This document shows, piece by piece, positions 1 to 64,000 of a stretch of 64,000 nucleotides of DNA. The stretch is taken from NCBI RefSeq assembly GCF_900119165.1, contig NZ_FPJG01000006.1, positions 9,051,763 to 9,115,762 of the forward strand. Reading direction: 5' to 3'. The translations under genes were made by a program, and so were the position numbers. Numbering within the stretch: the first letter of the stretch is position 1; every line of letters starts with the position of its first letter. This stretch comes from Amycolatopsis australiensis. Its GTDB lineage: Bacteria > Actinomycetota > Actinomycetes > Mycobacteriales > Pseudonocardiaceae. Below the pieces are notes generated by a model. It did no database searches. It saw only the letters and a program-made list of their open reading frames with translations, and had not been told where the DNA came from.

Positions 1-457
1 GGGTGGCCGGGTTCTCCGGGATGGCCTGCTCGCCGTTGCCGTCGATGGCGCCGCCGGAGCTGTCGCCGCCCGCCGACTCGACACCGGCCCCGGCGGCCTG
101 CTCGGCGATCGGCTGGGCCGGGCTGTTGGCGGTGTTGACCACGACGAGCACGGTCAGCACCACGAGGATCGGCAGGGCGTAGACGCGCCAGCCGTAGGTC
201 TTGGTCAGCTTCTTGATGCCGGCCTTCGGTGGCTCCGGCTTCTCCCGCGCGGTTTCGACCTTCGGCTTCCAGGAAGCGCTGAGCGGCTCGGCGCTGGTCC
301 GCCGCCCGCCCGGGCGGTAGCGGTCCTCGCCGGTGCGCAGCGCCGGGCGGTACTGCCCGGTCCGCGGCGCGTCACCGGGCTCCGGGGCACGGCGCGGCGA
401 CGCGCGGTGGGGAGCCCGCCGATCTTCGCCTCGCGCGTCCTGCTTCACCCGGTCCAC
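1..457 (-). CDS. DUF3152-type membrane-anchored protein, N-terminal part only
   Basis: The minus strand reads without a stop from about 457 to the window edge. It shows a charged Arg/Pro-rich cytoplasmic head of roughly 80 residues, one hydrophobic anchor (YALPILVVLTVLVVV) and a Gly/Ser/Ala-rich linker that leaves the window before any folded domain. The run KTYGWRVYALP into the anchor, and the position beside an alpha/beta hydrolase and a TetR gene, match actinobacterial DUF3152 proteins (Rv3207c neighbourhood), whose function is unknown. The diagnostic domain lies outside the window, so the call rests on anchor and context. The start is uncertain: GTG at 457 or 448, neither with a clear ribosome site. 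Confidence 0.55.
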   Translation of the reverse strand, partial: MDRVKQDARGEDRRAPHRASPRRAPEPGDAPRTGQYRPALRTGEDRYRPGGRRTSAEPLSASWKPKVETAREKPEPPKAGIKKLTKTYGWRVYALPILVVLTVLVVVNTANSPAQPIAEQAAGAGVESAGGDSSGGAIDGNGEQAIPENPAT

Positions 458-537
458 CGCACCAGGGTGCCACAGCGCCACCGAACCGTTATCGGCGACT
501 GGCGGGCCATGGAGTGGTTTGTCGTCACTCGATCGGA

Positions 538-1515
538 CTACCAGGTGCCCGCGTCGACGTGCTCCCACATGCCCAGGACCGCCTTCGCGACGACGACCGG
601 ACGCTCCATCTGCGCCACGTGGCCGGTGCGCGGCAGCACCAGCAGCCGGGCGTTCGGGATGGCCTTCGCGGTGCGCACGGCCCGGCGCACGGAGATGACC
701 CGGTCGTCCCGGCCCCACACGACCAGCGTCGGCGCCCGCACCCGCGGCGCGGCCGACCACAGCGACGCCTTCCCGAGCGTCGACCACGCCCGGAAGATCG
801 CGAACGTGCTGCGCGCCATCGCCGGCGCGGCCCACGCGAAGCCGGCACGGGCGCCGTGCTCCTCGGCCAGCTCGTCGAGCCGTTCCTCGGGGAAGCGCGA
901 CGGGTCGGCGAAGCAGAGCTTGATCACCTGCGCGGCACGTTCCCGCGGTCCGAGCGCGGCGAGCTGGGCCCGCACCCGCGCGCCGACCAGCGGCAGGTAG
1001 GCCAGCGCCATCCGCGGGTCGGACAGCCGGCGCGGGTCGAGCCGGCGGTCCGGCACGGCGGGCGAGATCAACGTCAGCGTCTTCACCAGCTCCGGGCGCT
1101 GCGCGGCGACGAGCAGGGCGATCGCGCCTCCCATCGAGTTGCCGAGCAGGTGCACCGGCGCGCCGACATCCTCGATGTGCCGCGCCACGACGTCGGCATG
1201 CGCCTGGAGGGTGAAGTCGAAGCCCTGCTCGGGCTCGGACTGGCCGAAGCCGGGCAGGTCCGGCGCCGTGCCGGAAGCGACCGGCGCGAGCAGCGCGGCC
1301 AGGTCCGTCCAGTTCGTCGAGGAGCCGCCGAGGCCGTGCACGTACACCGCCCGCACGCCGTCCGGGCCCGGCGTGCGGCGGACGTGCAGCCGGGCGGTGC
1401 CGACTTCTTCGAAGCCGGCGGGCCACGGCGGGAGTATCGGCTCGAGGGACGGCAACTCCCTGGTCGAAAGGGGCACGTGGGTCAGCGGCGCCCGCGCCTT
1501 CACGGGGGTGTTCAC
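538..1515 (-). CDS. alpha/beta fold hydrolase
   Basis: A full-length alpha/beta hydrolase of about 325 residues, with no signal peptide or membrane segment. The oxyanion-hole motif HGLGGSSTNW comes first, then the nucleophile elbow GNSMGG (Ser near residue 127 from the GTG start). The acid is in WGRDDRVI and the catalytic His in PRTGHVAQME close to the C-terminus, so the triad looks complete. The substrate cannot be read from sequence. It lies between the DUF3152 gene and a divergent TetR gene. A longer form from GTG 1542 adds nine residues; I chose GTG 1515 because the extra residues look non-conserved, but neither has a strong ribosome site. Confidence 0.8.
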   Translation of the reverse strand: MNTPVKARAPLTHVPLSTRELPSLEPILPPWPAGFEEVGTARLHVRRTPGPDGVRAVYVHGLGGSSTNWTDLAALLAPVASGTAPDLPGFGQSEPEQGFDFTLQAHADVVARHIEDVGAPVHLLGNSMGGAIALLVAAQRPELVKTLTLISPAVPDRRLDPRRLSDPRMALAYLPLVGARVRAQLAALGPRERAAQVIKLCFADPSRFPEERLDELAEEHGARAGFAWAAPAMARSTFAIFRAWSTLGKASLWSAAPRVRAPTLVVWGRDDRVISVRRAVRTAKAIPNARLLVLPRTGHVAQMERPVVVAKAVLGMWEHVDAGTW

Positions 1516-1628
1516 AGGTCCAGAATGCCCGACCCTTGGCACGGCGCACGTACCGGCGAGTAATCTTCAGGGCGACTTCACGCGGTGGCGACCCCGCCCG
1601 TCGAAGGTGCGAAGACGGGAGGAAGAGC

Positions 1629-2255
1629 ATGACGGAGATGACGCGGCTGCAGCAACGAGGGGTGCGGCTGCCCCGGACCGAGCGCCGGGCCCAGCTCCTC
1701 GCCGCGGCGCAGCGGGTCTTCGCCGAGAACGGCTACCACGCCGCCGCGATGGACGAGATCGCCGAAGTCGCCGGCGTCTCGAAGCCGGTGCTGTACCAGC
1801 ACTTCCCCGGCAAGCTCGACCTCTACATCGCGCTGCTGGAAAGCCACGTCGACGAGCTGGTCAAGCGCGTGCAGAACGCACTGGACTCGACGACGGAGAA
1901 CAAGCAGCGCGTCCCGGCGACGGTCGGCGCGTTCTTCGACTTCGTCAGCAACGACGCGGGCGCGTTCCGCATGGTGTTCGAGTCCGACCTGCGCGGCGAG
2001 CCGGCGGTCCAGGAAGCGGTGGACCGCGCGACGTCGGCGAGCGTGGACGCGATCACGGAGACGATCACGGCGGACGCGGGCCTCGACGAGGACAAGGCAC
2101 GCCTGCTGGCGGTCGGGCTGGTCGGGATGAGCCAGGTCAGCGCCCGGTTCTGGCTGCAGCACCACCAGTCGATGAGCCGCGAGGAAGCAGTGGCCCTGAC
2201 GGCCAACCTGGCCTGGCGAGGGATCGGCGGCGGCTTCCCCCTCAAGGACGCCTGA
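1629..2255 (+). CDS. TetR family transcriptional regulator (Rv3208-like)
   Basis: A 208-residue TetR-family repressor. The N-terminal helix-turn-helix is intact (VFAENGYHAAAMDEIAEVAG then SKPVLYQHFPGKLDLY), followed by an alpha-helical ligand domain that keeps the AVGLVGMSQVSARFW segment. It resembles Rv3208 of M. tuberculosis along its whole length as I recall that protein. The start at ATG 1629 has a GGAAGAG ribosome site five bases upstream; the frame is open further upstream but without conserved sequence. It ends convergently with the hydrolase at 2351, the gap being filled by a palindromic repeat. The ligand and targets are unknown. Confidence 0.9.
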   Translation: MTEMTRLQQRGVRLPRTERRAQLLAAAQRVFAENGYHAAAMDEIAEVAGVSKPVLYQHFPGKLDLYIALLESHVDELVKRVQNALDSTTENKQRVPATVGAFFDFVSNDAGAFRMVFESDLRGEPAVQEAVDRATSASVDAITETITADAGLDEDKARLLAVGLVGMSQVSARFWLQHHQSMSREEAVALTANLAWRGIGGGFPLKDA

Positions 2256-2259
2256 CCCA

Positions 2260-2346
2260 AGCGCCCCAAGGCGGCCTTGGTTGCGTCAGACGCACCGAAG
2301 GCCGCCTTGGGTGCGTCAGACGCACCGAAGGCCACATTGGGGCGCT
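2260..2346. repeat. 87-nt palindromic intergenic repeat, copy 1
   Basis: This block fills nearly the whole gap between two convergent stop codons. The outer arms are AGCGCCCCAA and TTGGGGCGCT. Inside are short inverted modules CCAAGGCGGCCTTGG and TGCGTCAGACGCA, separated by CGAAGGCC-type pieces. The same architecture, also exactly 87 nt, recurs at 5294-5380, and a modified copy is at 31613-31722. In RNA it would fold into one long or several short stems, so it could serve as a bidirectional terminator. Confidence 0.85.
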
Positions 2347-2350
2347 CGGG

Positions 2351-3244
2351 TCAGCGGACTGCCGTGCGGACCAGGGCCGAGATGCGGCGGGCCACTTCGT
2401 ACGGCCGTTCCTGCGGCAGCATGTGCCCCGCGCCCGGGAACCGCACGAACTCCGCGTGCGGCAGCTCGTCCGCGATCACCTTCGCGTGGTCGAGCGGGCA
2501 CAGCCGGTCCTTCTCCCCCGCCAGCACCACCGACGGCACGTCGCACAACGCGCCGAGCCCGCCGACCCCGCGGTGGGACGCGATCGCGTCCAGGAACAGT
2601 CCCGCGCTGGCCGGGTGCGCGCACAGCAGCTGTTCCACGACGCTGTCCACCTGCTCGCGTCCCGGCCGGTCGCCGAACACCAGCCGCCGGGCGCCCGAGC
2701 GGACCATCGCCGGCCGCAGGCGCAGCGTGTCCGACCGGAGTCCCGCCAGCAGCTTGGCCAGCCGCGGTTCGAAGCGCGTCACGCTCCGGCCCACCAGGCC
2801 GGGGAACCCCAGCGTCAGCTGGTCCATGTCGCCCGACGACGTCGCCACGAACGCCGCACCCGCGAGCCGCGAAGCGACCAGCGACGGATGCCGTTCGGCG
2901 AGCACCATCAGCGTCATGCCGCCCATCGAGTGCCCGGCCAGCACCAGCGGCCCCGCCGGGACGCGGTCGGCGACCAGCTCGGCGAGGTCGTCGGCCAGCC
3001 GCGCGATCGTCGCCGAGCCCGGGCGGGCGTGCGCCGAACGGCCGTGGCCGCGCAGGTCGTAACGCACCACCCGGACGCCCGGATCCAGGTGCGGCAGCAC
3101 GAAGTCCCACGTCCGGTGGTCCTGTGTCCAGCCGTGCACCAGCACCAGCGTCACGGCGGAGTCGGCGGGCCCGGACGGCACGACGTGCAGCGCGGCGCCG
3201 TCGCTCGCGACGAACCGGTACCCGGGCGAGACGACGGCCGTCAT
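2351..3244 (-). CDS. alpha/beta fold hydrolase
   Basis: A 297-residue alpha/beta hydrolase with HGWTQDHRTWD (oxyanion region), DLRGHGRS, the nucleophile elbow GHSMGG, an acid in AGEKDRLCP and the final His in GAGHMLPQERP. All catalytic elements are present. Its ATG overlaps the stop of the AurF-like gene upstream by four bases (ATGA, 3241-3244), so the two are translationally coupled and probably act in one pathway. I infer hydrolysis of an ester or amide linked to the oxygenase chemistry; the substrate is unknown. The frame is open far upstream, but that part lies inside the oxygenase gene and is not real. Confidence 0.85.
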   Translation of the reverse strand: MTAVVSPGYRFVASDGAALHVVPSGPADSAVTLVLVHGWTQDHRTWDFVLPHLDPGVRVVRYDLRGHGRSAHARPGSATIARLADDLAELVADRVPAGPLVLAGHSMGGMTLMVLAERHPSLVASRLAGAAFVATSSGDMDQLTLGFPGLVGRSVTRFEPRLAKLLAGLRSDTLRLRPAMVRSGARRLVFGDRPGREQVDSVVEQLLCAHPASAGLFLDAIASHRGVGGLGALCDVPSVVLAGEKDRLCPLDHAKVIADELPHAEFVRFPGAGHMLPQERPYEVARRISALVRTAVR

Positions 3245-4149
3245 CGGCCCGCCGGCAGCAGGAACGACTTGCGCCAGAAGTACCGTCCCGGCAGCCCGAC
3301 CAGGCCGGACTCCTGCAGGAACGGCATGATCTTCTCGCCGGCCCACGCGATCGTCGCCTGCCAGTGCGGGTTGGTCAGCGCGGCCTGGACGCCGTCGCGC
3401 GGCCGGATGCCGACGGCCTTGTAGACGTTCGGGTTGATGAACGCCCGCGTCACGAAGTACGAGACGAGCGCGATGATGAACTGCTGGTAGGCGATCTCGG
3501 CCTTCGACAGCTTCGCCATGCCGCGGGTGACCTCTTCGCGGGCGAAGGTGACGTGCCGGGCCTCTTCGAGCACGTGGATCCGGTTGACCATCCGGACCAG
3601 CGGCTGGACGCCTTCGTCGTTCATCTGCTCGCGCTGCAGCCGATCGAGCACTTCCTCCGCGACCAGGATCGCGCCGTAGCGCGCGGGGCCGTAGGAGATC
3701 GTCGGCATCAGCTTCGCGAGGCGCCGCAGCCACGGCACCGGGCCGTACGCCGGGCAGCCGATCCGCGACGCCATGCGCGCGAACATCGTCGAGTGGCGGC
3801 ATTCGTCGGCGATCTCGGTGAGCGCGAACTGGGCGTGGGCGGACGTCGGGTCCTCTTCGTAGACCTCCTTGAGCAGCATCTGCATCAGCAGGATCTCGAA
3901 CCACAGCCCGGTGGTCGCGACGCTGGCGACCTCGTGCTTGCCCAGCTCGATGCGCTGCTCTGGGGTCAGCTTCTCCCACAGCTCGGTGCCGTAGAGGGAG
4001 GACCGCTCGTCGAGGATGTAGCGCTTGCCCTCGACCAGCGGCGCGGTCCAGTCGATGTCCACGTCGGGGTCGTAGAACTTGTTCGCCGACGACTTCAGCA
4101 GGCGATCCGCGGTCTTTTCGCGGTCCGGTTCCTTCAGCGTCCGCGTCAT
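3241..4149 (-). CDS. AurF-like non-heme diiron oxygenase
   Basis: A 302-residue ferritin-like protein. Numbering from ATG 4149, candidate metal ligands are E85, E116-x2-H119 (in DECRH), E165, H192 and E196-x2-H199 (in EEARH). The E165-H192-E196-H199 spacing (27, 4 and 3 residues) equals that of the seventh-ligand set of AurF p-aminobenzoate N-oxygenase as I recall it, so the diiron site looks complete, including the extra histidine typical of AurF-type enzymes. Such enzymes oxidise arylamines or hydroxylate acyl substrates; the substrate here is unknown. The start has a GGAAGGGG ribosome site nine bases upstream. It forms an operon with the downstream hydrolase and diverges from a TetR gene across a palindrome. 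Confidence 0.8.
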   Translation of the reverse strand: MTRTLKEPDREKTADRLLKSSANKFYDPDVDIDWTAPLVEGKRYILDERSSLYGTELWEKLTPEQRIELGKHEVASVATTGLWFEILLMQMLLKEVYEEDPTSAHAQFALTEIADECRHSTMFARMASRIGCPAYGPVPWLRRLAKLMPTISYGPARYGAILVAEEVLDRLQREQMNDEGVQPLVRMVNRIHVLEEARHVTFAREEVTRGMAKLSKAEIAYQQFIIALVSYFVTRAFINPNVYKAVGIRPRDGVQAALTNPHWQATIAWAGEKIMPFLQESGLVGLPGRYFWRKSFLLPAGR

Positions 4150-4180
4150 TGCCGACACCCCTTCCGCCATCTGTAACTTG

Positions 4181-4195
4181 AGGTAACAGTTACCT
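4181..4195. promoter_or_regulatory. 15-bp palindromic operator between AurF-like gene and tetR
   Basis: AGGTAACAGTTACCT is a perfect inverted repeat around a central A. It sits in the 55-base gap between the divergent starts at 4149 and 4205. A further half-site, CTGTAAC, lies at 4171-4177. Position and symmetry fit the binding site of the adjacent TetR regulator, which would control both transcription units. Confidence 0.75.
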
Positions 4196-4204
4196 GTGCG
4201 TAGC

Positions 4205-4975
4205 ATGACCTCCGTGATCGAACGTGTCAAGCGCGCAAAGCAGGCAGGCAAGTCCTCGTCGCGTGACGAGGAGGCGACCGGCGACGCCCGCCGCGACCGC
4301 TGGCGCAAGCACCGGATCGCGCGGCGCAAGGAGTTCGTCGAGGCGGCCCTGCGTGCGCTGGACAAGCACGGCCCCGACCTGGGCATGGAGGACGTCGCCG
4401 CCGAAGCCGGCGTCACGAAGCCGGTGCTGTACCGGCACTTCGACGACAAGGCCGACCTGTACGTGGCGCTCGGCCAGCGCGGCACCGAGATCCTCTTCGA
4501 GCGGCTGATCCCGGCGATCAACGCCGAACTGGCGCCGGTGCCGCGGATCCGGATGGCGCTCGACGCCTTCTTCACGGTCATCGAGGAGCACCCGAACCTG
4601 TACCGGCTGCTGGCGCACGGCCGTCCGGAGCGGCCGGTGTCGTCGGACGTCGTGGCCGAGGACAAGGAACTGATCGCCACGGCGCTGACCGCGCTGCTCG
4701 GCGACTACATGCGGATGTTCAACATGGACTCCGGCGCGGCCGAGCCGTGGGCGCACGGCATCGTCGGCATGGTCCAGAACACCGGCGAGTGGTGGCTGGA
4801 CCGCCGCTCGATGAGCCGCGACGCGGTGGTCGAGTACCTGACCCAGATCATCTGGGCCGCGATCGACGGCCTGACCAGGCAGAACGGCGTCGTCATCGAC
4901 CCGAACCTGCCCCTGGAAGCCAACAAGGTGGTCCAGCTGGGCCGCGCTTCGGAGTCGTTGGAGGAAACCTCATGA
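4205..4975 (+). CDS. TetR family transcriptional regulator
   Basis: A 256-residue TetR regulator with a basic N-terminal extension of about 40 residues, then the helix-turn-helix (LGMEDVAAEAGVTKPVLYRHF) and a long helical ligand domain. ATG 4205 is taken as the start; an in-frame GTG lies nine bases upstream at 4196. It is divergent from the AurF-like/hydrolase operon across a 15-bp palindrome and overlaps the DUF4873 gene by four bases (ATGA), so it is co-translated with it. It is likely a local repressor of both sides; the inducer is unknown. Confidence 0.9.
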   Translation: MTSVIERVKRAKQAGKSSSRDEEATGDARRDRWRKHRIARRKEFVEAALRALDKHGPDLGMEDVAAEAGVTKPVLYRHFDDKADLYVALGQRGTEILFERLIPAINAELAPVPRIRMALDAFFTVIEEHPNLYRLLAHGRPERPVSSDVVAEDKELIATALTALLGDYMRMFNMDSGAAEPWAHGIVGMVQNTGEWWLDRRSMSRDAVVEYLTQIIWAAIDGLTRQNGVVIDPNLPLEANKVVQLGRASESLEETS

Positions 4976-5289
4976 GCGAGCACGACGAAGACGGCTACAG
5001 CGGTGAAGCGACGCTGGTGGTCGACGGCGTCTCACTGACGGCGAAGGTGGAGCTGCGCGGCTACTTCCAGCCGATCGACGGCTATTACCGCTGGTACGGC
5101 CGGGTGGCGGTGAACGAGGAGCTGACCCGGCTGGCGGGCGGAAAGAAGACGGCCGTGACGATCCAGGCGGGCGAGTACGCGGCGACGGGCGAGCTGTCGG
5201 ACCCGGACCCGTGGGGCCGCTACCGGATCACGGGCACGAGCACCCCGCCGTTCCACGTCCCGACGAGCCTCGAAGAGCTCAACGCCTGA
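4972..5289 (+). CDS. DUF4873 domain protein
   Basis: A 105-residue stand-alone protein, all DUF4873: DEDGYSGEATLVVDG at the start, then LRGYFQPIDGYYRWYGRVA, ending in a beta-rich HVPTSLEELNA tail. The domain is small and beta-rich, of unknown role. From family knowledge it also occurs as a C-terminal appendix of FAD-dependent monooxygenases. Here it is free-standing, in an operon with TetR and opposite a diiron oxygenase, which suggests a carrier or accessory role in oxidative catabolism. This is inference only. Confidence 0.8.
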   Translation: MSEHDEDGYSGEATLVVDGVSLTAKVELRGYFQPIDGYYRWYGRVAVNEELTRLAGGKKTAVTIQAGEYAATGELSDPDPWGRYRITGTSTPPFHVPTSLEELNA

Positions 5290-5293
5290 CCCG

Positions 5294-5380
5294 AGCGCCC
5301 CAATGTGGCCTTCGGTGCGTGAGACGCAACCAAGGCGGCCTTCGGTGCGTCTGACGCAACCAAGGCCGCCTTGGGGCGCT
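5294..5380. repeat. 87-nt palindromic intergenic repeat, copy 2
   Basis: Same design and same length as the copy at 2260-2346, with outer arms AGCGCCCCAA and TTGGGGCGCT. The inner modules have swapped orientation (GTGGCCTTCGGTGCGT, AACCAAGGCGGCC). It again lies between two convergent genes (stops at 5289 and 5393). A terminator role is plausible. Confidence 0.85.
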
Positions 5381-5392
5381 TGCCGGGAGCCG

Positions 5393-5623
5393 TCAGCCGC
5401 CGACGCCGAAGCCCACCTTGCGGACGTCGGACGGGGCGATCTCGACGTACGCGATGCGGTCGGACGGGACGATGTACTTGCGCCCCTTCTCGTCGCTGAT
5501 GCGGAAGAGCCCGTCACCGGCCGTCAGGGCCTCGGCGACCAGCTTCTCCACCTCGTCGGGAGACTGGCCACTGGACACCACCAGCTCGCGCGGCGTGTCC
5601 TTGATGCCGATCTTGACCTCCAC
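5393..5623 (-). CDS. DUF3107 family protein (Rv3208A/TB9.4-like)
   Basis: A 76-residue acidic protein starting at GTG 5623 with GGAGG seven bases upstream. The sequence runs EVKIGIKDTPRELVVSSGQ, then a helical middle (DEVEKLVAEAL) and FRISDEKGRKYIVPSDRIAYVEI. That is the full DUF3107 family, known in mycobacteria as TB9.4; its biochemical role is unknown. The frame remains open far upstream, but the conserved family begins at this start. It sits where it does in mycobacteria, between the TetR gene block and the ferritin-like gene. Confidence 0.9.
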   Translation of the reverse strand: MEVKIGIKDTPRELVVSSGQSPDEVEKLVAEALTAGDGLFRISDEKGRKYIVPSDRIAYVEIAPSDVRKVGFGVGG

Positions 5624-5742
5624 GTGGGACCTCCGCTGGAAATTCGTAAGGGATGTGCCCGGCAAGGCTAACCGAACCGGTTCGTTCCGGTGGCGCATGT
5701 CCGCGCCCGACCGCGTCGTCACGTCCAGGTGCTCCATCGGGG

Positions 5743-6396
5743 TCAGCCCAGGCCGAGCGCCTGCATGCGCTTGGTGTGCCCCTGTTGCAACCGCCGGAAC
5801 AGCGCGGCGATTCCGGAGAGGTCGCCCGAACCGGAGACGATCAGCTCGGCCAGCCCGTCCCGCTCGGCGACGACGTACTGGGCCTGGGTGAGCGCCTCGC
5901 CGAGCAGGCGGCGGCCCCACAGGGCGAGCTTGTCGCGGGTCTTCGGGTCGGCTTCGATGCCGGCCGCGACTTCGCGTTCGGCGAACGCGGAGTGGCCGGT
6001 GTCGGCGAGCACGGTGAGCACGAGGTCCTTGGTCTCCGGGTCGAGCCAGCTGGCGATCTCGCGGTAGAGGTCGGCGGCCAGCCCGTCGCCGACGTAGGCC
6101 TTGACCAGCGACTCCAGCCACGACTTCGGCGGCGTCGAGGCGTGCCAGGCGTCGACCTGGGCGACGAATGGCGCCATGGCGTCCTCGACCTTGACGCCGT
6201 GCGCGGCCAGGTGCTGGTCGAGCAGTCCGTAGTGACCGATTTCCGCGGCGGCCATCTGCGCCAGCGCGGCCCGCCCGGCCAGGGTCGGGGCGCTGCGCGC
6301 GTCTTCGGCCATCCGGTCGAACGCGGACAGTTCGAGATAGGCGATCACACCCAGCAGGTCGACGACGCCTTCGCTGATCTCTTTCGGCTCGGTCAC
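5743..6396 (-). CDS. ferritin-like fold protein, MiaE_2 type (Rv3210c-like)
   Basis: A 217-residue all-helical protein. Candidate carboxylate and histidine ligands appear in [36 protein letters not shown] and [14 protein letters not shown]. This pattern matches the ferritin-like family distantly related to the tRNA-hydroxylase MiaE (MiaE_2) and to Rv3210c, which keeps the same position next to rhlE. Whether it binds metal or acts on tRNA cannot be decided from sequence. It is divergent from rhlE across about 320 bases. Confidence 0.8.
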
Positions 6397-6720
6397 GGCG
6401 GCCAGGGTATCGCCGAAGCACCCGGACGTGACGCGACGAGACCGATCACACTGGTTCCGGCGCGCCGGGTACTGTCGAAAAACTGCTGACCAGGTACACT
6501 GGCGTTCGACATCAAGCTTCCGTACGCCATACCGGCGTCGGGAACAGGCAGGTCACGTGGCTTGCCGACGTACTGCAATGTGCGTGCACGCCTCTTCCGG
6601 CAATCCCGGGGCGGACCGGTTCCGCGCTTCCAGATCAGCGCCAGGGACCAGGGTTTACTCCCGGTCGAGTGTCGAGCGGACCCACGGCTGTGCGCGCTGG
6701 TCACGAGAGAGGCGATCACC
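6397..6720 (+). promoter_or_regulatory. long non-coding gap and leader upstream of the DEAD-box helicase
   Basis: About 320 bases separate the divergent starts. A possible promoter is GTACACTGG near 6492 preceded by GTCGAAAA. The rest reads as an untranslated leader with no ORF I can support. DEAD-box helicase genes often have long autoregulated leaders; here I see no clear stem beyond short inverted runs. Confidence 0.3.
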
Positions 6721-8415
6721 CTGACCGCAGAAATTCCCACAACCGAACAGACCCCCGCCGTCGCGCTGGAGCACAGCGAGACCGGCCCGGCCGCGCTCGA
6801 CATGTCGCACCCGCTGCAGGCGGGCGTCGAGGTCGAGCCCGAGGCCCCGACCTTCGCGTCCTTCGGCGTCAAGCCGGAGATCGTCAAGGCACTCGGCGAC
6901 GCCGGCATCGAGCGGACGTTCGCGATCCAGGCGCTCACGCTGCCGCTGGCCATGGCCGGCGACGACCTCATCGGCCAGGCCCGCACCGGCATGGGCAAGA
7001 CGCTGGGCTTCGGCGTCCCGCTGCTGCACCGCGTGCAGGTGCCCGGCGACGGCACCCCGCAGGTGCTGGTCGTGGTGCCGACCCGCGAGCTGTGTATCCA
7101 GGTCGCCAACGACCTCAAGGGCGCGGGCAAGTACCTCGGCATCCGCACGCTGGCCATCTACGGCGGCCGCCCGTACGAGCCGCAGATCGAGGCGCTGCGC
7201 AAGGGCGTCGACGTCGTGATCGGCACCCCGGGCCGCCTGCTCGACCTGGCCGAGCAGCAGCACCTGGTGCTCGGCAAGGTCCGCGGCCTGGTCCTCGACG
7301 AGGCCGACGAGATGCTGGACCTGGGCTTCCTGCCCGACATCGAGCGCATCCTGCGGATGGTGCCGGACGAGCGGCAGACGATGCTGTTCTCGGCCACCAT
7401 GCCCGGCCCGATCATCACGCTGGCCCGCACGTTCCTGCGCCAGCCGACGCACATCCGCGCCGAAGAGAACGACGCGAGCGCGATCCACGAGCGCACCACC
7501 CAGTTCGTCTACCGGGCGCACTCGATGGACAAGCCCGAGGTCATCGCCCGCGTGCTGCAGGCCGAAGGCCGCGGCCTCACGATGATCTTCAGCCGCACCA
7601 AGCGCACCGCGCAGAAGGTGGCCGACGACCTGGTCGAGCGCGGCTTCGCGGCCGCCGCCGTGCACGGCGACCTGGGCCAAGGCGCGCGGGAGCAGGCGCT
7701 GCGCGCGTTCCGCTCGGGCAAGGTCGACGTGCTGGTCGCGACCGACGTCGCCGCTCGCGGCATCGACATCGACGACGTCACGCACGTCATCAACTACCAG
7801 TGCCCGGACGACGAGAAGACCTACGTCCACCGCATCGGCCGCACCGGCCGCGCGGGCCGCACCGGCGTCGCCGTCACGCTGGTCGACTGGGACGAAGAGC
7901 CGCGCTGGAAGCTGATCTCCGACACCCTCGGGCTGGACAAGCCGGAGCCGGTGGAGACGTACTCGTCGTCGAAGCACCTGTACGAGGACCTGGGCATCCC
8001 GGAGGGCACCACCGGGCGGCTGCCGCTGGCCAACCGCACCCGCGCGGGCCTGGCCGCCGAGGAGGAAGAGGACCTGGGCGGCAAGAAGCGCGGCCGTGGC
8101 CGGGGCCGGTCGGGCGAGCCGGCGTCGGAAGACACGCCGCGGAAGCGCACCCGGGCCCCGCGCAAGCGGACCCGCGGTGGCGCGCGGGCGGCCGAGGCCG
8201 TCGAGGCGGCGGACAACGCCGCCGCTTCCTCGGAAGAGGCTCCCGCGGCCGAGGCACGCACCCGGACGCGCCGCCGCACCCGCAGCGGCAGCGCCCCGGA
8301 GGCGACCGGCCCGGCGGCCGAAAAGGAAGCCGGCGAGAACGCCGAGCGTCCGGCTCGGCGACGCCGCCGTCGCCGCCCGGCCGCGACGTCTGATACACCT
8401 GCGTCGGCAGACTGA
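6721..8415 (+). CDS. rhlE: DEAD/DEAH-box RNA helicase (RhlE-like)
   Basis: A DEAD-box helicase of about 564 residues. In order: the Q motif (FASFGVKPEI..TFAIQALTLP), motif I ARTGMGKT, Ia PTRELCIQV, GTPGR, motif II as DEAD (VLDEADEMLDLGF), motif III SAT, VATDVAARGIDI, and motif VI HRIGRTGRAGR. The C-terminal 130 residues are a disordered RGR/RKR-rich basic tail typical of actinobacterial RNA helicases. No ATG, GTG or TTG fits well: a CTG at 6721 follows GAGAGAGG by eight bases and is my choice. ATG 6802 would cut conserved-looking N-terminal sequence little, so the start is open. Orthologous in position to Rv3211. Confidence 0.9.
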   Translation: MTAEIPTTEQTPAVALEHSETGPAALDMSHPLQAGVEVEPEAPTFASFGVKPEIVKALGDAGIERTFAIQALTLPLAMAGDDLIGQARTGMGKTLGFGVPLLHRVQVPGDGTPQVLVVVPTRELCIQVANDLKGAGKYLGIRTLAIYGGRPYEPQIEALRKGVDVVIGTPGRLLDLAEQQHLVLGKVRGLVLDEADEMLDLGFLPDIERILRMVPDERQTMLFSATMPGPIITLARTFLRQPTHIRAEENDASAIHERTTQFVYRAHSMDKPEVIARVLQAEGRGLTMIFSRTKRTAQKVADDLVERGFAAAAVHGDLGQGAREQALRAFRSGKVDVLVATDVAARGIDIDDVTHVINYQCPDDEKTYVHRIGRTGRAGRTGVAVTLVDWDEEPRWKLISDTLGLDKPEPVETYSSSKHLYEDLGIPEGTTGRLPLANRTRAGLAAEEEEDLGGKKRGRGRGRSGEPASEDTPRKRTRAPRKRTRGGARAAEAVEAADNAAASSEEAPAAEARTRTRRRTRSGSAPEATGPAAEKEAGENAERPARRRRRRRPAATSDTPASAD

Positions 8416-8440
8416 GGCCTACGCAGCGGGGGTCGGGTAC

Positions 8441-9751
8441 GTGAGCGACGTCGAGAAGGCGCCTGAAGAGTCTTCCGAGTACGGCTCCGAAGACGTCCTC
8501 GAGGACGTCGAGGCCGCTCCGCCCGCCCCGCGGGTCAAGGCGCGCCGGTCGCCGTGGAACCGCGGGCGGGACCGGGTGATCGCCGCGCTCATCGCGGTGG
8601 TCGTGGTCGCCGTCGCGCTGGTCATCGGCGTGACGAGCGACAGCGCGGCCACCGACCGGACCGAGGCGGCACCGCCCCCGCCGCTGCCCGCGGCACCCGA
8701 CAAGGTGCCCGGGTCGCTGGCGGAGATCTGGAGCGCCCGCAGCGGGGTGACGCCGGTCCCGGTGGTGGCCGGGGACACGGTGGCCACCGCGGACGGCGGC
8801 GAGGTCGCCGCCCGCGACCCGCTGACCGGGCAGATCCGCTGGCACTACACGCGCGACCTGCCGCTGTGCACGCTGAACGACACGTGGGGGCGGCTGAACG
8901 CCGTGTACCACAAGTCGCGCAACTGCAGCGAGGTCACGCAGCTCGACCCGGGAACCGGCCGGATCACGGCACAGCGCAACGGCAACGCGGAACTGGGCAC
9001 CCGGCTGGTCAGCGACGGCTCGCACGTGACGACGACGGGCAAGAAGCTCCTCACCACCTGGCGCGACGACCTGGTGCAGAGCGCCGAGTACGGCCAGGTC
9101 CCGGCGCTGGTCAACGCGGGCAAGCAGCCCCGCACGGGCTGCACGTACGGCACGGTGGCGGCGGCGTCGGGCAAGATCGGCGTGATCGAGCGGTGCCCGG
9201 GTGACCCGGCGGACCGCCTGACGGTGTACAAGGCGGCGCCGGAGAAGGACGACGAGCCGCAGGTGGCGTTCAGCAGCGTGCTGGCGGGCAAGCGGGCCAG
9301 GGTGATCGCGATGTCGGGCGACCTGGCCGCGGTGGTGTTGCCGGACCAGAAGCTCATGGTGATCTACAACGGCGACGGTTCCCAGCGGGCGGCGTACCCG
9401 CTGGACGTGCCGTCGGGCGACCTGGCGCAGGACCCGCCGTCAGGCACCGAAGCGACAACCCAGACAACGCAGAACGTGTACTGGTTCAGCGGTTCGAAGG
9501 TCGTGGCGCTGTCGCGCGACGACCTGTCGCCGCGCTGGACGTTGAGCAGTGCGGTGGGCCCGGGCATCACGTTCGCGCAGCAGCTGGTGGTCCCGATCAA
9601 GGGCGGCCTGGCGGTGCTGAACGAGAACGACGGATCGACGATCCGCACGGTGGGCGTGGACCGGCGGGGTTACACGGGAGTCGTCCGCCTGGCGGCGGCA
9701 GGCCCGGTACTGCTGGAAGAACGCGGCGACACGCTGACGGCCCTGAAGTAG
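8441..9751 (+). CDS. membrane-anchored beta-propeller (PQQ/WD40-like) protein, Rv3212-like
   Basis: A 436-residue protein from GTG 8441. It has an acidic cytoplasmic head, one membrane anchor (VIAALIAVVVVAVALVIGV, about residues 46-64), a Pro-rich linker, then an extracytoplasmic domain with repeated strands such as DPLTGQIRWHY, LDPGTGRITAQ and LSRDDLSPRWTL. This is the pattern of PQQ-like or quinoprotein-fold propellers. Several Cys residues in the outer domain could form disulfides. It follows rhlE by 25 bases, as Rv3212 follows Rv3211. The function is unknown; a role in envelope assembly is only a guess. Confidence 0.8.
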   Translation: MSDVEKAPEESSEYGSEDVLEDVEAAPPAPRVKARRSPWNRGRDRVIAALIAVVVVAVALVIGVTSDSAATDRTEAAPPPPLPAAPDKVPGSLAEIWSARSGVTPVPVVAGDTVATADGGEVAARDPLTGQIRWHYTRDLPLCTLNDTWGRLNAVYHKSRNCSEVTQLDPGTGRITAQRNGNAELGTRLVSDGSHVTTTGKKLLTTWRDDLVQSAEYGQVPALVNAGKQPRTGCTYGTVAAASGKIGVIERCPGDPADRLTVYKAAPEKDDEPQVAFSSVLAGKRARVIAMSGDLAAVVLPDQKLMVIYNGDGSQRAAYPLDVPSGDLAQDPPSGTEATTQTTQNVYWFSGSKVVALSRDDLSPRWTLSSAVGPGITFAQQLVVPIKGGLAVLNENDGSTIRTVGVDRRGYTGVVRLAAAGPVLLEERGDTLTALK

Positions 9752-9763
9752 CGGACCGTCGGG

Positions 9764-10138
9764 CTAGGTGAGCCAGAAGAGGGTCAGCGCCGAGGCCGTG
9801 AACAGAACGACTGCGGCACCTGCCCCGGCGGCCGGAAGGCCGTTCCGGCGGTCGGCGACCCGCTGAGCCAGCAGCGCCAGCACCGCCGCCAGCGGATGGC
9901 CGATCAGCAGCACCGCGCCCGGGCCCGGCGCTCCCGTGTACAGGTCGATTCCCGCCACCACCAGGACTCCGGCCGCCAGGACCGCGAGACCGGCCGCCAA
10001 CGAGCCCGTGAATCCGCGCCACCACCGCCCGCGTTTCTTCGCCGGCGCGTCGGGTTCGGGGGTGTCCGGGGTGATGTGCTCCGGTTCGGCCCGTTCCTGC
10101 GGCACCGTCGGCAGTTCGTCGGTGTCCGGTGAAGCCAC
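9764..10138 (-). CDS. small membrane protein of unknown function
   Basis: A 124-residue protein from GTG 10138. An acidic/Pro-rich head of about 40 residues is followed by three hydrophobic segments: GSLAAGLAVLAAGVLVVAGI, GAVLLIGHPLAAVLALLA and AAVVLFTASALTLFWL. I recognise no domain. It is downstream of the RecB-like gene on the same strand (12 bases apart) and probably co-transcribed. It converges with the propeller gene, the stops being 12 bases apart. Confidence 0.7.
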   Translation of the reverse strand: MASPDTDELPTVPQERAEPEHITPDTPEPDAPAKKRGRWWRGFTGSLAAGLAVLAAGVLVVAGIDLYTGAPGPGAVLLIGHPLAAVLALLAQRVADRRNGLPAAGAGAAVVLFTASALTLFWLT

Positions 10139-10150
10139 GTTCCCTCCCTG

Positions 10151-11014
10151 TCAGGGCGCGAGCAGGTCCCATGGTTGCGCCGCCGGGGCCGCTTCCTGCC
10201 CCGCCGCGCAGCTCGGCCTGAAGTCGCACCAGGCGCAACGGCGGTCCGGGCGCGCCGGGAACAGCACGTCCCCGTCGCCGCCCGCCTCCAGGGTATCCGT
10301 GGCCAGCCTCAGGTCCCCGGCGGTCTCTTCGGCGCGTTGCAGGTGCCGCCGCAGGCTCTCCGGCGTGTGCTCGGCGGCGGCGATCGTGCCGCTCGGCAGG
10401 TGGTGCAGCTCGACCGTGGTGCACGGCATCCGCAACGTGCGCGCCGCGGCCACCGCGTACAGCGCCAGCGCCTGCGACGCCCTGGCCTCGTACTCGTCCG
10501 GCGGACGGCGGCCCGTCTTGTAGTCGACGATCACCAGCTCGCCCGCGCGCGCGTCGATCCGGTCGGCCCGGCCCTCGATGATCATCGACGGCCGCTCCCC
10601 CGGCGCCGGGTTCACCGGCGCCGATACCCACCGCTCGAGCCCCACCGGGTCGTGGCTGACGTCGTTGTCCTCGACGTACTCCGCCACCCAGCCCTTGGCC
10701 CGCGCCCGGTACCGCGCCGCCTGCTCGTCGTTCTGGAAGCCCGCGTCCTTCCAGAACTCGGCCACCAGCGCCACCGCCCGCTGGGGCACGCGCTTGAGCA
10801 CCGGCAGGTCGAACAGCGCCCGCAACGCGTTGTGCACCACCGCGCCGAGGGTGCTGTGCGCCCACGGCCCGGTGCGCTGCGGCGTCGGCCGGTCGAGGTA
10901 CGCGAGCCGGTACCGGCGCGGGCAGTCGTCGAAGGTCGCCAGCCGCGCCGGCGAGACCTTCGTGAGCCGCACCGGCTGCGCGACGCCGAAGTCGAACCCC
11001 ATTTGCTCCTTCAC
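10151..11014 (-). CDS. RecB/Cas4-like PD-(D/E)XK nuclease with Fe-S cysteines
   Basis: A protein of about 287 residues. The nuclease core reads HNALRALFD, then EGRADRIDA and LVIVDYKTGRRP, which supply the D-x(n)-D-x-K triad plus following QALALYAVAA of RecB-family nucleases. An N-terminal cysteine (DDCPRRYR) and a C-terminal CAWCDFRPSC give the four cysteines of a 4Fe-4S clasp as in Cas4/AddB. It resembles Rv2119-type stand-alone nucleases; there is no CRISPR array nearby. I chose GTG 11014; GTG 11023 and ATG 11032 are alternatives, and none has a strong ribosome site. Confidence 0.85.
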   Translation of the reverse strand: MKEQMGFDFGVAQPVRLTKVSPARLATFDDCPRRYRLAYLDRPTPQRTGPWAHSTLGAVVHNALRALFDLPVLKRVPQRAVALVAEFWKDAGFQNDEQAARYRARAKGWVAEYVEDNDVSHDPVGLERWVSAPVNPAPGERPSMIIEGRADRIDARAGELVIVDYKTGRRPPDEYEARASQALALYAVAAARTLRMPCTTVELHHLPSGTIAAAEHTPESLRRHLQRAEETAGDLRLATDTLEAGGDGDVLFPARPDRRCAWCDFRPSCAAGQEAAPAAQPWDLLAP

Positions 11015-11035
11015 GGGTGCCACGCTACGCATCGC

Positions 11036-11163
11036 CACCGACAGTTTTTGCGGGGGTTCGGGTGGCGAAGCCCCCGACCTGGGGCGAAGCCCCAAATGTC
11101 ACCGACAATTTTTTCGGGGGTTCGGGTGGCGAAGCCCCCGACCTGGGGCGAAGCCCGAGATAT
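11036..11163. repeat. two tandem 64-bp hairpin-forming repeats
   Basis: Two direct copies begin CACCGACA at 11036 and 11100, and a third CACCGAC at 11164 leads into a different hairpin. Each unit contains GGGGGTTCG...CGAAGCCCCC and then GGGGCGAAGCCCC, that is, two consecutive GC stems, the second with a GAA loop, preceded by a T-run (GTTTTTG or ATTTTTTC). It lies between the start of the nuclease gene and the end of the rhamnosidase gene. Confidence 0.85.
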
Positions 11164-11171
11164 CACCGACA

Positions 11172-11208
11172 GCTTTCCGCGCGGGGCGAGCCGCCCCGCG
11201 CGGAAAGC
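11172..11208 (-). terminator. strong 17-bp hairpin downstream of the GH78 gene
   Basis: GCTTTCCGCGCGGGGCG and its exact complement are separated by three bases, only five bases past the stop codon at 11213. There is no T-tract. The stem strength suggests an actinobacterial I-shaped terminator for the rhamnosidase transcript. Confidence 0.75.
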
Positions 11209-11212
11209 CCGG

Positions 11213-13672
11213 CTAGCGCACCACAAGCACGGTGTGCGTCCCGCCGCCGACCGCGAGCGAGTCGCCCCGGACCGCGCGGCCGTCCAGCAGGACCAGCCGT
11301 CCGGGCGGGACCACCAGTGACCCGGAAGTTCCTTGCGGCGCGGAAACCGTCAACGAGAACACCGAGCCGTGCTGAGACCACGAAGCCGACAACGCGCCCT
11401 TCGGCGTCGGGACGGCTCCGCGTGCCCACGCCACGGAACCCGGGTGCGGCGAAACCGTCCACGTCGCGAAGCCCGGCGAAGCCGGTGAGACGCCCAGCAA
11501 CTCGTTCGTCAGCGCCGGCACGACACCGGTCGACCAGCCGTGCGCCGCCGACGTGTATCCCTGCTCGTAGTGCGATCCGCCCGCGCCGATGCCTTCCCAC
11601 GCCGTGATGCCCGGGTCGTGCGTGGTCATCCAGCCGTACATCCGCTTGATCTGGTCGATCGCCGACTCCGCCTGCCCGGTCCGGAACCGCGCTTGCAGCT
11701 CAGGGAACGACGTGAACGCGTACACGCGCTTCGTCCCGTCGGACACGAGAGTGTCGTTGTCCATGAAGGGGTTGCCGTACGGCAACGCACCCGCCGCGAG
11801 CCGCGCCAACGCCGACGAAGCCTGCGAAGGCGACGCGATGCCGGCCAGGATCGCGTGGCTGTTGCCGTCCTGGCCGTGGCGCACCGCGCCGGTCGCCGAG
11901 TCCAGGTACGCGCCCGCTGCCGGATCCCACAGGTACTGGTTCACGGCCGCCGCGACGCCGGACGCGCGCGCGAGCCACCGGTCGGCGTCCGAGGGGTGCC
12001 CTGTCGCGCGAGCGAGCCCTGCCGCACCCTGAAGCGCCCGGACGTACAACGCGTTGTAGTACGTCACTTCGCCCGTACGCGGCAGGAACGCGTAGTCGCC
12101 GTAGCCGCCTGTGCCGTTGAGGCCCTTCGCGAGCAGCCCGCGCGAATCGGTGACCGACGGATACCACGTGTCGAGAGCCTTCACGAGGTGCGAGTAATAC
12201 GAAGCCGCGTACGCGGTGTCGCCCGTGTAGAGCACGTAGTCCCAGCTCGACGTCACCCACCAGAGCGGATAGTCGAACAACGGCAGCGTGTAGTCGTTGA
12301 TCGAGGCGGGCGGGATCCAGCCGTCAGCCCGCTGGTGGTCGGCCAAGTCGGCCAGGACGTTCCGCGCGGCCGTGCCGTCCTGGTGCGTCAGGTACTCGGT
12401 CAGCCCGGACACCGCGACGTCGCCGACGTACGGGTCCCGGTCCCGCTTCGCGCCGTCGTGCAGCACGAGCTTTCCGTCCAGCGACGGCGAGAACGCGCCG
12501 CGCGGGTCCACATCGGACTCGCGGAAGGTGTCCATGCCCAGTTCGTTGGTGTACGACGCGGCGTACCAGTACTTGTTCAGGTTTTCGTCGGACGACTCGA
12601 ACCAGCCGCGGTAGCTGGACGGCGCGCCGAGGAACGGCGTGAAGTCGAGCGAGACGCCGCTGATCCGGACTTCGCCGGAAGGCTGGGCAGCCGGCGCGTC
12701 CGAGGCCAGCGCGTCCAGGCTGATCCGCAGGTAGCGGAAGCCGTGCAGCCCGTCCGCGCACACCTGCGTTCCGGTGGCGCAGCCCTTCGTGTCCCGCCAG
12801 ACGGCCGGCGCCGCCGGCACGGCGTACTGGTCGGTGCCGGGGCCGCCCGAGAAGTCAGAGCGCGTGAAGTCGGAGCGTTCGCCCAGGTACTGCAGGGTTT
12901 CCGAGAAGGCCAGCCGCACACCAGGCCGGTTCGCCGACGCGCCCGCGAACGCGATCTCCGGGTACCCGGCGACGACCTTGCCGAAGTCGATCACGGCCGT
13001 GGGCACCGGCGGATCGGCGACCAGGCCGGGCCAGACCTCGGCAATCCGGCTGAACTCACCCGAAGGTGTGTTCTGGTCCTTGGTCACGGTGATCCGGACC
13101 TGCGTGGTCGTCACCGGCCGGTCGAAGGCGACGGCGCGCTGCACGGCCGTGTTGCCGGTGACCGACGCCGCGACGCGCCACGCGCCCGCGTCCAGCACCT
13201 CGACGGTGAAGTCCTGCGGCACGCCGTCCACATTGGACAGCAGGGTGACACCGGGCAGCGCGACCGGCGCCGCCGAGGTGATCGTCAGGACGTCCGGATA
13301 CGCCCCGATCGTGTCGTCGTTCCAGAACGTCGCGGTGTCGCCGTCGACGGCATTGCCGGGGGCGTAGGTCCGCGGCCGGCCGTTGCCGCCGTTGTTCGGC
13401 GCGTGGAACGACGACGCGGCCGCCGTGGTCCCCGCGGGCCAAGCGGGCTTCGGCGGCGACGCCTGCCGCCGGAACGTCGCGACACCCCGGCCGAGCAGGC
13501 CGTCCGGGTTGGTGACGTCCCCGGTCGTGGACAGGACCTTGACGGGCCGGACGTCCCGGCTCGACGGTGCGACGACGTACTTCTGCCAGCCGGGCACGGC
13601 CCCGGCGGGAGCGGCGAGCACCCCGCTCGCCACCAGCACCGTCACCGGCAGAACTGCTCCGAGCCACTTCAT
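11213..13672 (-). CDS. secreted GH78-type alpha-L-rhamnosidase with discoidin-like domain
   Basis: An 819-residue secreted protein. A signal peptide (MKWLGAVLPVTVLVASGVLA, cleaved after PAGA) is followed by a discoidin/CBM-like domain at about 95-210 (AVDGDTATFWNDD, TTTQVRITVTKDQN), beta-rich modules, and the (alpha/alpha)6 catalytic barrel from about 375. The barrel motif HDGAKRDRDPYVGD corresponds to the acidic GH78 active-site region, with later Trp/Glu-rich segments (WWVTSSWDYVLY, ITAWEGIG). It should release L-rhamnose from plant or bacterial glycans outside the cell. A LacI-type palindrome lies 21 bases upstream of the ATG; no LacI gene is adjacent. A strong hairpin follows the stop. 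Confidence 0.8.
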   Translation of the reverse strand: MKWLGAVLPVTVLVASGVLAAPAGAVPGWQKYVVAPSSRDVRPVKVLSTTGDVTNPDGLLGRGVATFRRQASPPKPAWPAGTTAAASSFHAPNNGGNGRPRTYAPGNAVDGDTATFWNDDTIGAYPDVLTITSAAPVALPGVTLLSNVDGVPQDFTVEVLDAGAWRVAASVTGNTAVQRAVAFDRPVTTTQVRITVTKDQNTPSGEFSRIAEVWPGLVADPPVPTAVIDFGKVVAGYPEIAFAGASANRPGVRLAFSETLQYLGERSDFTRSDFSGGPGTDQYAVPAAPAVWRDTKGCATGTQVCADGLHGFRYLRISLDALASDAPAAQPSGEVRISGVSLDFTPFLGAPSSYRGWFESSDENLNKYWYAASYTNELGMDTFRESDVDPRGAFSPSLDGKLVLHDGAKRDRDPYVGDVAVSGLTEYLTHQDGTAARNVLADLADHQRADGWIPPASINDYTLPLFDYPLWWVTSSWDYVLYTGDTAYAASYYSHLVKALDTWYPSVTDSRGLLAKGLNGTGGYGDYAFLPRTGEVTYYNALYVRALQGAAGLARATGHPSDADRWLARASGVAAAVNQYLWDPAAGAYLDSATGAVRHGQDGNSHAILAGIASPSQASSALARLAAGALPYGNPFMDNDTLVSDGTKRVYAFTSFPELQARFRTGQAESAIDQIKRMYGWMTTHDPGITAWEGIGAGGSHYEQGYTSAAHGWSTGVVPALTNELLGVSPASPGFATWTVSPHPGSVAWARGAVPTPKGALSASWSQHGSVFSLTVSAPQGTSGSLVVPPGRLVLLDGRAVRGDSLAVGGGTHTVLVVR

Positions 13673-13692
13673 CGAGGCCTCCGCAAGGGCGA

Positions 13693-13706
13693 TTGAATCG
13701 TTTCAA
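13693..13706. promoter_or_regulatory. LacI-family-type operator upstream of the rhamnosidase
   Basis: TTGAATCGTTTCAA (minus strand TTGAAACGATTCAA) is a near-perfect inverted repeat with the central CG typical of LacI-family operators. It sits 21-34 bases upstream of the rhamnosidase ATG, where a repressor would block transcription. The repressor is presumably encoded elsewhere. Confidence 0.6.
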
Positions 13707-13797
13707 GTGCTGCGCTGAGGTTCAGGCTGCGGGAGGCCTGCCAACGATGTCAACGAACCGGGCGGATCCTGTCCGGCAGGACAACCCGGGTGGCGGG

Positions 13798-14427
13798 TCA
13801 GTTCCCGCCGGCGATGAAGCCGCGAACGGAGTTCGCGACCAGCTCCACGGCGATGGCCGCGAGCAGCAGACCAGCCACCTTCGCCAGCAGCGTGATGCCG
13901 CTTTCCTTGATCAGCCGGATCACAACGCCGGAGTAGCGCATGCAGAGGTAGATCACGAAGTGCGTCGTGACGATCGCCAGCGCCAGCGCGATGTACGCGC
14001 CGATGTGCCCGTCGGCCTGCCGGACGAACACGATGGTCGCGGCGATCGCGCCGGGTCCGGCCAGCAGCGGCGTGCCGAGCGGCACGAGGGCTACGTTGAC
14101 GTCCTCGGCCGCCGCCTCGGGCTCGTGGCCGTTGCTGGTGAGCAGCTGCAGCGCGATCAGCAGGAGCAGCAGCCCGCCCGCGCCCTGCAGCGCCGGGATG
14201 CCGATGCCGAGGTAGGCGAGGATCGCCTGGCCTGCGACCGCGAACAGGCTGATGACCAGCAGCGACACCAGGACGGCCTGCCGGGCGGCGCGCGCCCGCG
14301 TCGCCATCGGCTTGCGGCCGACCAGGCTGAGGAACACCGGCACGGTGCCGGGCGGGTCCATGATGACGATCAGGGTGATCGTCGCGCTCATGAAGAGCTT
14401 CGCGTCGAAGACGTCGGCGATCGCCAT
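13798..14427 (-). CDS. MarC family integral membrane protein
   Basis: A 209-residue protein with six hydrophobic segments. MarC/UPF0056 hallmarks are MDPPGTVPVFLSL near the first membrane helix and PLGTPLLAGPGAIAATIVF in the middle. The family's transport role is unproven; the historical link to multiple antibiotic resistance in E. coli has not held. It starts one base after the stop of the PHP gene, so the two form a tight operon. Confidence 0.9.
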   Translation of the reverse strand: MAIADVFDAKLFMSATITLIVIMDPPGTVPVFLSLVGRKPMATRARAARQAVLVSLLVISLFAVAGQAILAYLGIGIPALQGAGGLLLLLIALQLLTSNGHEPEAAAEDVNVALVPLGTPLLAGPGAIAATIVFVRQADGHIGAYIALALAIVTTHFVIYLCMRYSGVVIRLIKESGITLLAKVAGLLLAAIAVELVANSVRGFIAGGN

Positions 14428-14428
14428 C

Positions 14429-15301
14429 TCAGCCCTTCACGACCTGGAACCCGGTCGCGCGCGCCACCAGCTCCTCGAGCTGCCCCGGATCGGTGGTGCA
14501 CTCGCCGAGCGGGATCGTCTTGTTCGTGCCGTGGTAGTCGCTGGACCCGGTGACGAGCAGCCCCAGCTCGCCGGCCAGCTCACGGGTGCGGGCCCGCGTC
14601 GCCGCGTCGTGGTTCGGGTGGTCGGCCTCGACACCGGTGAGCCCGCGCCCGGCCAGCTCGGCGAGGGTGTCCTCGCTGATCGTGGCGCCGCGGCTGAAGG
14701 CGAACGGGTGCGCGATGACCGTGACGCCGCCGGCCGCCGCGATCATGTCGATGGCCTCCTCGACCGGCGTGTCGCGGCGGGCGACGTAGTAGCCGCGGCG
14801 CGGGCTGAGGTAGTCGGCGAACGCCTCGTCGACGGACGTGACCAGCCCGGCGCGGACCAGCGCCTGCGCGAGGTGCGGGCGGCCGGGCGGCGAGTCCTCG
14901 GGCAGCAGGCCGAAGATCTCGTCGATGTCGATCGGCAGGCCGTCGGCGGCCATCCGCTCGGCCATCCGGCGCAGCCGGGTGCGGCGCTCGGCGCGCAGCC
15001 GGGTCTGTTCGGTGACCACGGCTTCGGCCGTCGGGTCGAAGAGGTAGGCGAGCAGGTGGACGCTGATCTGGCGGCCGGTCTCGGGGTCGATCGACACGGT
15101 GGAGAGCTCGGCGCCGGGGACGAGCGTCAGGCCCGGCGGCACCGCTTCGGCGGCGGGCGCCCAGCCGGCGGTCGTGTCGTGGTCGGTGATCGCGACGACG
15201 TCGAGCCCGGCGTTCGCGGCCGCGGCGACGAGCCCGGCCGGCGTGTCGGTGCCGTCGGAGGCGGTGGAATGGGCGTGCAGGTCGATGCGCATCGTGTCCA
15301 T
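14429..15301 (-). CDS. PHP-domain phosphoesterase
   Basis: A 290-residue PHP-domain protein. Metal-ligand motifs are MRIDLHAHSTASDGT at the N-terminus, AITDHD, a Glu in VPGAELST, IAHPF, and GSSDYHG near the end. The set matches trinuclear-metal PHP phosphoesterases of the TrpH/RNase AM type, which remove 3'-phosphates or nucleotides from 5' ends of RNA. The exact substrate is uncertain. ATG 15292 (MRIDLHAH) is an equally likely start. It forms an operon with marC. Confidence 0.85.
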   Translation of the reverse strand: MDTMRIDLHAHSTASDGTDTPAGLVAAAANAGLDVVAITDHDTTAGWAPAAEAVPPGLTLVPGAELSTVSIDPETGRQISVHLLAYLFDPTAEAVVTEQTRLRAERRTRLRRMAERMAADGLPIDIDEIFGLLPEDSPPGRPHLAQALVRAGLVTSVDEAFADYLSPRRGYYVARRDTPVEEAIDMIAAAGGVTVIAHPFAFSRGATISEDTLAELAGRGLTGVEADHPNHDAATRARTRELAGELGLLVTGSSDYHGTNKTIPLGECTTDPGQLEELVARATGFQVVKG

Positions 15302-15335
15302 TGTCGACGATGCGCTGCGTCACAGGCGGGACGGG

Positions 15336-15896
15336 TCAGCCGACGGGCTTCTTGCCCCGGGCGGCCCGCTGGGCCTTGATCATCGAGAAGCGCTCAGCCT
15401 GCTTCTGCTTGTCGCCGAACACGAGCTCGGAAATCGTGTCGTAGAACTCTTCGGGCCGCGGGAGGTAGTCGATCCGGTTGAGGGCCTGGATCTGGCCGGC
15501 GGACTCGACGACCATCGTGCCGTAGCCCATCATGCGGCCGGTCGCGGTGCGCACGTAGCTGAGGTCGGTGACCTTGCTGATCGGCATCATCAGCACCTTG
15601 GTGGTGAACACCCCGGTCGTCATCACGAACCGCTTGTCGGTCACCACCAGGCGCTCGACCCACCACTCCATCACCTGGTAGGCGAACCGCAGGACGACGA
15701 GCAGCGCGACGTACCAGAGGATGTTCTGGCCGATGTACAGCGCCGGTGGCAGCAGGTAGGACACCAGGACGCAGACGGCCAGCAGCGCGGCCGCCTCGAA
15801 GGTGTCCCACAGCAGCACCGCCCAGTGGCGGCGGATCCGGATGACCCGCCGCTCGGTGTCGAGGAGGTACTCGTCGGGGTCGCGAGGCGCGAACAT
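15336..15896 (-). CDS. bacterial PH-domain (YdbS/YdbT-type) membrane protein
   Basis: A 186-residue protein with two membrane helices (about 32-52 and 57-75), then a bPH_2 domain (VTDKRFVMTTGVFTTKVLMMPISKVTDLSY) and a basic C-terminal tail. Such domains are frequent in actinobacterial membrane proteins of unknown role. It is on the same strand as the PHP-marC pair, 34 bases upstream of it. Confidence 0.85.
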   Translation of the reverse strand: MFAPRDPDEYLLDTERRVIRIRRHWAVLLWDTFEAAALLAVCVLVSYLLPPALYIGQNILWYVALLVVLRFAYQVMEWWVERLVVTDKRFVMTTGVFTTKVLMMPISKVTDLSYVRTATGRMMGYGTMVVESAGQIQALNRIDYLPRPEEFYDTISELVFGDKQKQAERFSMIKAQRAARGKKPVG

Positions 15897-15916
15897 GGTT
15901 CGAGGGTAGCCCCGGA

Positions 15917-16081
15917 TCAGGCCTTGAACACGTTGCTGACGAAAGTGATGACCGATTCGGCCGAGTCGCGCAGGAACTGGATGATGTTGCCGACGAGGCC
16001 CGCCGCCTGGCCCGGCTGGGCAATGACGAAGAACAGCACCAACGCGATACCGGCGAGGCCCGCAATCTTCTTCACGTTCAC
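15917..16081 (-). CDS. 54-residue membrane peptide
   Basis: From GTG 16081 (VNVKKIAGLAGIAL) the product is 54 residues: one membrane helix, then an amphipathic C-terminal half (VGNIIQFLRDSAESVITFVS) ending VFKA. A longer frame to 16126 exists, but its extra residues (HLSGCHRKRRD) look like untranslated sequence. It is co-directional with the PH-domain gene. I recognise no family. Confidence 0.6.
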   Translation of the reverse strand: MNVKKIAGLAGIALVLFFVIAQPGQAAGLVGNIIQFLRDSAESVITFVSNVFKA

Positions 16082-16265
16082 CGCGATCAAATCCCGTCTC
16101 TTACGGTGACAACCGGACAAGTGCACTTAACTTGTACCGCACTGGACAGGCGCAGGGGAGGTAAGTCCCGCGCTTGGGTCAGCACGCCGTCCGAAGTGTA
16201 CCGTACGGCTACTCTCCGTGTACAGGACATCGGTTTTCAGTTCGGCGCCGTCTACCCTTCGGGAC

Positions 16266-16679
16266 ATGGACGTCCCCACCCGCGCCACGATCCGCTGTGT
16301 CGGCGGCATCGTGTTCGACCCGCAGGGCCGCTTGCTGCTCATCCGGCGTGCGCACGACCCCGGATCGGGGCAGTGGTCGCTGCCGGGTGGCCGCGTCGAA
16401 CCAGGCGAATCGGACGAAGCGGCCGTGGTCCGCGAACTGCGGGAGGAAACCGGGCTGGACGTGATTCCGGGCACACTGGTCGGCACGGTGACCCGCGGCC
16501 GGTTCGAGATCCACGACTACGCCTGCGCGGCGACGGGCGGCGTCCTCACGGCCGGTGACGACGCCACGGAGGCACGTTGGTCCGATGCGGCAGACCTGTC
16601 GGCCCTGGAGGCGGCCGGGGAGCTGGTGGACCTCCTGTACGTGACGCTGCGTGACTGGAACGTCCTGCCGCGGGCCTGA
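16266..16679 (+). CDS. Nudix hydrolase
   Basis: A 137-residue single-domain Nudix protein. The Nudix box is complete: [18 protein letters not shown] then REETGLDV (G-x5-E-x7-R-E-x2-E-E-x-G). It begins [24 protein letters not shown]. It probably hydrolyses a nucleoside diphosphate linked to another moiety; the substrate is undetermined. The start at ATG 16266 is preferred over an upstream ATG at 16218 because the family begins there. It is convergent with the DUF2332 gene, the stops being seven bases apart. Confidence 0.9.
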
Positions 16680-16686
16680 TCCGCCG

Positions 16687-17778
16687 CTACAGCGGCAGCC
16701 AGGTCATCCGCTGCCCGTGCGGGGCGGTCCGCGCCAGGGCGTGGGCCTCCGGCCTCCCGTTCTCCCAGCGCACCACGCCGAGCGTCGCCAGCCCGCCGCC
16801 GACCAGGTCCGACCGGCCCGGCAGCACCACGTCCAGGCCCGCGCCGTAGAACTCCTCCGACACCCACCACAGCGGCCGGGACTCCGCCAGCGAAGCCAGC
16901 GCCGCGACGAACGCCGCGCGGCGCTCCGGTGGGAAGTACGCCAGCGCGTGGCTCGTCACCACCACCAGCGGCCCGTCCAGCGACGCGGCCGCCGACGGCA
17001 GGTCGTCCACGCCGTCCCCGGCGATGAGCCGGGGCCGGTGCTTCGCCTGCTCGGCCGCGGCCGTGCGCAGCAGCCGGATGCGGTCCGGCTGGTCCGCCCA
17101 GACGCACGCCTCCAGCCAGGCCAGCTCGTCCTCGTCCGACAGGTCCACCGGCGCGCGGTCGAGGCCCGCCCGGTCGAGCACCGCCAGCTTCTTCGGCAGC
17201 TTCGGCGCCACCGCGCCCGGCGCCAGGTCCAGCGCGCAGTGCAGCCCGACCGCGGCCTTCGCGGGACCCGCCGTCAGCTGCTCGCCGCCGTCGCACTGGT
17301 AGCGGTAGCCGAACCGGTCCAGGCCCAGCAACAGCCCCGCGCTGCAGCCGACCTCCAGCACGGCGACCTTGCCGCCCGCCTCCTTCGCCGCCCGCGCGAC
17401 GCCCGGGTACAGCAGCGCCGCCCGGCGGACCTCGTTGGTCTGCGTGTAGCGCGACGCGATCAGTGCCCGCGCCTTGTCCGCCCGCTCCAGCAGGAACGAC
17501 CGGAACAGCGGCCAGGTCTCGGAGTCGACCCCGTCGAAGCCGCCGAGCGACGGGTAGTACCGCGACAGCGGGTGGATCGGGTCGGCCTGCACCAGCCGGT
17601 GCGCGGCGGCCATCAGCAGCGTGCCGCGCGCCTCGCCGTCGCGGGCCACCGACAGCAACCCGGCGACGTCGTCGTCCTCCGCGGCCTGAGACGCCAGGTG
17701 CTCGTACAGCGGGGAGACGCCGCGCGCCTCCACTTCCGCGAACTTGCGCAGGATCCCCTTGATCCGGTCCAGGTCCAT
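16687..17778 (-). CDS. DUF2332 family protein
   Basis: A 363-residue protein. It contains LMAAAHRLVQ..HPLSRYYPSLGG near residue 75, TQTNEVRRAALLYPG, then VLEVGCSAGLLLGLDRFGY, which looks like a Rossmann glycine loop of a methyltransferase, and VTSHALAYFPPERR. These are the marks of DUF2332, a family of unknown activity that I suspect binds SAM. It starts seven bases after the MaoC gene and is probably co-transcribed with it. Confidence 0.85.
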   Translation of the reverse strand: MDLDRIKGILRKFAEVEARGVSPLYEHLASQAAEDDDVAGLLSVARDGEARGTLLMAAAHRLVQADPIHPLSRYYPSLGGFDGVDSETWPLFRSFLLERADKARALIASRYTQTNEVRRAALLYPGVARAAKEAGGKVAVLEVGCSAGLLLGLDRFGYRYQCDGGEQLTAGPAKAAVGLHCALDLAPGAVAPKLPKKLAVLDRAGLDRAPVDLSDEDELAWLEACVWADQPDRIRLLRTAAAEQAKHRPRLIAGDGVDDLPSAAASLDGPLVVVTSHALAYFPPERRAAFVAALASLAESRPLWWVSEEFYGAGLDVVLPGRSDLVGGGLATLGVVRWENGRPEAHALARTAPHGQRMTWLPL

Positions 17779-17785
17779 CAGAGCC

Positions 17786-18289
17786 TCATTCGTGCGGCAC
17801 CGGCCGGCCCGGCTGCTCCCCGCCCCGAGTCTCCCCGTACGAGCGCTTCGGCACCATCACCTTCCGCCGGAACGTGCACACGATCGTGCCGTCCTGCTTG
17901 TAGCCGCGCGTCTCGACGTACACGACGCCCCGGTCGTCCTTGGACTTCGACGGCGTCTTGTCCAGCACCTCGGTCTCGCCGTAGATGGTGTCGCCGTGGA
18001 AGGTCGGCTTCACGTGCTTGAGCGACTCGACCTCGAGGTTCGCGATGGCCTTGCCGGAGACGTCGGGCACGGACATGCCCAGCAGCAGCGAGTAGACGTA
18101 GTTGCCGACCACGACGTTCTTGCCGAAGTCGGTCGTCTCCTCCGCGTAGTGCGCGTCGAGGTGCAGCGGGTGGTGGTTCATGGTGAGCAGGCAGAACAGG
18201 TGGTCGTCGTATTCGGTGACCGTTTTGCCCGGCCAGTGCTTGTAGACCGCACCGACCTCGAACTCCTCGTAGTACCGACCGAACTGCAC
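17786..18289 (-). CDS. MaoC-like hot-dog fold dehydratase
   Basis: A 167-residue single hot-dog domain protein: FGRYYEEFEVGAVYKHWPG, then TMNHHPLHLDAHYAEETTDFG (the hydratase-2 motif region with Asp and His), and VVVGNYVYSLLLG. It probably hydrates or dehydrates an enoyl-CoA. The last 20 residues are a charged tail. It is divergent from corA across about 310 bases and leads an operon with the DUF2332 gene. Confidence 0.85.
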   Translation of the reverse strand: MQFGRYYEEFEVGAVYKHWPGKTVTEYDDHLFCLLTMNHHPLHLDAHYAEETTDFGKNVVVGNYVYSLLLGMSVPDVSGKAIANLEVESLKHVKPTFHGDTIYGETEVLDKTPSKSKDDRGVVYVETRGYKQDGTIVCTFRRKVMVPKRSYGETRGGEQPGRPVPHE

Positions 18290-18410
18290 TCGTCATCTCC
18301 CGTCGCGTAACACCGCGTGAGGCTGGTACGACACGCATCCGTAGTGAGGAGTACCCTCAACCATTGGTTCTCGCGCGTCAACGCGAGCCCCACCACTCTC
18401 CACCCGGCCC

Positions 18411-18550
18411 GAAGGAGGTGAGGAACCCCGATGAGTAGTGGCGATAGTCCGCTCCCTAGTAGTCCCAGCGTTCCCACCTCACGGGTCTTCTCCAGGTAGG
18501 CCTTTCCTTCCCGGGAACGCTGGTGTCGCCGGGCGGACGCGGTTCCGCCC
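18411..18550 (+). promoter_or_regulatory. structured leader of corA with uORF and mutually exclusive pairings
   Basis: This is the core of the roughly 240-base corA leader. It contains a double Shine-Dalgarno run GGAGGTGAGG (18414-18423) and the uORF at 18431-18499. An 11-bp stem, CCAGCGTTCCC (18465-18475, inside the uORF) with GGGAACGCTGG (18513-18523), follows, then a GGGCGGA/TCCGCCC hairpin (18531-18550). GTGAGG at 18418-18423 can pair with CCTCAC at 18477-18482 in the loop of the long stem. Ribosomes on the uORF would melt the long stem. This is the layout of a translation-coupled attenuator. It does not obviously match the M-box consensus beyond AGGTGAGG. Confidence 0.55.
18431..18499 (+). 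CDS. 22-residue Pro/Ser-rich leader peptide of corA (candidate)
   Basis: ATG 18431 to TAG 18497-18499 encodes 22 residues beginning MSSGDSPLPSS and ending TSRVFSR. Prolines stand at positions 7, 9, 12 and 15, following an acidic residue, with basic residues at the end. GAGG lies seven bases and GGAGG twelve bases upstream of the ATG. The D-x-P-L-P start and basic end recall the composition of the Salmonella MgtL leader, which senses Mg2+ through ribosome behaviour; homology is not implied. Codons 12-15 form one arm of the leader hairpin. Confidence 0.5.
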   Translation: MSSGDSPLPSSPSVPTSRVFSR

Positions 18551-18597
18551 CTGGTCAGTCGTCTCGCACGACCAACGCACGACGCCCAGGAGATCCC

Positions 18598-19680
18598 ATG
18601 CCTGCCATTCCCTCGCTCGGCGGCCTGCGCGGCCGCGGCAACAAGGGCACCGTCCCCGTGCGGCCGGTCCCGGTGCCGCTGTCCGCGTACGTCGTCGACT
18701 GCGCGGTGTACGTCGGCGGCGAGCGCCTGCCCGGCCGCTGGACCCACACCGAAGCGATCAAAGAGGTCCGCAAGCGGCACGAGGGGTTCGTCTGGATCGG
18801 GCTGCACGAGCCCGACGCCGACCAGATCCAGGGCATCGCCGAGACGTTCGGGCTGCACGAGCTGGCGGTCGAGGACGCGCTCGAAGCGCACCAGCGGCCG
18901 AAGCTGGAGCGCTACGACGACACGCTGTTCCTCGTGGTCAAGACCGTCCGGTACGTCGAACACGAGTCCCCCACCACGGCGAACGAGATCGTCGAGACCG
19001 GCGAGCTGATGGTGTTCCTCGGCCGGGACTTCGTCATCACCGTCCGGCACGGGAACCACTCCGGGCTGGCGCGGCTGCGCCGCGAGCTCGACGAGGACCC
19101 CGAGCGGCTGCAGCTGGGGCCGGCCGCGGTCGTGCACGCGATCGCCGACCACGTCGTCGACCACTACCTCGACGTCACCGGCCGGATCGAGAACGACATC
19201 GACGTGATGGAGGCGCAGGTCTTCGCGCCGCGCTCGCAGATCAGCGCCGAGCAGATCTACCTGATGAAACGGGAGGTCCTCGAGCTGCGCCGCGCGGTGA
19301 TGCCGCTCGCGACGCCGGTCCAGCGGCTGGCCGAGGGCTACACGCGCCTGGTGCCGGACGAGGTCCGCTCCTACTTCCGCGACGTCGCCGACCACCTCAC
19401 GACCGTGTCCGAGCGGGTGGCGGCGTTCGACGAGCTGCTGTCCACACTGGTCGACGCGACCGTCGCGAAGATCTCGCTGCAGCAGAACACCGACATGCGC
19501 AAGATCACGTCGTGGGCGGCGATCATCACCGTGCCGACGATGATCGCCGGCATCTACGGGATGAACTTCGACTACCTGCCCGAGCTGCACTGGAAGTTCG
19601 GGTACCCGCTGGTGATCACCGTGATCCTGGCGATCTGCCTGTTGCTGTACCGAATATTCCGGAAGAACGGCTGGCTATAG
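18598..19680 (+). CDS. corA: CorA-type magnesium/cobalt channel
   Basis: A 360-residue CorA. The cytoplasmic domain (residues about 30-290) has the FVWIGLHEP strand and long helices VVDHYLDVTGRIENDIDVME and AEQIYLMKREVLELRR. It is followed by the signature YGMNFDYLPEL between two C-terminal membrane helices. The pore motif GMN is intact, so a functional pentameric Mg2+ channel is expected. AGGAG lies five bases upstream of ATG 18598. It is preceded by a structured leader with a uORF and followed by a tiny membrane peptide. It corresponds in position to Rv1239c beside the lpqY-sugABC block. Confidence 0.93.
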   Translation: MPAIPSLGGLRGRGNKGTVPVRPVPVPLSAYVVDCAVYVGGERLPGRWTHTEAIKEVRKRHEGFVWIGLHEPDADQIQGIAETFGLHELAVEDALEAHQRPKLERYDDTLFLVVKTVRYVEHESPTTANEIVETGELMVFLGRDFVITVRHGNHSGLARLRRELDEDPERLQLGPAAVVHAIADHVVDHYLDVTGRIENDIDVMEAQVFAPRSQISAEQIYLMKREVLELRRAVMPLATPVQRLAEGYTRLVPDEVRSYFRDVADHLTTVSERVAAFDELLSTLVDATVAKISLQQNTDMRKITSWAAIITVPTMIAGIYGMNFDYLPELHWKFGYPLVITVILAICLLLYRIFRKNGWL

Positions 19681-19712
19681 GTCCCCTCTCTTCCCCCACT
19701 GGAGTGTTCGTG

Positions 19713-19829
19713 ATGCCTCGCATGCTGTCCAACCTCAAGTTCTGGGCGCTCGCGCTCAGCGTGCTGTGGATCTTCGTCATCACTTTCGTCATCGTCGCCG
19801 ACCCCGGGTTCGCGCACGGCATGAAGTGA
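19713..19829 (+). CDS. 38-residue single-pass membrane peptide downstream of corA
   Basis: ATG 19713 has GGAG eight bases upstream and encodes 38 residues: a basic head MPRMLSNLKF, a hydrophobic helix WALALSVLWIFVITFVIVA, and a short tail DPGFAHGMK. It begins 32 bases after the corA stop on the same strand. Its good ribosome site and clean transmembrane composition argue that it is real. The function is unknown; by position it could modulate the channel. Confidence 0.55.
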   Translation: MPRMLSNLKFWALALSVLWIFVITFVIVADPGFAHGMK

Positions 19830-19854
19830 CGCCGGGGCGTCGTACCCTGGGGGC

Positions 19855-20505
19855 GTGCCGAAAGCGCTGGTGGTCTCCGACGAGGTCGACGAGCGGCTGT
19901 GGACCGACGCGGTCCGCGCCGTCGCCGTCGACCTCGTCATCGGCGCCGGCGACCTCCCCTACGACTACCTCGCCTTCCTGGCCGGCGCGCTCGACGTGCC
20001 GTGCGTGTTCGTGCCGGGCAACCACGACCCGGACCTGAGCGGATACACGCGCTACGGCGGGCTGTCCATGAAGGACGGTTTCCCGGCGGCTTGGCCGGGC
20101 CCGGCGGGCGGCATCAACGCCGACGGCCGGGTCGTCGACGTCGCCGGGCTCCGGTTCGCCGGGCTCGGCGGCTCGGTCCGCTACAACGACGGGCCGAACC
20201 AGTGGACGCAGCGCCAGCAGGCCCGCCGCGCCCGCGGCCTGGTGCGCCGGGCCCGGCTGCGGCGCTGGCGGGACGGCCGCGACGTCGACGTCCTGCTGAC
20301 GCACTCGCCGCCGCTGAACCTGGGTGACCGGGACGACCCGCCGCACCGCGGGTTCGCGTGCCTGCACCGGACGATCGAGGTGCTGCGGCCGAAGTGGCTG
20401 CTGCACGGGCACATCCACCCCCACGGCGAGCCGGTGCCGGACCGCGTCGTCGGCGAAACCCGGATCCGCAACGTGGTGGGCCACCGGATCATGGAGTTCT
20501 CATGA
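19855..20505 (+). CDS. calcineurin-like metallophosphoesterase
   Basis: A 216-residue protein from GTG 19855. Metal motifs are complete: LVVSDEVD, GAGDLPYDY, PGNHDPD, LLTHSPP and HGHIHPHG. It is a class III metallophosphoesterase without added domains. The substrate is unknown. Its stop overlaps the start of the next gene by four bases (ATGA, 20502-20505), so the two are translationally coupled. Confidence 0.88.
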   Translation: MPKALVVSDEVDERLWTDAVRAVAVDLVIGAGDLPYDYLAFLAGALDVPCVFVPGNHDPDLSGYTRYGGLSMKDGFPAAWPGPAGGINADGRVVDVAGLRFAGLGGSVRYNDGPNQWTQRQQARRARGLVRRARLRRWRDGRDVDVLLTHSPPLNLGDRDDPPHRGFACLHRTIEVLRPKWLLHGHIHPHGEPVPDRVVGETRIRNVVGHRIMEFS

Positions 20506-21341
20506 AAGAGACGGGGTTTCCCCGCGCCGACGCGGAGAACGACTTCCTCCGCGCGCGCCGGGGCCAGGTGCTCTCGCGGCTTTCCACGTGGCTGCGCCGC
20601 GAGCCCGACGACGTCAACATCATGCTGCCGTTCCACGAGGTGGTGGAGGCGCTCGGCTACCAGGGCGAGCACCGGATCGGGCTGCGGGTGATCAAGCTGG
20701 ACTCGATCGTCGGCACGGTCGACCGCAGCCGCGACTTCGACCGCCGCTTCCGCCCGACGTCGGGCCGGGTCCGCGAGCGCTGGGAGCGCCTGGCGCTGGC
20801 CGCCCGCCGCGGCGAGGAGATCCCGCCGATCGAGGTCTACCGGATCGGCGAGCTGCACTTCATCATCGACGGCCACCACCGCGTCTCGGTGGCGCTCGCC
20901 CAGGGACTGTCCACAATAGAGGCATACGTGACGGTGGTCCGGACCAAGCTGGACCCGAGCGGCATCCGGCACCGCGGCGACCTGATCGTCAAGGACTACC
21001 GGCGGCTGTTCCTGGAGCGCGTGCCGCTGACCGGCCACGCGCGGGCGTCGGTGATCGTGACGGACCCGTGGGACTACGCGAAGCTGGGCGAGCACGTGGA
21101 GGCGTGGGGCTTCCGGCTGATGCAGGACGAGGGCAGGTTCTGCGACCGGGCGAGCGTGGCCCAGCGCTGGTTCGACGAGGAGTTCGTCCCGGTGGTGGGC
21201 ATGCTGCGGCAGGCGGGCATGATCGGCGACCGGACGGACGCGGAGGCGTACATGTGGGTGGCCGCCGAGCGGTACCGGCTGATCCGCACCCACCGCTGGG
21301 ACGACGAGGTCATCGAGACGCTGCGGGCGCGCAGCCGCTAG
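20502..21341 (+). CDS. ParB/sulfiredoxin-fold protein
   Basis: A 279-residue protein. The central motif IIDGHHRVSVALAQG, preceded by IPPIEVYRIGELHF, is the ParB/Srx nucleotide-binding core. The expected ParB helix-turn-helix and dimerisation domains are not recognisable; instead a helical C-terminal half ends YMWVAAERYRLIRTHRW. It is therefore not a chromosome-partition ParB but one of the stand-alone enzymes of this fold, possibly a CTPase or phosphotransferase (inference). It is coupled to the phosphoesterase upstream. Its stop codon overlaps that of the convergent gene at 21338. Confidence 0.75.
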   Translation: MKETGFPRADAENDFLRARRGQVLSRLSTWLRREPDDVNIMLPFHEVVEALGYQGEHRIGLRVIKLDSIVGTVDRSRDFDRRFRPTSGRVRERWERLALAARRGEEIPPIEVYRIGELHFIIDGHHRVSVALAQGLSTIEAYVTVVRTKLDPSGIRHRGDLIVKDYRRLFLERVPLTGHARASVIVTDPWDYAKLGEHVEAWGFRLMQDEGRFCDRASVAQRWFDEEFVPVVGMLRQAGMIGDRTDAEAYMWVAAERYRLIRTHRWDDEVIETLRARSR

Positions 21342-22081
21342 AAGTCCAGGCCCGGGGTCAGGGCCAGCTGCCGCACCTGGTCCAGCGTCAGGACCGGCTC
21401 CGGGCGCTGCCGCGGCAGCCGCACGTCCTTCTGCTCCAGCACGCCGCTGTTGGTGGACCAGAACTGGACGAACACGGCCGGCGCGGCCAGCGCCACGCGG
21501 TGGGTCACGACGTCGCCGGAGACCAGCGTCGAGAGCCAGAGGTGGCCCTGGTCCGCCTGCTCCGAGCGGCACACGACCTCCTCCGGTGACCCGCACGGCG
21601 GGCCGCCCGAGTTGCCGGTCGGCAGGATCAGGGCGTAGACCGAGCCGGTCCCGCGCGCGTCGGTCACCCGGACGCCCATGTGGAACAACGCCTCGCGAGG
21701 CGCGTCGCCCGCCGGGTCGGCGATCAGGCGGAACGGGTCCGGCGGCGGGGTCTCGCCCGGGATGGTCAGCCGCGAGATCCGCACGCCCGGGTCGAGCAGC
21801 GACCGGACGGCGTTGCCGACGAGACAGCTGAGCCGTTCGGTGATCTGCGCACGCGTGGCCGTTTCCGCGGGGCACGGCGAGCTGGCGACGTCGCCGCGGC
21901 GCGGCAGCACGACCACGGCCAGCCCGAGCGCGAGCACGACCACGGCCAGCGCGACCGCGCTCGTGAGCAGGTACCGCCGGCGCGACGAGCGGGCCGCGGC
22001 CAGCACCGCTTCGCCGGACAGGCCGATCGGGGGTTCGCCTTCGGTCACGTACGTCGTCAAGGCAGCCCGGACGTCTTCCAT
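21338..22081 (-). CDS. single-pass membrane protein paired with an ECF sigma factor
   Basis: A 247-residue protein: a short cytoplasmic N-terminus (about 33 residues), one membrane helix YLLTSAVALAVVVLALGLAVVVL, then an extracytoplasmic domain with several cysteines. Its ATG shares a base with the stop of the upstream SigE-family sigma gene, the usual place for an anti-sigma partner. I see no HxxxCxxC zinc motif, so anti-sigma action is inferred from context only. Confidence 0.7.
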   Translation of the reverse strand: MEDVRAALTTYVTEGEPPIGLSGEAVLAAARSSRRRYLLTSAVALAVVVLALGLAVVVLPRRGDVASSPCPAETATRAQITERLSCLVGNAVRSLLDPGVRISRLTIPGETPPPDPFRLIADPAGDAPREALFHMGVRVTDARGTGSVYALILPTGNSGGPPCGSPEEVVCRSEQADQGHLWLSTLVSGDVVTHRVALAAPAVFVQFWSTNSGVLEQKDVRLPRQRPEPVLTLDQVRQLALTPGLDF

Positions 22082-22575
22082 CACCACTCCTCCGTCGTCG
22101 GCGCGGGCAGGACGGCGCGCAGGGCTTCGACCCCGCGGGCCGTCTGGGACTTGACCGTGCCTTCGGCGACGCCGAGCAGCGACGCCACCTCCGCCACCGG
22201 GAGGTCTTCGAGGAACCGCAGCACGACCATCGCGCGCTGCCTCGGCGTCAAGTCCGAAAGGGCGCGCTCCACGTCGAGCCGGACGTGACTGTCGCGGCCC
22301 GGGGGTGACTCCGTTTCCGGCGGCGAAGACGTCACGTATTCGCGGGCCGCGGTGCGTCGCCCGGCCAGGAACAGGTTCAGGAGGATGCGCCGCGCGTACG
22401 CGTCGGCCGTGTCCGGCCGGACGCGCCGCCAGCGCCGGTACAGCTGCACGAACATGGCCTGGACCAGGTCCTCGGCCGCGTGCCAGTCCCCGCACAGGGC
22501 GAACGCCACCCGGCGGAACCGCTGTACTCGCGCGGCGAAGTACTCGCTGAAGTCGAGATCTCGCGAAGCCCCCAC
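22081..22575 (-). CDS. ECF sigma factor, actinobacterial SigE-like family
   Basis: A 164-residue sigma factor from GTG 22575, which has GGAGGG four bases upstream. Region 2 reads FRRVAFALCGDWHAAEDLVQAMFVQL; region 4 reads LTPRQRAMVVLRFLEDLPVAEVASLLGVAEGTVKSQT. It belongs to the short SigE-type family common in Streptomyces and Amycolatopsis, not to the stress SigE at 43 kb. It is transcribed with the membrane protein that follows. Target promoters are unknown. Confidence 0.88.
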   Translation of the reverse strand: MGASRDLDFSEYFAARVQRFRRVAFALCGDWHAAEDLVQAMFVQLYRRWRRVRPDTADAYARRILLNLFLAGRRTAAREYVTSSPPETESPPGRDSHVRLDVERALSDLTPRQRAMVVLRFLEDLPVAEVASLLGVAEGTVKSQTARGVEALRAVLPAPTTEEW

Positions 22576-22633
22576 CGGCCCTCCTTCGCACGTTGTCACT
22601 CTTACTAGTGCGCGGAGGGCCGGGGAGGTTCAA

Positions 22634-24133
22634 CTACAGGTGCACCGCGCCCGGCGCCGCCTCGCCCTTCGGGACGCCCGGGCGCAGCAGCAGGCCGCTG
22701 AGCACCGCGCCCGCCAGGAAGATCGCCGCCGCCCAGGAGAACGCCGTCGTGTAGCTCTCGATCGCCGCTTCGGCCGCCAGCCGCGGCGTCGGGACCTTGC
22801 CCGCAAGGTACGACGTCGCCGCGTTGCCGGCCAGTGTCGACAGCAGCGCCGTGCCGATCGAGCCGCCGACCTGCTGCATCGTGTTGACCGCCGCCGACGC
22901 GACCCCCGCGTCGTGCGCCTCGACGCCGAACGTCGCGACGCTCATCGCCGGCGCCATCGCCAGGCCGATGCCGAAGCCCATCACCAGCAGCGGACCAAGC
23001 ACGCCGGAGGCGTACGTGCTCTCGAGACCGATGCCGCTCAGCCAGAACAGGCCGACGGCCGCGATCGCCATGCCGGTCGGGACCAGCGGCCGCGGGCCGA
23101 ACCGCGGCAGCAGCACGGCCGTGGCCGTGGTCGCCGACAGCATCAGCGTCGCGACCATCGGCAGGAACCCGATGCCGCTTTCGATCGGCGTGAACTTCAG
23201 GTTCTGCTGCACGTAGAACGTCAGGAACAGGAAGATCGCGAACATCCCGATCGCGAGCAGGAACATCGCCAGGTAGGAGCCGCCGCGGTTGCGGTCGAGG
23301 AGCACGCGCAGCGGCAGCAGCGGGTGCGAGACGCGCTGCTGCAGCCACGCGAACACGCCCAGCAGCACGACGCCGGCGGCGAGGAAGCCCCACACCGACA
23401 CCGCCGACCACGAGTCCGACTCGGCGTTCGCGAAGCCGTAGACCAGCGCGAACAGGCCGGCTGACGCGGTGACCGTGCCCGGCAGGTCGAGCTTCGGGCG
23501 CGGGCCGCCGTCCTTCTGGTTGCGCAGCAGGATCGAGCTGCCGGCGAACGCGACGACGGCGAAGATGATGTTGACGAACATGCACCAGCGCCAGTCGAGG
23601 TACTCGGTGAGCACGCCGCCGAGCAGCAGGCCGACCGCCGCGCCGCCACCACCGATGGCCCCGAACACGCCGAACGCGCGGCCGCGTTCCTTCGGGTCGG
23701 TGAAGGTGGTGGTGAGCAGCGAAAGCGCGGCCGGCGCGAGCAGCGCGCCGAACACGCCCTGGGCCGCGCGGGCGACCAGCAGCATCTCGATGTTGCTCGC
23801 CGCGCCGCCGAGCGCGGAGACCGCGGCGAACCCGGCCAGGCCGACGAGCAGGGCGTTCTTGCGGCCGAAGACGTCCGCGAGGCGGCCGCCGAGCAGCAGC
23901 AGGCTGCCGAACGCCAGCGCGTACGCCGTGACGACCCATTGCCGGGCGTCGTTGGAAAAGCCCAGGTCGACCTGGGCCGAGGGCAGCGCGATGTTCACGA
24001 CGGTCGCGTCCAGCACGACCATCAGCTGCGCGATGCCGATCATCACCAGGATGAGCCAGCGTCTGGCGTGGTGGGGGTTTTCGCCGGCGCGCGCGTCCCC
24101 CGGCGGCGCGACGGCGAGCGTGGACTCGGTCAT
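22634..24133 (-). CDS. MFS transporter, DHA2 (14-TM drug:H+ antiporter) family
   Basis: A protein of about 499 residues with around 14 hydrophobic segments. The DHA2 hallmarks VVLDATVVNIALPSAQ (motif D1), LGGRLADVFGRKNALL (motif A) and RAAQGVFGALLAPAALSLL (motif B) are present, with a C-terminal GASA-like half (GVASAAVNTMQQVGGSIGTAL). It probably exports a toxic compound or natural product. ATG 24133 is preferred. A divergent TetR gene 118 bases away is its likely repressor. Confidence 0.9.
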   Translation of the reverse strand: MTESTLAVAPPGDARAGENPHHARRWLILVMIGIAQLMVVLDATVVNIALPSAQVDLGFSNDARQWVVTAYALAFGSLLLLGGRLADVFGRKNALLVGLAGFAAVSALGGAASNIEMLLVARAAQGVFGALLAPAALSLLTTTFTDPKERGRAFGVFGAIGGGGAAVGLLLGGVLTEYLDWRWCMFVNIIFAVVAFAGSSILLRNQKDGGPRPKLDLPGTVTASAGLFALVYGFANAESDSWSAVSVWGFLAAGVVLLGVFAWLQQRVSHPLLPLRVLLDRNRGGSYLAMFLLAIGMFAIFLFLTFYVQQNLKFTPIESGIGFLPMVATLMLSATTATAVLLPRFGPRPLVPTGMAIAAVGLFWLSGIGLESTYASGVLGPLLVMGFGIGLAMAPAMSVATFGVEAHDAGVASAAVNTMQQVGGSIGTALLSTLAGNAATSYLAGKVPTPRLAAEAAIESYTTAFSWAAAIFLAGAVLSGLLLRPGVPKGEAAPGAVHL

Positions 24134-24176
24134 GGAGGTCCTCACAGAAAGTGATCAAGACACTATGTGGAGTAGG

Positions 24177-24219
24177 TATCTCCCCTTACGCGACCCAAGG
24201 TACACAAGAACCGGAGATA
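24177..24219. promoter_or_regulatory. candidate TetR operator, interrupted inverted repeat
   Basis: TATCTCC (24177-24183) and GGAGATA (24213-24219) are inverted, with flanking AGTAG and CTACT extending the symmetry. They lie between the divergent MFS and TetR genes. The 29-base spacing means looping or two separate half-sites, so this is a weak call. Confidence 0.35.
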
Positions 24220-24251
24220 GTGCCTCTACTTCAAGCGGTAGACTGGAGGAC

Positions 24252-24917
24252 ATGGCACGGGACGCTGGTCCCGCCGCACCGGCGCGGCCGCTGCGGCGTG
24301 ACGCTGAACTCAACCGCCGTCGCATCCTCGCGTCGGCCCGCGAGGTGTTCGGCCGCCGCGGGCTCGAAGCCACGCTGGACGACATCGCGCACCACGCCGG
24401 CCTCGGCGTCGGCACGGTCTACCGCCGGTTCCCCAGCAAGGAACACCTGGTCGAGGCCATGTTCGCGGAGCGGATGGCGGAAATCGGCGAGCTCGCCGAA
24501 GAAGCGCTGAAGGCCGAGGACCCGTGGCAGGCGTTCGTCGACTTCACGTGGAAGTCGATCGAGCTGCACTCCGGCGACCGCGGGCTGCGCGAGATCATGC
24601 TGTCGAACAGGTTCGGCCACGAGCACGTCGCGGAAGCGAAAGCCCGCATGGTGCCGTTGATCACAAAGCTGGTGGAGCGCGCCAAGGCGGCGGGCGGCCT
24701 GCGCGCCGACTTCGCCCCGACGGACACCCCGCTGCTGCACATGATGATCGGCTCGGTGATCGAGTTCACGTCGGCGGTGGAGCCGGACCTGTGGCGCCGC
24801 TGCCTGGGCATGCTCCTCGACGGACTGCGCGCGAAGCCGGGCAAGCCGTCGGAGCTGGCCCACCCGCCCCTGGACATGAACGAGGTCGACGAGGCGATGT
24901 CCTGCTGGCGCCCCTGA
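24252..24917 (+). CDS. TetR family transcriptional regulator
   Basis: A 221-residue TetR protein. The DNA-binding part reads REVFGRRGLEATLDDIAHH then VGTVYRRFPSKEHL. The C-terminal ligand domain is of the SBF2/TetR_C_33-like kind with LHMMIGSVIEFTSAVEP. It is divergent from the DHA2 exporter, so it is a probable local repressor induced by the exported compound. Confidence 0.9.
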   Translation: MARDAGPAAPARPLRRDAELNRRRILASAREVFGRRGLEATLDDIAHHAGLGVGTVYRRFPSKEHLVEAMFAERMAEIGELAEEALKAEDPWQAFVDFTWKSIELHSGDRGLREIMLSNRFGHEHVAEAKARMVPLITKLVERAKAAGGLRADFAPTDTPLLHMMIGSVIEFTSAVEPDLWRRCLGMLLDGLRAKPGKPSELAHPPLDMNEVDEAMSCWRP

Positions 24918-25002
24918 CGGGCAGCCACCAGGGGCGGGCGCGGCGCCAGGCCCCGCCGGCCCAGCCCCTGCGCGGTCACCTTCCCGCCGCGCGCCAAGCC
25001 GT

Positions 25003-25200
25003 TCACTCCGACGGGATGACCGCCCACAGGATCAGGTACGCCACGAACTGCGGCCCGGGCAGCAGGCAGGACAGCACGGCCAGCAGCCGTACCGTGTTCG
25101 GCTTCATGCCGAACCGCTGCGCGAGACCCGCGCAGACGCCGCCGATCATGCGGCCGTGGCGCGGGCGGGACAGTGCCCTCCTGGTGACCGGTGCGCTCAT
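25003..25200 (-). CDS. PspC domain protein
   Basis: A 65-residue protein from ATG 25200: basic head, then the PspC signature GRMIGGVCAGLAQRFGM, followed by one hydrophobic helix (LAVLSCLLPGPQFVAYLILW) and VIPSE. Single-domain PspC proteins are membrane peptides linked to phage-shock type envelope responses. The frame extends upstream to 25245, but the conserved domain starts here. It is monocistronic. Confidence 0.88.
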   Translation of the reverse strand: MSAPVTRRALSRPRHGRMIGGVCAGLAQRFGMKPNTVRLLAVLSCLLPGPQFVAYLILWAVIPSE

Positions 25201-25453
25201 CGTCTTTTCCCTTTCCTCGAAGTTCCGATATCCCCACTTCACCACCGGAGTACCCGCTTCCGCATCGCTCCCGGGACGGATCGCTCCCTTAGGGGACGGT
25301 AAAAGCGAAAACCGTTCGAAACCTCAGGCGAAACTCAGGAAAACGGACCGCGCCGCGCTGACCTGCACATTCCGCCGCGGCCAGCGGGAAAATAATGAGA
25401 GATCTCCCCGTCAGGGCTGGTTTTTCCCGCCGATGTGGTGATACTTGCTCCCC

Positions 25454-26347
25454 GTGTACCCGCGTCTGAAGGCATTGGCCGTCGCGATGCTCTGCGCCCT
25501 GCTCGCCGCCTGCGCGAACACCCAGGCCGCGCCCGAGCCGTCGTCCGGGCCCACGCCGCTGACCTCGTCCGCCGCGCTGGGCGACTTCGCGACCGTCGAC
25601 TACTGCAGCCTGCTCGACGTGCCCGCGGTCGCTCCCGGCGCCGTCGCCAGCCCGACGTTCGAGACCTGCCAGGCCCGGCTCGGCGCGCGCACGATCCTCG
25701 TCGGGCCGCTGGCCTTCGACTCCGATCCGAACATCAGGCCCTACGCCTACCCCGGGCCGGTGCCCGACGGCGTCGCGGTCCAGCAGTCGATGTTCAACGA
25801 CCGCACCGCCTGCACCCGCGCGATCACCTTCGCCGACGGCAACCGGCTCGACCTGTCGGTCAGCGACACCAGCGACGACCAGGCCGCACGCTGTGGCGTC
25901 GCCGACGCGGCCGTCGGCTCGGTCCTGGGCGTCGTCACGGCGAACAAGGTCGGCCGGCTGAAGTTCCCGGAACGCTCGTGGGGCCTCGTCGCGCCGTGCG
26001 CGCTGCTGGACACCCACGACCTCGACGACGCGGCGGGCGCCGACAGCCGGCCGGCGACCGGGCTGTCCGGGCACAGCTGCATCCGCGGCAAGGTGAGCTT
26101 CAAGCTGACCGTCGAGACCGACGAGGACGCACGCCCGGCCGAGACGGTGGGCGGCCGCGAAGCCCGGCTCCGGACGGCGGGCGCGTTCTGCCTGATCGAC
26201 ACGACGCAACCGGCGCCGGGACTGCCGGGCCGCCGCGAGCTGGCCGAGATCAGCGTCGTCGAGACCGCCGGCACCGCGAACGACGCCACGTGCGCCCACG
26301 CCCGCGCCGCGGCCGCGTCGATCTTCCCGCGCCTGCCCCACGCCTGA
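25454..26347 (+). CDS. DUF3558-like secreted lipoprotein
   Basis: A 297-residue lipoprotein from GTG 25454. The signal ends in a lipobox LCALLAAC with Cys20 as acylation site. The mature part has paired-cysteine patterns (VDYCSLLD, FETCQARL, TACTRAI, AARCGV, VAPCALLD, HSCIRG), suggesting two repeats of a DUF3558-like fold. The function is unknown. It is followed by a 19-bp hairpin shared with the convergent sugC gene. Confidence 0.75.
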   Translation: MYPRLKALAVAMLCALLAACANTQAAPEPSSGPTPLTSSAALGDFATVDYCSLLDVPAVAPGAVASPTFETCQARLGARTILVGPLAFDSDPNIRPYAYPGPVPDGVAVQQSMFNDRTACTRAITFADGNRLDLSVSDTSDDQAARCGVADAAVGSVLGVVTANKVGRLKFPERSWGLVAPCALLDTHDLDDAAGADSRPATGLSGHSCIRGKVSFKLTVETDEDARPAETVGGREARLRTAGAFCLIDTTQPAPGLPGRRELAEISVVETAGTANDATCAHARAAAASIFPRLPHA

Positions 26348-26348
26348 A

Positions 26349-26400
26349 CCGGTCGTGAGTGGGAAACAGCGTCCTAACCCCGTTTCCCACTCACGACCGG
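26349..26400. terminator. bidirectional 19-bp hairpin between convergent genes
   Basis: CCGGTCGTGAGTGGGAAAC (26349-26367) is the exact complement of 26382-26400, with a 14-base loop. It starts right after the lipoprotein stop and ends nine bases before the sugC stop. The length and perfection of the stem suggest a bidirectional terminator or a mobile palindrome used as one. Confidence 0.8.
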
Positions 26401-26409
26401 ACGCGCGGG

Positions 26410-27591
26410 TCAGTCCTCGTAGGTGAGGTTCTTGCCGTTCGACGGGTCGAACAGCTTGATCTTGTCCGCGTCGTACCAGACTTCGAGGTCCGCGTTCTCC
26501 TTCGCCGACGACTCCGCCGACAGCCGCGCGACGATCTGGGACTCGGCGCCCGGCACGTCCGCGGACCCGCTGTCCGCGGCCAGTTCGGCCAGCTCCTCGG
26601 CGGTGGCGGCCTCGCCCTCCACCGTGAAGTGCGCGAACTTCTCCGAACCCATCGACTCCAGGACGTCGATGTGCGCGGTGAACGTCGCCCCGCCCGCCTT
26701 CTGGCCGGCTTCGACCAGCGCCGCGTCCTCGAAGTGCTCCGGCCGGATGCCGACGATCACGTCGCGGGGCGCGTTCGCCTTCTCCACCAGCTGCCGGACG
26801 CGGTCGGTCAGCGGAGTCGTGCCGAGCGCACTCCTCAGCTCGTTGTTCTCCAGCGTCGCCGGGACGAAGTTCATCGACGGCGAGCCGATGAACCCGGCCA
26901 CGAACAGGTTCGCCGGGTTGTCGTACAGGAACTGCGGCGAGCCGATCTGCTGCACGTACCCGGCCCGCAGCACCACGACCCGGTCGCCCAGCGTCATGGC
27001 CTCGGTCTGGTCGTGCGTCACGTACAGCGTCGTCGTGCCGAGCTGCTTCTGGATCTTCGACACCGACGTCCGCATCTGGCCACGCAGCTTGGCGTCCAGG
27101 TTGGACAGCGGCTCGTCCATCAGGAACGCCTTCGGGCTGCGGACGATCGCCCGGCCCATCGCGACGCGCTGCCGCTGGCCACCGGAGAGGTTGGCCGGCT
27201 TGCGGTCCAGGTGCTGGGTCAGGTCGAGGATCTTCGCCGCCTCCTCGACCTTCGCCCGCACGGTCTTGTCGTCGACCTTCGCCAGCCGCAGCGGGAAGGC
27301 CATGTTCTCCCGGACGCTCATGTGCGGGTAGAGCGCGTAGGACTGGAACACCATCGCGATGTCCCGGTCCTTCGGCGCCTTCTCGTTGACGCGCTGGCCG
27401 TCGATGCGCAGCTCACCGGAGGAGATGTCCTCCAGGCCCGCCACCATGTTCAGCGTGGTCGACTTCCCGCAGCCGGACGGGCCGACCAGGATGATGAACT
27501 CGCCGTCGGCGATGGTGATGTCCACTTCGGACACCGCGAGCGCGCCGTCGGGGTACTTCTTCGACACCTTGTCGAGCACGATCTCTGCCAT
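26410..27591 (-). CDS. sugC: ABC importer ATP-binding subunit, SugC-type (trehalose uptake)
   Basis: A 393-residue ATPase of the MalK/UgpC class. Walker A GPSGCGKST (37-45), Q-loop VFQSYALYPH, signature LSGGQRQR (135-142), Walker B FLMDEP (156-161) and the switch His in VTHDQTEA are all present. A C-terminal TOBE/regulatory domain follows, with an unusual acidic insert near 340-370. It closes the lpqY-sugA-sugB-sugC order known for the mycobacterial trehalose recycling importer and begins five bases after sugB. Confidence 0.9.
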   Translation of the reverse strand: MAEIVLDKVSKKYPDGALAVSEVDITIADGEFIILVGPSGCGKSTTLNMVAGLEDISSGELRIDGQRVNEKAPKDRDIAMVFQSYALYPHMSVRENMAFPLRLAKVDDKTVRAKVEEAAKILDLTQHLDRKPANLSGGQRQRVAMGRAIVRSPKAFLMDEPLSNLDAKLRGQMRTSVSKIQKQLGTTTLYVTHDQTEAMTLGDRVVVLRAGYVQQIGSPQFLYDNPANLFVAGFIGSPSMNFVPATLENNELRSALGTTPLTDRVRQLVEKANAPRDVIVGIRPEHFEDAALVEAGQKAGGATFTAHIDVLESMGSEKFAHFTVEGEAATAEELAELAADSGSADVPGAESQIVARLSAESSAKENADLEVWYDADKIKLFDPSNGKNLTYED

Positions 27592-27595
27592 AGCG

Positions 27596-28435
27596 CTACC
27601 CCTTCACCGCACCGGAGGTCAGCCCCGCCACGATGCGACGCTGGAAGAACAACACGAACACAATGATCGGGATGGTGATCACGACCGCGGCCGCGCACAC
27701 CTGCCCGGTCGGGTCCTCGAACTGCGAGGACCCGGTGAAGAACGACAGCGCCGCCGGCACCGTGCGCGACGCCGTGGTCGACGTCAGCGAGATGGCGAAC
27801 AGGAAGTCGTTCCAGCAGAAGATGAACACCAGGATCGCGGTGGTGAACACGCCCGGCGCGGCCAGCGGCGCGATCACCCGCCGGAACGCCTGGGCCGGCG
27901 TGGCGCCGTCCATCTTCGCCGCCTTCTCCAGCTCCCACGGGATCTCGCGGAAGAACGCCGAGAGCGTGTAGATCGACAGCGGCAGGGCGAACGTGATGTA
28001 CGGCAGGATCAGGCCCGGCCACGTGTCGAACAGGCTCAGGTTCCGCTCGATGTTGAACAGCGGCGTCACCAGCGACACCTGCGGGAACATCGCGATCAGC
28101 AGCGAGAGCCCGACGAGCAGTTGCTTGCCGGGGAAGTCCAGCCGCGCGATCGCGTACGCGGCCATCGTGCCGAGCACCACCGCGATCACGGTGGAGATCA
28201 GCGCGATGCCGATCGAGTTGACCAGCGCCCGCACGAACTCCGACGTCTCGAAGATGTCCGCGTAGTTCTGCCAGGTCCACGACTGCGGGATGAAGCTGCC
28301 GTCGGCCAGGGTGTCCTTGGTCTTGAACGACAGCGAGAGCACCCACAGCACGGGCACCAGCGCGAACACGAGCACGAGGATGTCGACCAGGCCCCAGCGC
28401 AGCTTGCGGCCCGTCGTCACGGTTCCCATCACCAT
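27596..28435 (-). CDS. sugB: ABC importer permease, SugB-type
   Basis: A 279-residue permease with six membrane helices. The EAA loop reads [20 protein letters not shown], which couples it to the SugC ATPase. The start overlaps the sugA stop by four bases (ATGATGG at 28435), so synthesis of the two permeases is coupled. It is paired with SugA as MalG is with MalF. Confidence 0.9.
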
Positions 28436-29406
28436 CAGCGCTTACCCCCGTTGTCCGAGCCCGGTGCCGCGGTGCCGAACACCTTGATGAAGATGAACGC
28501 GATCAGCGCCACCGTGATGAAGATGAGCACGGCCATCGTCGACCCGATCCCGAGGTTGAGCCCCTTGACCAGGTTGTCGTAGGTCTGCATGGACACCGAC
28601 CCGGTGTCCTGCGCGCCCCCGGTGAGCACGTAGATGTTGTCGAAGATCCGGAACGCGTCGAGCGTGCGGAACAGCAGCGCCACCAGGATCGCCGGCTTCA
28701 TCACCGGCAGCATCACCTTCGTGAACCGCTGCCACGCGCTCGCGCCGTCCATCGCCGCGGCCTTGAGCAGGTCATCCGGCACCAGCGCCAGGCCGGCCAT
28801 CAGCAGCAGCGCCATGAACGGCGTGGTCTTCCACACCTCGGCGAGGATGATGATGAACAGCGATGGCCACTGGTCGGTCAGCGGCGCCGCGCCGTCCGAA
28901 AGCGCGTTCGCCAGGTAGCCGTACTTCGGCGTCCACGCGTAGTACCACGAGAACGCCGCGACGACCGTGACGATGCCGTACGGGATCAGCGCGACGGTGC
29001 GCACCAGCCCGCGGCCGACGAGCGTCCGGTGCATGATCAGCGCCAGCGCCATGCCGAGCACGAACTCGATGGCCACCGACACGACGGTCAGGAACATCGT
29101 GGTGCCGAACGCGGTCCACCAGTACGAATTGGACAGCACGGCCGCGTAGTTGTCGAAGCCGACGAACTTCTGCTGCGACGGGAACCGCAGGTCGTACCGC
29201 TGCAGCGAAAGCCAGATCGAGTAGAGGATCGGGTAGCCGGTGACCGCGATCATCACGATGAACGCGGGCGCGCACAGCCACAGCCCGAGCCGCCGCTCGG
29301 CCTTCTTGCCTTCGGAGAGCGCGGGCTTGCCCTTCTTGTGCGACGTCGCCTCCTTGGCGACCGTGGCCCCGGCGGTGTCGGCCGGGGTCGAGTCCTGAAC
29401 GGTCAC
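28435..29406 (-). CDS. sugA: ABC importer permease, SugA-type
   Basis: A 323-residue permease from GTG 29406, which overlaps the lpqY stop by four bases (GTGA). A 40-residue charged N-terminal tail precedes six membrane helices. The EAA loop is [22 protein letters not shown]. It forms the heterodimeric channel with SugB. Confidence 0.9.
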
Positions 29407-30725
29407 GGGATCACTCCCTTCGACTGGAGCGCGTCGTTGAGCTGCTCGCGCAGCCGGTCCGCGGTGGCCTTCGGGTCGATGCCGGCCGGCGGTGAAAGCA
29501 CCTTCGACATCACCGTCGACATGTTCTGGTACGCCGGGGTCAGCGGGCGCACGGCGGCGTCCTTGATGGCGTCGATGATCGAGTCGCGCATCGGGTACTT
29601 CAGCGCCATGTTCGGGTTGTCGGCGCTCGCCGGCTTCGACGGGTCGAGCGGCGTGTCGTTGTGGTACACCGATTCGATGGTCGGCGGCACGCCGTCGTTG
29701 ATCGCCGAGAACTTCTGGTTGTCGGCGTTGCGCAGGCACAGCGCCGCCTCGAACGCCTCGGGCTTGTGCTGCGACAGCGAGCTGACCGCGAGGTCGTAGC
29801 CGCCGATGGTGGTCTTGGCCGGCGTGCCCGGCTTCGCCTCCGGGTAGACGGCCCACTTGAAGTGCGAGACGTCCTGCGGCTTTTCCTTGGCGTAGGAGGC
29901 GTAGACGAACGGCCAGTTCAGCTCGAACGCGGCGTCACCGCGCTGGAACGTCTGCCGGACGTCGTCCTCCTTCGAGTTGGTCAGCGACGGGTCGGTGATC
30001 CCCGACGACGCGATGGTCTTCAGCAGCGCCAGCGCCTTGACCGCGCCGTCGTCGAGCACCACGGACTTGCCGTCGTCGGACAGGATGTGCCCGCCCATCG
30101 AGTTCACGAGCGTGTTGTAGAAGACGACGAGGCCTTCGTACTGCGCGCCGGTGAACACGATGCTGTAGGGCTTGCCCTGCGCCTTGAGCTCCTTGGCCTT
30201 GGCGATCATCTCGTCCCAGGTCTTCGGCGGCGTCGGCGTGATGCGGTCGTCGTACCAGAGCAGCTGGACGTTGGTGTTCTTCGTGGCCGCGTAGAGCTTC
30301 CCGTTGTAGGTCGCCGTGTCCAGCGGCCCCTGCAGGACGCCCTGCGTCGCCTCGGCCTTGTGCTCGCCCGTCCATTCCTCGACCCAGCCGGCTTCGGCGA
30401 ACTCCGAAACCCAGGTCACGTCGAGGCCGAGGACGTCCATCGCGGTGTCGCCCGCGGCGAGCCGCCGGGCCATCTGCAGGCGCTGGTCGTCCGCGCCGCG
30501 CTGCAGCTTGTTGTAGACGATCTCGTAGCGGCCGTTCGCCGCCTTGTTGCAGTTGTCCACGACTTTCTGGAAGCTGTCTTCGGGCGCGTAGTAGACGTTG
30601 ATCTTCATTCCGCCACCCGAGCCGCAACCGGCGAGCATGCCGGTCACCAGTGCCCCTGCCCCCAGCAGGACCGCGGTACGGCCGGGCGAGCGTCCCCGTT
30701 TGCCCGCACCGATCCTCTTCCCCAT
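29403..30725 (-). CDS. lpqY: LpqY-type trehalose-binding lipoprotein
   Basis: A 440-residue type-I solute-binding lipoprotein. The lipobox GMLAGC places Cys34 as the lipidated residue. The mature domain has the usual sugar-binder features (DVLGLDVTWVSEFAEAGWVEEW, LYAATKNTNVQLLWYDD, FELNWPFVYASY). In mycobacteria LpqY binds trehalose released by mycolyl transfer and feeds it to SugABC; the same order here supports trehalose as ligand, though this lineage may use it differently. It is first in the operon, with about 240 upstream bases holding the promoter. Confidence 0.87.
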   Translation of the reverse strand: MGKRIGAGKRGRSPGRTAVLLGAGALVTGMLAGCGSGGGMKINVYYAPEDSFQKVVDNCNKAANGRYEIVYNKLQRGADDQRLQMARRLAAGDTAMDVLGLDVTWVSEFAEAGWVEEWTGEHKAEATQGVLQGPLDTATYNGKLYAATKNTNVQLLWYDDRITPTPPKTWDEMIAKAKELKAQGKPYSIVFTGAQYEGLVVFYNTLVNSMGGHILSDDGKSVVLDDGAVKALALLKTIASSGITDPSLTNSKEDDVRQTFQRGDAAFELNWPFVYASYAKEKPQDVSHFKWAVYPEAKPGTPAKTTIGGYDLAVSSLSQHKPEAFEAALCLRNADNQKFSAINDGVPPTIESVYHNDTPLDPSKPASADNPNMALKYPMRDSIIDAIKDAAVRPLTPAYQNMSTVMSKVLSPPAGIDPKATADRLREQLNDALQSKGVIP

Positions 30726-30966
30726 AAGGCCTCCTCACCCGCGTGCACGCCGGATACCGCGGCGCCCGGAGGCACCACGACGCGATGAGGCGAACCGCGC
30801 CAGCACCCCGACGTGCTAGTGCTCGGGCCGCCGCGCTGGTTGGGCGAGGCCGCCCGACTGGTGTCGGACAACTTATGCCGGGCGATCACACCCCGCAAGC
30901 AGTATCGGTAACGATTCAGCCCACTGCAGACTGAACTGTGATTTTCCCCTGATAAAGGCGGCGTTT
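30726..30966. promoter_or_regulatory. promoter region of lpqY-sugABC
   Basis: About 240 bases with no ORF I can support. The stretch near 30900-30960 is unusually A/T-rich for this genome (GTATCGGTAACGATT, TGATTTTCCCCTGATAAA), so on the minus strand it should contain the operon promoter. I see no convincing operator palindrome. Confidence 0.3.
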
Positions 30967-31491
30967 TCAGGAGTGCGCGGGCGGCGGTTTGAGGGCGAGC
31001 TTCGCGAGCAGCTCCCGGCCCCGTTCGGCGGAGCGCGGCTGGCACAGGACGTCGTAGCGGCCGGCCACCAGCTGGCTCGCCGAGGAGAAGTCCCGCCGCC
31101 CGCGCGACATGCTGTAGCCGATGGCGGCGAACATCAGCCCGGACAGCACGCCCAGCACGAGCCCGGTGAGCAGCTGCAGCGCGAAGCCCTGGTTGACGAA
31201 CAGCCCCAGCAGCAGCCCCGCGAAGAGGCCGAACCAGGCGCCGGACACCGCGCCGGTGCCGAGCACGCGTCCCCAGGACAGCTTCCCGATGACGCGCTCG
31301 ACGAGCATCAGGTCGACACCGACGATCGTGACGTCGCCGACCGAGAACTCGCTGTCGGCGAGGAAGTCGACGGCCTGCTGCGCCTCCTCGTAGGTCGCGT
31401 ACGACCCGATCGGCCAGCCGGTCGGCGGCGTCGGCAGCCGCGGCAGGCCTTGGGGCGCCCGGCTGCCGCCGAAGGGACTACTCACCATCAT
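30967..31491 (-). CDS. general-stress-type membrane protein (Rv1234-like)
   Basis: A 174-residue protein. A YflT/GSP17M-like N-terminal domain (IGSYATYEEAQQAVDFLAD, TIVGVDLMLVERV) is followed by two Gly-rich membrane helices (WFGLFAGLLLGLFV, LVLGVLSGLMFAAIGYSM) and a cytoplasmic tail. This layout and its place before lpqY match Rv1234. The start is ATG 31491 or the adjacent ATG 31488. The function is unknown. Confidence 0.8.
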   Translation of the reverse strand: MMVSSPFGGSRAPQGLPRLPTPPTGWPIGSYATYEEAQQAVDFLADSEFSVGDVTIVGVDLMLVERVIGKLSWGRVLGTGAVSGAWFGLFAGLLLGLFVNQGFALQLLTGLVLGVLSGLMFAAIGYSMSRGRRDFSSASQLVAGRYDVLCQPRSAERGRELLAKLALKPPPAHS

Positions 31492-31612
31492 CACCTGCGC
31501 ACTCGTGGGTCTGGGCGTCCATCTTGTCAAGAACGACCGGACCGTGCGAGCCGCTTACCCCGAAAGCCCGAGCCGCTTTGTCGCCGTATCGACAATCGAC
31601 CGCCCGGACCCG

Positions 31613-31722
31613 AGCGACCCAAGGCGGCCTTCGGTGCGTCAGACGCACCGAAGGCCGCCTTGGGTGCTCCATCCATGCCCCCGCCACCACCCTCAACGCA
31701 ACCAAGGCCGCATTGGGGCGCC
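31613..31722. repeat. palindromic intergenic repeat, copy 3 (modified)
   Basis: Outer arms AGCGACCCAA and TTGGGGCGCC enclose the same CCTTCGGTGCGTCAGACGCACCGAAGG core as the 87-nt copies. This copy is 110 nt because of an unrelated insert (about 31666-31700) between the core and the right arm. It lies in the gap between the stress-protein start and the acyl-CoA dehydrogenase stop. Confidence 0.8.
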
Positions 31723-31730
31723 GTGGTGGC

Positions 31731-32927
31731 TCAGGAGCGGGACTTGTATTCGCGCAGCAGGCCACGGCTGATGATCGTCTTCTGGATCTCGCTCGTGCCC
31801 TCGCCGATGAGCAGGAACGGCGCCTCGCGCATGAGCCGCTCGATCTCGTACTCCTTCGAGTAGCCGTAGCCGCCGTGGATCCGGAACGCGTCCTGCGTGA
31901 CCTCGGCGCAGTACTCCGACGCGATCAGCTTCGCCATGCCGGCCTCGACGTCGTTGCGCTCGCCCGAGTCCTTGAGCCGCGCCGCGTTCACCATCATCAG
32001 GTGCGCCGCCTCGACCTTCGTCGCCATCTCGGCCAGCTTGAACGCCACCGCCTGGTGCTCGGCGATCGCCTTGCCGAACGTCTTGCGCTGCTGCGCGTAC
32101 TCGATCGCCAGCTCGAACGCCCGGATGGCGATGCCGCACGCCCGCGCCGCGACGTTCACCCGGCCGACCTCGACACCGTCCATCATGTACGCGAAGCCCT
32201 TGCCGGGCGCCTCGCCGAGCACCTTGTCCGCGCCGATCTCGAAGCCGCCGAAGACCGCTTCGGTCGTGTCGACGCCCTTGTAGCCCATCTTGTCGATCTT
32301 GCCGGGGATGGTCAGCCCGGGCGCCACCTCGCCGAAGCCCTCCGGCTTCTCGACCAGGAACGTCGTCAGGTTCTGGTGCGCCTTCTCGGCGCCTTCGTCG
32401 GTCTTGACCAGCAGCGCGATCAGGTTCGACGAGCCGCCGTTGGTCAGCCACATCTTCGAGCCGTCGATGACGTAGCCGTCGCCATCGCGGCGGGCGCGGG
32501 TCTTGATCGCGGCGACGTCCGACCCGAGGTCCGGCTCCGACATCGAGAACGAGCCGCGCACCTCGCCGGTGGCCATCCGGGGCAGGAAGTGCTGCTTCTG
32601 CGCTTCCGTGCCGTGGCGGGAGATCATGTGCGCCACGATGAAGTGGGTGTTGATCACGCCGGACACGCTCATCCAGCCGCGCGCGATCTCCTCGACGACC
32701 AGCGCGTAGGTCAGCAGCGACTCGCCGAGCCCGCCGTACTCCTCGGGGATGGTGATCCCGAACAGGCCCATCTCCTTCATACCCTCGACGATGTCGGCGG
32801 GGTAGGTGTCGGCGTGCTCGAGCTCCTGGGCGTGCGGGATGACCTCCTTGTCCACGAACTGGCGGACGGTGGCGAGGATCTCCTGCTGCACGTCGGTCAG
32901 GCCGGCGGTCTGGGCGAGACGGGCCAT
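31731..32927 (-). CDS. acyl-CoA dehydrogenase
   Basis: A 398-residue acyl-CoA dehydrogenase. It shows the flavin-contacting segments FSMSEPDLGSDVAAI and WLTNGGSSNLIALL, then ARACGIAIRAFELAIEYAQQR, and the C-terminal DAFRIHGGYGYSKEYEIERLMREA with the usual arrangement around the catalytic Glu region. It catalyses FAD-dependent alpha,beta-dehydrogenation of an acyl-CoA; chain specificity is not readable. ATG 32927 has GGGAG five bases upstream. It appears monocistronic. Confidence 0.93.
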   Translation of the reverse strand: MARLAQTAGLTDVQQEILATVRQFVDKEVIPHAQELEHADTYPADIVEGMKEMGLFGITIPEEYGGLGESLLTYALVVEEIARGWMSVSGVINTHFIVAHMISRHGTEAQKQHFLPRMATGEVRGSFSMSEPDLGSDVAAIKTRARRDGDGYVIDGSKMWLTNGGSSNLIALLVKTDEGAEKAHQNLTTFLVEKPEGFGEVAPGLTIPGKIDKMGYKGVDTTEAVFGGFEIGADKVLGEAPGKGFAYMMDGVEVGRVNVAARACGIAIRAFELAIEYAQQRKTFGKAIAEHQAVAFKLAEMATKVEAAHLMMVNAARLKDSGERNDVEAGMAKLIASEYCAEVTQDAFRIHGGYGYSKEYEIERLMREAPFLLIGEGTSEIQKTIISRGLLREYKSRS

Positions 32928-33061
32928 CACGGCTCCCTTTCCGGATTCGACGCCGGCTCCCGGCGCTGGGTTACCGGTGAGTATGACCGCAATCCGGCAA
33001 CCCTGCTATGAGGGCGCTCACGCTCCGCGCCGTAGAGTGCGGGGCGGAGGGGAGGGGGATC

Positions 33062-33400
33062 ATGAGCCGACCTCGGGGGCACCCCGGCGGCCCGGCGCGC
33101 CCCACCCGCAGCGCGGGGCTCGCGTTCGGGGCGCTCATGTGCTCGCTCTTCGGTCTCTTCGTGAGCTTCTTCGCGGCCGTCGTGGTCATCGCCCCGGGCC
33201 ACTTCGCCGCGATGTTCGTCCTCTTCCCGGACCTCATCGTGGCCGTGGCGGCCGTCGTCGTCGGCCACGTCGCCCGCAACAAGGCGAAGCGCGGCGAAGC
33301 GGTGGGGCAGGGTGTCGCGCTGCAGGCGATCATCCTGGGATACCTGGTGATCGCGCTGGACGTCCTGCTGATCGTCGTCGCGAACGGCGCCTTCCGCTGA
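33062..33400 (+). CDS. small DUF4190-like membrane protein
   Basis: A 112-residue protein from ATG 33062, with GGAGGGGG just upstream. Two or three membrane helices are separated by VGHVARNKAKRGEAVGQGVALQAIILGYL, which matches the turn (GHIAxxxxxRGE..G...A..LGY) of DUF4190. It is followed 42 bases later by a longer protein with the same module, so the two look like a duplication. Confidence 0.75.
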   Translation: MSRPRGHPGGPARPTRSAGLAFGALMCSLFGLFVSFFAAVVVIAPGHFAAMFVLFPDLIVAVAAVVVGHVARNKAKRGEAVGQGVALQAIILGYLVIALDVLLIVVANGAFR

Positions 33401-33442
33401 CCGGCTAACGTTGACGCCCTGCACGCACCGAGGGGACCCGCC

Positions 33443-34219
33443 ATGACCGACCCGTCCGGGGACAAGGACCGTCCGGCCACCGATCCGACCGTGTCGTACG
33501 ACCCGCCGCCGTCCGCGGAACCGGCGCCGTACACGCCGGAGAACTACGACCCGCCGGCCGCCGACGCCACGATCGCGGACACGACCGTCGCGGGCGCCGC
33601 GGACACCAGCGCCGCCGACACGGGCACCCCCGGCACGACCGGCGCCGACACCACCACCGCCGCCGCGAGCACGAGCACCACCGACACGACCGGCGCCGGC
33701 ACCACCGTCGCCGACACGGGCACCACCGGCCCCGCCTTCGCCGACACCACCACCGCGAGCACGACCGGCCCGGCCGTCGCCGACACCCCGGGCGTGCCGC
33801 AGCCGGGCGCGCTGCCGCCGGGCGCGTTCGAAACCCCGGCCGCGCACATCCCCGGCACCCCGTACGCTCCGCCGGGCCAGCCGACCTACCAGCCCGCCTA
33901 CCAGTACCCGCCCGCGTACGGCCGGCCGTACACCGCGCCCTACGTCCAGCCGTACCCGCCCGTGCCGCCACCGCAGCGGCAGGACAACGCGCTCGCGATC
34001 GGCGCGCTGGTCTGCTCCATCCTCGGCTTCTGCTCCGGTATCACGGCGGTCGCCGGACTCGTCATGGGCCACATCGCGCTGAGCAAGACCAACCGCGGCG
34101 AAGCGGGCGGCCGCGGGATGGCCACGGCCGCCGTCATCGTCGGTTACGTCGTCGTCGCGTTGTGGGCCGGCTTCTTCACCACCCTGATCATCCTGGGCGT
34201 CAACGGCCAGCTCGACTAG
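33443..34219 (+). CDS. DUF4190 membrane protein with long Thr/Ala/Asp-rich head (Rv1233c-like)
   Basis: A 258-residue protein. Residues 1-120 are low-complexity, dominated by Ala, Asp, Thr and Gly with recurring ADT and TTG motifs. Residues about 120-175 are Pro/Tyr-rich (YQPAYQYPPAYGRPY). The last 80 residues are a DUF4190 two-helix module (MGHIALSKTNRGEAGGRG). The disordered head is probably cytoplasmic. The place matches Rv1233c. The function is unknown. Its stop overlaps the convergent SPFH gene stop by four bases. Confidence 0.78.
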   Translation: MTDPSGDKDRPATDPTVSYDPPPSAEPAPYTPENYDPPAADATIADTTVAGAADTSAADTGTPGTTGADTTTAAASTSTTDTTGAGTTVADTGTTGPAFADTTTASTTGPAVADTPGVPQPGALPPGAFETPAAHIPGTPYAPPGQPTYQPAYQYPPAYGRPYTAPYVQPYPPVPPPQRQDNALAIGALVCSILGFCSGITAVAGLVMGHIALSKTNRGEAGGRGMATAAVIVGYVVVALWAGFFTTLIILGVNGQLD

Positions 34220-35076
34220 TCGGCGGGCAGGACCGCGTCACCGGGGCTGCGCGGCGACGGCGTCGCGTGGCCGTTGACCTCCGGCTTCGGCTCCTCCGCG
34301 GCGACCGGCTCCGGCGGCGCGGGTTTCGGCGTCTGCGCGTCGAGGAACCGCAGCAGCTCCACCGGGAACGGCAGCACCAGCGTCGAGTTCTTCTCCGACG
34401 ACACCTGCACGACGGTCTCCAGCAGCCGCAGCTGCAGCGCCGAGGGGGTGTCGGCCATGGTCGCCGCGGCCTGCGCGAGCTTGTGCGACGCCTGCAGCTC
34501 ACCGTCGGCGGAGATGACGCGCGCGCGTCGTTCCCGCTCCGCCTCGGCCTGCCGCGACATCGAGCGCTTCATCGCCTCCGGCAGCGCGACGTCCTTGATC
34601 TCGACGCGGTCGATGTGGATGCCCCAGTCCAGCGCCGGGCTGTCGATCATCAGCTCCAGGCCTTCGTTGAGGCGCTCGCGGTTGGAGAGCAGGTCGTCGA
34701 GGTCGCTCTTGCCGATGATCGAGCGCAGCGACGTCTGGGCCACCTGGCCGACGGCCGAGCGGTAGTCCTGGACGTTGACCGCCGCGACGACCGGGTCGAT
34801 GACCTTGAAGTACACGACCGCGTCGACCCGGACGGTGACGTTGTCGCGGGTGATGCCGTCCTGGGCGGGCACCGGCATGGTGACGATCTGCATGTTGACC
34901 TTCTGGAGCCGGTCCACGAACGGCACGAGCACCGCCAGCCCGGGCTCCCGCACCCGCGACCGCACCCGCCCGAACCGGAAGATCAGCCCGCGTTCGTACT
35001 GCTTCACGACGCGCACGCTGGACGCGAGCCAGGCTCCACCCGCGACGACGACGGCGCTGAGGATCTCCACCAGCAT
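34216..35076 (-). CDS. SPFH/stomatin-like membrane protein (slipin)
   Basis: A 286-residue slipin. One N-terminal membrane helix is followed by the SPFH domain (VKQYERGLIFRFGRVR, DGITRDNVTVRVDAVVYFKV, SLRSIIGKSDLDDLLSNRE). Then comes a coiled-coil helix (AMKRSMSRQAEAERERRARVI) and a Pro-rich tail. ATG 35076 has GGGGAG upstream. Slipins form membrane microdomain scaffolds, often with an NfeD partner; none is adjacent here. Confidence 0.88.
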   Translation of the reverse strand: MLVEILSAVVVAGGAWLASSVRVVKQYERGLIFRFGRVRSRVREPGLAVLVPFVDRLQKVNMQIVTMPVPAQDGITRDNVTVRVDAVVYFKVIDPVVAAVNVQDYRSAVGQVAQTSLRSIIGKSDLDDLLSNRERLNEGLELMIDSPALDWGIHIDRVEIKDVALPEAMKRSMSRQAEAERERRARVISADGELQASHKLAQAAATMADTPSALQLRLLETVVQVSSEKNSTLVLPFPVELLRFLDAQTPKPAPPEPVAAEEPKPEVNGHATPSPRSPGDAVLPAD

Positions 35077-35171
35077 GGCAGCTCCCCGGGTTGGTGTTTC
35101 CCGTGAAATCCCAGCGTACGCCCGCGTGGACCAGCGGGAAAAGCGCTGGACGCCGTCGCCATGCTGGGGTG

Positions 35172-36080
35172 GTGAACGACCTCCGCGTGCCGGCGCTGTT
35201 CGCCGAACGAGCCCCGCGCGTGCTCGGGCCGGCGGCCGTCCCGTGGCTGGCCCTCCTGCCGGAGCTCGCCGCCGGGTACGCCCGGAAGTGGGACCTGACG
35301 TTCGAGGGCGAGGCCATGCACGGCTACGTCGGCGTGGTGCAGCCCGCCCGGCTCGCCGACGGCACGCCGGTGGTGCTGAAGCTCGGCTGGCGCGACGAAG
35401 AGTCCGCCGACGAGCCGCTCGCACTGTCCACATGGGCCGGTCGCGGTGCGGTGCTGCTGCTGGAGTCCGCGCCGGACGACGGCGTCCTGCTGCTCGAACG
35501 CCTCGACCCTGGCCGCACGCTCGACGACCTCCCGCTGCGCTCGGCGATACCGCTCATCGGCGAGCTGGCGCGACGGCTGGCCGTTCCCGCACCGGCGTCG
35601 ATGCGGCGACGGCTGCGCACCGAAGCGGCGCGGCTGACCGAGGAACTCCCCCGCCGCTGGGCCGAGCTCGGCGGGCCGTTCGACCGGCGGCTGGTCGACG
35701 ACGCCGTCGCGATCTGCCGCGAGCTGGGGCCGTCCGCGGATGAACTGCTGGTGAACGAGGACCTGCACTTCGAGAACGTCCTGGCGGGCACGCGCGAGCC
35801 GTGGCTGGTCATCGACCCGAAGCCACTGGCCGGAGACCTCGAGTGGGGCGTCATCCCGTTGTTCTGGAACCGCTTCACGGAGTCCACACTGGACGAACGG
35901 TTCGCGCTGGTCGTCGCGGCACAGGAGCTGGACGCCGAAAAGGCGCGGGCCTGGACCCTCGTGCGCGCCGTGCAGAACTGGATCTGGATGCTCGAAGAAC
36001 AGGTGGCGGCCGGCGCGGACAGCGACGACCCGGCCTTCCTCACGGTGGCGGACATCGCCCCCTGGGCGGCCAGCCGATAG
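35172..36080 (+). CDS. aminoglycoside/hydroxyurea-type phosphotransferase family kinase
   Basis: A 302-residue kinase of the APH(6)/hydroxyurea kinase family. The catalytic loop reads VNEDLHFENVLAG and the metal-binding segment VIDPKPLAGDLEW; the N-lobe Lys is in TPVVLKLGWRDEES. The usual HGDxxxxN is replaced by NEDLHFEN, still with Asp and Asn. The substrate is unknown and actual resistance is unproven. GTG 35172 or the preceding GTG 35169 is the start. It is followed by the MgtE-like gene after 10 bases. Confidence 0.8.
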   Translation: MNDLRVPALFAERAPRVLGPAAVPWLALLPELAAGYARKWDLTFEGEAMHGYVGVVQPARLADGTPVVLKLGWRDEESADEPLALSTWAGRGAVLLLESAPDDGVLLLERLDPGRTLDDLPLRSAIPLIGELARRLAVPAPASMRRRLRTEAARLTEELPRRWAELGGPFDRRLVDDAVAICRELGPSADELLVNEDLHFENVLAGTREPWLVIDPKPLAGDLEWGVIPLFWNRFTESTLDERFALVVAAQELDAEKARAWTLVRAVQNWIWMLEEQVAAGADSDDPAFLTVADIAPWAASR

Positions 36081-36090
36081 TGTCAGCGGC

Positions 36091-37368
36091 ATGGCCGCGG
36101 TCAACAGGGTTTTCGCAGCTCAGCTGTCCGGGTTGCCGGTTTTCGGCCCGGACGGCGAGTCCATCGGCCGGGTCCGCGACCTGGTCGCCGGGCTGCGTCT
36201 CGACGCGCAGCCGCCACGGATCCTCGGCCTGGTCGTCGAGCTGTCCACGCGGCGGCGGGTGTTCGTGCCGATGTTGCGCGTCACCTCCATCGAGCCGACC
36301 GCCGTGACCCTCGCGACCGGCTCGGTCAACATGCGCCAGTTCAACCAGCGCCCCAACGAGGTCCTGGTGCTCGGCCAGCTGCTCGACGCGCACGCCACGC
36401 TGGCCGGCACGGGGACCCGGATCACCGTCGTCGACGCCGGGATGGAGCCGACCCGCACCCGGGACTGGGTGCTGGCCAAGCTCGCCATCCGCGAGCGGCG
36501 GCTCGGGCTGGGCCGCCGTCGCTCGGCGATGCAGGTGCTGCCGTGGTCCGACGTGGCCGGGCTGGGCCTGACCGACCTCACCGGCCAGCCCCAGGGCGCC
36601 GGGCAGCTGCTGATGCTGTTCGACACGATGCGCCCGGCCGACATCGCCGCGACCGTGCGCGACCTGCCGCTCAAGCGGCGGCACGAGGTCGCCGACGCGA
36701 TGGACGACGAGCGCCTCGCCGACGTCATCGAAGAGCTGCCCGACGACGACCAGAAGGAGCTGCTCGCCTACCTGGCCGAGGAGCGCGCGGCCGACGTCCT
36801 CGAGGCGATGAACCCCGACGACGCGGCCGACCTGCTGGCCGAGCTGGCCCCGGCCGACCAGAGCCGTCTGCTGGAGCTGATGGAGCCGGAGGAGTCGGCG
36901 CCGGTGAAGCGGCTGCTGGAGTACTCCTCCGACACCGCGGGCGGCCTGATGACGCCGGAGCCGGTGGTGCTCACGCCGGACACGACGATCGCCGAGGCGC
37001 TGGCCCACATCCGCAACGCCGAGCTGCCGCCGGCGCTGGCCAGCATGGTGTTCGTCTGCCGGCCCCCGACCGCGACGCCGACCGGGCGCTACGTCGGTGT
37101 CGTCCACTTCCAGCGGCTGCTGCGGGAGCCGCCGGCGGAGCTGGTGGCCGGCGCGGTGGACACCGGGCTGCCGCCGCTGAAACCGGGCGCCTCGCTGGCC
37201 GAGGTCACGCGGTACTTCGCGGCCTACAACCTGACCTGCGGGCCGGTCGTCGACACCGAGGACCACCTGATCGGCGCGGTGACCGTCGACGACGTCCTCG
37301 ACCACCTGCTGCCGGAGGACTGGCGCGAAACCGGGCTGCACGACACCTTGGAGGAAGACCGTGCCTGA
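36091..37368 (+). CDS. MgtE_N/CBS cytoplasmic protein without transport domain (Rv1232c-like)
   Basis: A 425-residue soluble protein. An N-terminal PRC-barrel-like part (residues 1-75) is followed by a linker and an MgtE_N superhelix (MRPADIAATVRDLPLKRRHE through LLELMEPEES) with repeating D-D-x-A-D-L-L motifs. A CBS pair (TAGGLMTPEPVVLTP, VVDTEDHLIGAVTVDDVLDHL) follows. These are the Mg2+-sensing parts of MgtE, but the five-helix channel domain is absent. It therefore looks like a magnesium or nucleotide sensor. Its end overlaps the DUF1003 gene by eight bases, suggesting a complex with that membrane protein. Confidence 0.85.
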   Translation: MAAVNRVFAAQLSGLPVFGPDGESIGRVRDLVAGLRLDAQPPRILGLVVELSTRRRVFVPMLRVTSIEPTAVTLATGSVNMRQFNQRPNEVLVLGQLLDAHATLAGTGTRITVVDAGMEPTRTRDWVLAKLAIRERRLGLGRRRSAMQVLPWSDVAGLGLTDLTGQPQGAGQLLMLFDTMRPADIAATVRDLPLKRRHEVADAMDDERLADVIEELPDDDQKELLAYLAEERAADVLEAMNPDDAADLLAELAPADQSRLLELMEPEESAPVKRLLEYSSDTAGGLMTPEPVVLTPDTTIAEALAHIRNAELPPALASMVFVCRPPTATPTGRYVGVVHFQRLLREPPAELVAGAVDTGLPPLKPGASLAEVTRYFAAYNLTCGPVVDTEDHLIGAVTVDDVLDHLLPEDWRETGLHDTLEEDRA

Positions 37369-37861
37369 GCTGACTTCGGGACGGCGGCTCGACCAGCCCC
37401 GCGGCCAGAACCGGTTCAGGCTGAACATCGACCCGGACACGTTCGGCCGGCTGTCCGAGCGGCTGGCGCGGTTCCTCGGCACGGGCAAGTACCTGTTCTG
37501 GCAGACGCTGATCGTCGTCGTGTGGATCGTGCTGAACCTCACGGCGGTGTCGCTGCGCTGGGACCCGTACCCGTTCATCCTGCTCAACCTGGCTTTTTCG
37601 ACGCAGGCGGCGTACGCGGCGCCGCTGATCCTGCTGGCGCAGAACCGGCAGGACGACCGCGACCGCGTCTCCCTGGACGAGGACCGCAACCGGGCGGCGC
37701 AGACGAAGGCCGACACGGAGTACCTGGCCAGGGAGCTGGCGGCGCTGCGGCTGGCGATCGGCGAGGTGGCGACGCGCGACTACCTGCGCAGCGAGCTGGA
37801 CCGGCTGCGGGAGGACCTGGACGTGAAGCCCAGGAAGCCACGCACTCCTACCGGCTCGTAA
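37361..37861 (+). CDS. DUF1003 membrane protein
   Basis: A 166-residue protein from GTG 37361. Two membrane helices carry the DUF1003 pattern (FWQTLIVVVWIVLNL, PYPFILLNLAFSTQAAYAAP), immediately followed by LILLAQNRQDDRDR and a long coiled-coil tail. The family's role is unknown, but it is repeatedly found beside MgtE_N/CBS genes. The 8-base overlap with the upstream gene suggests the two act together. Confidence 0.88.
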   Translation: MPELTSGRRLDQPRGQNRFRLNIDPDTFGRLSERLARFLGTGKYLFWQTLIVVVWIVLNLTAVSLRWDPYPFILLNLAFSTQAAYAAPLILLAQNRQDDRDRVSLDEDRNRAAQTKADTEYLARELAALRLAIGEVATRDYLRSELDRLREDLDVKPRKPRTPTGS

Positions 37862-37862
37862 C

Positions 37863-39017
37863 ATGGACGGGGTGACCAGTACGCAGCAGCTCCCCAGCGT
37901 CGACGACGTCCGCAGCGCGCTGAAGAGCGTGCAAGATCCGGAGATCCGGAAACCCATCACGGACCTGGGCATGGTCAAGGACGTGGCGGTGGCGCCGGAC
38001 GGCGTGGTCACGGTCGGGATCTACCTGACGGTGGCGGGCTGCCCGCTGAAGGCGACGCTGACGTCGGACACGCAGGCGGCGGTTTCGAAGCTGCCGGGTG
38101 TGACGGACGTGCGGGTCGAGCTGGACGTGATGAGCGACGAGCAGCGCACGGAGCTGCGGAAGTCCCTGCGCGGCGACGCGGCGGAGCCGGTGATCCCGTT
38201 CGCGCAGCCGGGCTCGATGACGCGGGTGTACTGCGTGGCGTCGGGCAAGGGCGGCGTGGGCAAGTCGTCGGTGACGGTGAACCTGGCGGCGGCGATGGCG
38301 GCGCGCGGGCTGTCGGTGGGGGTCGTGGACGCGGACATCTACGGCCACTCGATCCCCCGCATGCTGGGCGCGCGCGAGAAGCCGACGAAGGTCGACACGA
38401 TGATCATGCCGCCGCAGGCGCACGGCGTGAAGGTGATCTCGATCGGCATGTTCACCCCGGGCAACACCCCGGTGGTGTGGCGCGGCCCGATGCTGCACCG
38501 GGCGCTGCAGCAGTTCCTGGCGGACGTGTTCTGGGGCGACCTGGACATCCTGCTGCTGGACCTGCCCCCGGGCACGGGCGACATCGCGATTTCGGTGGCC
38601 CAGCTGATCCCGAACGCGGAGATCCTGGTGGTGACAACGCCTCAGCAGGCAGCGGCAGAGGTGGCCGAGCGAGCGGGCGCGATCGCGCTGCAGACGCGCC
38701 AGCGGGTGGCGGGCGTCATCGAGAACATGTCGTGGCTGGAGCAGCCGGACGGATCGCGTCTGGAGCTGTTCGGATCGGGCGGCGGCCAGACGGTGGCTTC
38801 GTCGCTGTCGAAGTCGATCGGGTCCGAGGTGCCGCTGCTGGGCCAGGTCCCGATGGACCCGCGGGTGGTGTCCCAGGGTGACGCGGGCACACCGATCGTG
38901 CTGTCGGACCCGGAGGCACCGGCTTCACTGGTGCTGAAGGAGGCAGCGAAGAAGCTGTCGGTCCGGGCGCGCGGCCTGGCCGGGATGATGCTGAACGTGA
39001 CGCCGGCGGGCCGCTGA
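37863..39017 (+). CDS. mrp: Mrp/NBP35-type P-loop ATPase (Fe-S cluster carrier family)
   Basis: A 384-residue protein. An N-terminal MIP18/DUF59 domain (VRSALKSVQDPEI..LGMVKDV) is followed by a deviant Walker A ASGKGGVGKSS, GVVDADIYGHSIPRMLG and LLDLPPGTGDI. It belongs to the ApbC/Mrp family, which carries or transfers Fe-S clusters. The CxxC normally following IENMS is missing (IENMSWLEQPDG), as also appears in mycobacterial Mrp, so cluster binding may differ. The start at ATG 37863 comes one base after the DUF1003 stop codon. Confidence 0.92.
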   Translation: MDGVTSTQQLPSVDDVRSALKSVQDPEIRKPITDLGMVKDVAVAPDGVVTVGIYLTVAGCPLKATLTSDTQAAVSKLPGVTDVRVELDVMSDEQRTELRKSLRGDAAEPVIPFAQPGSMTRVYCVASGKGGVGKSSVTVNLAAAMAARGLSVGVVDADIYGHSIPRMLGAREKPTKVDTMIMPPQAHGVKVISIGMFTPGNTPVVWRGPMLHRALQQFLADVFWGDLDILLLDLPPGTGDIAISVAQLIPNAEILVVTTPQQAAAEVAERAGAIALQTRQRVAGVIENMSWLEQPDGSRLELFGSGGGQTVASSLSKSIGSEVPLLGQVPMDPRVVSQGDAGTPIVLSDPEAPASLVLKEAAKKLSVRARGLAGMMLNVTPAGR

Positions 39018-39400
39018 GGCTGGACTGGGCCGGTGAGCCCGGTTGGCCGCTGGACGCGAGTTGACCGGTGAGCCCGGTTGGCCGCTGGGCGCGGGTTGGC
39101 CGGTGAGGCTGGCGGGCCGCTGAGGCCAGGTTGACCGGTCAGGCTGGCGGCCCTCGTCGCCGGGTTGGCCGGTGAACCCGGTTGACCGCTGGACGCGAGT
39201 TGACCGGTGAGGCTGGCGGGCCGCTGAGGCCAGGTTGACCGGTCAGACCAGCGGCCCTCGTCGCCGGGTTGGCCGATGAACCCGGTTGACCGCTGGACGC
39301 AAGTTGGCCAGTGAGGCTGACGGGCCGCCGAGGCCAGGTTGACCGGTCAGGCCAGCGGCCCTCGTCGCCGGGTTGGCCAGTGAGCCGGGCTGATCTGCCG
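39018..39400. repeat. 104-bp tandem repeat region downstream of mrp
   Basis: About 380 bases built from GGTTGACCGGT, GGTTGGCCGCTGG and GAGGCTGGCGGGCCGCTGAGG modules. Three higher-order units of 104 bp start with GTGAGGCTG at 39103, 39207 and 39311; the third has several substitutions. No plausible coding frame with a ribosome site exists. The stretch from 39401 to 39531 shows nothing I can name. Confidence 0.8.
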
Positions 39401-39531
39401 AAGGCCACGGTGTGGAGCCGCCGACAGGATTGACCGCTGTTCACCGGCTGCCGCGCGTCATACCCCGTCAGTCCCCGGCCCGCATGTGCCGCCGCGGGCC
39501 GGTGAGCGGCCCAATCCCCCACCCGAAAACA

Positions 39532-39647
39532 CCCCCACCCTCCCTGGGGGGCGTGCCCTTGTCCAGTCTATCGGCGCCCACCGAGGAAAAGTCCGGGAAG
39601 CGCGCAGCCCGGCCGACTTGTCCACATCACGGCCGGGCTGTGGGTAA
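39532..39647 (+). repeat. dispersed element, copy A, with DnaA-box-like sites
   Basis: A 29-bp core, CCCTCCCTGGGGGG + CGTGCCCTTGTCCAG (39538-39566), is identical to the inverted copy at 41860-41888. Similarity continues through CCACCGA.GAAA and GGAAGCG to TTGTCCACA (39618-39626). An oppositely oriented TGTGGGTAA stands at 39639-39647. TTGTCCACA is the actinobacterial DnaA-box consensus. The element lies at the 3' side of tatB. Confidence 0.7.
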
Positions 39648-39656
39648 CCGGCTGAG

Positions 39657-40085
39657 CTACGTGGCGTCCGGGTCGATGGGCGGGCGCTCGCCCGGCTTGA
39701 GCGGTTCCGGCGCCGAGTTCGGCTGGGCGACCGTGTAGCCGTTCGAACCATTGGTCCCGTTGGTGCCGGACAGGTTCGGGGTGCCGTTCGTGATGCCCTT
39801 CAGGCCGAGCGGGTCCGGATCGCCGTCGAACAGGTGCTGCGTCACCACCCGCTTCGGGTCGAAGTTGCGCAGCCCGCGCAGGTCCTCCAGTGGCTTGCGG
39901 AGCTGCTCGAACTCCGGGCCCATCTCCTCGCGCAGCTGTTCCCGCGCGCCGGTCGCGAACTCGCGGACCTTGCGCACCGTCTTCGCTAACCAGGATGCCG
40001 CCTCCGGCAGGCGTTCCGGGCCGAGGATGAAGAGACCGGCGATGATGAGGACGAGGATTTCCCCCCATCCGACACTGTCGAACAC
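39657..40085 (-). CDS. tatB: Sec-independent translocase subunit TatB
   Basis: A 142-residue protein. The TatA/B signature is [19 protein letters not shown]: one short membrane helix, then [22 protein letters not shown] as amphipathic helix, and an acidic tail with Asn/Gly/Thr repeats ([17 protein letters not shown]). TatB type is favoured over TatA by the length and by the place beside htrA-rseA-sigE as in mycobacteria (Rv1224). It exports folded proteins with TatA and TatC. Confidence 0.9.
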
Positions 40086-40161
40086 CGTCTACCTCCGCTC
40101 GGAACCTACCCGGCCAGGGTACCCGCCCGCCCCCGCGCTCCGGCAGGCCGAACGCGGGAAC

Positions 40162-41676
40162 TCAGTCGGAAGCCAGGGTTACGTCGACGACGAAGCTGGC
40201 GCCGTCGCGGACCAGCTGCACGGGGACGACCTCGCCGACGTCGTGCGCGCGCACCGCGACCGTCATCTCGGCCGAGTCGCGCACCAGGCGGCCGCCGATC
40301 TTCGTGATGACGTCGCCTTCCTTGATGCCCGCGTTCGCGGCCGGCCCGCCGGGGGCGACGTTCTTCACCTGGGCGCCCATCGTGGTCGAGCCGGCGACCG
40401 TCGACGACGCGTTGATGCCGATGTCGGCGTGCTGGACCTTGCCGTCCTTGATCAGCGCCTTCGCGATCTTGACCGCGTAATCGCTGGGGATGGCGAAGCC
40501 GATGCCGATGCTGCCGCCGTCCGCGCCCGACGAGCGGATCGAGGAGTTGATCCCGACCAGCGCGCCGGTGGAGTCGACGAGCGCGCCGCCCGAGTTGCCG
40601 TGGTTGATCGCGGCGTCGGTCTGGATCGCCTCGTAGGTGACGGGCGGTGCCCCATTGTCGCCGCCCGCGGTGATCGGGCGGTTCAGCGCGCTGACGATGC
40701 CGGCGGTCACGGAGTTCTGCAGCGCGAGCGGCGAGCCGATGGCCATCACGGTGTCGCCGACCTGCAGGTCCGAGGACTTGCCGACCTGCAGGACGGTCGG
40801 GTTGGTGACGTTGACCTTCACGACGGCGAGGTCGGTCTTCTGGTCGGCGCCGACGAGCTTGGCCTCGGTGCGGGTGCCGTCGATGAAGATGGCGGTGATC
40901 TTGACGCCCGGGTCGGCGCTGGCGGAGGAGATGACGTGCTCGTTGGTGAGGATGTAGCCCTGCGGGTCGATCATGACGCCGGAGCCCTGCTCGCCGGAGT
41001 CGGCGCCGGGCTTGAAGACCTCGAGCGAGACGACGGCGGGCGCGACGCGCTTGGCGATGTCGGCGACGGAGCCGGCGGGCCGTTCCTTGCCGGCCTCGGC
41101 TTCGGAGATGGTGGCGGAGCCGGTGAGCGCGCCGCCGGTGTCGGCCATCCACCAGCCGACGAGCCCACCGGCGGCGCCGATGAGCAGCGCAACGACGCCG
41201 AGAAGCACGAGAGCCTTCGGCTGCACGCGGCGGCCGAAGAGGACTTCGGGCAGGCTGAGCAGCGCGCCGGGTGGGCGTTGGGCGGGCTTTTCCTCGTCTT
41301 CGGGGGGTACGGCGGGCCCGGCGAGGACGGCGCCGGCGCCCGGGTCGCGCCAGGGATCGCTGGTGCTGTGCCACAGCGGCGGATCGGGTTCTTTCGGGTC
41401 GCCGGTGGCCTCGCGAGGCCGTTCGAGCAGGACACCCTCGGCGCCCGGCGGCCGCCGGAAGGCTTCGGCGAGCGACTCGGGCGCGGGCGGGGCGAGGCTG
41501 ACGCCGTTGGACTTCTGCGGGGTGTAGAGCTTGTCGAACGCCCCGTCGACGCCCTGCGGCCTGCCGAACACGGCGGCCTGGGCGGGATCGACGGCCGGCC
41601 GCGCGAGCGGCCGCGGACCCAGCCGGTCGGCATCACGCGCGCCGGGCTGCTCGGGATTCACGTTCGGCTCGGTCAT
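40162..41676 (-). CDS. htrA: HtrA-type membrane-anchored serine protease (DegP family)
   Basis: A 504-residue protein. A disordered Pro-rich cytoplasmic head (1-150) and one membrane helix (about 155-176) precede the trypsin-like domain with catalytic H247 (TNEHV), D282 (KTDLAVVKV) and S362 (HGNSGGALV). A single PDZ domain ends the protein (QVKNVAPGGPAANAGIKEGDVI). It should degrade or signal misfolded extracytoplasmic proteins. The start is ATG 41676 (or 41679) behind GGGGA; an open frame further upstream only translates tandem repeats. The gene order with rseA and sigE matches Rv1223-Rv1221. Confidence 0.92.
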   Translation of the reverse strand: MTEPNVNPEQPGARDADRLGPRPLARPAVDPAQAAVFGRPQGVDGAFDKLYTPQKSNGVSLAPPAPESLAEAFRRPPGAEGVLLERPREATGDPKEPDPPLWHSTSDPWRDPGAGAVLAGPAVPPEDEEKPAQRPPGALLSLPEVLFGRRVQPKALVLLGVVALLIGAAGGLVGWWMADTGGALTGSATISEAEAGKERPAGSVADIAKRVAPAVVSLEVFKPGADSGEQGSGVMIDPQGYILTNEHVISSASADPGVKITAIFIDGTRTEAKLVGADQKTDLAVVKVNVTNPTVLQVGKSSDLQVGDTVMAIGSPLALQNSVTAGIVSALNRPITAGGDNGAPPVTYEAIQTDAAINHGNSGGALVDSTGALVGINSSIRSSGADGGSIGIGFAIPSDYAVKIAKALIKDGKVQHADIGINASSTVAGSTTMGAQVKNVAPGGPAANAGIKEGDVITKIGGRLVRDSAEMTVAVRAHDVGEVVPVQLVRDGASFVVDVTLASD

Positions 41677-41777
41677 CATTCCCCGGTGCAGAAGATCAGG
41701 TGGCTGGGCGTGACGATACCCAAGCCCAGTGCTCCGAGTCTGCCGGTCCACTGGTGAAATGGCTGTTGCTTGGGTAC

Positions 41778-41893
41778 TTGTGCACAGGCACGGGGCAATG
41801 TGGACAAACCGCCGGGTCCGGGCCGCTTCCGGCGAGTTTCGTCGGTGGCTGCCGATAAGCTGGACAAGGGCACGCCCCCCAGGGAGGGCGGGG
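41778..41893 (-). repeat. dispersed element, copy B (inverted), with DnaA-box-like sites
   Basis: Inverted copy of the element at 39532. The 29-bp identical core is at 41860-41888. TTGTCCACA lies on the minus strand at 41799-41807, and TTGTGCACA at 41778-41786 stands where copy A has its second box. It abuts the tandem array starting at 41895. Together with copy A it brackets tatB and htrA. Confidence 0.7.
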
Positions 41894-41894
41894 G

Positions 41895-42164
41895 CTGGAT
41901 CCGGGCAGGGCTGGATCCGGGCAGGGCTGGATCCGGGCAGGGCTGGATCCGGGCAGGGCTGGATCCGGGCTGGATCCGGGACACGGCTGGATCCGGGACA
42001 CGGCTGGATCCGGGACACGGCTGGATCCGGGACACGGCAGCATCCGGGACACGGCAGCATCCGGGACACGGCAGCATCCGGGACACGGCAGCATCCGGGA
42101 CACGGCAGCATCCGGGACACGGCAGCATCCGGGACACGGCAGCATCCGGGACACGGCTGGATCC
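41895..42164. repeat. tandem array of 16- and 17-bp units
   Basis: Sixteen units in strict register: four of CTGGATCCGGGCAGGG (16 bp), one 11-bp short unit, four of CTGGATCCGGGACACGG (17 bp) and seven of CAGCATCCGGGACACGG (17 bp), then a partial CTGGATCC. The units account exactly for 41895-42156. There are no unique spacers, so it is not a CRISPR. It lies upstream of htrA and downstream of rseA. Confidence 0.92.
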
Positions 42165-42541
42165 CAGGTAGAGCCGCTCCGGACCGCGCGGGAGCCAGGT
42201 GATCCGGTCCCGGCAGACCGCTTCCCACCACACGGGCGCTAGGCAAACGGGACAGGCACCGCTCCCAGCCACCGGAGCCAGCCGGACCAGGCCCGGCAGA
42301 GTGCTCCCGGCCAAACCGGAGCCAAGCAAACGCGCCAGGCGCACCGCTCCTGATCAGCCTCGAGCCACCCGGCGGTCCCCTTCCAGGCCAGCCCGGGCAA
42401 GGCGCAAGTCACATCGAAGCGCCCGCGCAGACCTCGCGCGGGAGCCACACCGCGCGACGAGACCGGGCGACCTCAGCCTTCACCGCGCCACCCGCCGAAA
42501 GGCCGCCACGAGGCACCCTCGCGGCGGCTCACAAAAAGCCC
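42165..42541. other. non-coding stretch between the tandem array and rseA
   Basis: About 375 bases in which short GGAGCCA and CCGGAGCCA motifs recur irregularly, like a decayed repeat. The plus-strand frame here has repeat-like Arg/Pro composition and no ribosome site. I see no gene, RNA or terminator that I can support. Confidence 0.5.
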
Positions 42542-43186
42542 TCAGCGGATAGCCACCGGAACGGCCGCCTCGGCCTTGGTCGTCGTCGGCAGCGTTGTCG
42601 TCGGTGCCTGCTGCTGGGGTACCGCCATCTGGGCCGGCAGCAGGTTCGCCGGCTGCGGGGCTCCTCCGCCCGTTTCCGGGGAACCGTCGCCGCTGTCCGC
42701 GCTCGTTCCCACCAGTGCCAGCGCGCTCAGCACCAGGCCCGAGACCACCACACCCGCGCCCTGGGCCGCTCGGCGCTTGAAGCGGCCGCCGCCCAGGAGG
42801 TTTTCCGACTGGCCCAGCGGGGCCGCTGATCCCAACGGGGCCACGCCGCCCAGCAGGCCCGCCACCCGCTCCGGGCGCTGGATCGCCACCAGCTGGCCGT
42901 CGGCCGTCACCGCCAGGTTGTCCGGGGCGCTCGGGAGCTCCGTGTGCTCCGGGATCGACTGCAGGCTCGCCAGGAACCCCGCCGACATCGAGGGCGCCGC
43001 CGCGCGGCGGATCGCCTCCATCGCCTGGCGCTGCGCGCGCACCTCCGCCGCGCACGCCTGGCAACGCGTGATGTGCGACGCCGCGCGCTCGCGGGCGCCG
43101 TGTGACAGCTCCCCGTCGACGAACGCCACCACGGCGTCCGGCAGCAAGTGCGACTCGGGGAGTCCCCAGCCTCGCGGTGCGGTCAT
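42542..43186 (-). CDS. rseA: zinc-type anti-sigma factor RseA (partner of SigE)
   Basis: A 214-residue protein. The N-terminal ZAS motif is H38-x3-C42-x2-C45 ([12 protein letters not shown]), the zinc module that holds ECF sigma factors. A linker leads to one membrane helix ([18 protein letters not shown]) and a short Thr/Pro/Gln-rich outer tail. Its ATG overlaps the sigE stop by four bases, the classic sigma/anti-sigma pairing, matching Rv1222. Release of SigE would come through zinc loss, phosphorylation or proteolysis; the sequence does not say which. Confidence 0.9.
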
Positions 43187-43800
43187 ACCGACACCTTCAC
43201 AGACTCCGGTGCGTAGGCGCGCCGGCGCTCCAGCGAAGCGCGCAGCGCCTGACGCCCACGGTGGATCCGGCTGCGCACCGTGCCCAGCTTGACCCCGAGC
43301 GTCGCGCCGATCTCCTCGTACGAGAGCCCTTCCACGTCGCACAGCACCACCGCGGCGCGGAACTCCGGGGGCAGCTCGTCGAGCGCCGCCTGCAGGTCCG
43401 GGTCCAGGTGGGTGTCCGAGTAGACCTGCTCGGGGCTCGGGTCGTCGCCCACGATCCGGTCGGTGTCCTCCGGCAGGCCTTCCATCCGCACTCGCGAGCG
43501 GCGGCGGGCCATGTCCAGGAACAGGTTGGTGGTGATCCGGTGCAGCCAGCCCTCGAACGTGCCCGGCTTGTACGACGCCAGCGAGCGGAAGACCCGGATG
43601 AAGGTCTCCTGCGTCAGGTCCTCGGCGTCGTGCGTGTTGCCGGTCAGGCGGTAGGCGAGCCGGTACACGCGGTCGCCGTGCTCGCGCACGACCTCGTCCC
43701 AGGACGGCGGCGTCCAGGCCGCCTCGTCCAGGGTCACGGGCTGAGCCACGACGGCGTCGTCGGCAACGGCGTTCTGCATCGCGGGAGCAGGCACCTCCAT
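43183..43800 (-). CDS. sigE: ECF sigma factor SigE (envelope stress)
   Basis: A 205-residue ECF sigma factor from ATG 43800, with GGAG eight bases upstream. Region 2: [24 protein letters not shown] and [20 protein letters not shown]. Region 4: [41 protein letters not shown]. It corresponds to Rv1221 and heads the sigE-rseA operon. A longer frame to GTG 43824 lacks a ribosome site. A direct repeat resembling an MprA box lies 105-123 bases upstream. Confidence 0.92.
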
Positions 43801-43904
43801 CTGCGTTTCTCCTGTCTGCTCCACCCAACGCGGGTCGTCGGCACGGTGTTCCCGTGTTCGCGATCGAGTCTGTCCTGGCTCCTTATGGTTCTAGTGAGAC
43901 TGGA

Positions 43905-43923
43905 CTGAGAACTGCCTGAGAAC
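43905..43923 (-). promoter_or_regulatory. MprA-box-like direct repeat upstream of sigE
   Basis: On the minus strand two identical octamers GTTCTCAG are separated by three bases (GCA), a 19-bp site. This is the geometry described for MprA, the stress response regulator that controls sigE in M. tuberculosis. It lies in the gap between the divergent sigE and O-methyltransferase genes. Confidence 0.5.
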
Positions 43924-43988
43924 ATCTCGCCGGGTGCTTACCAGGGAGCCTGCGCGGATTTATCGACAACCAACGCTAACCTCCGTGC

Positions 43989-44633
43989 GTGAACACGCCC
44001 ACCCCTGCGGCCGCACCGGCCGATTCCGGGTTCGTCGACGGGTACCTGCCCGACGACGAGGTGCTGGCCGCGGCCCGGGCACGGGCCGAGGACCTGGGCT
44101 GCCACCCGCTGAGCGCCGGGGCGGGCGCCACCCTGCGCTTCCTGGCCGCGACGCTGTGCGCGAAGGCCGTCGTCGAGGTCGGCACGGGCGCGGGGGTGAG
44201 CGGGCTGTGCCTGCTGCGCGGCATGGCCCCCGACGGCGTCCTGACCTCGATCGACGTCGAGCCGGAGTACCAGCGGGCGGCGCGCGCGACGTTCCGCGAG
44301 GCCGGCTACCCGCCCGGCCGGACGCGGCTGATCATCGGCCGCGCGCTGGACGTGCTGCAGCGGCTCACCCCGGGCGGCTACGACCTGGTGTTCGTCGACT
44401 CCGCGCACATCGAGTACCCCGGCTGCTACGAGCTGGGCGTGTCGCTGCTGCGGCGCGGCGGGATCATCGCGTTCCACAACGTGCTGGCCGGCGGGCGGGT
44501 GATCGACCCGTCCCACCGTGACCCGGAGACGCTGGCGCTGCGCGAGGTGGCGCGCGCGTTCCGCGAGGACGACCGGCTGGTCCCGGCCCTGCTCCCGGTC
44601 GGCGGCGGGCTGCTGGTGGCCGCCGCCATCTGA
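43989..44633 (+). CDS. class I SAM-dependent O-methyltransferase (Rv1220c-like)
   Basis: A 214-residue methyltransferase of the catechol/caffeoyl-CoA type: VVEVGTGAGVSGL (motif I), LTSIDVEPEYQRAAR, and DLVFVDSAHIEYP (metal-binding region) followed by GGIIAFHNVLAGG. It is divergent from sigE exactly as Rv1220c is from Rv1221. The substrate is unknown; a small phenolic or lipid acceptor is possible. Confidence 0.9.
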   Translation: MNTPTPAAAPADSGFVDGYLPDDEVLAAARARAEDLGCHPLSAGAGATLRFLAATLCAKAVVEVGTGAGVSGLCLLRGMAPDGVLTSIDVEPEYQRAARATFREAGYPPGRTRLIIGRALDVLQRLTPGGYDLVFVDSAHIEYPGCYELGVSLLRRGGIIAFHNVLAGGRVIDPSHRDPETLALREVARAFREDDRLVPALLPVGGGLLVAAAI

Positions 44634-44634
44634 G

Positions 44635-45819
44635 TCAGCCGGCGACGAGCTCCCGGCGCCGCACCCGCGTCGTCGTCGCGGCGCCGACCGCCGCCGCCGC
44701 GAGCAGCAGCCAGACCGCGACCACCGCGATCAGCCACGGCCAGCCCGCGTGCCCGTAGACCCACGCGCCCGCCGCGCCGCCGACGCTGCTGCCCAGGTAG
44801 TACGTCGCCGTGTACGTGCCGCCGACCTGGCCGCGCGCGTCCTCCGGCGCGTCCGCGGCCGCCCAGCCGTTCGCGACCGCGTGGGCCGCGAAGAACGCGC
44901 AGGTCAGTACCAGGAAACCGGCGATCACCGCGGGCAGCGAGTCCGGCAGCGTCAGCGCCGCGCCGACCGCCGTCAGCAGCAGGGCGCCGATCAGCGCACG
45001 GCGGCGGCCGACCCGCGCGACCAGCCGTCCGGCCGCGGCCGACGACACCGAGCCCGTCGCGTAGGCGAGGAACACCAGCGACGCGACCGCCGGGGAAAGG
45101 TCCAGCGGGTCGCCGGTCAGGCGGAAGCCGGCGGCGTTGTAGAGCGCGACGAACGAGCCCATCGCGAGCAGCGCGACGGCGTACTGGGCCAGCAGCACCG
45201 GCTTGCTCACCGCGGTGACGAGCCCACGGGCCACGGCGCGCAGCCGGGCGTCACCGCGCGGCCGCGGGCTCGGCGGCAGCGTCACGACGGTGATCGCCGA
45301 GCACACCGCGCCCACGCCCGCGACGACGAACAGCGCGCCGCGCCAGCCGAGCGGCCCCGCGGTGAACCCGCTGGCCAGCCGGCCGAGCATGCCACCGATC
45401 GTGTTGCCCGCGATCATCGCGCCGACGGCGGCCGCGACCCCCGCGCGCCCGAGCCGTTCGGCCAGGTAGGCGGCCGCGACGCCCGGGAAGCCGGCGATCG
45501 CGGCCCCCTGCAGCGCACGCAGGACGAGCAGCGCCGGGTACGTCGGCATCAGCGGCAGGAGCAGGCCGAAAACGACCGACGCGATCACCGACGTGAGGAT
45601 CACCGGGCGGCGTCCGACGACTTCGGACAGGGCGGCGATCGGCAGGACGGCGACGGCGAGCGCGCCGGTCGCGACGCTGACGGCGAGCGCGGCCCCGCCG
45701 GGGTCGAGGTGGTACTGCGCGGCGAGCTGCGGCAGCACCGGCTGCGGCGCGTAGAGCAGGGCGAAGGAGGAGATCCCGGCCGCGGCGACGGCGGTCTTGA
45801 CTCGGCGCGTGGAGGTCAC
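44635..45819 (-). CDS. MFS transporter (12-TM, YnfM-like)
   Basis: A 394-residue protein from GTG 45819 with 12 hydrophobic segments: SSFALLYAPQPVLPQLAAQY opens the first helix, LSEVVGRRPVIL is the motif-A loop, and ARVGRRRALIGALLL repeats it in the second half. It is probably a drug or metabolite exporter. It is divergent from a LysR gene, which is its likely regulator. Its stop adjoins that of the methyltransferase. Confidence 0.88.
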   Translation of the reverse strand: MTSTRRVKTAVAAAGISSFALLYAPQPVLPQLAAQYHLDPGGAALAVSVATGALAVAVLPIAALSEVVGRRPVILTSVIASVVFGLLLPLMPTYPALLVLRALQGAAIAGFPGVAAAYLAERLGRAGVAAAVGAMIAGNTIGGMLGRLASGFTAGPLGWRGALFVVAGVGAVCSAITVVTLPPSPRPRGDARLRAVARGLVTAVSKPVLLAQYAVALLAMGSFVALYNAAGFRLTGDPLDLSPAVASLVFLAYATGSVSSAAAGRLVARVGRRRALIGALLLTAVGAALTLPDSLPAVIAGFLVLTCAFFAAHAVANGWAAADAPEDARGQVGGTYTATYYLGSSVGGAAGAWVYGHAGWPWLIAVVAVWLLLAAAAVGAATTTRVRRRELVAG

Positions 45820-45842
45820 GTCCTGAAAGTAAGTAGGGCTAA

Positions 45843-45860
45843 CCAATACGTCCAATGCGT
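45843..45860. promoter_or_regulatory. tandem 9-mer in the MFS-LysR promoter gap
   Basis: CCAATACGT and CCAATGCGT are directly adjacent in the 50-base gap between the divergent genes. LysR proteins usually use interrupted dyads, so this may be a half-site pair or chance. Confidence 0.3.
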
Positions 45861-45869
45861 TGACTTGAC

Positions 45870-46856
45870 ATGATTCATGCCGTGACGTATGACTCGCTGT
45901 CGGCGCAGGTCGCGCCACACCTGCCGCTGCTGGCGGCGCTGCGGAAGACGAGGAACATCACACGCGCGGCCGAGCTGCTGGGCGTCCCGCAGCCGACGGT
46001 GAGCCGGCGGCTGGCGGCGCTGGCGGACGCGCTGGGCGCGCCACTGACGGTGCCGGACGGCCGCGGCATCCGCCTGACCCGGGCGGCGGAGCTGCTGGCG
46101 GAGGCGGCCGAACGCGGTCTGGCGGCGCTCGAGACGGGCGTCCGGCTGGCGCGGGAGGAGGTGGCGCCCGAGTCGGGGCACGTGGTGCTGGGATTCCTGC
46201 ACCTGCTCGGGCGGTCACTGGTGCCGTCGCTGCTGGCGGGGTACCGGGCGCGGTACCCACGGGTGCGGTTCACGCTGGTCCAGGGGTCGCGGCAGGAGAT
46301 GGTCGACCGGCTGACGGACGGCGAGCTGGACCTGGCCTTGCTGGCCCCGCTGCCGTCGGTGCCGTCGCTGGTCTCGGCGGGCCTGGTGGACGAGGAGATC
46401 CTGCTGTCGGTCCCGGCCGGCCACCACTTGGCGGGACGGCGCTCGGTACGGGTGGCGGAGCTGGCGTCGGAGGAGTTCGTGCTGCTGGAGCAGGGCTACG
46501 GAGTCCGGACGCTGACGGACGAACTCTGCGCGGCGGCGGGTTTCACGCCGAAAATCGCGTTCGAGGGACAGGAATCGGACACGGTACGGGGCTTGGTGGC
46601 GGCGGGGCTCGGGGTGGCGTTGCTGCCGCGGTTCGGCCCCGGCAGCCCGGCGGGAGTGGCGGAGGTGCCGCTCTCGCCGCGGCCGTACCGGACGATCGGG
46701 CTGGTCTGGCGGGCGGACGAGCCGATGACCCCGGCGGTGACGGGCTTCCGCGACCACGTCCTGGCCACGACCGGCCGAAGTCAGGCCAGGGAGGCCGCCA
46801 GCTCCACCAAGGTGCGGGCCGCGAAGCCCGTCGCCCCGGGGACCACCTCGTCGTAG
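45870..46856 (+). CDS. LysR family transcriptional regulator
   Basis: A 328-residue LysR regulator. The helix-turn-helix is RNITRAAELLGVPQPTVSRRLAALAD near the N-terminus; the effector domain begins ESGHVVLGFLHLL and contains the usual GLGVALLPRF. The C-terminal 25 residues are translated from sequence that is also antisense to the end of pepA: the coding regions overlap by 76 bases. It is probably a regulator of the divergent MFS gene. Confidence 0.88.
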   Translation: MIHAVTYDSLSAQVAPHLPLLAALRKTRNITRAAELLGVPQPTVSRRLAALADALGAPLTVPDGRGIRLTRAAELLAEAAERGLAALETGVRLAREEVAPESGHVVLGFLHLLGRSLVPSLLAGYRARYPRVRFTLVQGSRQEMVDRLTDGELDLALLAPLPSVPSLVSAGLVDEEILLSVPAGHHLAGRRSVRVAELASEEFVLLEQGYGVRTLTDELCAAAGFTPKIAFEGQESDTVRGLVAAGLGVALLPRFGPGSPAGVAEVPLSPRPYRTIGLVWRADEPMTPAVTGFRDHVLATTGRSQAREAASSTKVRAAKPVAPGTTSS

Positions 46857-48235
46857 ATCTTCTCCGACCGCGCCGGGCCGGCGATGTCCAGGTGGGCCCA
46901 CGGCAGGCCCGACGTGAACTCCCGCAGGAACAACGCCGCCGTGATGCCGCCCGGGCCGCCCGGGGTCTGGCGGACGTCGCCGAACTCGCCGCGGACGTTC
47001 TCCGCGTAGTCCTCCACCAGCGGCATCCGCCACCACTTCTCGCCCACCCGGGCGCCCGCCTCGATCACCGACGCCGCCAGCGACGAGTCCGAGGCGAACA
47101 GGCCGCCCGTGCGCAGCCCCAGCGAGACCTTCATCGCGCCCGTCAGCGTTGCCGCGTCGACCACGTAGTCCGGGGAAAACCGGCGGATTCCGTACGCCAG
47201 TGCGTCCGCCAGGACCATCCGGCCCTCGGCGTCGGTGTTGCCGACCTCGGTCGTCTTGCCGCCGTAGTGGCGGACGATGTCGCCCGGCCGGTACGACGAT
47301 CCCGAGACGTGGTTCTCCGCGCACGGCACCAGCGCCGTCACCCGCACCGGCAGGCCCAGCGACGCGATCGCGCGGATCGCCGCGATCACCGCCGCGCCGC
47401 CCGCCATGTCCGTGCGCATCAGGTGCATGCCGTCGGCCGGCTTGATCGACAGGCCGCCCGTGTCGAACGTGATGCCCTTGCCCACCAGCAGCAGATGCCG
47501 GGAAGCGCCCTGGGGCCGGTACGCCAGCTCGACCAGCCGCGGCGGCCGCGCCGAGCCGCCGCCGACCGCCAGCACGCCGCCGAAACCCTGTGCCGCCAGC
47601 CACTTCTCGTCCCGGACCGTCACCTCGACGCGCGGACCGGCCACCCGGGCGGCGGTGTCCGCCAGCCACGCCGGCGTCTTCACGTTGGACGGCATGTTCG
47701 CCAGGTCGCGGGTCAGCGCGGTCGCGGCGGCCAGCGCGGAAGCACGCGAGACGACGTCGCCGAACGCCGTGTCGCCGGTCACCAGCCGGACCGTCCGCAC
47801 GGACGGCGAAGGATCCTCGCCGGTCACCTTGAACCGGTACCCGCCCAGGAGCAGTCCCAGCGCCAGCTCCGTCACGTGCTCGGCGGCCGCCTCCTCGGGC
47901 AGCACCAGCTGCACCGCGCGGAACGCCTTCCCGCCGTGGTCGACGTCATCGGCCAGCGCCGCGTTCACCGCCCGGACCAGCGCCGCGCCCGCCTTGCGGT
48001 ACTGCTTCGGCTCGCCGTCGCCGAGACCCGCGACCCAGCGGGCGCCGTCGTCCGGGACCGTCTGCACGTCGCCCGCCTTGCCGGTGATCCGGACACCGCC
48101 GATCTCCAGCGGCTCGGACTCGACGTCGTCGGCCGGCGCGGTCACCAGCCGGGCCGTCGGGGCGCCGCGGCGGAGGTCGCCCGCGACCTCGATGTCGAGC
48201 AGGCTCGTCGGAACGGGGGGTAGCGGATTACGCAC
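46781..48235 (-). CDS. pepA: leucyl aminopeptidase, M17 family
   Basis: A 484-residue M17 aminopeptidase from GTG 48235. The C-terminal catalytic domain has LVGKGITFDTGGLSIKP (metal-binding Lys and Asp), MRTDMAGGAAV and the family signature NTDAEGRMVLADAL. It is a dizinc enzyme removing N-terminal residues and participates in peptide turnover. The TTG at 48244 is an unlikely start. The 3' end overlaps the convergent lysR by 76 bases. Confidence 0.92.
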   Translation of the reverse strand: MRNPLPPVPTSLLDIEVAGDLRRGAPTARLVTAPADDVESEPLEIGGVRITGKAGDVQTVPDDGARWVAGLGDGEPKQYRKAGAALVRAVNAALADDVDHGGKAFRAVQLVLPEEAAAEHVTELALGLLLGGYRFKVTGEDPSPSVRTVRLVTGDTAFGDVVSRASALAAATALTRDLANMPSNVKTPAWLADTAARVAGPRVEVTVRDEKWLAAQGFGGVLAVGGGSARPPRLVELAYRPQGASRHLLLVGKGITFDTGGLSIKPADGMHLMRTDMAGGAAVIAAIRAIASLGLPVRVTALVPCAENHVSGSSYRPGDIVRHYGGKTTEVGNTDAEGRMVLADALAYGIRRFSPDYVVDAATLTGAMKVSLGLRTGGLFASDSSLAASVIEAGARVGEKWWRMPLVEDYAENVRGEFGDVRQTPGGPGGITAALFLREFTSGLPWAHLDIAGPARSEKIYDEVVPGATGFAARTLVELAASLA

Positions 48236-48325
48236 AGTGAGCAACCTTCGGGCGCAGAGGAACCGCGACCCCGGCCTCCGAAGGGAGACCGGGGTGCGAC
48301 GGAAGGACGGATCGAGGGGGTTCGG

Positions 48326-48493
48326 CTAGCCGGTGACCTCCGCCAGTGCGGCGCCGAGGTCCTTCGCTTCTTCCGCGGAGAGCTCGACGACGAGTCGCCC
48401 ACCACCCTCGAGCGGTACGCGCATCACGAGGCCCCGCCCCTCCTTAGTCACTTCGAGGGGACCATCTCCGGTCCGGGGCTTCATGGCCGCCAT
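48326..48493 (-). CDS. DUF3117 protein (Rv1211-like)
   Basis: A 55-residue protein: MAAMKPRTGDGPLEVTKEG, then RGLVMRVPLEGGGRLVVEL and SAEEAKDLGAAL. It is the complete DUF3117 family, highly conserved in Actinobacteria but without known function. A ribosome site GGAGGGAG precedes ATG 48493. It is upstream of pepA on the same strand, 90 bases away. A much longer open frame upstream is a composition artefact. Confidence 0.92.
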   Translation of the reverse strand: MAAMKPRTGDGPLEVTKEGRGLVMRVPLEGGGRLVVELSAEEAKDLGAALAEVTG

Positions 48494-48691
48494 AGCGTGC
48501 TCCCTCCGTCTCAACCGGCGCGCCCGGGTCGCGCTCGCGTGAAAGCCAGCCGGGTCTGGTGTCCATTGTCCCTCATCAGCGGCCGGGCGCATCAGCGGAG
48601 GGGATCTTTTGCCGCCGTATCGGTGCTGGTATGCGGCTCGCGCGAAGTGAAAGACTGGCGGGCGACCGATGGATCCGCGCAAGGAGAAGAC

Positions 48692-49486
48692 GTGACCACA
48701 TCCGACGTCCTGCTGGCCGCCGACGCCGACGGGGTGCGCACCCTCACCCTCAACCGGCCGCAGGCGTACAACTCGCTGACCGTGGAGCTGAAGGAAGCAC
48801 TGCTCGCGGCGCTGCGCGAGGCGGCGGACGACAAGGGAGTCCGCGCGGTCGTGCTCACCGGCTCCGGCAAGGCGTTCTGCGCCGGCCAGGACCTCAAGGA
48901 GCACGTGGGCCTGCTCCAGGCGGGTGACCCGGCCCCGCTACAGACCGTGAAAGAGCACTACAACCCGATCGTCAGGGCGATCGTCGGGATGCCGAAGCCG
49001 GTCATCGCGGCGATCAACGGCACCGCCGCCGGGGCCGGGGCCGCCTTCGCCTACGCGAGCGACCTGCGGATCGCCGCCGAGTCGTCGTCGTTCCTCATGG
49101 CGTTCGCCAACGTCGGGCTCGGCCCGGACTCGGGCGCGTCGTGGACGCTGCAGCGGCTGGTCGGCTACGGCCGGGCCGCCGAGCTGATGCTGCTGGCTCG
49201 GACCGTCGACGCGGCCGAGGCGCTGCGGCTGGGCCTGGTCGGCGAGGTCGTGCCGGACGAGGAGCTGCCGTCCCGCGCCCAGCAGGTCGCGGCGAAGCTC
49301 GCGAACGGGCCGACCGTGGCCTACGCCAAGATCAAGAGCGTGCTGAACCTCGCCGCGCAGTCGACGTTCGACGAGGCGCTCGAAGCCGAGGACGCCGCCC
49401 AAACCGCGCTCGGCGCGACCGCCGACCACACCGAGGCCGTCGAGGCCTTCGTCGGCAAGCGCAAGCCGGCCTTCCAGGGCAAGTGA
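48692..49486 (+). CDS. enoyl-CoA hydratase/isomerase family protein
   Basis: A 264-residue crotonase from GTG 48692, with AAGGAG five bases upstream. The oxyanion-hole motifs are GKAFCAGQDLKEH and INGTAAGAGAAFAYASDLRIAA. The GLGPDSGASWTLQRLVG region carries Asp where PaaG-type isomerases do, so isomerase activity is as likely as hydratase. It is monocistronic between divergent and convergent neighbours. Confidence 0.9.
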   Translation: MTTSDVLLAADADGVRTLTLNRPQAYNSLTVELKEALLAALREAADDKGVRAVVLTGSGKAFCAGQDLKEHVGLLQAGDPAPLQTVKEHYNPIVRAIVGMPKPVIAAINGTAAGAGAAFAYASDLRIAAESSSFLMAFANVGLGPDSGASWTLQRLVGYGRAAELMLLARTVDAAEALRLGLVGEVVPDEELPSRAQQVAAKLANGPTVAYAKIKSVLNLAAQSTFDEALEAEDAAQTALGATADHTEAVEAFVGKRKPAFQGK

Positions 49487-49505
49487 GCGAAGGCTGCTTC
49501 CGGGC

Positions 49506-50069
49506 TCAGCTCGCCCGGAAGCAGCCTTCGACGTGGTCGTCGACCATGCCGGTGGCCTGCATCAGCGCGTAGCACGTCGTCGGGCCGAGGAAGACGAAGC
49601 CGCGCTTCTTCAGTTCCTTCGCCATCGCCTTGGACTCATCGGTGATGGCCGGGACGTCGGCCATCGTCTTCGGACGCCGATGAGACGAGGGCGCGAACGA
49701 CCACAGCAGGTCGTCCAGCGGCACGTCCAGCGCGGCGATCGCCTGCGCGTTCCTGATCGCGGCCAGGATCTTCGCCCGGTTCCGCACGATCGAGGCGTCC
49801 TGCATCAGCCGCTCGACGTCGGCGTCGCCGAACTTCGCCACCTTCTCCGGCTTGAACCGCTTGAACGCCTTCCGGAAGCCCTCGCGCTTGCGCAGGATCG
49901 TGATCCACGACAGGCCGGACTGGAACGACTCGAGGCACAGCCGCTCGTACAGCTCGTCCTGGCCGTGGAGCGGCACGCCCCACTCCTTGTCGTGGTAGTC
50001 CACGTAGTCCGGGGTCGAATTGCCCCAGCTGCACCGCGCGACGCCGTCGGCGCCGAGAAGCTCACTCAT
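49506..50069 (-). CDS. tagA: DNA-3-methyladenine glycosylase I
   Basis: A 187-residue Tag-type glycosylase. It has the N-terminal zinc cysteine in ARCSWGNSTPDYVDYHDKEW, LCLESFQSGLSWITILRKRE, and the C-terminal CYALMQATGMVDDHVEGC supplying the other zinc ligands. It excises 3-methyladenine from alkylated DNA. ATG 50069 overlaps the stop of the SRPBCC gene by eight bases. It corresponds to Rv1210. Confidence 0.93.
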   Translation of the reverse strand: MSELLGADGVARCSWGNSTPDYVDYHDKEWGVPLHGQDELYERLCLESFQSGLSWITILRKREGFRKAFKRFKPEKVAKFGDADVERLMQDASIVRNRAKILAAIRNAQAIAALDVPLDDLLWSFAPSSHRRPKTMADVPAITDESKAMAKELKKRGFVFLGPTTCYALMQATGMVDDHVEGCFRAS

Positions 50070-50520
50070 CCCCACCCACCGAATAGTTCTCCGCGAACCG
50101 CGCGAACCGCCGCAGCGACTGGCGCACCCCCAGCGCGAACGCCGGCCGCACCAGCGGCCAGCCCAGCCTGCCCAGCGGACCGAACGGTAGCCGCAGGTGC
50201 TCGGCCCAGACGAACGTCGAGCGCGTCGCGCCCTTCGGCACCACCTGGAACACGCCCGTCCCCTGCACGAAGCTGCCGAGGTGGCGGACCGCGCACCGCA
50301 CCGGCGGCTCCCAGCTGGTGATCTCCATGGTGTCGGTGAAGCCGATCCCCGCGACGCCCGTGAACGCCGACAGCCGCGACCCGACGCTGCGGCCGTTGCC
50401 CGCGGTCACCTCGACCTCGGTGCCGAGCATCCACTCGCCCTGGCGGGTCCAGTCGGTCAGCGCGAGCCAGGTCGTCCCGGCGGGCGCGCCGACGTCGACC
50501 GAGAGGATCAGGTCCGTCAC
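50062..50520 (-). CDS. SRPBCC (START-like) family protein
   Basis: A 152-residue protein from GTG 50520. It has the polyketide-cyclase/Bet v1-like pattern: VDVGAPAGTTWLALTDWTRQGEWM at the start, beta strands in the middle, and a C-terminal helix QSLRRFARFAENY. It binds a hydrophobic ligand by family analogy; the ligand is unknown. It overlaps both its neighbours by a few bases within the operon. Confidence 0.85.
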   Translation of the reverse strand: MTDLILSVDVGAPAGTTWLALTDWTRQGEWMLGTEVEVTAGNGRSVGSRLSAFTGVAGIGFTDTMEITSWEPPVRCAVRHLGSFVQGTGVFQVVPKGATRSTFVWAEHLRLPFGPLGRLGWPLVRPAFALGVRQSLRRFARFAENYSVGGDE

Positions 50521-50840
50521 TGTGCGCCTTCGGACGAGCTTTCCCGCTCGCGTTCGCGCTGCTCCAGCTCGGCGACCCGGGCGCGCAGCCCGTCGAGCTC
50601 GGCGCCGAGCCGCCGCATCACCCAGTCCACTTCGGACATCTTGTAGCCGCGCAGCACCAGCTGGAAGCGGACGTCGGCCAGGTCGTCGCCGGTGATGTCC
50701 TCGGCGGGCAGCCGCGTCGGCGAGCTGCCGGGAGGCAGCGGGGCCAGTTCCTCACCCCGGCCGAACACCACGGCGGCCAGCAGGAACACCACGGCGGCCA
50801 CCAGCAGCATGACTACGAGGTAGATCAGCGCGGTCGTCAC
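50517..50840 (-). CDS. DivIVA-domain membrane-anchored small protein (Rv1209-like)
   Basis: A 107-residue protein from GTG 50840: one N-terminal membrane helix (LIYLVVMLLVAAVVFLLAAVVF), a linker, and a DivIVA-like motif FQLVLRGYKMSEVDWVMRRL followed by a short coiled coil. The RGY/VDWVL element is the conserved core of this family. It corresponds in position to Rv1209, next to tagA. It is translationally coupled to genes on both sides. Confidence 0.85.
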   Translation of the reverse strand: MTTALIYLVVMLLVAAVVFLLAAVVFGRGEELAPLPPGSSPTRLPAEDITGDDLADVRFQLVLRGYKMSEVDWVMRRLGAELDGLRARVAELEQRERERESSSEGAQ

Positions 50841-51505
50841 GCGACGATCGTGGCATACCCACCCCAGGATCGTCTCGCGAGCACGACGAGCCGGACCGAA
50901 AGCAGCACCCACGCGACCATCAGGAGCACGCACGGCACGCTCAGGAACAGCCGCGAGACGTCCACGAACCCGGTCGCGCCGATCAGCATCCCGACGGAAG
51001 CGAGGTTGACGCCGACCGCGAGCGCGATGAGGATGCCGCAGAACCGGGCCAGGCCGGTACCGTCCAGCCGGCGGCTCAGCCAGCGGATGCCGAACAGCGC
51101 GACCAGGCCGATGACCGGCACCACGAACACGGCGCCGTGCGCGGCGTGCGCGACGACCTTGTACCACTCCGGGGTCGGCGTCGAGAGCTTCGTCCACTCG
51201 CCGAAGGTGAGGATCCGGGCGTAGTCCCACGCAACCTGCATCAACGGGACGCCGATGACGAGCTTCCACAGCGTGCGGACGCCGCTGAGCATGCCCAGCT
51301 CGGCCTGGTAGCCGCGGGCGACGACGGCCGCCGGGCCGAAGTCGGCGACCGCGCGACGCTCGGCGTCCTCGTCGCTCCAGCCGCCCGCGCGGTAGGCGTC
51401 GGCGGCGTCGTGCAGGCCGTCGCGGGCCTCTTCCAGCAGGTCGGCCTTGAACTTCCCGCAGCCGTGCAGCCTGCGGTCGAGATCCCCCAGGTACTCCTCG
51501 ATCAT
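50837..51505 (-). CDS. HAAS/permease-prefix-type membrane protein paired with PadR
   Basis: A 222-residue protein. The N-terminal 60 residues (IEEYLGDLDRRLHGC, RDGLHDAADAYRAGG, DEDAERRAVADFGPAAVVARGYQ) form the HAAS-type helical domain that usually accompanies PadR regulators. Four hydrophobic segments follow. It overlaps the padR stop by four bases and the DivIVA gene start by four. The role is unknown; HAAS proteins are thought to act with PadR in signalling. Confidence 0.8.
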   Translation of the reverse strand: MIEEYLGDLDRRLHGCGKFKADLLEEARDGLHDAADAYRAGGWSDEDAERRAVADFGPAAVVARGYQAELGMLSGVRTLWKLVIGVPLMQVAWDYARILTFGEWTKLSTPTPEWYKVVAHAAHGAVFVVPVIGLVALFGIRWLSRRLDGTGLARFCGILIALAVGVNLASVGMLIGATGFVDVSRLFLSVPCVLLMVAWVLLSVRLVVLARRSWGGYATIVA

Positions 51506-51819
51506 GCGTTCAGCACTCCCCCGATGACGGTGGTGAACTCCCGCCACTCCGCGCGCTCGGCGGCCAGCGCCTGCTGCCCGGAGCGGGTGAGGCGGTAGGT
51601 GCGGCGCTTGCGGCCGGACACGACGTCCCATTCGCTGGCCAGCCAGCCGGCCCGCTCGAGCCGGCGCAGCGCCGGGTAGACGGTGCCGGTCGGCAGGTCG
51701 AGCGCGCCGTCGCTGCGCAGCTGCAGCGCTTCGATGATCGCGTAGCCGTGCAGCTTGCGGCCGTCGAGCACGGCCAGCAGCAACGCGTCGAGGTGCCCCC
51801 GCAAGGTGTCCGCCTTCAT
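51502..51819 (-). CDS. PadR family transcriptional regulator
   Basis: A 105-residue minimal PadR: LRGHLDALLLAVLDGRKLHGYAIIEAL, LPTGTVYPALRRLERAGWL and KRRTYRLTRSGQQAL form the winged helix; the last helix serves dimerisation. It is divergent from cydA with 60 bases between the starts. A perfect palindrome and related half-sites fill the gap, so it may regulate both itself and cydABDC. Confidence 0.9.
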   Translation of the reverse strand: MKADTLRGHLDALLLAVLDGRKLHGYAIIEALQLRSDGALDLPTGTVYPALRRLERAGWLASEWDVVSGRKRRTYRLTRSGQQALAAERAEWREFTTVIGGVLNA

Positions 51820-51845
51820 GGGTACGCAGTCTACACGTCGACTGG

Positions 51846-51885
51846 CTACATGTAGGCAGTCTATGTGTAGCCTGTCTACATGAAT
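51846..51885. promoter_or_regulatory. PadR-type operator cluster overlapping the cydA start
   Basis: A perfect palindrome CTACATGTAG (51846-51855) is followed by CTATGTGTAG (51861-51870) and CTACATG (51876-51882). Another GTCTACACGT lies upstream at 51829. The last unit contains the cydA ATG (51880). TAGCCT at 51868-51873 is placed as a -10 element for a transcript starting at or next to the ATG, and no Shine-Dalgarno run is present, so cydA may be leaderless. Confidence 0.6.
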
Positions 51886-53040
51886 GCTCTTCCGGTCGCG
51901 AGGCTCCAGTTCGCGACGACGACATCGCTGCACTTCCTGTTCGTGCTGCTCACGCTGGGGCTGGTCACGCTGGTGGCCGTGATGCAGACGCGCTGGACGC
52001 TCGGCGGCAAGCCCGAGCTCCTGCGGATGACGCGGTTCTGGGGCCGCCTGTACGTGATCAACTACGCGCTGGGGATCGTCACCGGCATCGTGATGGAGTT
52101 CCAGTTCGGGCTGACCTGGACCGGGCTGTCCGCCTTCGCGGGTGACGTCTTCGGCGCCCCGCTGGCCATCGAGACGCTCGTCGCGTTCTTCCTCGAGTCG
52201 ACGTTCCTGGGCCTGTGGATCTTCGGCTTCGGGCGCATGCCGCGGTGGCTCCACCTGACGCTGATCTGGCTGGTCACGCTCACCGCGTACGCGTCGGCGC
52301 TGTTCATCATGCTGGCCAACTCGTTCCTGCAGAACCCGGTCGGCAGCCGGGTCGAGAACGGCACCCTGCGGCTCGACGGCTTCGGCGCGCTGTTCGGCAA
52401 CCCGGCGCTGGCCGCGTCGCTGCCGCACGTCATCGGCGCCGCGGTCCTGACCGGCGGGTTCTTCGTCACCGGCGTCAGCGCCTGGCACTTCCTCAAGCGC
52501 ACGGCCGAGGTCGAGTTCTTCCGGCGGTCGATGCGGATCGGCGTGGTCGCGTCGCTGATCGGGGCGATCCTGGTGGTGAACCAGGGTTTCGCGCAGTTCG
52601 GCGAGCTCGCGAAGTACCAGCCGGACAAGCTGAAGTCCGGTGGGGTCGGCCTGCCGCTGGGCATGATGATCATGCTCGGGTTCGTCATGCTCCTCTGCGC
52701 CTTGCTGGGCGCGCTGCTGCTGGTGCGGAACTGGCTCACGAAGGCGCGGTTCCTGCACTACCTGATGGTCGCGGCGATCCCGCTGCCGTTCGCCGCGGCG
52801 ATCCTGGGCTGGCTGGTGCGCGAAATCGGCCGTCAGCCGTGGCTGGTCTGGGGGAAGCTGCGCACCGCGGACGCGATCGCGGACGTCCCCGCCGGCCAGA
52901 TCCTGTTCTCCTTCATCGCTTTCACACTGCTGTTCGCCGCGCTCGCGGTCGCCGACTGGGTGCTCATGGCGCGGGTCGCCAAGCGCGGCCCGGACCGCGA
53001 CGACGAGCCCGCCGAACTGCCCGTCCTGAGCGGAGTCTGA
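51880..53040 (+). CDS. cydA: cytochrome bd-type quinol oxidase subunit I lacking the Q-loop
   Basis: A 386-residue CydA, short for the family (about 450-520). Heme ligands are conserved: His18 in TTSLHFLFV, the Glu pair in APLAIETLVAFFLEST, His in SLPHVIGAAV, Met in LPLGMMIMLGF; also GWLVREIGRQPW. After AKYQPDKLKSGG the usual 100-plus residue Q-loop is missing and the chain goes straight into the next helix. The quinol site must therefore be different or minimal. It is followed by cydB, cydD and cydC in an operon. It is a terminal oxidase for low oxygen or stress. Confidence 0.88.
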   Translation: MNALPVARLQFATTTSLHFLFVLLTLGLVTLVAVMQTRWTLGGKPELLRMTRFWGRLYVINYALGIVTGIVMEFQFGLTWTGLSAFAGDVFGAPLAIETLVAFFLESTFLGLWIFGFGRMPRWLHLTLIWLVTLTAYASALFIMLANSFLQNPVGSRVENGTLRLDGFGALFGNPALAASLPHVIGAAVLTGGFFVTGVSAWHFLKRTAEVEFFRRSMRIGVVASLIGAILVVNQGFAQFGELAKYQPDKLKSGGVGLPLGMMIMLGFVMLLCALLGALLLVRNWLTKARFLHYLMVAAIPLPFAAAILGWLVREIGRQPWLVWGKLRTADAIADVPAGQILFSFIAFTLLFAALAVADWVLMARVAKRGPDRDDEPAELPVLSGV

Positions 53041-53042
53041 CC

Positions 53043-54011
53043 GTGGTGACCTTCTGGTGGTGCGTGCTCGGCCTGCTGACCTGCGGGTACTTCGCGCTGG
53101 CCGGCTACGACTACGGCGTCGGGATGCTGCTGCCGTCGTTCGAGGCCGGCGAGCGGAAGCGGCGGCAGACGCTCGGCGCGCTCGGGCCCTTCTTCCTGGC
53201 CAACGAGGTGTGGCTGGTGGCCGCCGTCGGCCTGCTGTTCGGCGCGTTCCCGCACCTGGAGGGCCAGGTGTTCGCCGGGGCGTACGTCCTGGTCGTGACG
53301 TTGCTGCTCGGCCTGGTCACGTTCACCGCGTCGATGCAGCTGCGCAGCCGACGCCCGGACGCGCCGCGCGGCGCCTGGACCGCGGGCATCGTCGGCGGCG
53401 CGCTCGTGACGGCGTTGTCGTGGGGCCTGTTCCTCGGCAACCTGGTGTACGGGCTGCCGCCGGTGGCCGACGTCCTCGCGCTCTTCAATCCCTACGCGGT
53501 GCTGTGGGGGCTCGGGTTCGTCGCGTTGTTCTGCTTGCAGGGCGCGGCTTTCCTCGCGGTGCGGGCGCCCGCGGAGCTGACCGGCCGGGCGGTGCGGCTG
53601 GCGCGGTCCTTCACCGCGCCGGTGCTCGCGTTCCTGGTCATCGCGACGGCGTGGGGCTTCTTCGCGCTGAACGGCGTCACGCCTTTCGGTGCGGCTGTGG
53701 TCGCGCTGGCCTTCTCGGCGCTGGGTGCCGTGTGGTGGGGCCTTCGCGCGCGGCGGTACCGGGTGGCGCTCGTCGGCGCGATGGTGCTTTCGGCGTGCCC
53801 GGCGCTGCTCGTCGGCCTGCTGCGATTCCCGACGGTGTTCGTCTCTTCGGCGCACACGCTCGACGTGACGGAGGCGGCGACGGCGCCCGGGACGCTCGGG
53901 GTGCTGGGCTGGTTCGCCGCGCCGTCGGTGGTGGTGCTGGTGGCCGTGCAGTGGCTGACCTGGCGCGCCCACCGGCATCCCGTCGATCAGCGCTCGCTGC
54001 TGCACTTCTAG
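53043..54011 (+). CDS. cydB: cytochrome bd-type oxidase subunit II
   Basis: A 322-residue subunit from GTG 53043, two bases after the cydA stop. Eight or so membrane helices; the start FWWCVLGLLTCGYFALAGYDYGVGML carries the usual CydB opening with the GxDxGVG element. LGPFFLANEVWLVAAVGLLFGAFP is also typical. It pairs with CydA. Confidence 0.9.
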   Translation: MVTFWWCVLGLLTCGYFALAGYDYGVGMLLPSFEAGERKRRQTLGALGPFFLANEVWLVAAVGLLFGAFPHLEGQVFAGAYVLVVTLLLGLVTFTASMQLRSRRPDAPRGAWTAGIVGGALVTALSWGLFLGNLVYGLPPVADVLALFNPYAVLWGLGFVALFCLQGAAFLAVRAPAELTGRAVRLARSFTAPVLAFLVIATAWGFFALNGVTPFGAAVVALAFSALGAVWWGLRARRYRVALVGAMVLSACPALLVGLLRFPTVFVSSAHTLDVTEAATAPGTLGVLGWFAAPSVVVLVAVQWLTWRAHRHPVDQRSLLHF

Positions 54012-54020
54012 GGGGACGCC

Positions 54021-55580
54021 GTGCCTGCTCTGCCCGGACTCCGGCGGTACCTGGCCGTGGTGGCCGCGCTCGGGGTGCTCACCGCGTGCGCGGTGCTGCT
54101 CCAGGCCGAAGGGCTGGCCACGCTGCTCACCGGCGGCGGGGTTTCGCTCTTCCTGGTGGTGGCCGTCATCGGCCGGGCCACGCTCACCTGGGGCCACTCC
54201 GTCCTCAGTGGACGCTACGCGGCCACGGTGCGCGCCGGCCTCCGGCGGCGGCTGCTCGATTCGCGCGCCGATCGCGCGGGTGTCGTCGCCACGCAGGTGA
54301 CGCGCGGGGTCGACGCCACGGACAGCTACCTGACCGGATACCTGCCGTCGCTGGTGGTGTCGGTGGTGGTGCCGGCCGCGGTGGTCGTGCGGCTGTTCAC
54401 GACGGACCTGGTGTCGGCGCTGGTGGTGACGGCGACGCTGCCGCTGATCCCGGTGTTCGCGATCCTCGTCGGCAAGCACACGGCGGCGCGGACCGCGCGG
54501 CAGTGGGCGCTGCTCGTCCGGCTGGGCGGGCACTTCCTCGACGTCGTGCGGGGGCTCGGGACGCTCCGGGTGTTCGGCCGGGCGTCGGCGCAGGCCGCGA
54601 CGGTCCGCGCGATGGCTTCGGCCCACGCCGACGCGACGCTCAAGACGTTGCGGGTGGCGTTCCTGTCGTCGCTGGTGCTGGAGCTGGTCGCGACGCTCTC
54701 GGTCGCCCTGGTGGCGGTGCCGATCGGGTTCCGGCTGCTGTCCGGCGGTCTCGACGCGCGGACGGGTCTCCTGGTGCTGGTGCTGGCCCCGGAGGCGTAC
54801 TTGCCGTTGCGGGCGGCGGGGGCGAAGTTCCACGCGGCGGCCGAGGGGTTGACGGCGTTGCGGGAGGCGCTCGCGGTGCCGGTGGTGTCCACACTTGCGG
54901 GTGCTTTCACCCGCCGCCGAGGCGCGCCTTCCCTGACTCTGGAACGGGTTTCGGTGGTCTACGACAGCGTCCCGGCACTGTCCGATGTGGACCTACATGT
55001 GCCGGCCGGTTCGCACGTGGCGCTGGTGGGGCCGAGCGGCTCGGGGAAGAGCACGCTGCTGGCGGTGCTGCTCGGGTTCGTGCCGCCGTCGTCGGGGCGG
55101 GTGCTGGTCGACGGGGCGGACCTGCGGACGCTGTCGCCGGCGGACTGGCTGGCCGAGGTGGCCTGGGTCCCGCAGCGGCCGACGTTGTTCGGCGGGTCGC
55201 TGGAAGCCAACATCGCGCTGGGCGCCGAGGTCGACGTCCCGGCGGCGGCCCGGGCAGCGGCACTGGATCCGGTGGCGGCGGGGTTGCCGGCGGGTCTGTC
55301 CACCCAGGTGGGTGAACTGGGCGAGGTGCTGTCGGCGGGTCAGCGCCAGCGGGTCGGCCTGGCACGCGCGCTGGCCCGGACGTCGGCGGGCCTGGTCCTG
55401 CTGGACGAGCCGACGGCCCGCCTGGACACCCGGACGGAGGCGGCGGTGCTGTCGGCGACCCGGCGGCTGCTGCCGGACCGCACGGCGGTACTGGTGGCCC
55501 ACCGCCCGGCGCTGGTGTCCCTGGCGGACCGCGTGGTGGAACTGCGCGACGGCCGGGTGCGCGTGGAGGTGCCGGCGTGA
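54021..55580 (+). CDS. cydD: CydD-type ABC exporter (cytochrome bd biogenesis)
   Basis: A 519-residue half-transporter from GTG 54021. Six membrane helices precede the ATPase: Walker A GPSGSGKST, signature LSAGQRQRVGLARAL (Ala replaces the second Gly), Walker B LVLLDEPTARLD, and His in VAHRPAL. CydDC exports thiols or handles heme needed to assemble cytochrome bd. The stop overlaps the cydC start by four bases (GTGA). Confidence 0.9.
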   Translation: MPALPGLRRYLAVVAALGVLTACAVLLQAEGLATLLTGGGVSLFLVVAVIGRATLTWGHSVLSGRYAATVRAGLRRRLLDSRADRAGVVATQVTRGVDATDSYLTGYLPSLVVSVVVPAAVVVRLFTTDLVSALVVTATLPLIPVFAILVGKHTAARTARQWALLVRLGGHFLDVVRGLGTLRVFGRASAQAATVRAMASAHADATLKTLRVAFLSSLVLELVATLSVALVAVPIGFRLLSGGLDARTGLLVLVLAPEAYLPLRAAGAKFHAAAEGLTALREALAVPVVSTLAGAFTRRRGAPSLTLERVSVVYDSVPALSDVDLHVPAGSHVALVGPSGSGKSTLLAVLLGFVPPSSGRVLVDGADLRTLSPADWLAEVAWVPQRPTLFGGSLEANIALGAEVDVPAAARAAALDPVAAGLPAGLSTQVGELGEVLSAGQRQRVGLARALARTSAGLVLLDEPTARLDTRTEAAVLSATRRLLPDRTAVLVAHRPALVSLADRVVELRDGRVRVEVPA

Positions 55581-57160
55581 ACGTCTGGGCCCTCTCGAGA
55601 AACGACGTACTCCGGCTGCTGCGCGCCGCTCTGCTCGGCGCCGGTGCCGAACTCGCCGCCCTCGCCCTCATGGCCACCGCCGCCTGGCTGCTTCTCCGCG
55701 CCGCCGAACGGCCTCCGCTCGGGGCGCTCACCGTCGCCATCGTCGCCGTCCGGACCTTGGCCCTGCTTCGCGGCGGCCTCCGGTACGCCGAACGGCTTGC
55801 CGGGCACGAAGTCGTCCTGCGGTGGCTGGGGTCCCTGCGCGGACGGGTCTACCAGGCTCTCGTTCCCGGCTTCCGCTACTCCGGCGGGGACCTCGTCACC
55901 CGGCTCGTGTCCGATGTGGACGCTCTGCAGGACGCCGTCCTGCGGTGGCTCCTGCCCGCCGGAGTGGCGGCGATCGTCGGGAGTACCGCCGTCGTCGTCA
56001 CCGCCACCGCCTCCGCGGCCGCCGCCCTGGTGCTGGCGGCCGGGTTGCTCGTCGCCGGAGTGCTGCTGCCGTGGACAGTCATCCGGATCACCGGCAGGGC
56101 GACCACGGACGACGCGCCGAAGAAGGCCGAACTCGCCGAGCGGGCCGTCGAACTCGTCACCGGGCACCGGGAGCTCGTCGCCGCCGGCGCGCTCGACGAC
56201 CACCGCTCCCGGGCGACCGGCGTCGTCGACGACCTCGCTCGCGGTGAACGCACCGCCGCCGGCCGGACGGCCCTGCTCACCGCCGCCGGGACGCTCGTCC
56301 AGCTCGGCACCGCCGTCGCCGTCGCGCTGCTGTGCCACGCCTCCGTGCCGTGGACCGCCGCCCTCACCCTCGCGGCCATGACCGCCTTCGAGGTCGTCCT
56401 GCCGCTCATCGGCGCCGCCCGGCGCGTTCCCGAGATCCGCGCGTCCGCCGGGCGCGTGAAGGCCGTTCTCACCACGCCACAACCGGTTCCCGGCACGCGC
56501 ACCGTCCGGACAGGACACTTCCGGCTCACGAAATCCGGCGTGCGGCACCCCGGCCGCGCACCGGCACTCCGTGACATCGACCTCGACCTGCCGCCCGGCA
56601 AGCGCGTCGGCGTCCTCGGCCCCAGCGGCGCGGGCAAGACCACCCTGCTCCGGCTGCTCCTCGGCACCGAAACCGCGACCGACGGCCAGGTGACCCTCGA
56701 CGGCCATCCGCTGGGCGAATACGCCGACCTGTCGCAGATCATCTCCGGCGCCGAGGCCGACGCCCACGTCTTCCACGCGACCGTCCGCCAAAACCTCCTG
56801 ATCGCCAAACCCGGCGCCACCGACGCGGAGCTGGCAGCGGCCTGCGCCACCGCCGGCTTCGACCTGGACCTGGACCGCGAGACCGGTCCGGACGGCGACG
56901 CCCTCTCCGGCGGTCAACGGCAGCGGCTCGTCCTGGCCCGCGCCGTCTTGGCGGCCCCGCCGGTCCTGGTGCTCGACGAGCCCGTCGAAGGCCTCGACCC
57001 GGCCCACGGCGACGCGGTCCTCGCGCGGGTCCTCGCCGCGGCGAAGGGCACGGTCGTCCTCGTCACCCACCGTCCCGAGCACCTGGCCGGCTTCGACGAG
57101 GTCCTCACCCTCGAGGACGGGCGAGCACTTCCCGCATCGGCGGCCGGTTCGCCACCGTGA
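55577..57160 (+). CDS. cydC: CydC-type ABC exporter (cytochrome bd biogenesis)
   Basis: A 527-residue partner of CydD. Transmembrane part with RYAERLAGHEVVLRWL typical of CydC, then Walker A GPSGAGKTT, signature LSGGQRQRLVLARA, Walker B LVLDEPVEGLD and VTHRPEHL. Its codon use drifts toward CTC/GCC relative to cydD. The 3' end overlaps the convergent gpgS gene by 56 bases. Confidence 0.9.
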   Translation: MNVWALSRNDVLRLLRAALLGAGAELAALALMATAAWLLLRAAERPPLGALTVAIVAVRTLALLRGGLRYAERLAGHEVVLRWLGSLRGRVYQALVPGFRYSGGDLVTRLVSDVDALQDAVLRWLLPAGVAAIVGSTAVVVTATASAAAALVLAAGLLVAGVLLPWTVIRITGRATTDDAPKKAELAERAVELVTGHRELVAAGALDDHRSRATGVVDDLARGERTAAGRTALLTAAGTLVQLGTAVAVALLCHASVPWTAALTLAAMTAFEVVLPLIGAARRVPEIRASAGRVKAVLTTPQPVPGTRTVRTGHFRLTKSGVRHPGRAPALRDIDLDLPPGKRVGVLGPSGAGKTTLLRLLLGTETATDGQVTLDGHPLGEYADLSQIISGAEADAHVFHATVRQNLLIAKPGATDAELAAACATAGFDLDLDRETGPDGDALSGGQRQRLVLARAVLAAPPVLVLDEPVEGLDPAHGDAVLARVLAAAKGTVVLVTHRPEHLAGFDEVLTLEDGRALPASAAGSPP

Positions 57161-58025
57161 CCTCGGTGATGTCCGGCAGCCATTCCTCGTCGACCTGCAC
57201 GAACTGCGTGAACGGCGCGTCCGCCGCCGGGACGCCGCAGCGGTCCAGCGCCGTGCCCAGGATCTGCCGCGACATCGTGCCGAGCTGCAGCAGCGAGCGG
57301 TTCCGGTGCTTGCGGACGCCGAGGTTGACCTGCGCGAGCCCGTCGAGGCCGTAGCGCGCTTCGGCGTCGAGCAGCAGCCCGATCTCGACGCCGTACCCGG
57401 CGGCGAACGGCACCGATTCGAGGAACTCGCGCGTGCCCGCGTACTCGCCACCGAGCGGCTGGACCAGCCCGCCGAGCGCCGGGCGCAACGCCGAGAGCAC
57501 CGGCCGCGCCAGCAGCTCGGTCACCCGGCCGCCGCCGCTGCTCTCCAGCCGCAGCGGGCGGCGGTAGAAGCCCTTGACCAGGTGGACGCCGCGTTCGCAG
57601 ACCAGCGGGCCGAGCAGCGACGGCACGAACGAAGGGTCCGGGTCGACGAGGTCGGAGTCGAGGAAGACGACGAGGTCGCCGCTGGTCGCGGCGAGGGAGC
57701 GCCACAGGACCTCGCCCTTGCCGGGCACCGGCGGCAGCTCCGGCAGGACGTCCTCGCGGCGGACCACGCGCGCGCCCGCGGCCTCGGCGACCTGCGCGGT
57801 GGCGTCCGTCGAACCGGAGTCCATGACGATCAGTTCGTCGACGACGCCGCCGACCAGCGGCCGCACCGACGCGACGACGTCGCCCACGGTCCGCTCTTCG
57901 TCCAGCGCCGGTAGCACGACCGAAACCGTCCGGTCACCCTTCGCGGTCACGATGTCCTCGGGCGTCCAACCGGGCTCCTGCCACGTACGCCGCTCGAACC
58001 AACTCACGGGTAACGATCGTGCCAT
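57105..58025 (-). CDS. gpgS: glucosyl-3-phosphoglycerate synthase
   Basis: A 306-residue GT81-type enzyme (GT-A fold). It has VVLPALDEERTVGDVV, DSGSTDATAQVA, the DxD-like FLDSDLVDPDP, GEYAGTREFLESVPFAAGYGVEIGLLLD and GVRKHRNRSLLQLG. It transfers glucose from NDP-glucose to 3-phosphoglycerate, the first step to glucosylglycerate and, in mycobacteria, methylglucose lipopolysaccharide. It matches Rv1208. ATG 58025 is the chosen start; GTG 58007 is possible. Neither has a ribosome site, so it may be leaderless. Confidence 0.88.
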   Translation of the reverse strand: MARSLPVSWFERRTWQEPGWTPEDIVTAKGDRTVSVVLPALDEERTVGDVVASVRPLVGGVVDELIVMDSGSTDATAQVAEAAGARVVRREDVLPELPPVPGKGEVLWRSLAATSGDLVVFLDSDLVDPDPSFVPSLLGPLVCERGVHLVKGFYRRPLRLESSGGGRVTELLARPVLSALRPALGGLVQPLGGEYAGTREFLESVPFAAGYGVEIGLLLDAEARYGLDGLAQVNLGVRKHRNRSLLQLGTMSRQILGTALDRCGVPAADAPFTQFVQVDEEWLPDITEVTVANRPPMREVLARPRG

Positions 58026-58059
58026 GCTGGTGTCACCGCACCCTGAGGAGGAGGACCAC

Positions 58060-58734
58060 TTGATCGCGCAGCTTGTCCGGTTCGTGCTGGGACCGCTGGC
58101 CAGGGCGGTGTACCGGCCGGAGGTGCACGGCGTGGAGAACGTGCCCACGACGGGCCCGGTGCTCCTGGCGGCCAACCACCGCGCCGCGCTCGACACCGGC
58201 GTGATCACGTTCGCCACCCCGCGCCAGGTCAAGTTCCTCGGCAAGGCGGAGTACTTCGCCGGCAAGGGCCTGAAGGGCCGGGCACTGGCCGGATTCCTGG
58301 GCGGCCTGGGCTACGTCCCGGTGGAGCGCGGCAACGCCCAGGCGGGCCTGGCAGCACTGGAGGCGGCCCGCAAGGTGCTGGACGCGGGCGGCGTGTTCGC
58401 GATCTACCCGGAGGGAACCCGCTCCCTGGACGGCAGGCTCCACCGAGGCCACACGGGCGTCGCAGCACTGGCACTGGCAACGGGCGCGAAGGTGGTCCCG
58501 GTGGCGCTGACGGGCACGGAGAACCTCCAGCCAAAGGGCGCGAAGATCCCCCGCCGCGCGAAGATCGCCATCACGTTCGGCAAGCCGCTGGACTTCTCGC
58601 GGTACGAAGGCCAGGACTACTCACCGGCGATCCGCCGCTCGGTCACCGACGAGGTCATGTACGCGATCCTCGAGATCTCGGGGCAGGAGTACGTCGACAC
58701 CTACCACAAGCGGCCCAGCGAAGGCGCCGCCTAG
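58060..58734 (+). CDS. 1-acyl-sn-glycerol-3-phosphate acyltransferase family
   Basis: A 224-residue PlsC-domain protein. The catalytic motif NHRAALD (HX4D), the KFLGKAEYFA segment and the phosphate-binding YPEGTRS are present. The start is TTG 58060, preceded by an excellent GAGGAGGAGG ribosome site; ATG 58024 upstream would overlap the gpgS start. It acylates lysophosphatidate or a related lipid. It is convergent with the methyltransferase gene (4-base overlap). Confidence 0.88.
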   Translation: MIAQLVRFVLGPLARAVYRPEVHGVENVPTTGPVLLAANHRAALDTGVITFATPRQVKFLGKAEYFAGKGLKGRALAGFLGGLGYVPVERGNAQAGLAALEAARKVLDAGGVFAIYPEGTRSLDGRLHRGHTGVAALALATGAKVVPVALTGTENLQPKGAKIPRRAKIAITFGKPLDFSRYEGQDYSPAIRRSVTDEVMYAILEISGQEYVDTYHKRPSEGAA

Positions 58735-59582
58735 CCGAGCACCTTCACGGCGACCTGCTCGTGGTCGACCGTGTAGGCCTCGTACTCGAACCGCAGCCGG
58801 GCCGCCTCGACGTGCTCCAGCCACGCCCGGTGCTCGTGCTCCTGCCAGCCCGAATAGTTGAAGTACTCGTCGAACACCACGATCGAACCCGGCCGCAACC
58901 GCGGGCCGACGAGTTCCAGGACGGTCTTCGTCGACGAATAGAGATCGCAGTCGACGTGGAGGAAGTCGACCGGTCCGGGATGCGCCTCGAGGAATCCGGG
59001 CAGCACGTCGTCGAACCAGCCGACGACCAGCTCGGCGCCCGGCACGTCGGGGAGGCTCTCCATGTCGAACGTCCCGGCGGGATAGCCCGAGCGCCAGGTC
59101 TCCGGCAGTCCCTCGAACGAGTCGAAGCCGTACACCGACTCGCCGCCGCGGGCGTTCGCGATGATCTTCAGCGTGGTTCCCGAGTACACGCCGAACTCGA
59201 GCGCCAGCCCACCCTGGGGCGCGAGCGTCAGCGCGTGTTCGAGCGTGCTGTGCGGAGTCGGGAACGGGCGCGCGGTTTTCATGTGGTCGCGGACGAACTC
59301 GGCGCTGCGCTGCGCCGCCTCGGCCTCCCCGGCGAACATCAGGTCGCGTCGCGCGCGGTGCTCGAAGTGGCTGAGGTGCTCGACCACCCGATCGGCCTGG
59401 CCGCGGGTCTCACCGGGCAGCTGCTGCCGCAGTTCGGCGACCTCGCGGCTCAGCGCGTCCAGCTTGGCGGACTGCTCGGCGAAGTGCCGGCCGACGGCTT
59501 CCTCGACGGCCCGCGAGACCTTGTCCCGCAGAGAATGGCGAAGCCGGTCGGCCCGCAGGTACCGGCGGAGGGCATCGCGCAT
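58731..59582 (-). CDS. TylF/macrocin-type sugar O-methyltransferase with coiled-coil head
   Basis: A 283-residue protein. Residues 1-80 are a helical coiled-coil-like head (SAKLDALSREVAELRQQLPG). The methyltransferase domain follows: LALEFGVYSGTTLKIIA (SAM loop), SVYGFDSFEGLPETW, and VDFLHVDCDLYSSTKTVLE, the CDLYSS motif of the TylF/MycF family that methylates sugar hydroxyls in a Mg2+-dependent way. It is last in a minus-strand glycan operon. It is intact, unlike the genes upstream. Confidence 0.85.
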   Translation of the reverse strand: MRDALRRYLRADRLRHSLRDKVSRAVEEAVGRHFAEQSAKLDALSREVAELRQQLPGETRGQADRVVEHLSHFEHRARRDLMFAGEAEAAQRSAEFVRDHMKTARPFPTPHSTLEHALTLAPQGGLALEFGVYSGTTLKIIANARGGESVYGFDSFEGLPETWRSGYPAGTFDMESLPDVPGAELVVGWFDDVLPGFLEAHPGPVDFLHVDCDLYSSTKTVLELVGPRLRPGSIVVFDEYFNYSGWQEHEHRAWLEHVEAARLRFEYEAYTVDHEQVAVKVLG

Positions 59583-59602
59583 GGGATTGTTCCTTCCGTA
59601 GC

Positions 59603-60940
59603 TCAAACCCGCATCGACGCGGGAAGCAGGGCCCGCATGGCCCGGCGGCACGGCTCTTCGACGAACCGGTACACCAAGTGGGCGCCCAGCACCCGCAGCC
59701 CGATCGCCACCAGCACGGTCAGCCGGTACGGCCAGCTCTGCCACCCGGCCGCTCGTCGGGAAGGGCCAGCTTGGTCGAGATCGTCTGCGCATCAGGTCGA
59801 GGAACAGCCAGTGTCCCATGTACAGCGCGAAGGAGATCTTCCCGCCCCACACCAGCACCCGGCCGGACAGCAGCCTGGTCGCGGGGTCCGCCCGCTGACC
59901 GCGAGCGAGCCGATCAGCAGCAGGAACAGCGGCACCACCACGATGGTTTCCGTGGAGCCCCAATTGAGGTGGCCGTTGATCCGCCAGTCCTGCCGAAGCG
60001 CAGCCGTCGCGCCGGGTCCCACAGCTGCACGACGTAGAGGGCCGCACGATCGCCACCAGGATCGCCGTCGGCTTCAAGAACCAGGGCAGCTGCACGGCCG
60101 AACCGTGCCGCTTGACCAGCAACGCCACCACCGCGCCGGCGGAAGAACTCGGTGAGCACCCGCAACGGGACGATGCCCGCCACGATCTTGTCGTCGTTCC
60201 ACAGCAGGTCGGCGCCGTCCTGGAAGCCCAGGCCGACCACCACGATCGGGACCGCGAGGACCGCCGCCACGAGCACGAGCGCCCGGCTGCGAGGTGGGCG
60301 AGCATCCTGGCCAGCAGCACCACCAGCACGGCGAAGACGAGGTAGGCCAGCCATTCGGCACTCAGCGACCAGTCGACCGGGTTCCAGTCGTGGTGCGTGG
60401 TGTCCCAGGCGTGCACCAGGAACACGTGGGCCAGGAAGCGCGCCGGGTTCAGCGCGGCCTGCAGCCGCCCGTCGTTGTTCGTCTCGAGCGAGAAGGCGAG
60501 GTAGGCACCCCACACGAGCAACATGAAGAACAGCACCGGCCAGATCCGGGACAGCCGCAGCCACAGGAACCCGGCGATCTTCTCGTCCCCAGCCTTCGGT
60601 CATCCGGTCGAGGTGGGTGTAGGTCAGGATGAAGGCCGCTGAGCACGAAGAACAGGTCCACGCCGAGGTAGCCCACGTTGAACACCGGGACCAGCGGTAC
60701 AGGAACCGAACGCCTTCAGCAGCTCCGGCCGGAAGTGGAAGGTGAGCACCCACAACGCGGCCACCGCCCGGATGCCGGTGAGCTGGCCGATGTGCCCGCC
60801 GGCGATGTCCGCGGGCCGGTCGCAACGGTTTTGGCCACACGGGACCCGCTCGCGTCGGACGTCGCCGGGATCGCCGTGAGCACGGCACCGTCGCCGCTTG
60901 TGTCCACTGTGGACCTTCCGTCGTGTTCGGACGCCGTCAT
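59603..60940 (-). pseudogene. acyltransferase_3 family membrane protein, broken by about ten frameshifts
   Basis: Reading conserved segments in successive frames reconstructs one acyltransferase of about 446 residues: IGQLTGIRAVAALWVLTFHF, FNVGYLGVDLFFVLSG, ILTYTHLDRMTEGW, IAGFLWLRLSRIWPVLFFM, NPVDWSLSAEWLAYLVFAVL, KISFALYMGHWLFLDL and VYRFVEEPCRRAMRALLP. Frame changes fall near 60815, 60700, 60640, 60588, 60293, 60137, 60043, 60005, 59893, 59790 and 59750. Each segment keeps normal composition and no internal stops, and the total length is a multiple of three, so sequencing indels are likelier than decay. The start ATG 60940 overlaps the upstream stop by four bases. It would O-acylate an envelope sugar. 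Confidence 0.75.
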
Positions 60941-62867
60941 GGCCGGTCGACCACGGAGAACACACGCGGCCGGGGTGCGCTCATCGACAGGGTTCCCGCC
61001 GCCAGCGGCCGTCCGGACAGGGCGACCGACTCCTCCTGCGGTGCCGCGACCATCAGCGGTGCGTCCTGGTGCGTCCAAGGCAGCCGGAACGCCTCGCCGT
61101 CGAGACTGATGTCCAGGACGCCGGGCTTGAACAGGAACGCCCACACCCGCTCGAGCGGGGACTGCTCCGGGTACACCCGGGCGACGACCACGCCGTGGTC
61201 CGCCTTGGGCACCGGGACGGCCTGCCCTGCCGCCACCTGGACGCTGGACAGCTCCCGTTCGGCACCGCAGCGGTTGGGGCCGCGCTCGAGCAGCAGCCAG
61301 TGGTCCGTGGAATCGACCAGGTGGTACCGGCAAGTCTCGGCGAGCTCGGTGCGCGGCGGGTCCACAGCGCGAACCGGCCGTCGAGCGTCGTCCTGGTGTT
61401 CTCCCGGATGATGAACCGGGGACCGTTGACGTCGTCGGCGATCCACGCCTCGTTCATCTTGTCCAGCAGCTCGGTGTACGCGCCGTAGTTCAGCAGTGTC
61501 GGCAGGATCGCCGGGGTCAGCCCGTAGGTCCAGGCGATGGCCTGGTCGAACGGCTCGGTCCGGAGGGATTCCCGGCCGATCCGGGTCAGGAACCGCTGCG
61601 GCACGTCGGTGCGCTTGCGCAGCTCCGCCCCGCCCTCCTCCTGGATGTCGTCGCGATGCGAGCCGGACGCGACGATCGTGGCGCCCTCGGCGAACGTGCG
61701 CAGCGACCGGCCGGGGTCGATAGTCCACAGCCCGCCGCCGAAGCTGACCGCCTGCGCCACCAGGGAGACGGCCGCGACCACCGCCAGCACCGCGCTGCGC
61801 CGCAACACCGCCAGCAGCACGGCGAGCGCGAACACCACGGCGAAGTACTGCGCGGAATGCGAGTCGTGCCGCACGAACCCCTGCTTGAACAACAGCCACA
61901 CGCCGGCCAGCAGACCCAGCCACAGCGGCCAGCGCCAGCCGTCGACCTTGACCCTGGCCACACAAACGGCCAGCACGATCGTCGCCGCGGCGGCGACCAC
62001 GTACTCCCACGCGTTCGCCGTCGGCTCCAGACCCATCGACTGCGCGTGCCCGCTGCCGACCGAAATCGCGCGGACGACGTACTGCACCACCTGCGCCGGC
62101 GGCTGGCCCACGGCGACCCAGAAGACGAACAGGCCGGCAACGCCGGACACCGCGTACTCGGCGAACTCCCGCAGCCGCCTGCCGGGCCGGACCAGCACCG
62201 CGCCCAGCACGATCGGGCCGCACATCAGCCCGACCGAGAACTTGGTCAGCAGCATGGCGGCGACCGTCAGGCCCATCACGACCGGGAAGGCGCGCTCCGC
62301 CCACTTCGGCAGCAGGCCGAGCGCGTGGCAGATCGCCAGCACCGCGACGAACCCGGGCGTGGCGGTGATGACGCTGGTCAGCGGGACGATGCTGAAGCTC
62401 ACCGCGATCGCCGCGCAGGCCACCCACGCCCACCGCGTGCCGATCCGGCTCTGGAACGCCTGGAAGCAGGCCGCGAGGCAGCCGGTCACGAACACGAACC
62501 AGAACAGGAAGCCGATGGCGACCTCGGCCCGGACCGTGGTCGACGGGATCGCCAGGAAGTACAGCGGCCCGTAGGTCGTCGCGATCCGGTCACCGAAGCT
62601 GAGACCGAGGTGCCGCGCCATCGCGATGGCGAGCCCGTAGTCGTAGTCACCCTTCGGCTCGATGGGTGAAAACGCCGGCATCTCCCAGGTCAGGATCGTG
62701 AGCAGGCCGCTGATCAACAGGGTGGCCCGGGAGGGGGCGCCGACCAGGAGACGCCATGCGCGGAAGCGCTCGCCGAGCCTCCGTGATCTGGTGCTGCCGG
62801 CTTCCCCGGCGGCCGGATCGCTTTCCGGGACGGCCGCCGGCGCCCGGTCCTCGACCAGGTCCTTCAT
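60937..62867 (-). CDS. multi-pass membrane protein, GT-C-like, with one frameshift
   Basis: A protein of about 644 residues from ATG 62867 (GGAGAACTGCG upstream). Around ten membrane helices follow a cytoplasmic head; after the first helix FSPIEPKGDYDYGLAIAMA and GDRIATTYGPLYFLAI resemble the acidic first loop of GT-C glycosyltransferases. A soluble beta-rich C-terminal domain follows. The frame breaks near 61365, after DGRFALW: one base is missing (GG where GGG fits) and the product continues DPPRTELAETCRYHLVD to FSVVDRP. The span of 1931 bases is one short of a multiple of three. Function inferred only as glycan synthesis. Confidence 0.7.
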
Positions 62868-62934
62868 CGCAGTTCTCCTGAACGACGGGAACGCACCGCG
62901 ACGGCAGTCGCCGCCGCGGGCCTTCGGCTGGGCT

Positions 62935-63831
62935 TCAGAGCACCGAGCGCGGGAACCGCGGCTTCGGGTTGAACTTCACGCCGCGCAGGAGGCTCTTGAC
63001 GATGCGCAGCCGCAGCGACCGGGAAACGTGCCCCTGCGCCATGCCCTTGAGCACGCGGTAGGCGAACCCGGCGGCCGCGAGCGGGCTTTCGTGGTGCAGC
63101 CGGTAGGAAAGCTCGTTGCGGGCGCCGTACTCGTACTTCCACACGTTCTTGTGGTTGATCTGGCCGAAGTTGACGCCCCGGTTCTCCGGGAGGTCGTGCA
63201 CGACGACGCTGCTCAGCACCTGGAGCCCGGCGCGGCTTTGGAGACACGCAGCGTGTACTCCATGTCGTCGAACCAGATGAAGTAGTCGGTCAGCGGCAGC
63301 CCGAACCGGGTCAGCGTCCAGCGCGGGACGAGCACGGACACGAACGAGCAGTGGTTGACGAGCACCGCCTGCTGCCCGAGCGAGAGCAGCCGTCCCCAGT
63401 CCCAGGTCGTGCCGGGGTTGTTCATCTCGCAGATGCTGCCGTCGGTCCACTTCACCACCGAGCACGCGAAGGGCATCTGGTGGCCGAGGGTCTGTTCGGC
63501 CTTCTCGAGGCCGTTGACCAGCTCCTCGAGCGCGTCGGGATGCGGGTAGCAGTCGTCGTCCATGATCCAGAGGAAGTCGGCGCCCAGCTCGTACGCCTTG
63601 GCCATGCCCGCCGAAAAGCCGCCGGCGCCGCCGGTGTTCTCGGCCAGGCGCAGCACGGTCACCCTGGTCGGTCTGGTACGACGCGCGCAGCGCGTCGGTG
63701 CCGTCGGTCGACGCGTTGTCGACGACGACGACCCACTCGGGGGCGTGGCTCTGGGCGAGGATGTGGTCGAGCACCTTGCCGAGCTTGTCCTTGCGGTTGT
63801 AGGTGACGACGACCGCGGCGACCTTGTTCAC
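62935..63831 (-). CDS. family 2 glycosyltransferase (GlfT1-like), two compensating frameshifts
   Basis: Start GTG 63831 overlaps the upstream stop by four bases. N-terminal VAAVVVTYNRKDKLGKVLDH and VVVDNASTDGTDALRASY are in one frame. From about 63665 to 63235 the product continues in another: LAENTGGAGGFSAGMAKAYE, LWIMDDDCYPHP (the DDD metal motif) and FIWFDDMEYTLRV. It then returns to QVLSSVVVHDLPENRGVNFG and the end. The pieces together give an intact GT-A enzyme of about 299 residues resembling galactofuranosyl- or rhamnosyltransferases. The breaks are probably sequencing errors. Confidence 0.78.
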   Translation of the reverse strand: MNKVAAVVVTYNRKDKLGKVLDHILAQSHAPEWVVVVDNASTDGTDALRASYQTDQGDRAAPGREHRRRRRLFGGHGQGVRAGRRLPLDHGRRLLPASRRARGAGQRPREGRTDPRPPDALRVLGGEVDRRQHLRDEQPRHDLGLGTAALARAAGGARQPLLVRVRARPALDADPVRAAADRLLHLVRRHGVHAACLQSRAGLQVLSSVVVHDLPENRGVNFGQINHKNVWKYEYGARNELSYRLHHESPLAAAGFAYRVLKGMAQGHVSRSLRLRIVKSLLRGVKFNPKPRFPRSVL

Positions 63832-64000
63832 TTCATCCACCCCTGGTAGAGCTCTCGGGCCCAGGCCTTGGCCCGTGGCAGTTTCGCGAAGGCCTCGTTT
63901 TCGCGGCCTGTTCCTGGAACCAGTGCTTGCGCTGCTCCGGCGAGGACATCATGGTCCGGACCTTGTCGGCCGCCTGCCGGACGAAGGCGTACGGGTGCCG
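63828..64000 (-). CDS. C-terminal end of a further envelope-glycan gene (partial, one frameshift)
   Basis: The minus strand from the window edge reads AFVRQAADKVRTMMSSPEQR, then KHWFQEQAA; with one base added near 63900 it continues ENEAFAKLPRAKAWARELY and ends GWMK, its stop overlapping the glycosyltransferase start (GTGA). Only about 57 helical residues are visible. Position in the operon suggests a glycosyltransferase or related enzyme; the family cannot be told. Confidence 0.5.
   Translation of the reverse strand, partial: APVRLRPAGGRQGPDHDVLAGAAQALVPGTGRENEAFAKLPRAKAWARELYQGWMK

What the first reader, a model, noticed from the sequence alone, without database searches (positions are those of the whole stretch)
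18411..18550. Candidate Mg2+-responsive uORF/hairpin switch in the corA leader
A 22-codon Pro/Ser-rich uORF with a good ribosome site lies in the corA leader. Its codons 12-15 form one arm of an 11-bp stem, and the loop of that stem can pair with the uORF's own Shine-Dalgarno region. A second hairpin follows before corA. The start of the peptide (acidic residue, then P-L-P) has the composition of the Salmonella MgtL leader, whose translation senses low Mg2+. A comparable ribosome-based sensor for an actinobacterial corA is not known to me.
Basis: partly seen in the sequence, partly recalled or inferred. Interest (0 to 1): 0.8.

Follow-up and report, generated by a model that had tools for sequence, protein, structure and literature searches.

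The report
Conserved leader switch upstream of corA
A tiny reading frame and a matching RNA fold ahead of a magnesium-transporter gene are conserved across a large family of soil bacteria and resemble a small reading frame that follows magnesium-sensing riboswitches in mycobacteria, so the leader probably helps set the cell's magnesium uptake.

Summary
The 22-codon uORF (18431-18499), its strong Shine-Dalgarno site and the 11-bp stem recur in corA leaders of Pseudonocardiaceae: a covariance model of the leader matches 209 of 249 family genomes. A segment inside the uORF can pair either with the uORF's own ribosome site (1:2) or with a segment after its stop (2:3); these exclude each other. Pairing 2:3 is well supported. 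Pairing 1:2 is conserved in position but not stronger than in shuffled uORFs. In Mycobacterium-like genomes the same model lists 39 places, 36 of them 64-81 nt downstream of an M-box Mg2+ riboswitch. These fit the description of uORF2/Rv1805A, whose function is called unclear and which is called mycobacteria-specific (PMC12810186). The corA leader has no M-box, and M-boxes were found in only 2 of 60 family genomes. Most likely this is a cis-acting, translation-dependent switch for corA, comparable to enterobacterial corL/mgtL. Translation in this family, Mg2+ sensing by the ribosome and the direction of the switch are inferred, not shown.

The parts
18352..18357 (+). -10-like promoter element TACCCT; transcription start inferred a few bases downstream (about 18360-18364)
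   Evidence: GTANNNT lies within 130 nt upstream of the uORF SD in 99 of 100 distinct leaders, median -62; start site inferred, no transcript data; the sigma-70 consensus scan found nothing
18370..18387 (+). 5' hairpin CTCGCG-CGTCAA-CGCGAG
   Evidence: sequence; similar hairpins seen by eye in relatives, not tested
18414..18426 (+). segment 1: uORF Shine-Dalgarno and following bases GGAGGTGAGGAAC
   Evidence: GGAGGTGAG nearly invariant in alignments A1, A2; pairs with segment 2 in the single-sequence minimum-energy fold and in the RNAalifold consensus of A1
18431..18499 (+). uORF, 22 codons plus TAG: MSSGDSPLPSSPSVPTSRVFSR
   Evidence: covariance models R1/R2; relatives downstream of M-boxes
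18465..18480 (+). segment 2 (core), inside the uORF: CCAGCGTTCCC pairs with segment 3; GTTCCCACCTC pairs with segment 1
18513..18523 (+). segment 3: GGGAACGCTGG, downstream arm of the 11-bp stem
   Evidence: conserved complementarity; T:A to C:G double change between clades; stronger than shuffled downstream sequence
18531..18550 (+). hairpin 2, GGGCGGA...TCCGCCC
   Evidence: sequence; GCCGG..CCGGC-type consensus in alignment A1, not tested statistically
18558..18572 (+). hairpin 3, GTCGT-CTCGC-ACGAC
   Evidence: sequence; GTCGT..CGACG consensus in A1, not tested statistically
18588..18592 (+). corA Shine-Dalgarno AGGAG
   Evidence: sequence; GGAG nearly invariant in A1
18598..19680 (+). corA, 360-aa CorA-type Mg2+ transporter
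   Evidence: PF01544, E 1.8e-62; contains YGMNF (motif recalled as the CorA signature)
17786..18289 (-). divergent MaoC-like dehydratase gene, bounds the 5' side of the leader
   Evidence: PF19315/PF01575

Best explanation
A cis-acting, uORF-dependent RNA switch for corA. Shown by comparison: a conserved uORF lies between a -10-like site and corA; a segment inside it (2) is complementary both to the uORF's ribosome site (1) and to a segment after its stop codon (3); the two pairings exclude each other. Inferred: ribosomes initiating on the uORF keep 1 open. At low Mg2+ they falter on the early Asp-x-Pro codons, as on MgtL, and do not reach segment 2, so 2:3 forms and corA is expressed. At high Mg2+ they run through segment 2, open 2:3 and expose the leader to premature (perhaps Rho-dependent) termination or a closed corA start. 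The coupling of uORF translation to corA output is more certain than the Mg2+ sensing, and the direction of the switch is a guess by analogy with corL/mgtL.
For: uORF in 116 of 122 leaders read. 55 of 58 distinct start-to-core stretches in frame with the first start, two more with the next. An insertion and repeats keep the frame (L042; L114/L115/L118). Model R1, built without any Amycolatopsis, finds the window's leader at E 2e-5 in its whole genome; in that search 11 of 150 order genomes matched, and the 11 matches lie just upstream of the corA coordinates. R2: 209 of 249 family genomes, 41 of 46 genera, at E <= 0.05 (some are the genomes the model was made from). Pairing 2:3: 92.1% of cells paired, 24 double-change cells against 6.1 in shuffles, 0/500 (that alignment was fitted to the structure); own vs swapped partners -19.27 vs -16.51 kcal/mol, 0 of 5000 permutations; mean z -2.84 over 98 leaders. 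L114 has a replaced core with all three segments changed together (read by eye). Mg2+ context: 36 of 39 R2 matches in Mycobacterium-like genomes follow an M-box. The published uORF2 is translated in lacZ fusions (PMC12810186 section 4). [DE]-x(0-3)-Pro in 47 of 57 N-termini, 0 of 1000 shuffles as high.
Against: I have no expression, ribosome-profiling or Mg2+ data for a corA leader of this type. Pairing 1:2 is not stronger than in dinucleotide-shuffled uORF bodies (96 leaders, median fraction 0.158, 24 within 5%; no signal in the f33 and Mycobacterium sets), and its swap signal comes mostly from one deep split between clades (in the GTT group own -17.87 vs swapped -17.98). RNAalifold on the plain alignment gave only five 1:2 pairs and no double change. 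On the unfitted non-Amycolatopsis alignment 2:3 covariation is weak (2 pairs, 57/500 shuffles as high). Single-sequence folding z -1.50. In L120 the core is out of frame with the family-like ATG. C-over-G excess as a Rho-site proxy is modest (top 2.2% of windows). No consistent pairing of the uORF end with the corA SD, so how the switch reaches corA is unknown. The Asp-Pro pattern is absent in 10 of 57 N-termini.
Confidence: 0.5

Rival explanations
1. The uORF-RNA switch reports ribosome supply or initiation rate rather than Mg2+ itself: when ribosomes are plentiful the uORF is translated, 1:2 is kept open, and corA is matched to the cell's ribosome load, its main Mg2+ store.
For: The ribosome site is among the most conserved parts and its complement is kept in position; the peptide sequence differs widely between clades.
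Against: Does not explain the recurring Asp-x-Pro start or the association with M-boxes.
Confidence: 0.25
2. A structured RNA that binds a metal ion or another ligand directly (a riboswitch); the open frame is incidental.
For: In 63 loci chosen for the SSGDSPL peptide, codons 3, 5, 6 and 7 are identical at all three bases; an AGT(A) core is conserved across clades; in L120 the core is kept although out of frame with the family-like ATG.
Against: Frame kept over lengths from 27 to 63 nt, in-frame insertion and repeats, no Rfam match, weak single-sequence folding, and the mycobacterial relative is translated (PMC12810186).
Confidence: 0.1
3. The peptide acts in trans, for example on CorA or another transporter, as hypothesised for Rv1805A in PMC12810186.
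For: N-terminus MSSGDSP is shared by Amycolatopsis corA uORFs and some mycobacterial M-box uORFs.
Against: Outside the first residues and the S-T core the peptide varies in sequence and length, from 8 to 43 aa; its start is hydrophilic (0.49 large hydrophobic residues in positions 2-11 against 2.62 in 32 control N-termini).
Confidence: 0.1

Closest known systems
corL-corA leader of E. coli and Salmonella (PMC11552253, passages seen; Kriner & Groisman 2015 known only through that paper)
   Same: uORF in the corA leader; two mutually exclusive leader structures; the uORF's SD can be sequestered by a leader stem; a Mg2+ transporter downstream
   Different: no sequence relation detected (no Rfam match); the uORF core itself pairs with a segment beyond the stop; actinobacterial; Rho and Mg2+ response untested here
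mgtL leader of mgtA (PMC11282234, passages seen)
   Same: early acidic residue followed by Pro in the leader peptide
   Different: different transporter, sequence and structure; EPDP motif against D-x(0-3)-P here
uORF2 / Rv1805A / Rv0115A downstream of mycobacterial M-boxes (PMC12810186; abstract, passages and sections 4 and 11 seen)
   Same: the M-box uORFs found here share SD, start region and an MSS-x-DSP-type N-terminus with Pro at position 7 with the corA uORF, and were found by a model made from corA leaders; Pro at position 7 is what the paper reports
   Different: follows an M-box and precedes pe/ppe, rv1535-like or other genes; the published anti-SD lies upstream of uORF2, not inside it; said there to be specific for mycobacteria; I did not see the published peptide letters, so the identification rests on position and description
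'corA motif' of Stav et al. 2019 (PMC6429828, passages seen)
   Same: candidate cis-regulatory RNA upstream of corA
   Different: reported from Gammaproteobacteria only; no Rfam match here, though I did not check whether that motif is in Rfam
ilvB uORF of Corynebacterium (PMC11109978, passages seen)
   Same: uORF plus alternative stems in an actinobacterial leader
   Different: branched-chain amino-acid codons and an intrinsic terminator; no terminator-like site found here

Membership tests
corL/mgtL-type Mg2+ leader | short ORF in the leader of a Mg2+ transporter gene | tested here: met
   conserved in-frame uORF upstream of corA; that it is translated was not testable here
corL/mgtL-type Mg2+ leader | two mutually exclusive leader structures, one sequestering the uORF SD | tested here: inconclusive
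   2:3 supported; 1:2 conserved in position but not above shuffled uORF bodies
corL/mgtL-type Mg2+ leader | acidic residue and proline early in the peptide | tested here: met
   47 of 57 distinct N-termini, 0 of 1000 shuffles as high; the corL passages say corL itself has few such residues
corL/mgtL-type Mg2+ leader | Mg2+-dependent output and Rho-dependent termination | not testable with these tools
   no expression data; only a modest C-over-G excess
uORF2/Rv1805A family | conserved SD, N-terminus with Pro at position 7 | tested here: met
   window peptide MSSGDSP; 36 of 39 R2 matches in 60 genomes are M-box-linked uORFs
uORF2/Rv1805A family | location downstream of an M-box (Rv0115A is published as an exception) | tested here: not met
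   no Rfam match in 18290-18620 at E <= 5; no M-box found in the window's genome
M-box riboswitch RF00380 | covariance-model match | tested here: not met
amino-acid attenuator | run of codons for the regulated amino acid and a terminator hairpin with U-run | tested here: not met
   corA is not biosynthetic; no terminator-like site in 18000-19000

The most novel reading that the evidence does not exclude
An actinobacterial, M-box-independent Mg2+ sensor built on one ancient uORF module: the ribosome, faltering on an Asp-x-Pro start at low Mg2+, is the sensor and a three-segment RNA switch the read-out. The module was kept before corA in Pseudonocardiaceae and other actinomycete families and placed behind M-boxes in mycobacteria, which would also explain what Rv1805A-type uORFs are for.
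Probability: 0.4. Interest if true: 0.85.

Novelty: new variant of a known kind. Interest (0 to 1): 0.72.

Why it matters
It ties together two open ends: how actinobacteria without M-boxes control a housekeeping-type Mg2+ transporter gene, and what the conserved M-box-linked uORF2/Rv1805A of mycobacteria does, which its discoverers call unclear. If the uORF is a cis-acting regulatory frame shared with corA leaders, the question becomes testable in harmless laboratory actinomycetes. It would also be a second, apparently unrelated, case of uORF control of corA next to enterobacterial corL.

Tried and rejected
Known riboswitches: Rfam gave no match in the whole window at gathering scores or in the leader at E <= 5. 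Intrinsic terminator and sigma-70 consensus scans of 18000-19000 were empty. RNAalifold on the MAFFT alignment gave five 1:2 pairs only; segment 3 is misaligned between clades there, so a structure-guided covariance model was used instead. Translation attenuation by the uORF's last codons pairing with the corA SD looked attractive (a YYCCTGG stretch in 15 of 52 Amycolatopsis-type leaders) but own partners were no better than swapped ones (-15.50 vs -15.52) and in the other clades own was weaker than swapped (-13.55 vs -14.52). Pairing 1:2 against shuffled uORF bodies gave no general excess. Nine of the 12 non-mycobacterial class-level R2 loci inspected showed no CorA by tblastn and are taken as chance. 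Codon-level constraint in the uORF is only somewhat above corA: 6 of 15 codons have complete codon identity among same-residue pairs (a seventh 0.999), against 14% of corA positions (loci were chosen for the SSGDSPL peptide). Literature searches for a described actinobacterial corA uORF: (open-licence papers only); none of the listings or passages seen describes one.

Full report
WHAT IS THERE. The window lies in an Amycolatopsis-like genome (G000:C6; the best named matches to its CorA are Amycolatopsis; family Pseudonocardiaceae). Between a divergent MaoC-like gene (17786-18289, minus strand) and corA (18598-19680; PF01544, E 1.8e-62) is a 308-base region. It holds, in order, a -10-like TACCCT (18352), a small 5' hairpin, the uORF's Shine-Dalgarno GGAGGTGAGG, the uORF ATG at 18431 with 22 codons and TAG ending at 18499, the downstream stem arm at 18513-18523, two more hairpins, and the corA Shine-Dalgarno. 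Folding the window's leader alone is not significant (z -1.50) and puts the SD pairing in the minimum-energy structure.

CONSERVATION OF THE FRAME. I fetched corA from 110 loci (some genomes appear twice) and 12 more family leaders. A uORF with an SD was found in 116 of 122; in L093, L095, L097, L101 and L103 none was found, and L106 is masked there. Peptides differ by clade: MSSGDSPLPSS.. in most Amycolatopsis and Prauserella, MSDPHGHDNATGCSST.. in Actinokineospora, MSGTDSAPST.. in Kibdelosporangium; 112 of the 122 also hold a core of the type (N)GC GTY, and four others (L088, L114, L115, L118) have a uORF with a different core. Start-to-core distance takes ten in-frame lengths from 27 to 63 nt; 55 of 58 distinct stretches are in frame with the first start codon after the SD (17 loci failed the simple pattern and were not counted). 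L083 and L102 are in frame with the next start; L120 is in frame only with a GTG, not with its family-like ATG. L042 carries a long in-frame insertion, and L114, L115 and L118 carry in-frame repeats.

CONSERVATION OF THE RNA. Segment 2 pairs with segment 3 more strongly than with shuffled downstream sequence (98 leaders, mean z -2.84, 66 within 5%, 45 within 1%). Partners from the same genome pair better than swapped partners (-19.27 vs -16.51 kcal/mol; 0 of 5000 permutations). On an alignment fitted to the structure, 7 of 11 pairs show double changes and 24 cells do, against 6.1 in shuffles. On the unfitted alignment of the non-Amycolatopsis group alone the signal is weak (2 pairs, 3 cells). 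Segment 1 with segment 2: own -18.18 vs swapped -16.81 (0 of 5000), but within the Amycolatopsis-type group own and swapped are equal (-17.87 vs -17.98), so this is mainly one deep double change. Against shuffled uORF bodies it is unremarkable. L114, of a Saccharomonospora-like genus (label inferred), is a telling case: its core is replaced, and both the SD side (GTGAGGAA with TTCCTCAC) and the downstream side (ACCGCTTCC with GGAAGCGGT) match the new core (read by eye; in the automatic SD-side test 2 of 3 such leaders are within 5% of shuffles).

RANGE. Model R1, built from 25 non-Amycolatopsis leaders, matched 11 of 150 order genomes at E <= 0.01, each match just upstream of the corA and one of them in a second family (G101). 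R2 (48 leaders) matched 209 of 249 family genomes, 41 of 46 genera, at E <= 0.05; I checked the position against corA only for genomes whose corA coordinates I had. In the class, three weak R2 loci outside Mycobacterium lie at corA (L188, L192, L197) and nine others inspected do not. R2 matched 23 of 28 loci selected for such uORFs at E < 0.01 (one, L147, is a sequence the model was built from; the five f31 loci did not match) and 2 of 38 of the rest, both from f33.

THE M-BOX LINK. R2 also rang in six Mycobacterium-like genomes, away from the corA known for five of them. The five such loci examined each sit behind an M-box riboswitch (E <= 1e-32). In 60 genomes of that genus there are 78 listed M-boxes in 29 genomes and 39 R2 matches in 21 genomes; 36 of the 39 lie 64-81 nt downstream of an M-box on the same strand. 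R2 was made from corA leaders only, so this is an independent link to Mg2+. Of 30 M-box loci fetched, 26 showed a uORF, 2 none and 2 had short flanks and were not read; typical peptides are MSSGDSPSRYLTSVP.. and MSSSDSPDRSPN... This fits the description of uORF2/Rv1805A, with Pro at position 7 (PMC12810186; sections 4 and 11 read). In four of nine of these loci a downstream frame looks like IleRS (two checked, class-I tRNA synthetase PF00133), which fits that paper's rv1535-type context. That paper shows uORF2 is translated in lacZ fusions, calls its function unclear and the peptide specific for mycobacteria; the corA leaders here argue against the last point. M-boxes themselves are rare in the window's family: 2 of 60 genomes, none found in its own.

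HOW IT MOST LIKELY WORKS. The anatomy (ribosome site, its complement inside the frame, and a competitor beyond the stop codon) is that of a translation-dependent switch. The shared feature of the N-termini, an acidic residue followed by Pro within four residues (47 of 57 distinct N-termini; 26.0 +/- 3.3 in shuffles; 8 of 32 control ORF starts), is what makes MgtL translation fail at low Mg2+ (PMC11282234, passages). In E. coli, corL translation is inverse to corA expression and Rho is involved (PMC11552253, passages). By analogy I propose that faltering at codons 5-9 leaves segment 2 free to pair with 3 and lets corA be made, while complete translation opens 2:3 and lowers corA. Shown: conservation, frame, complementarity, genomic context. 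Inferred: translation in this family, Mg2+ response, direction, and the step that reaches corA (Rho or corA start). The Rho proxy is only modest, and no conserved pairing with the corA SD was found.

NOVELTY. Working like corL/mgtL is a claim about mechanism; membership is not claimed, since no sequence relation was found and the Mg2+ response is untested. Within the library searched I saw no description of this leader. I rate it a new variant of a known kind, with an unexpected tie to the mycobacterial M-box uORF.

Noticed in passing
window 19713-19829 (+): A 38-aa protein with one hydrophobic stretch (MPRMLSNLKFWALALSVLWIFVITFVIVADPGFAHGMK) is encoded directly after corA; tblastn finds it within 300 nt after corA on the same strand in 92 of the 110 corA loci. 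Possibly a small CorA partner.
   Followed up: partly
L244, L246, L248, L251, L253-L257, L259-L262, L299-L301: One corA paralog of the large-genome genus f33/g74 (probably Streptomyces, label inferred) has a 15- to 24-codon uORF MDRSRPCSTTRSSGR-like about 300-440 nt upstream of the aligned start.
   Followed up: partly
L114, L115, L118: In-frame repeats of CCGCTCAGTACN-like units lengthen the corA uORF in steps of whole codons.
   Followed up: no
L003, L004, L010, L011 and others: In 15 of 52 Amycolatopsis-type leaders the last uORF codons hold YYCCTGG, complementary to the CCAGG.. of the corA Shine-Dalgarno; not general, and no better than swapped partners.
   Followed up: partly
L093, L095, L097, L101, L103: corA loci in which no uORF was found; the CorA alignment of the first four starts only at residue 20-22, so they may be another paralog type; L103 is from a metagenome bin labelled Melainabacteria.
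   Followed up: no
L238-L242: The few M-boxes found in the window's family are in 2 of 60 genomes; whether a uORF follows them was not read.
   Followed up: no
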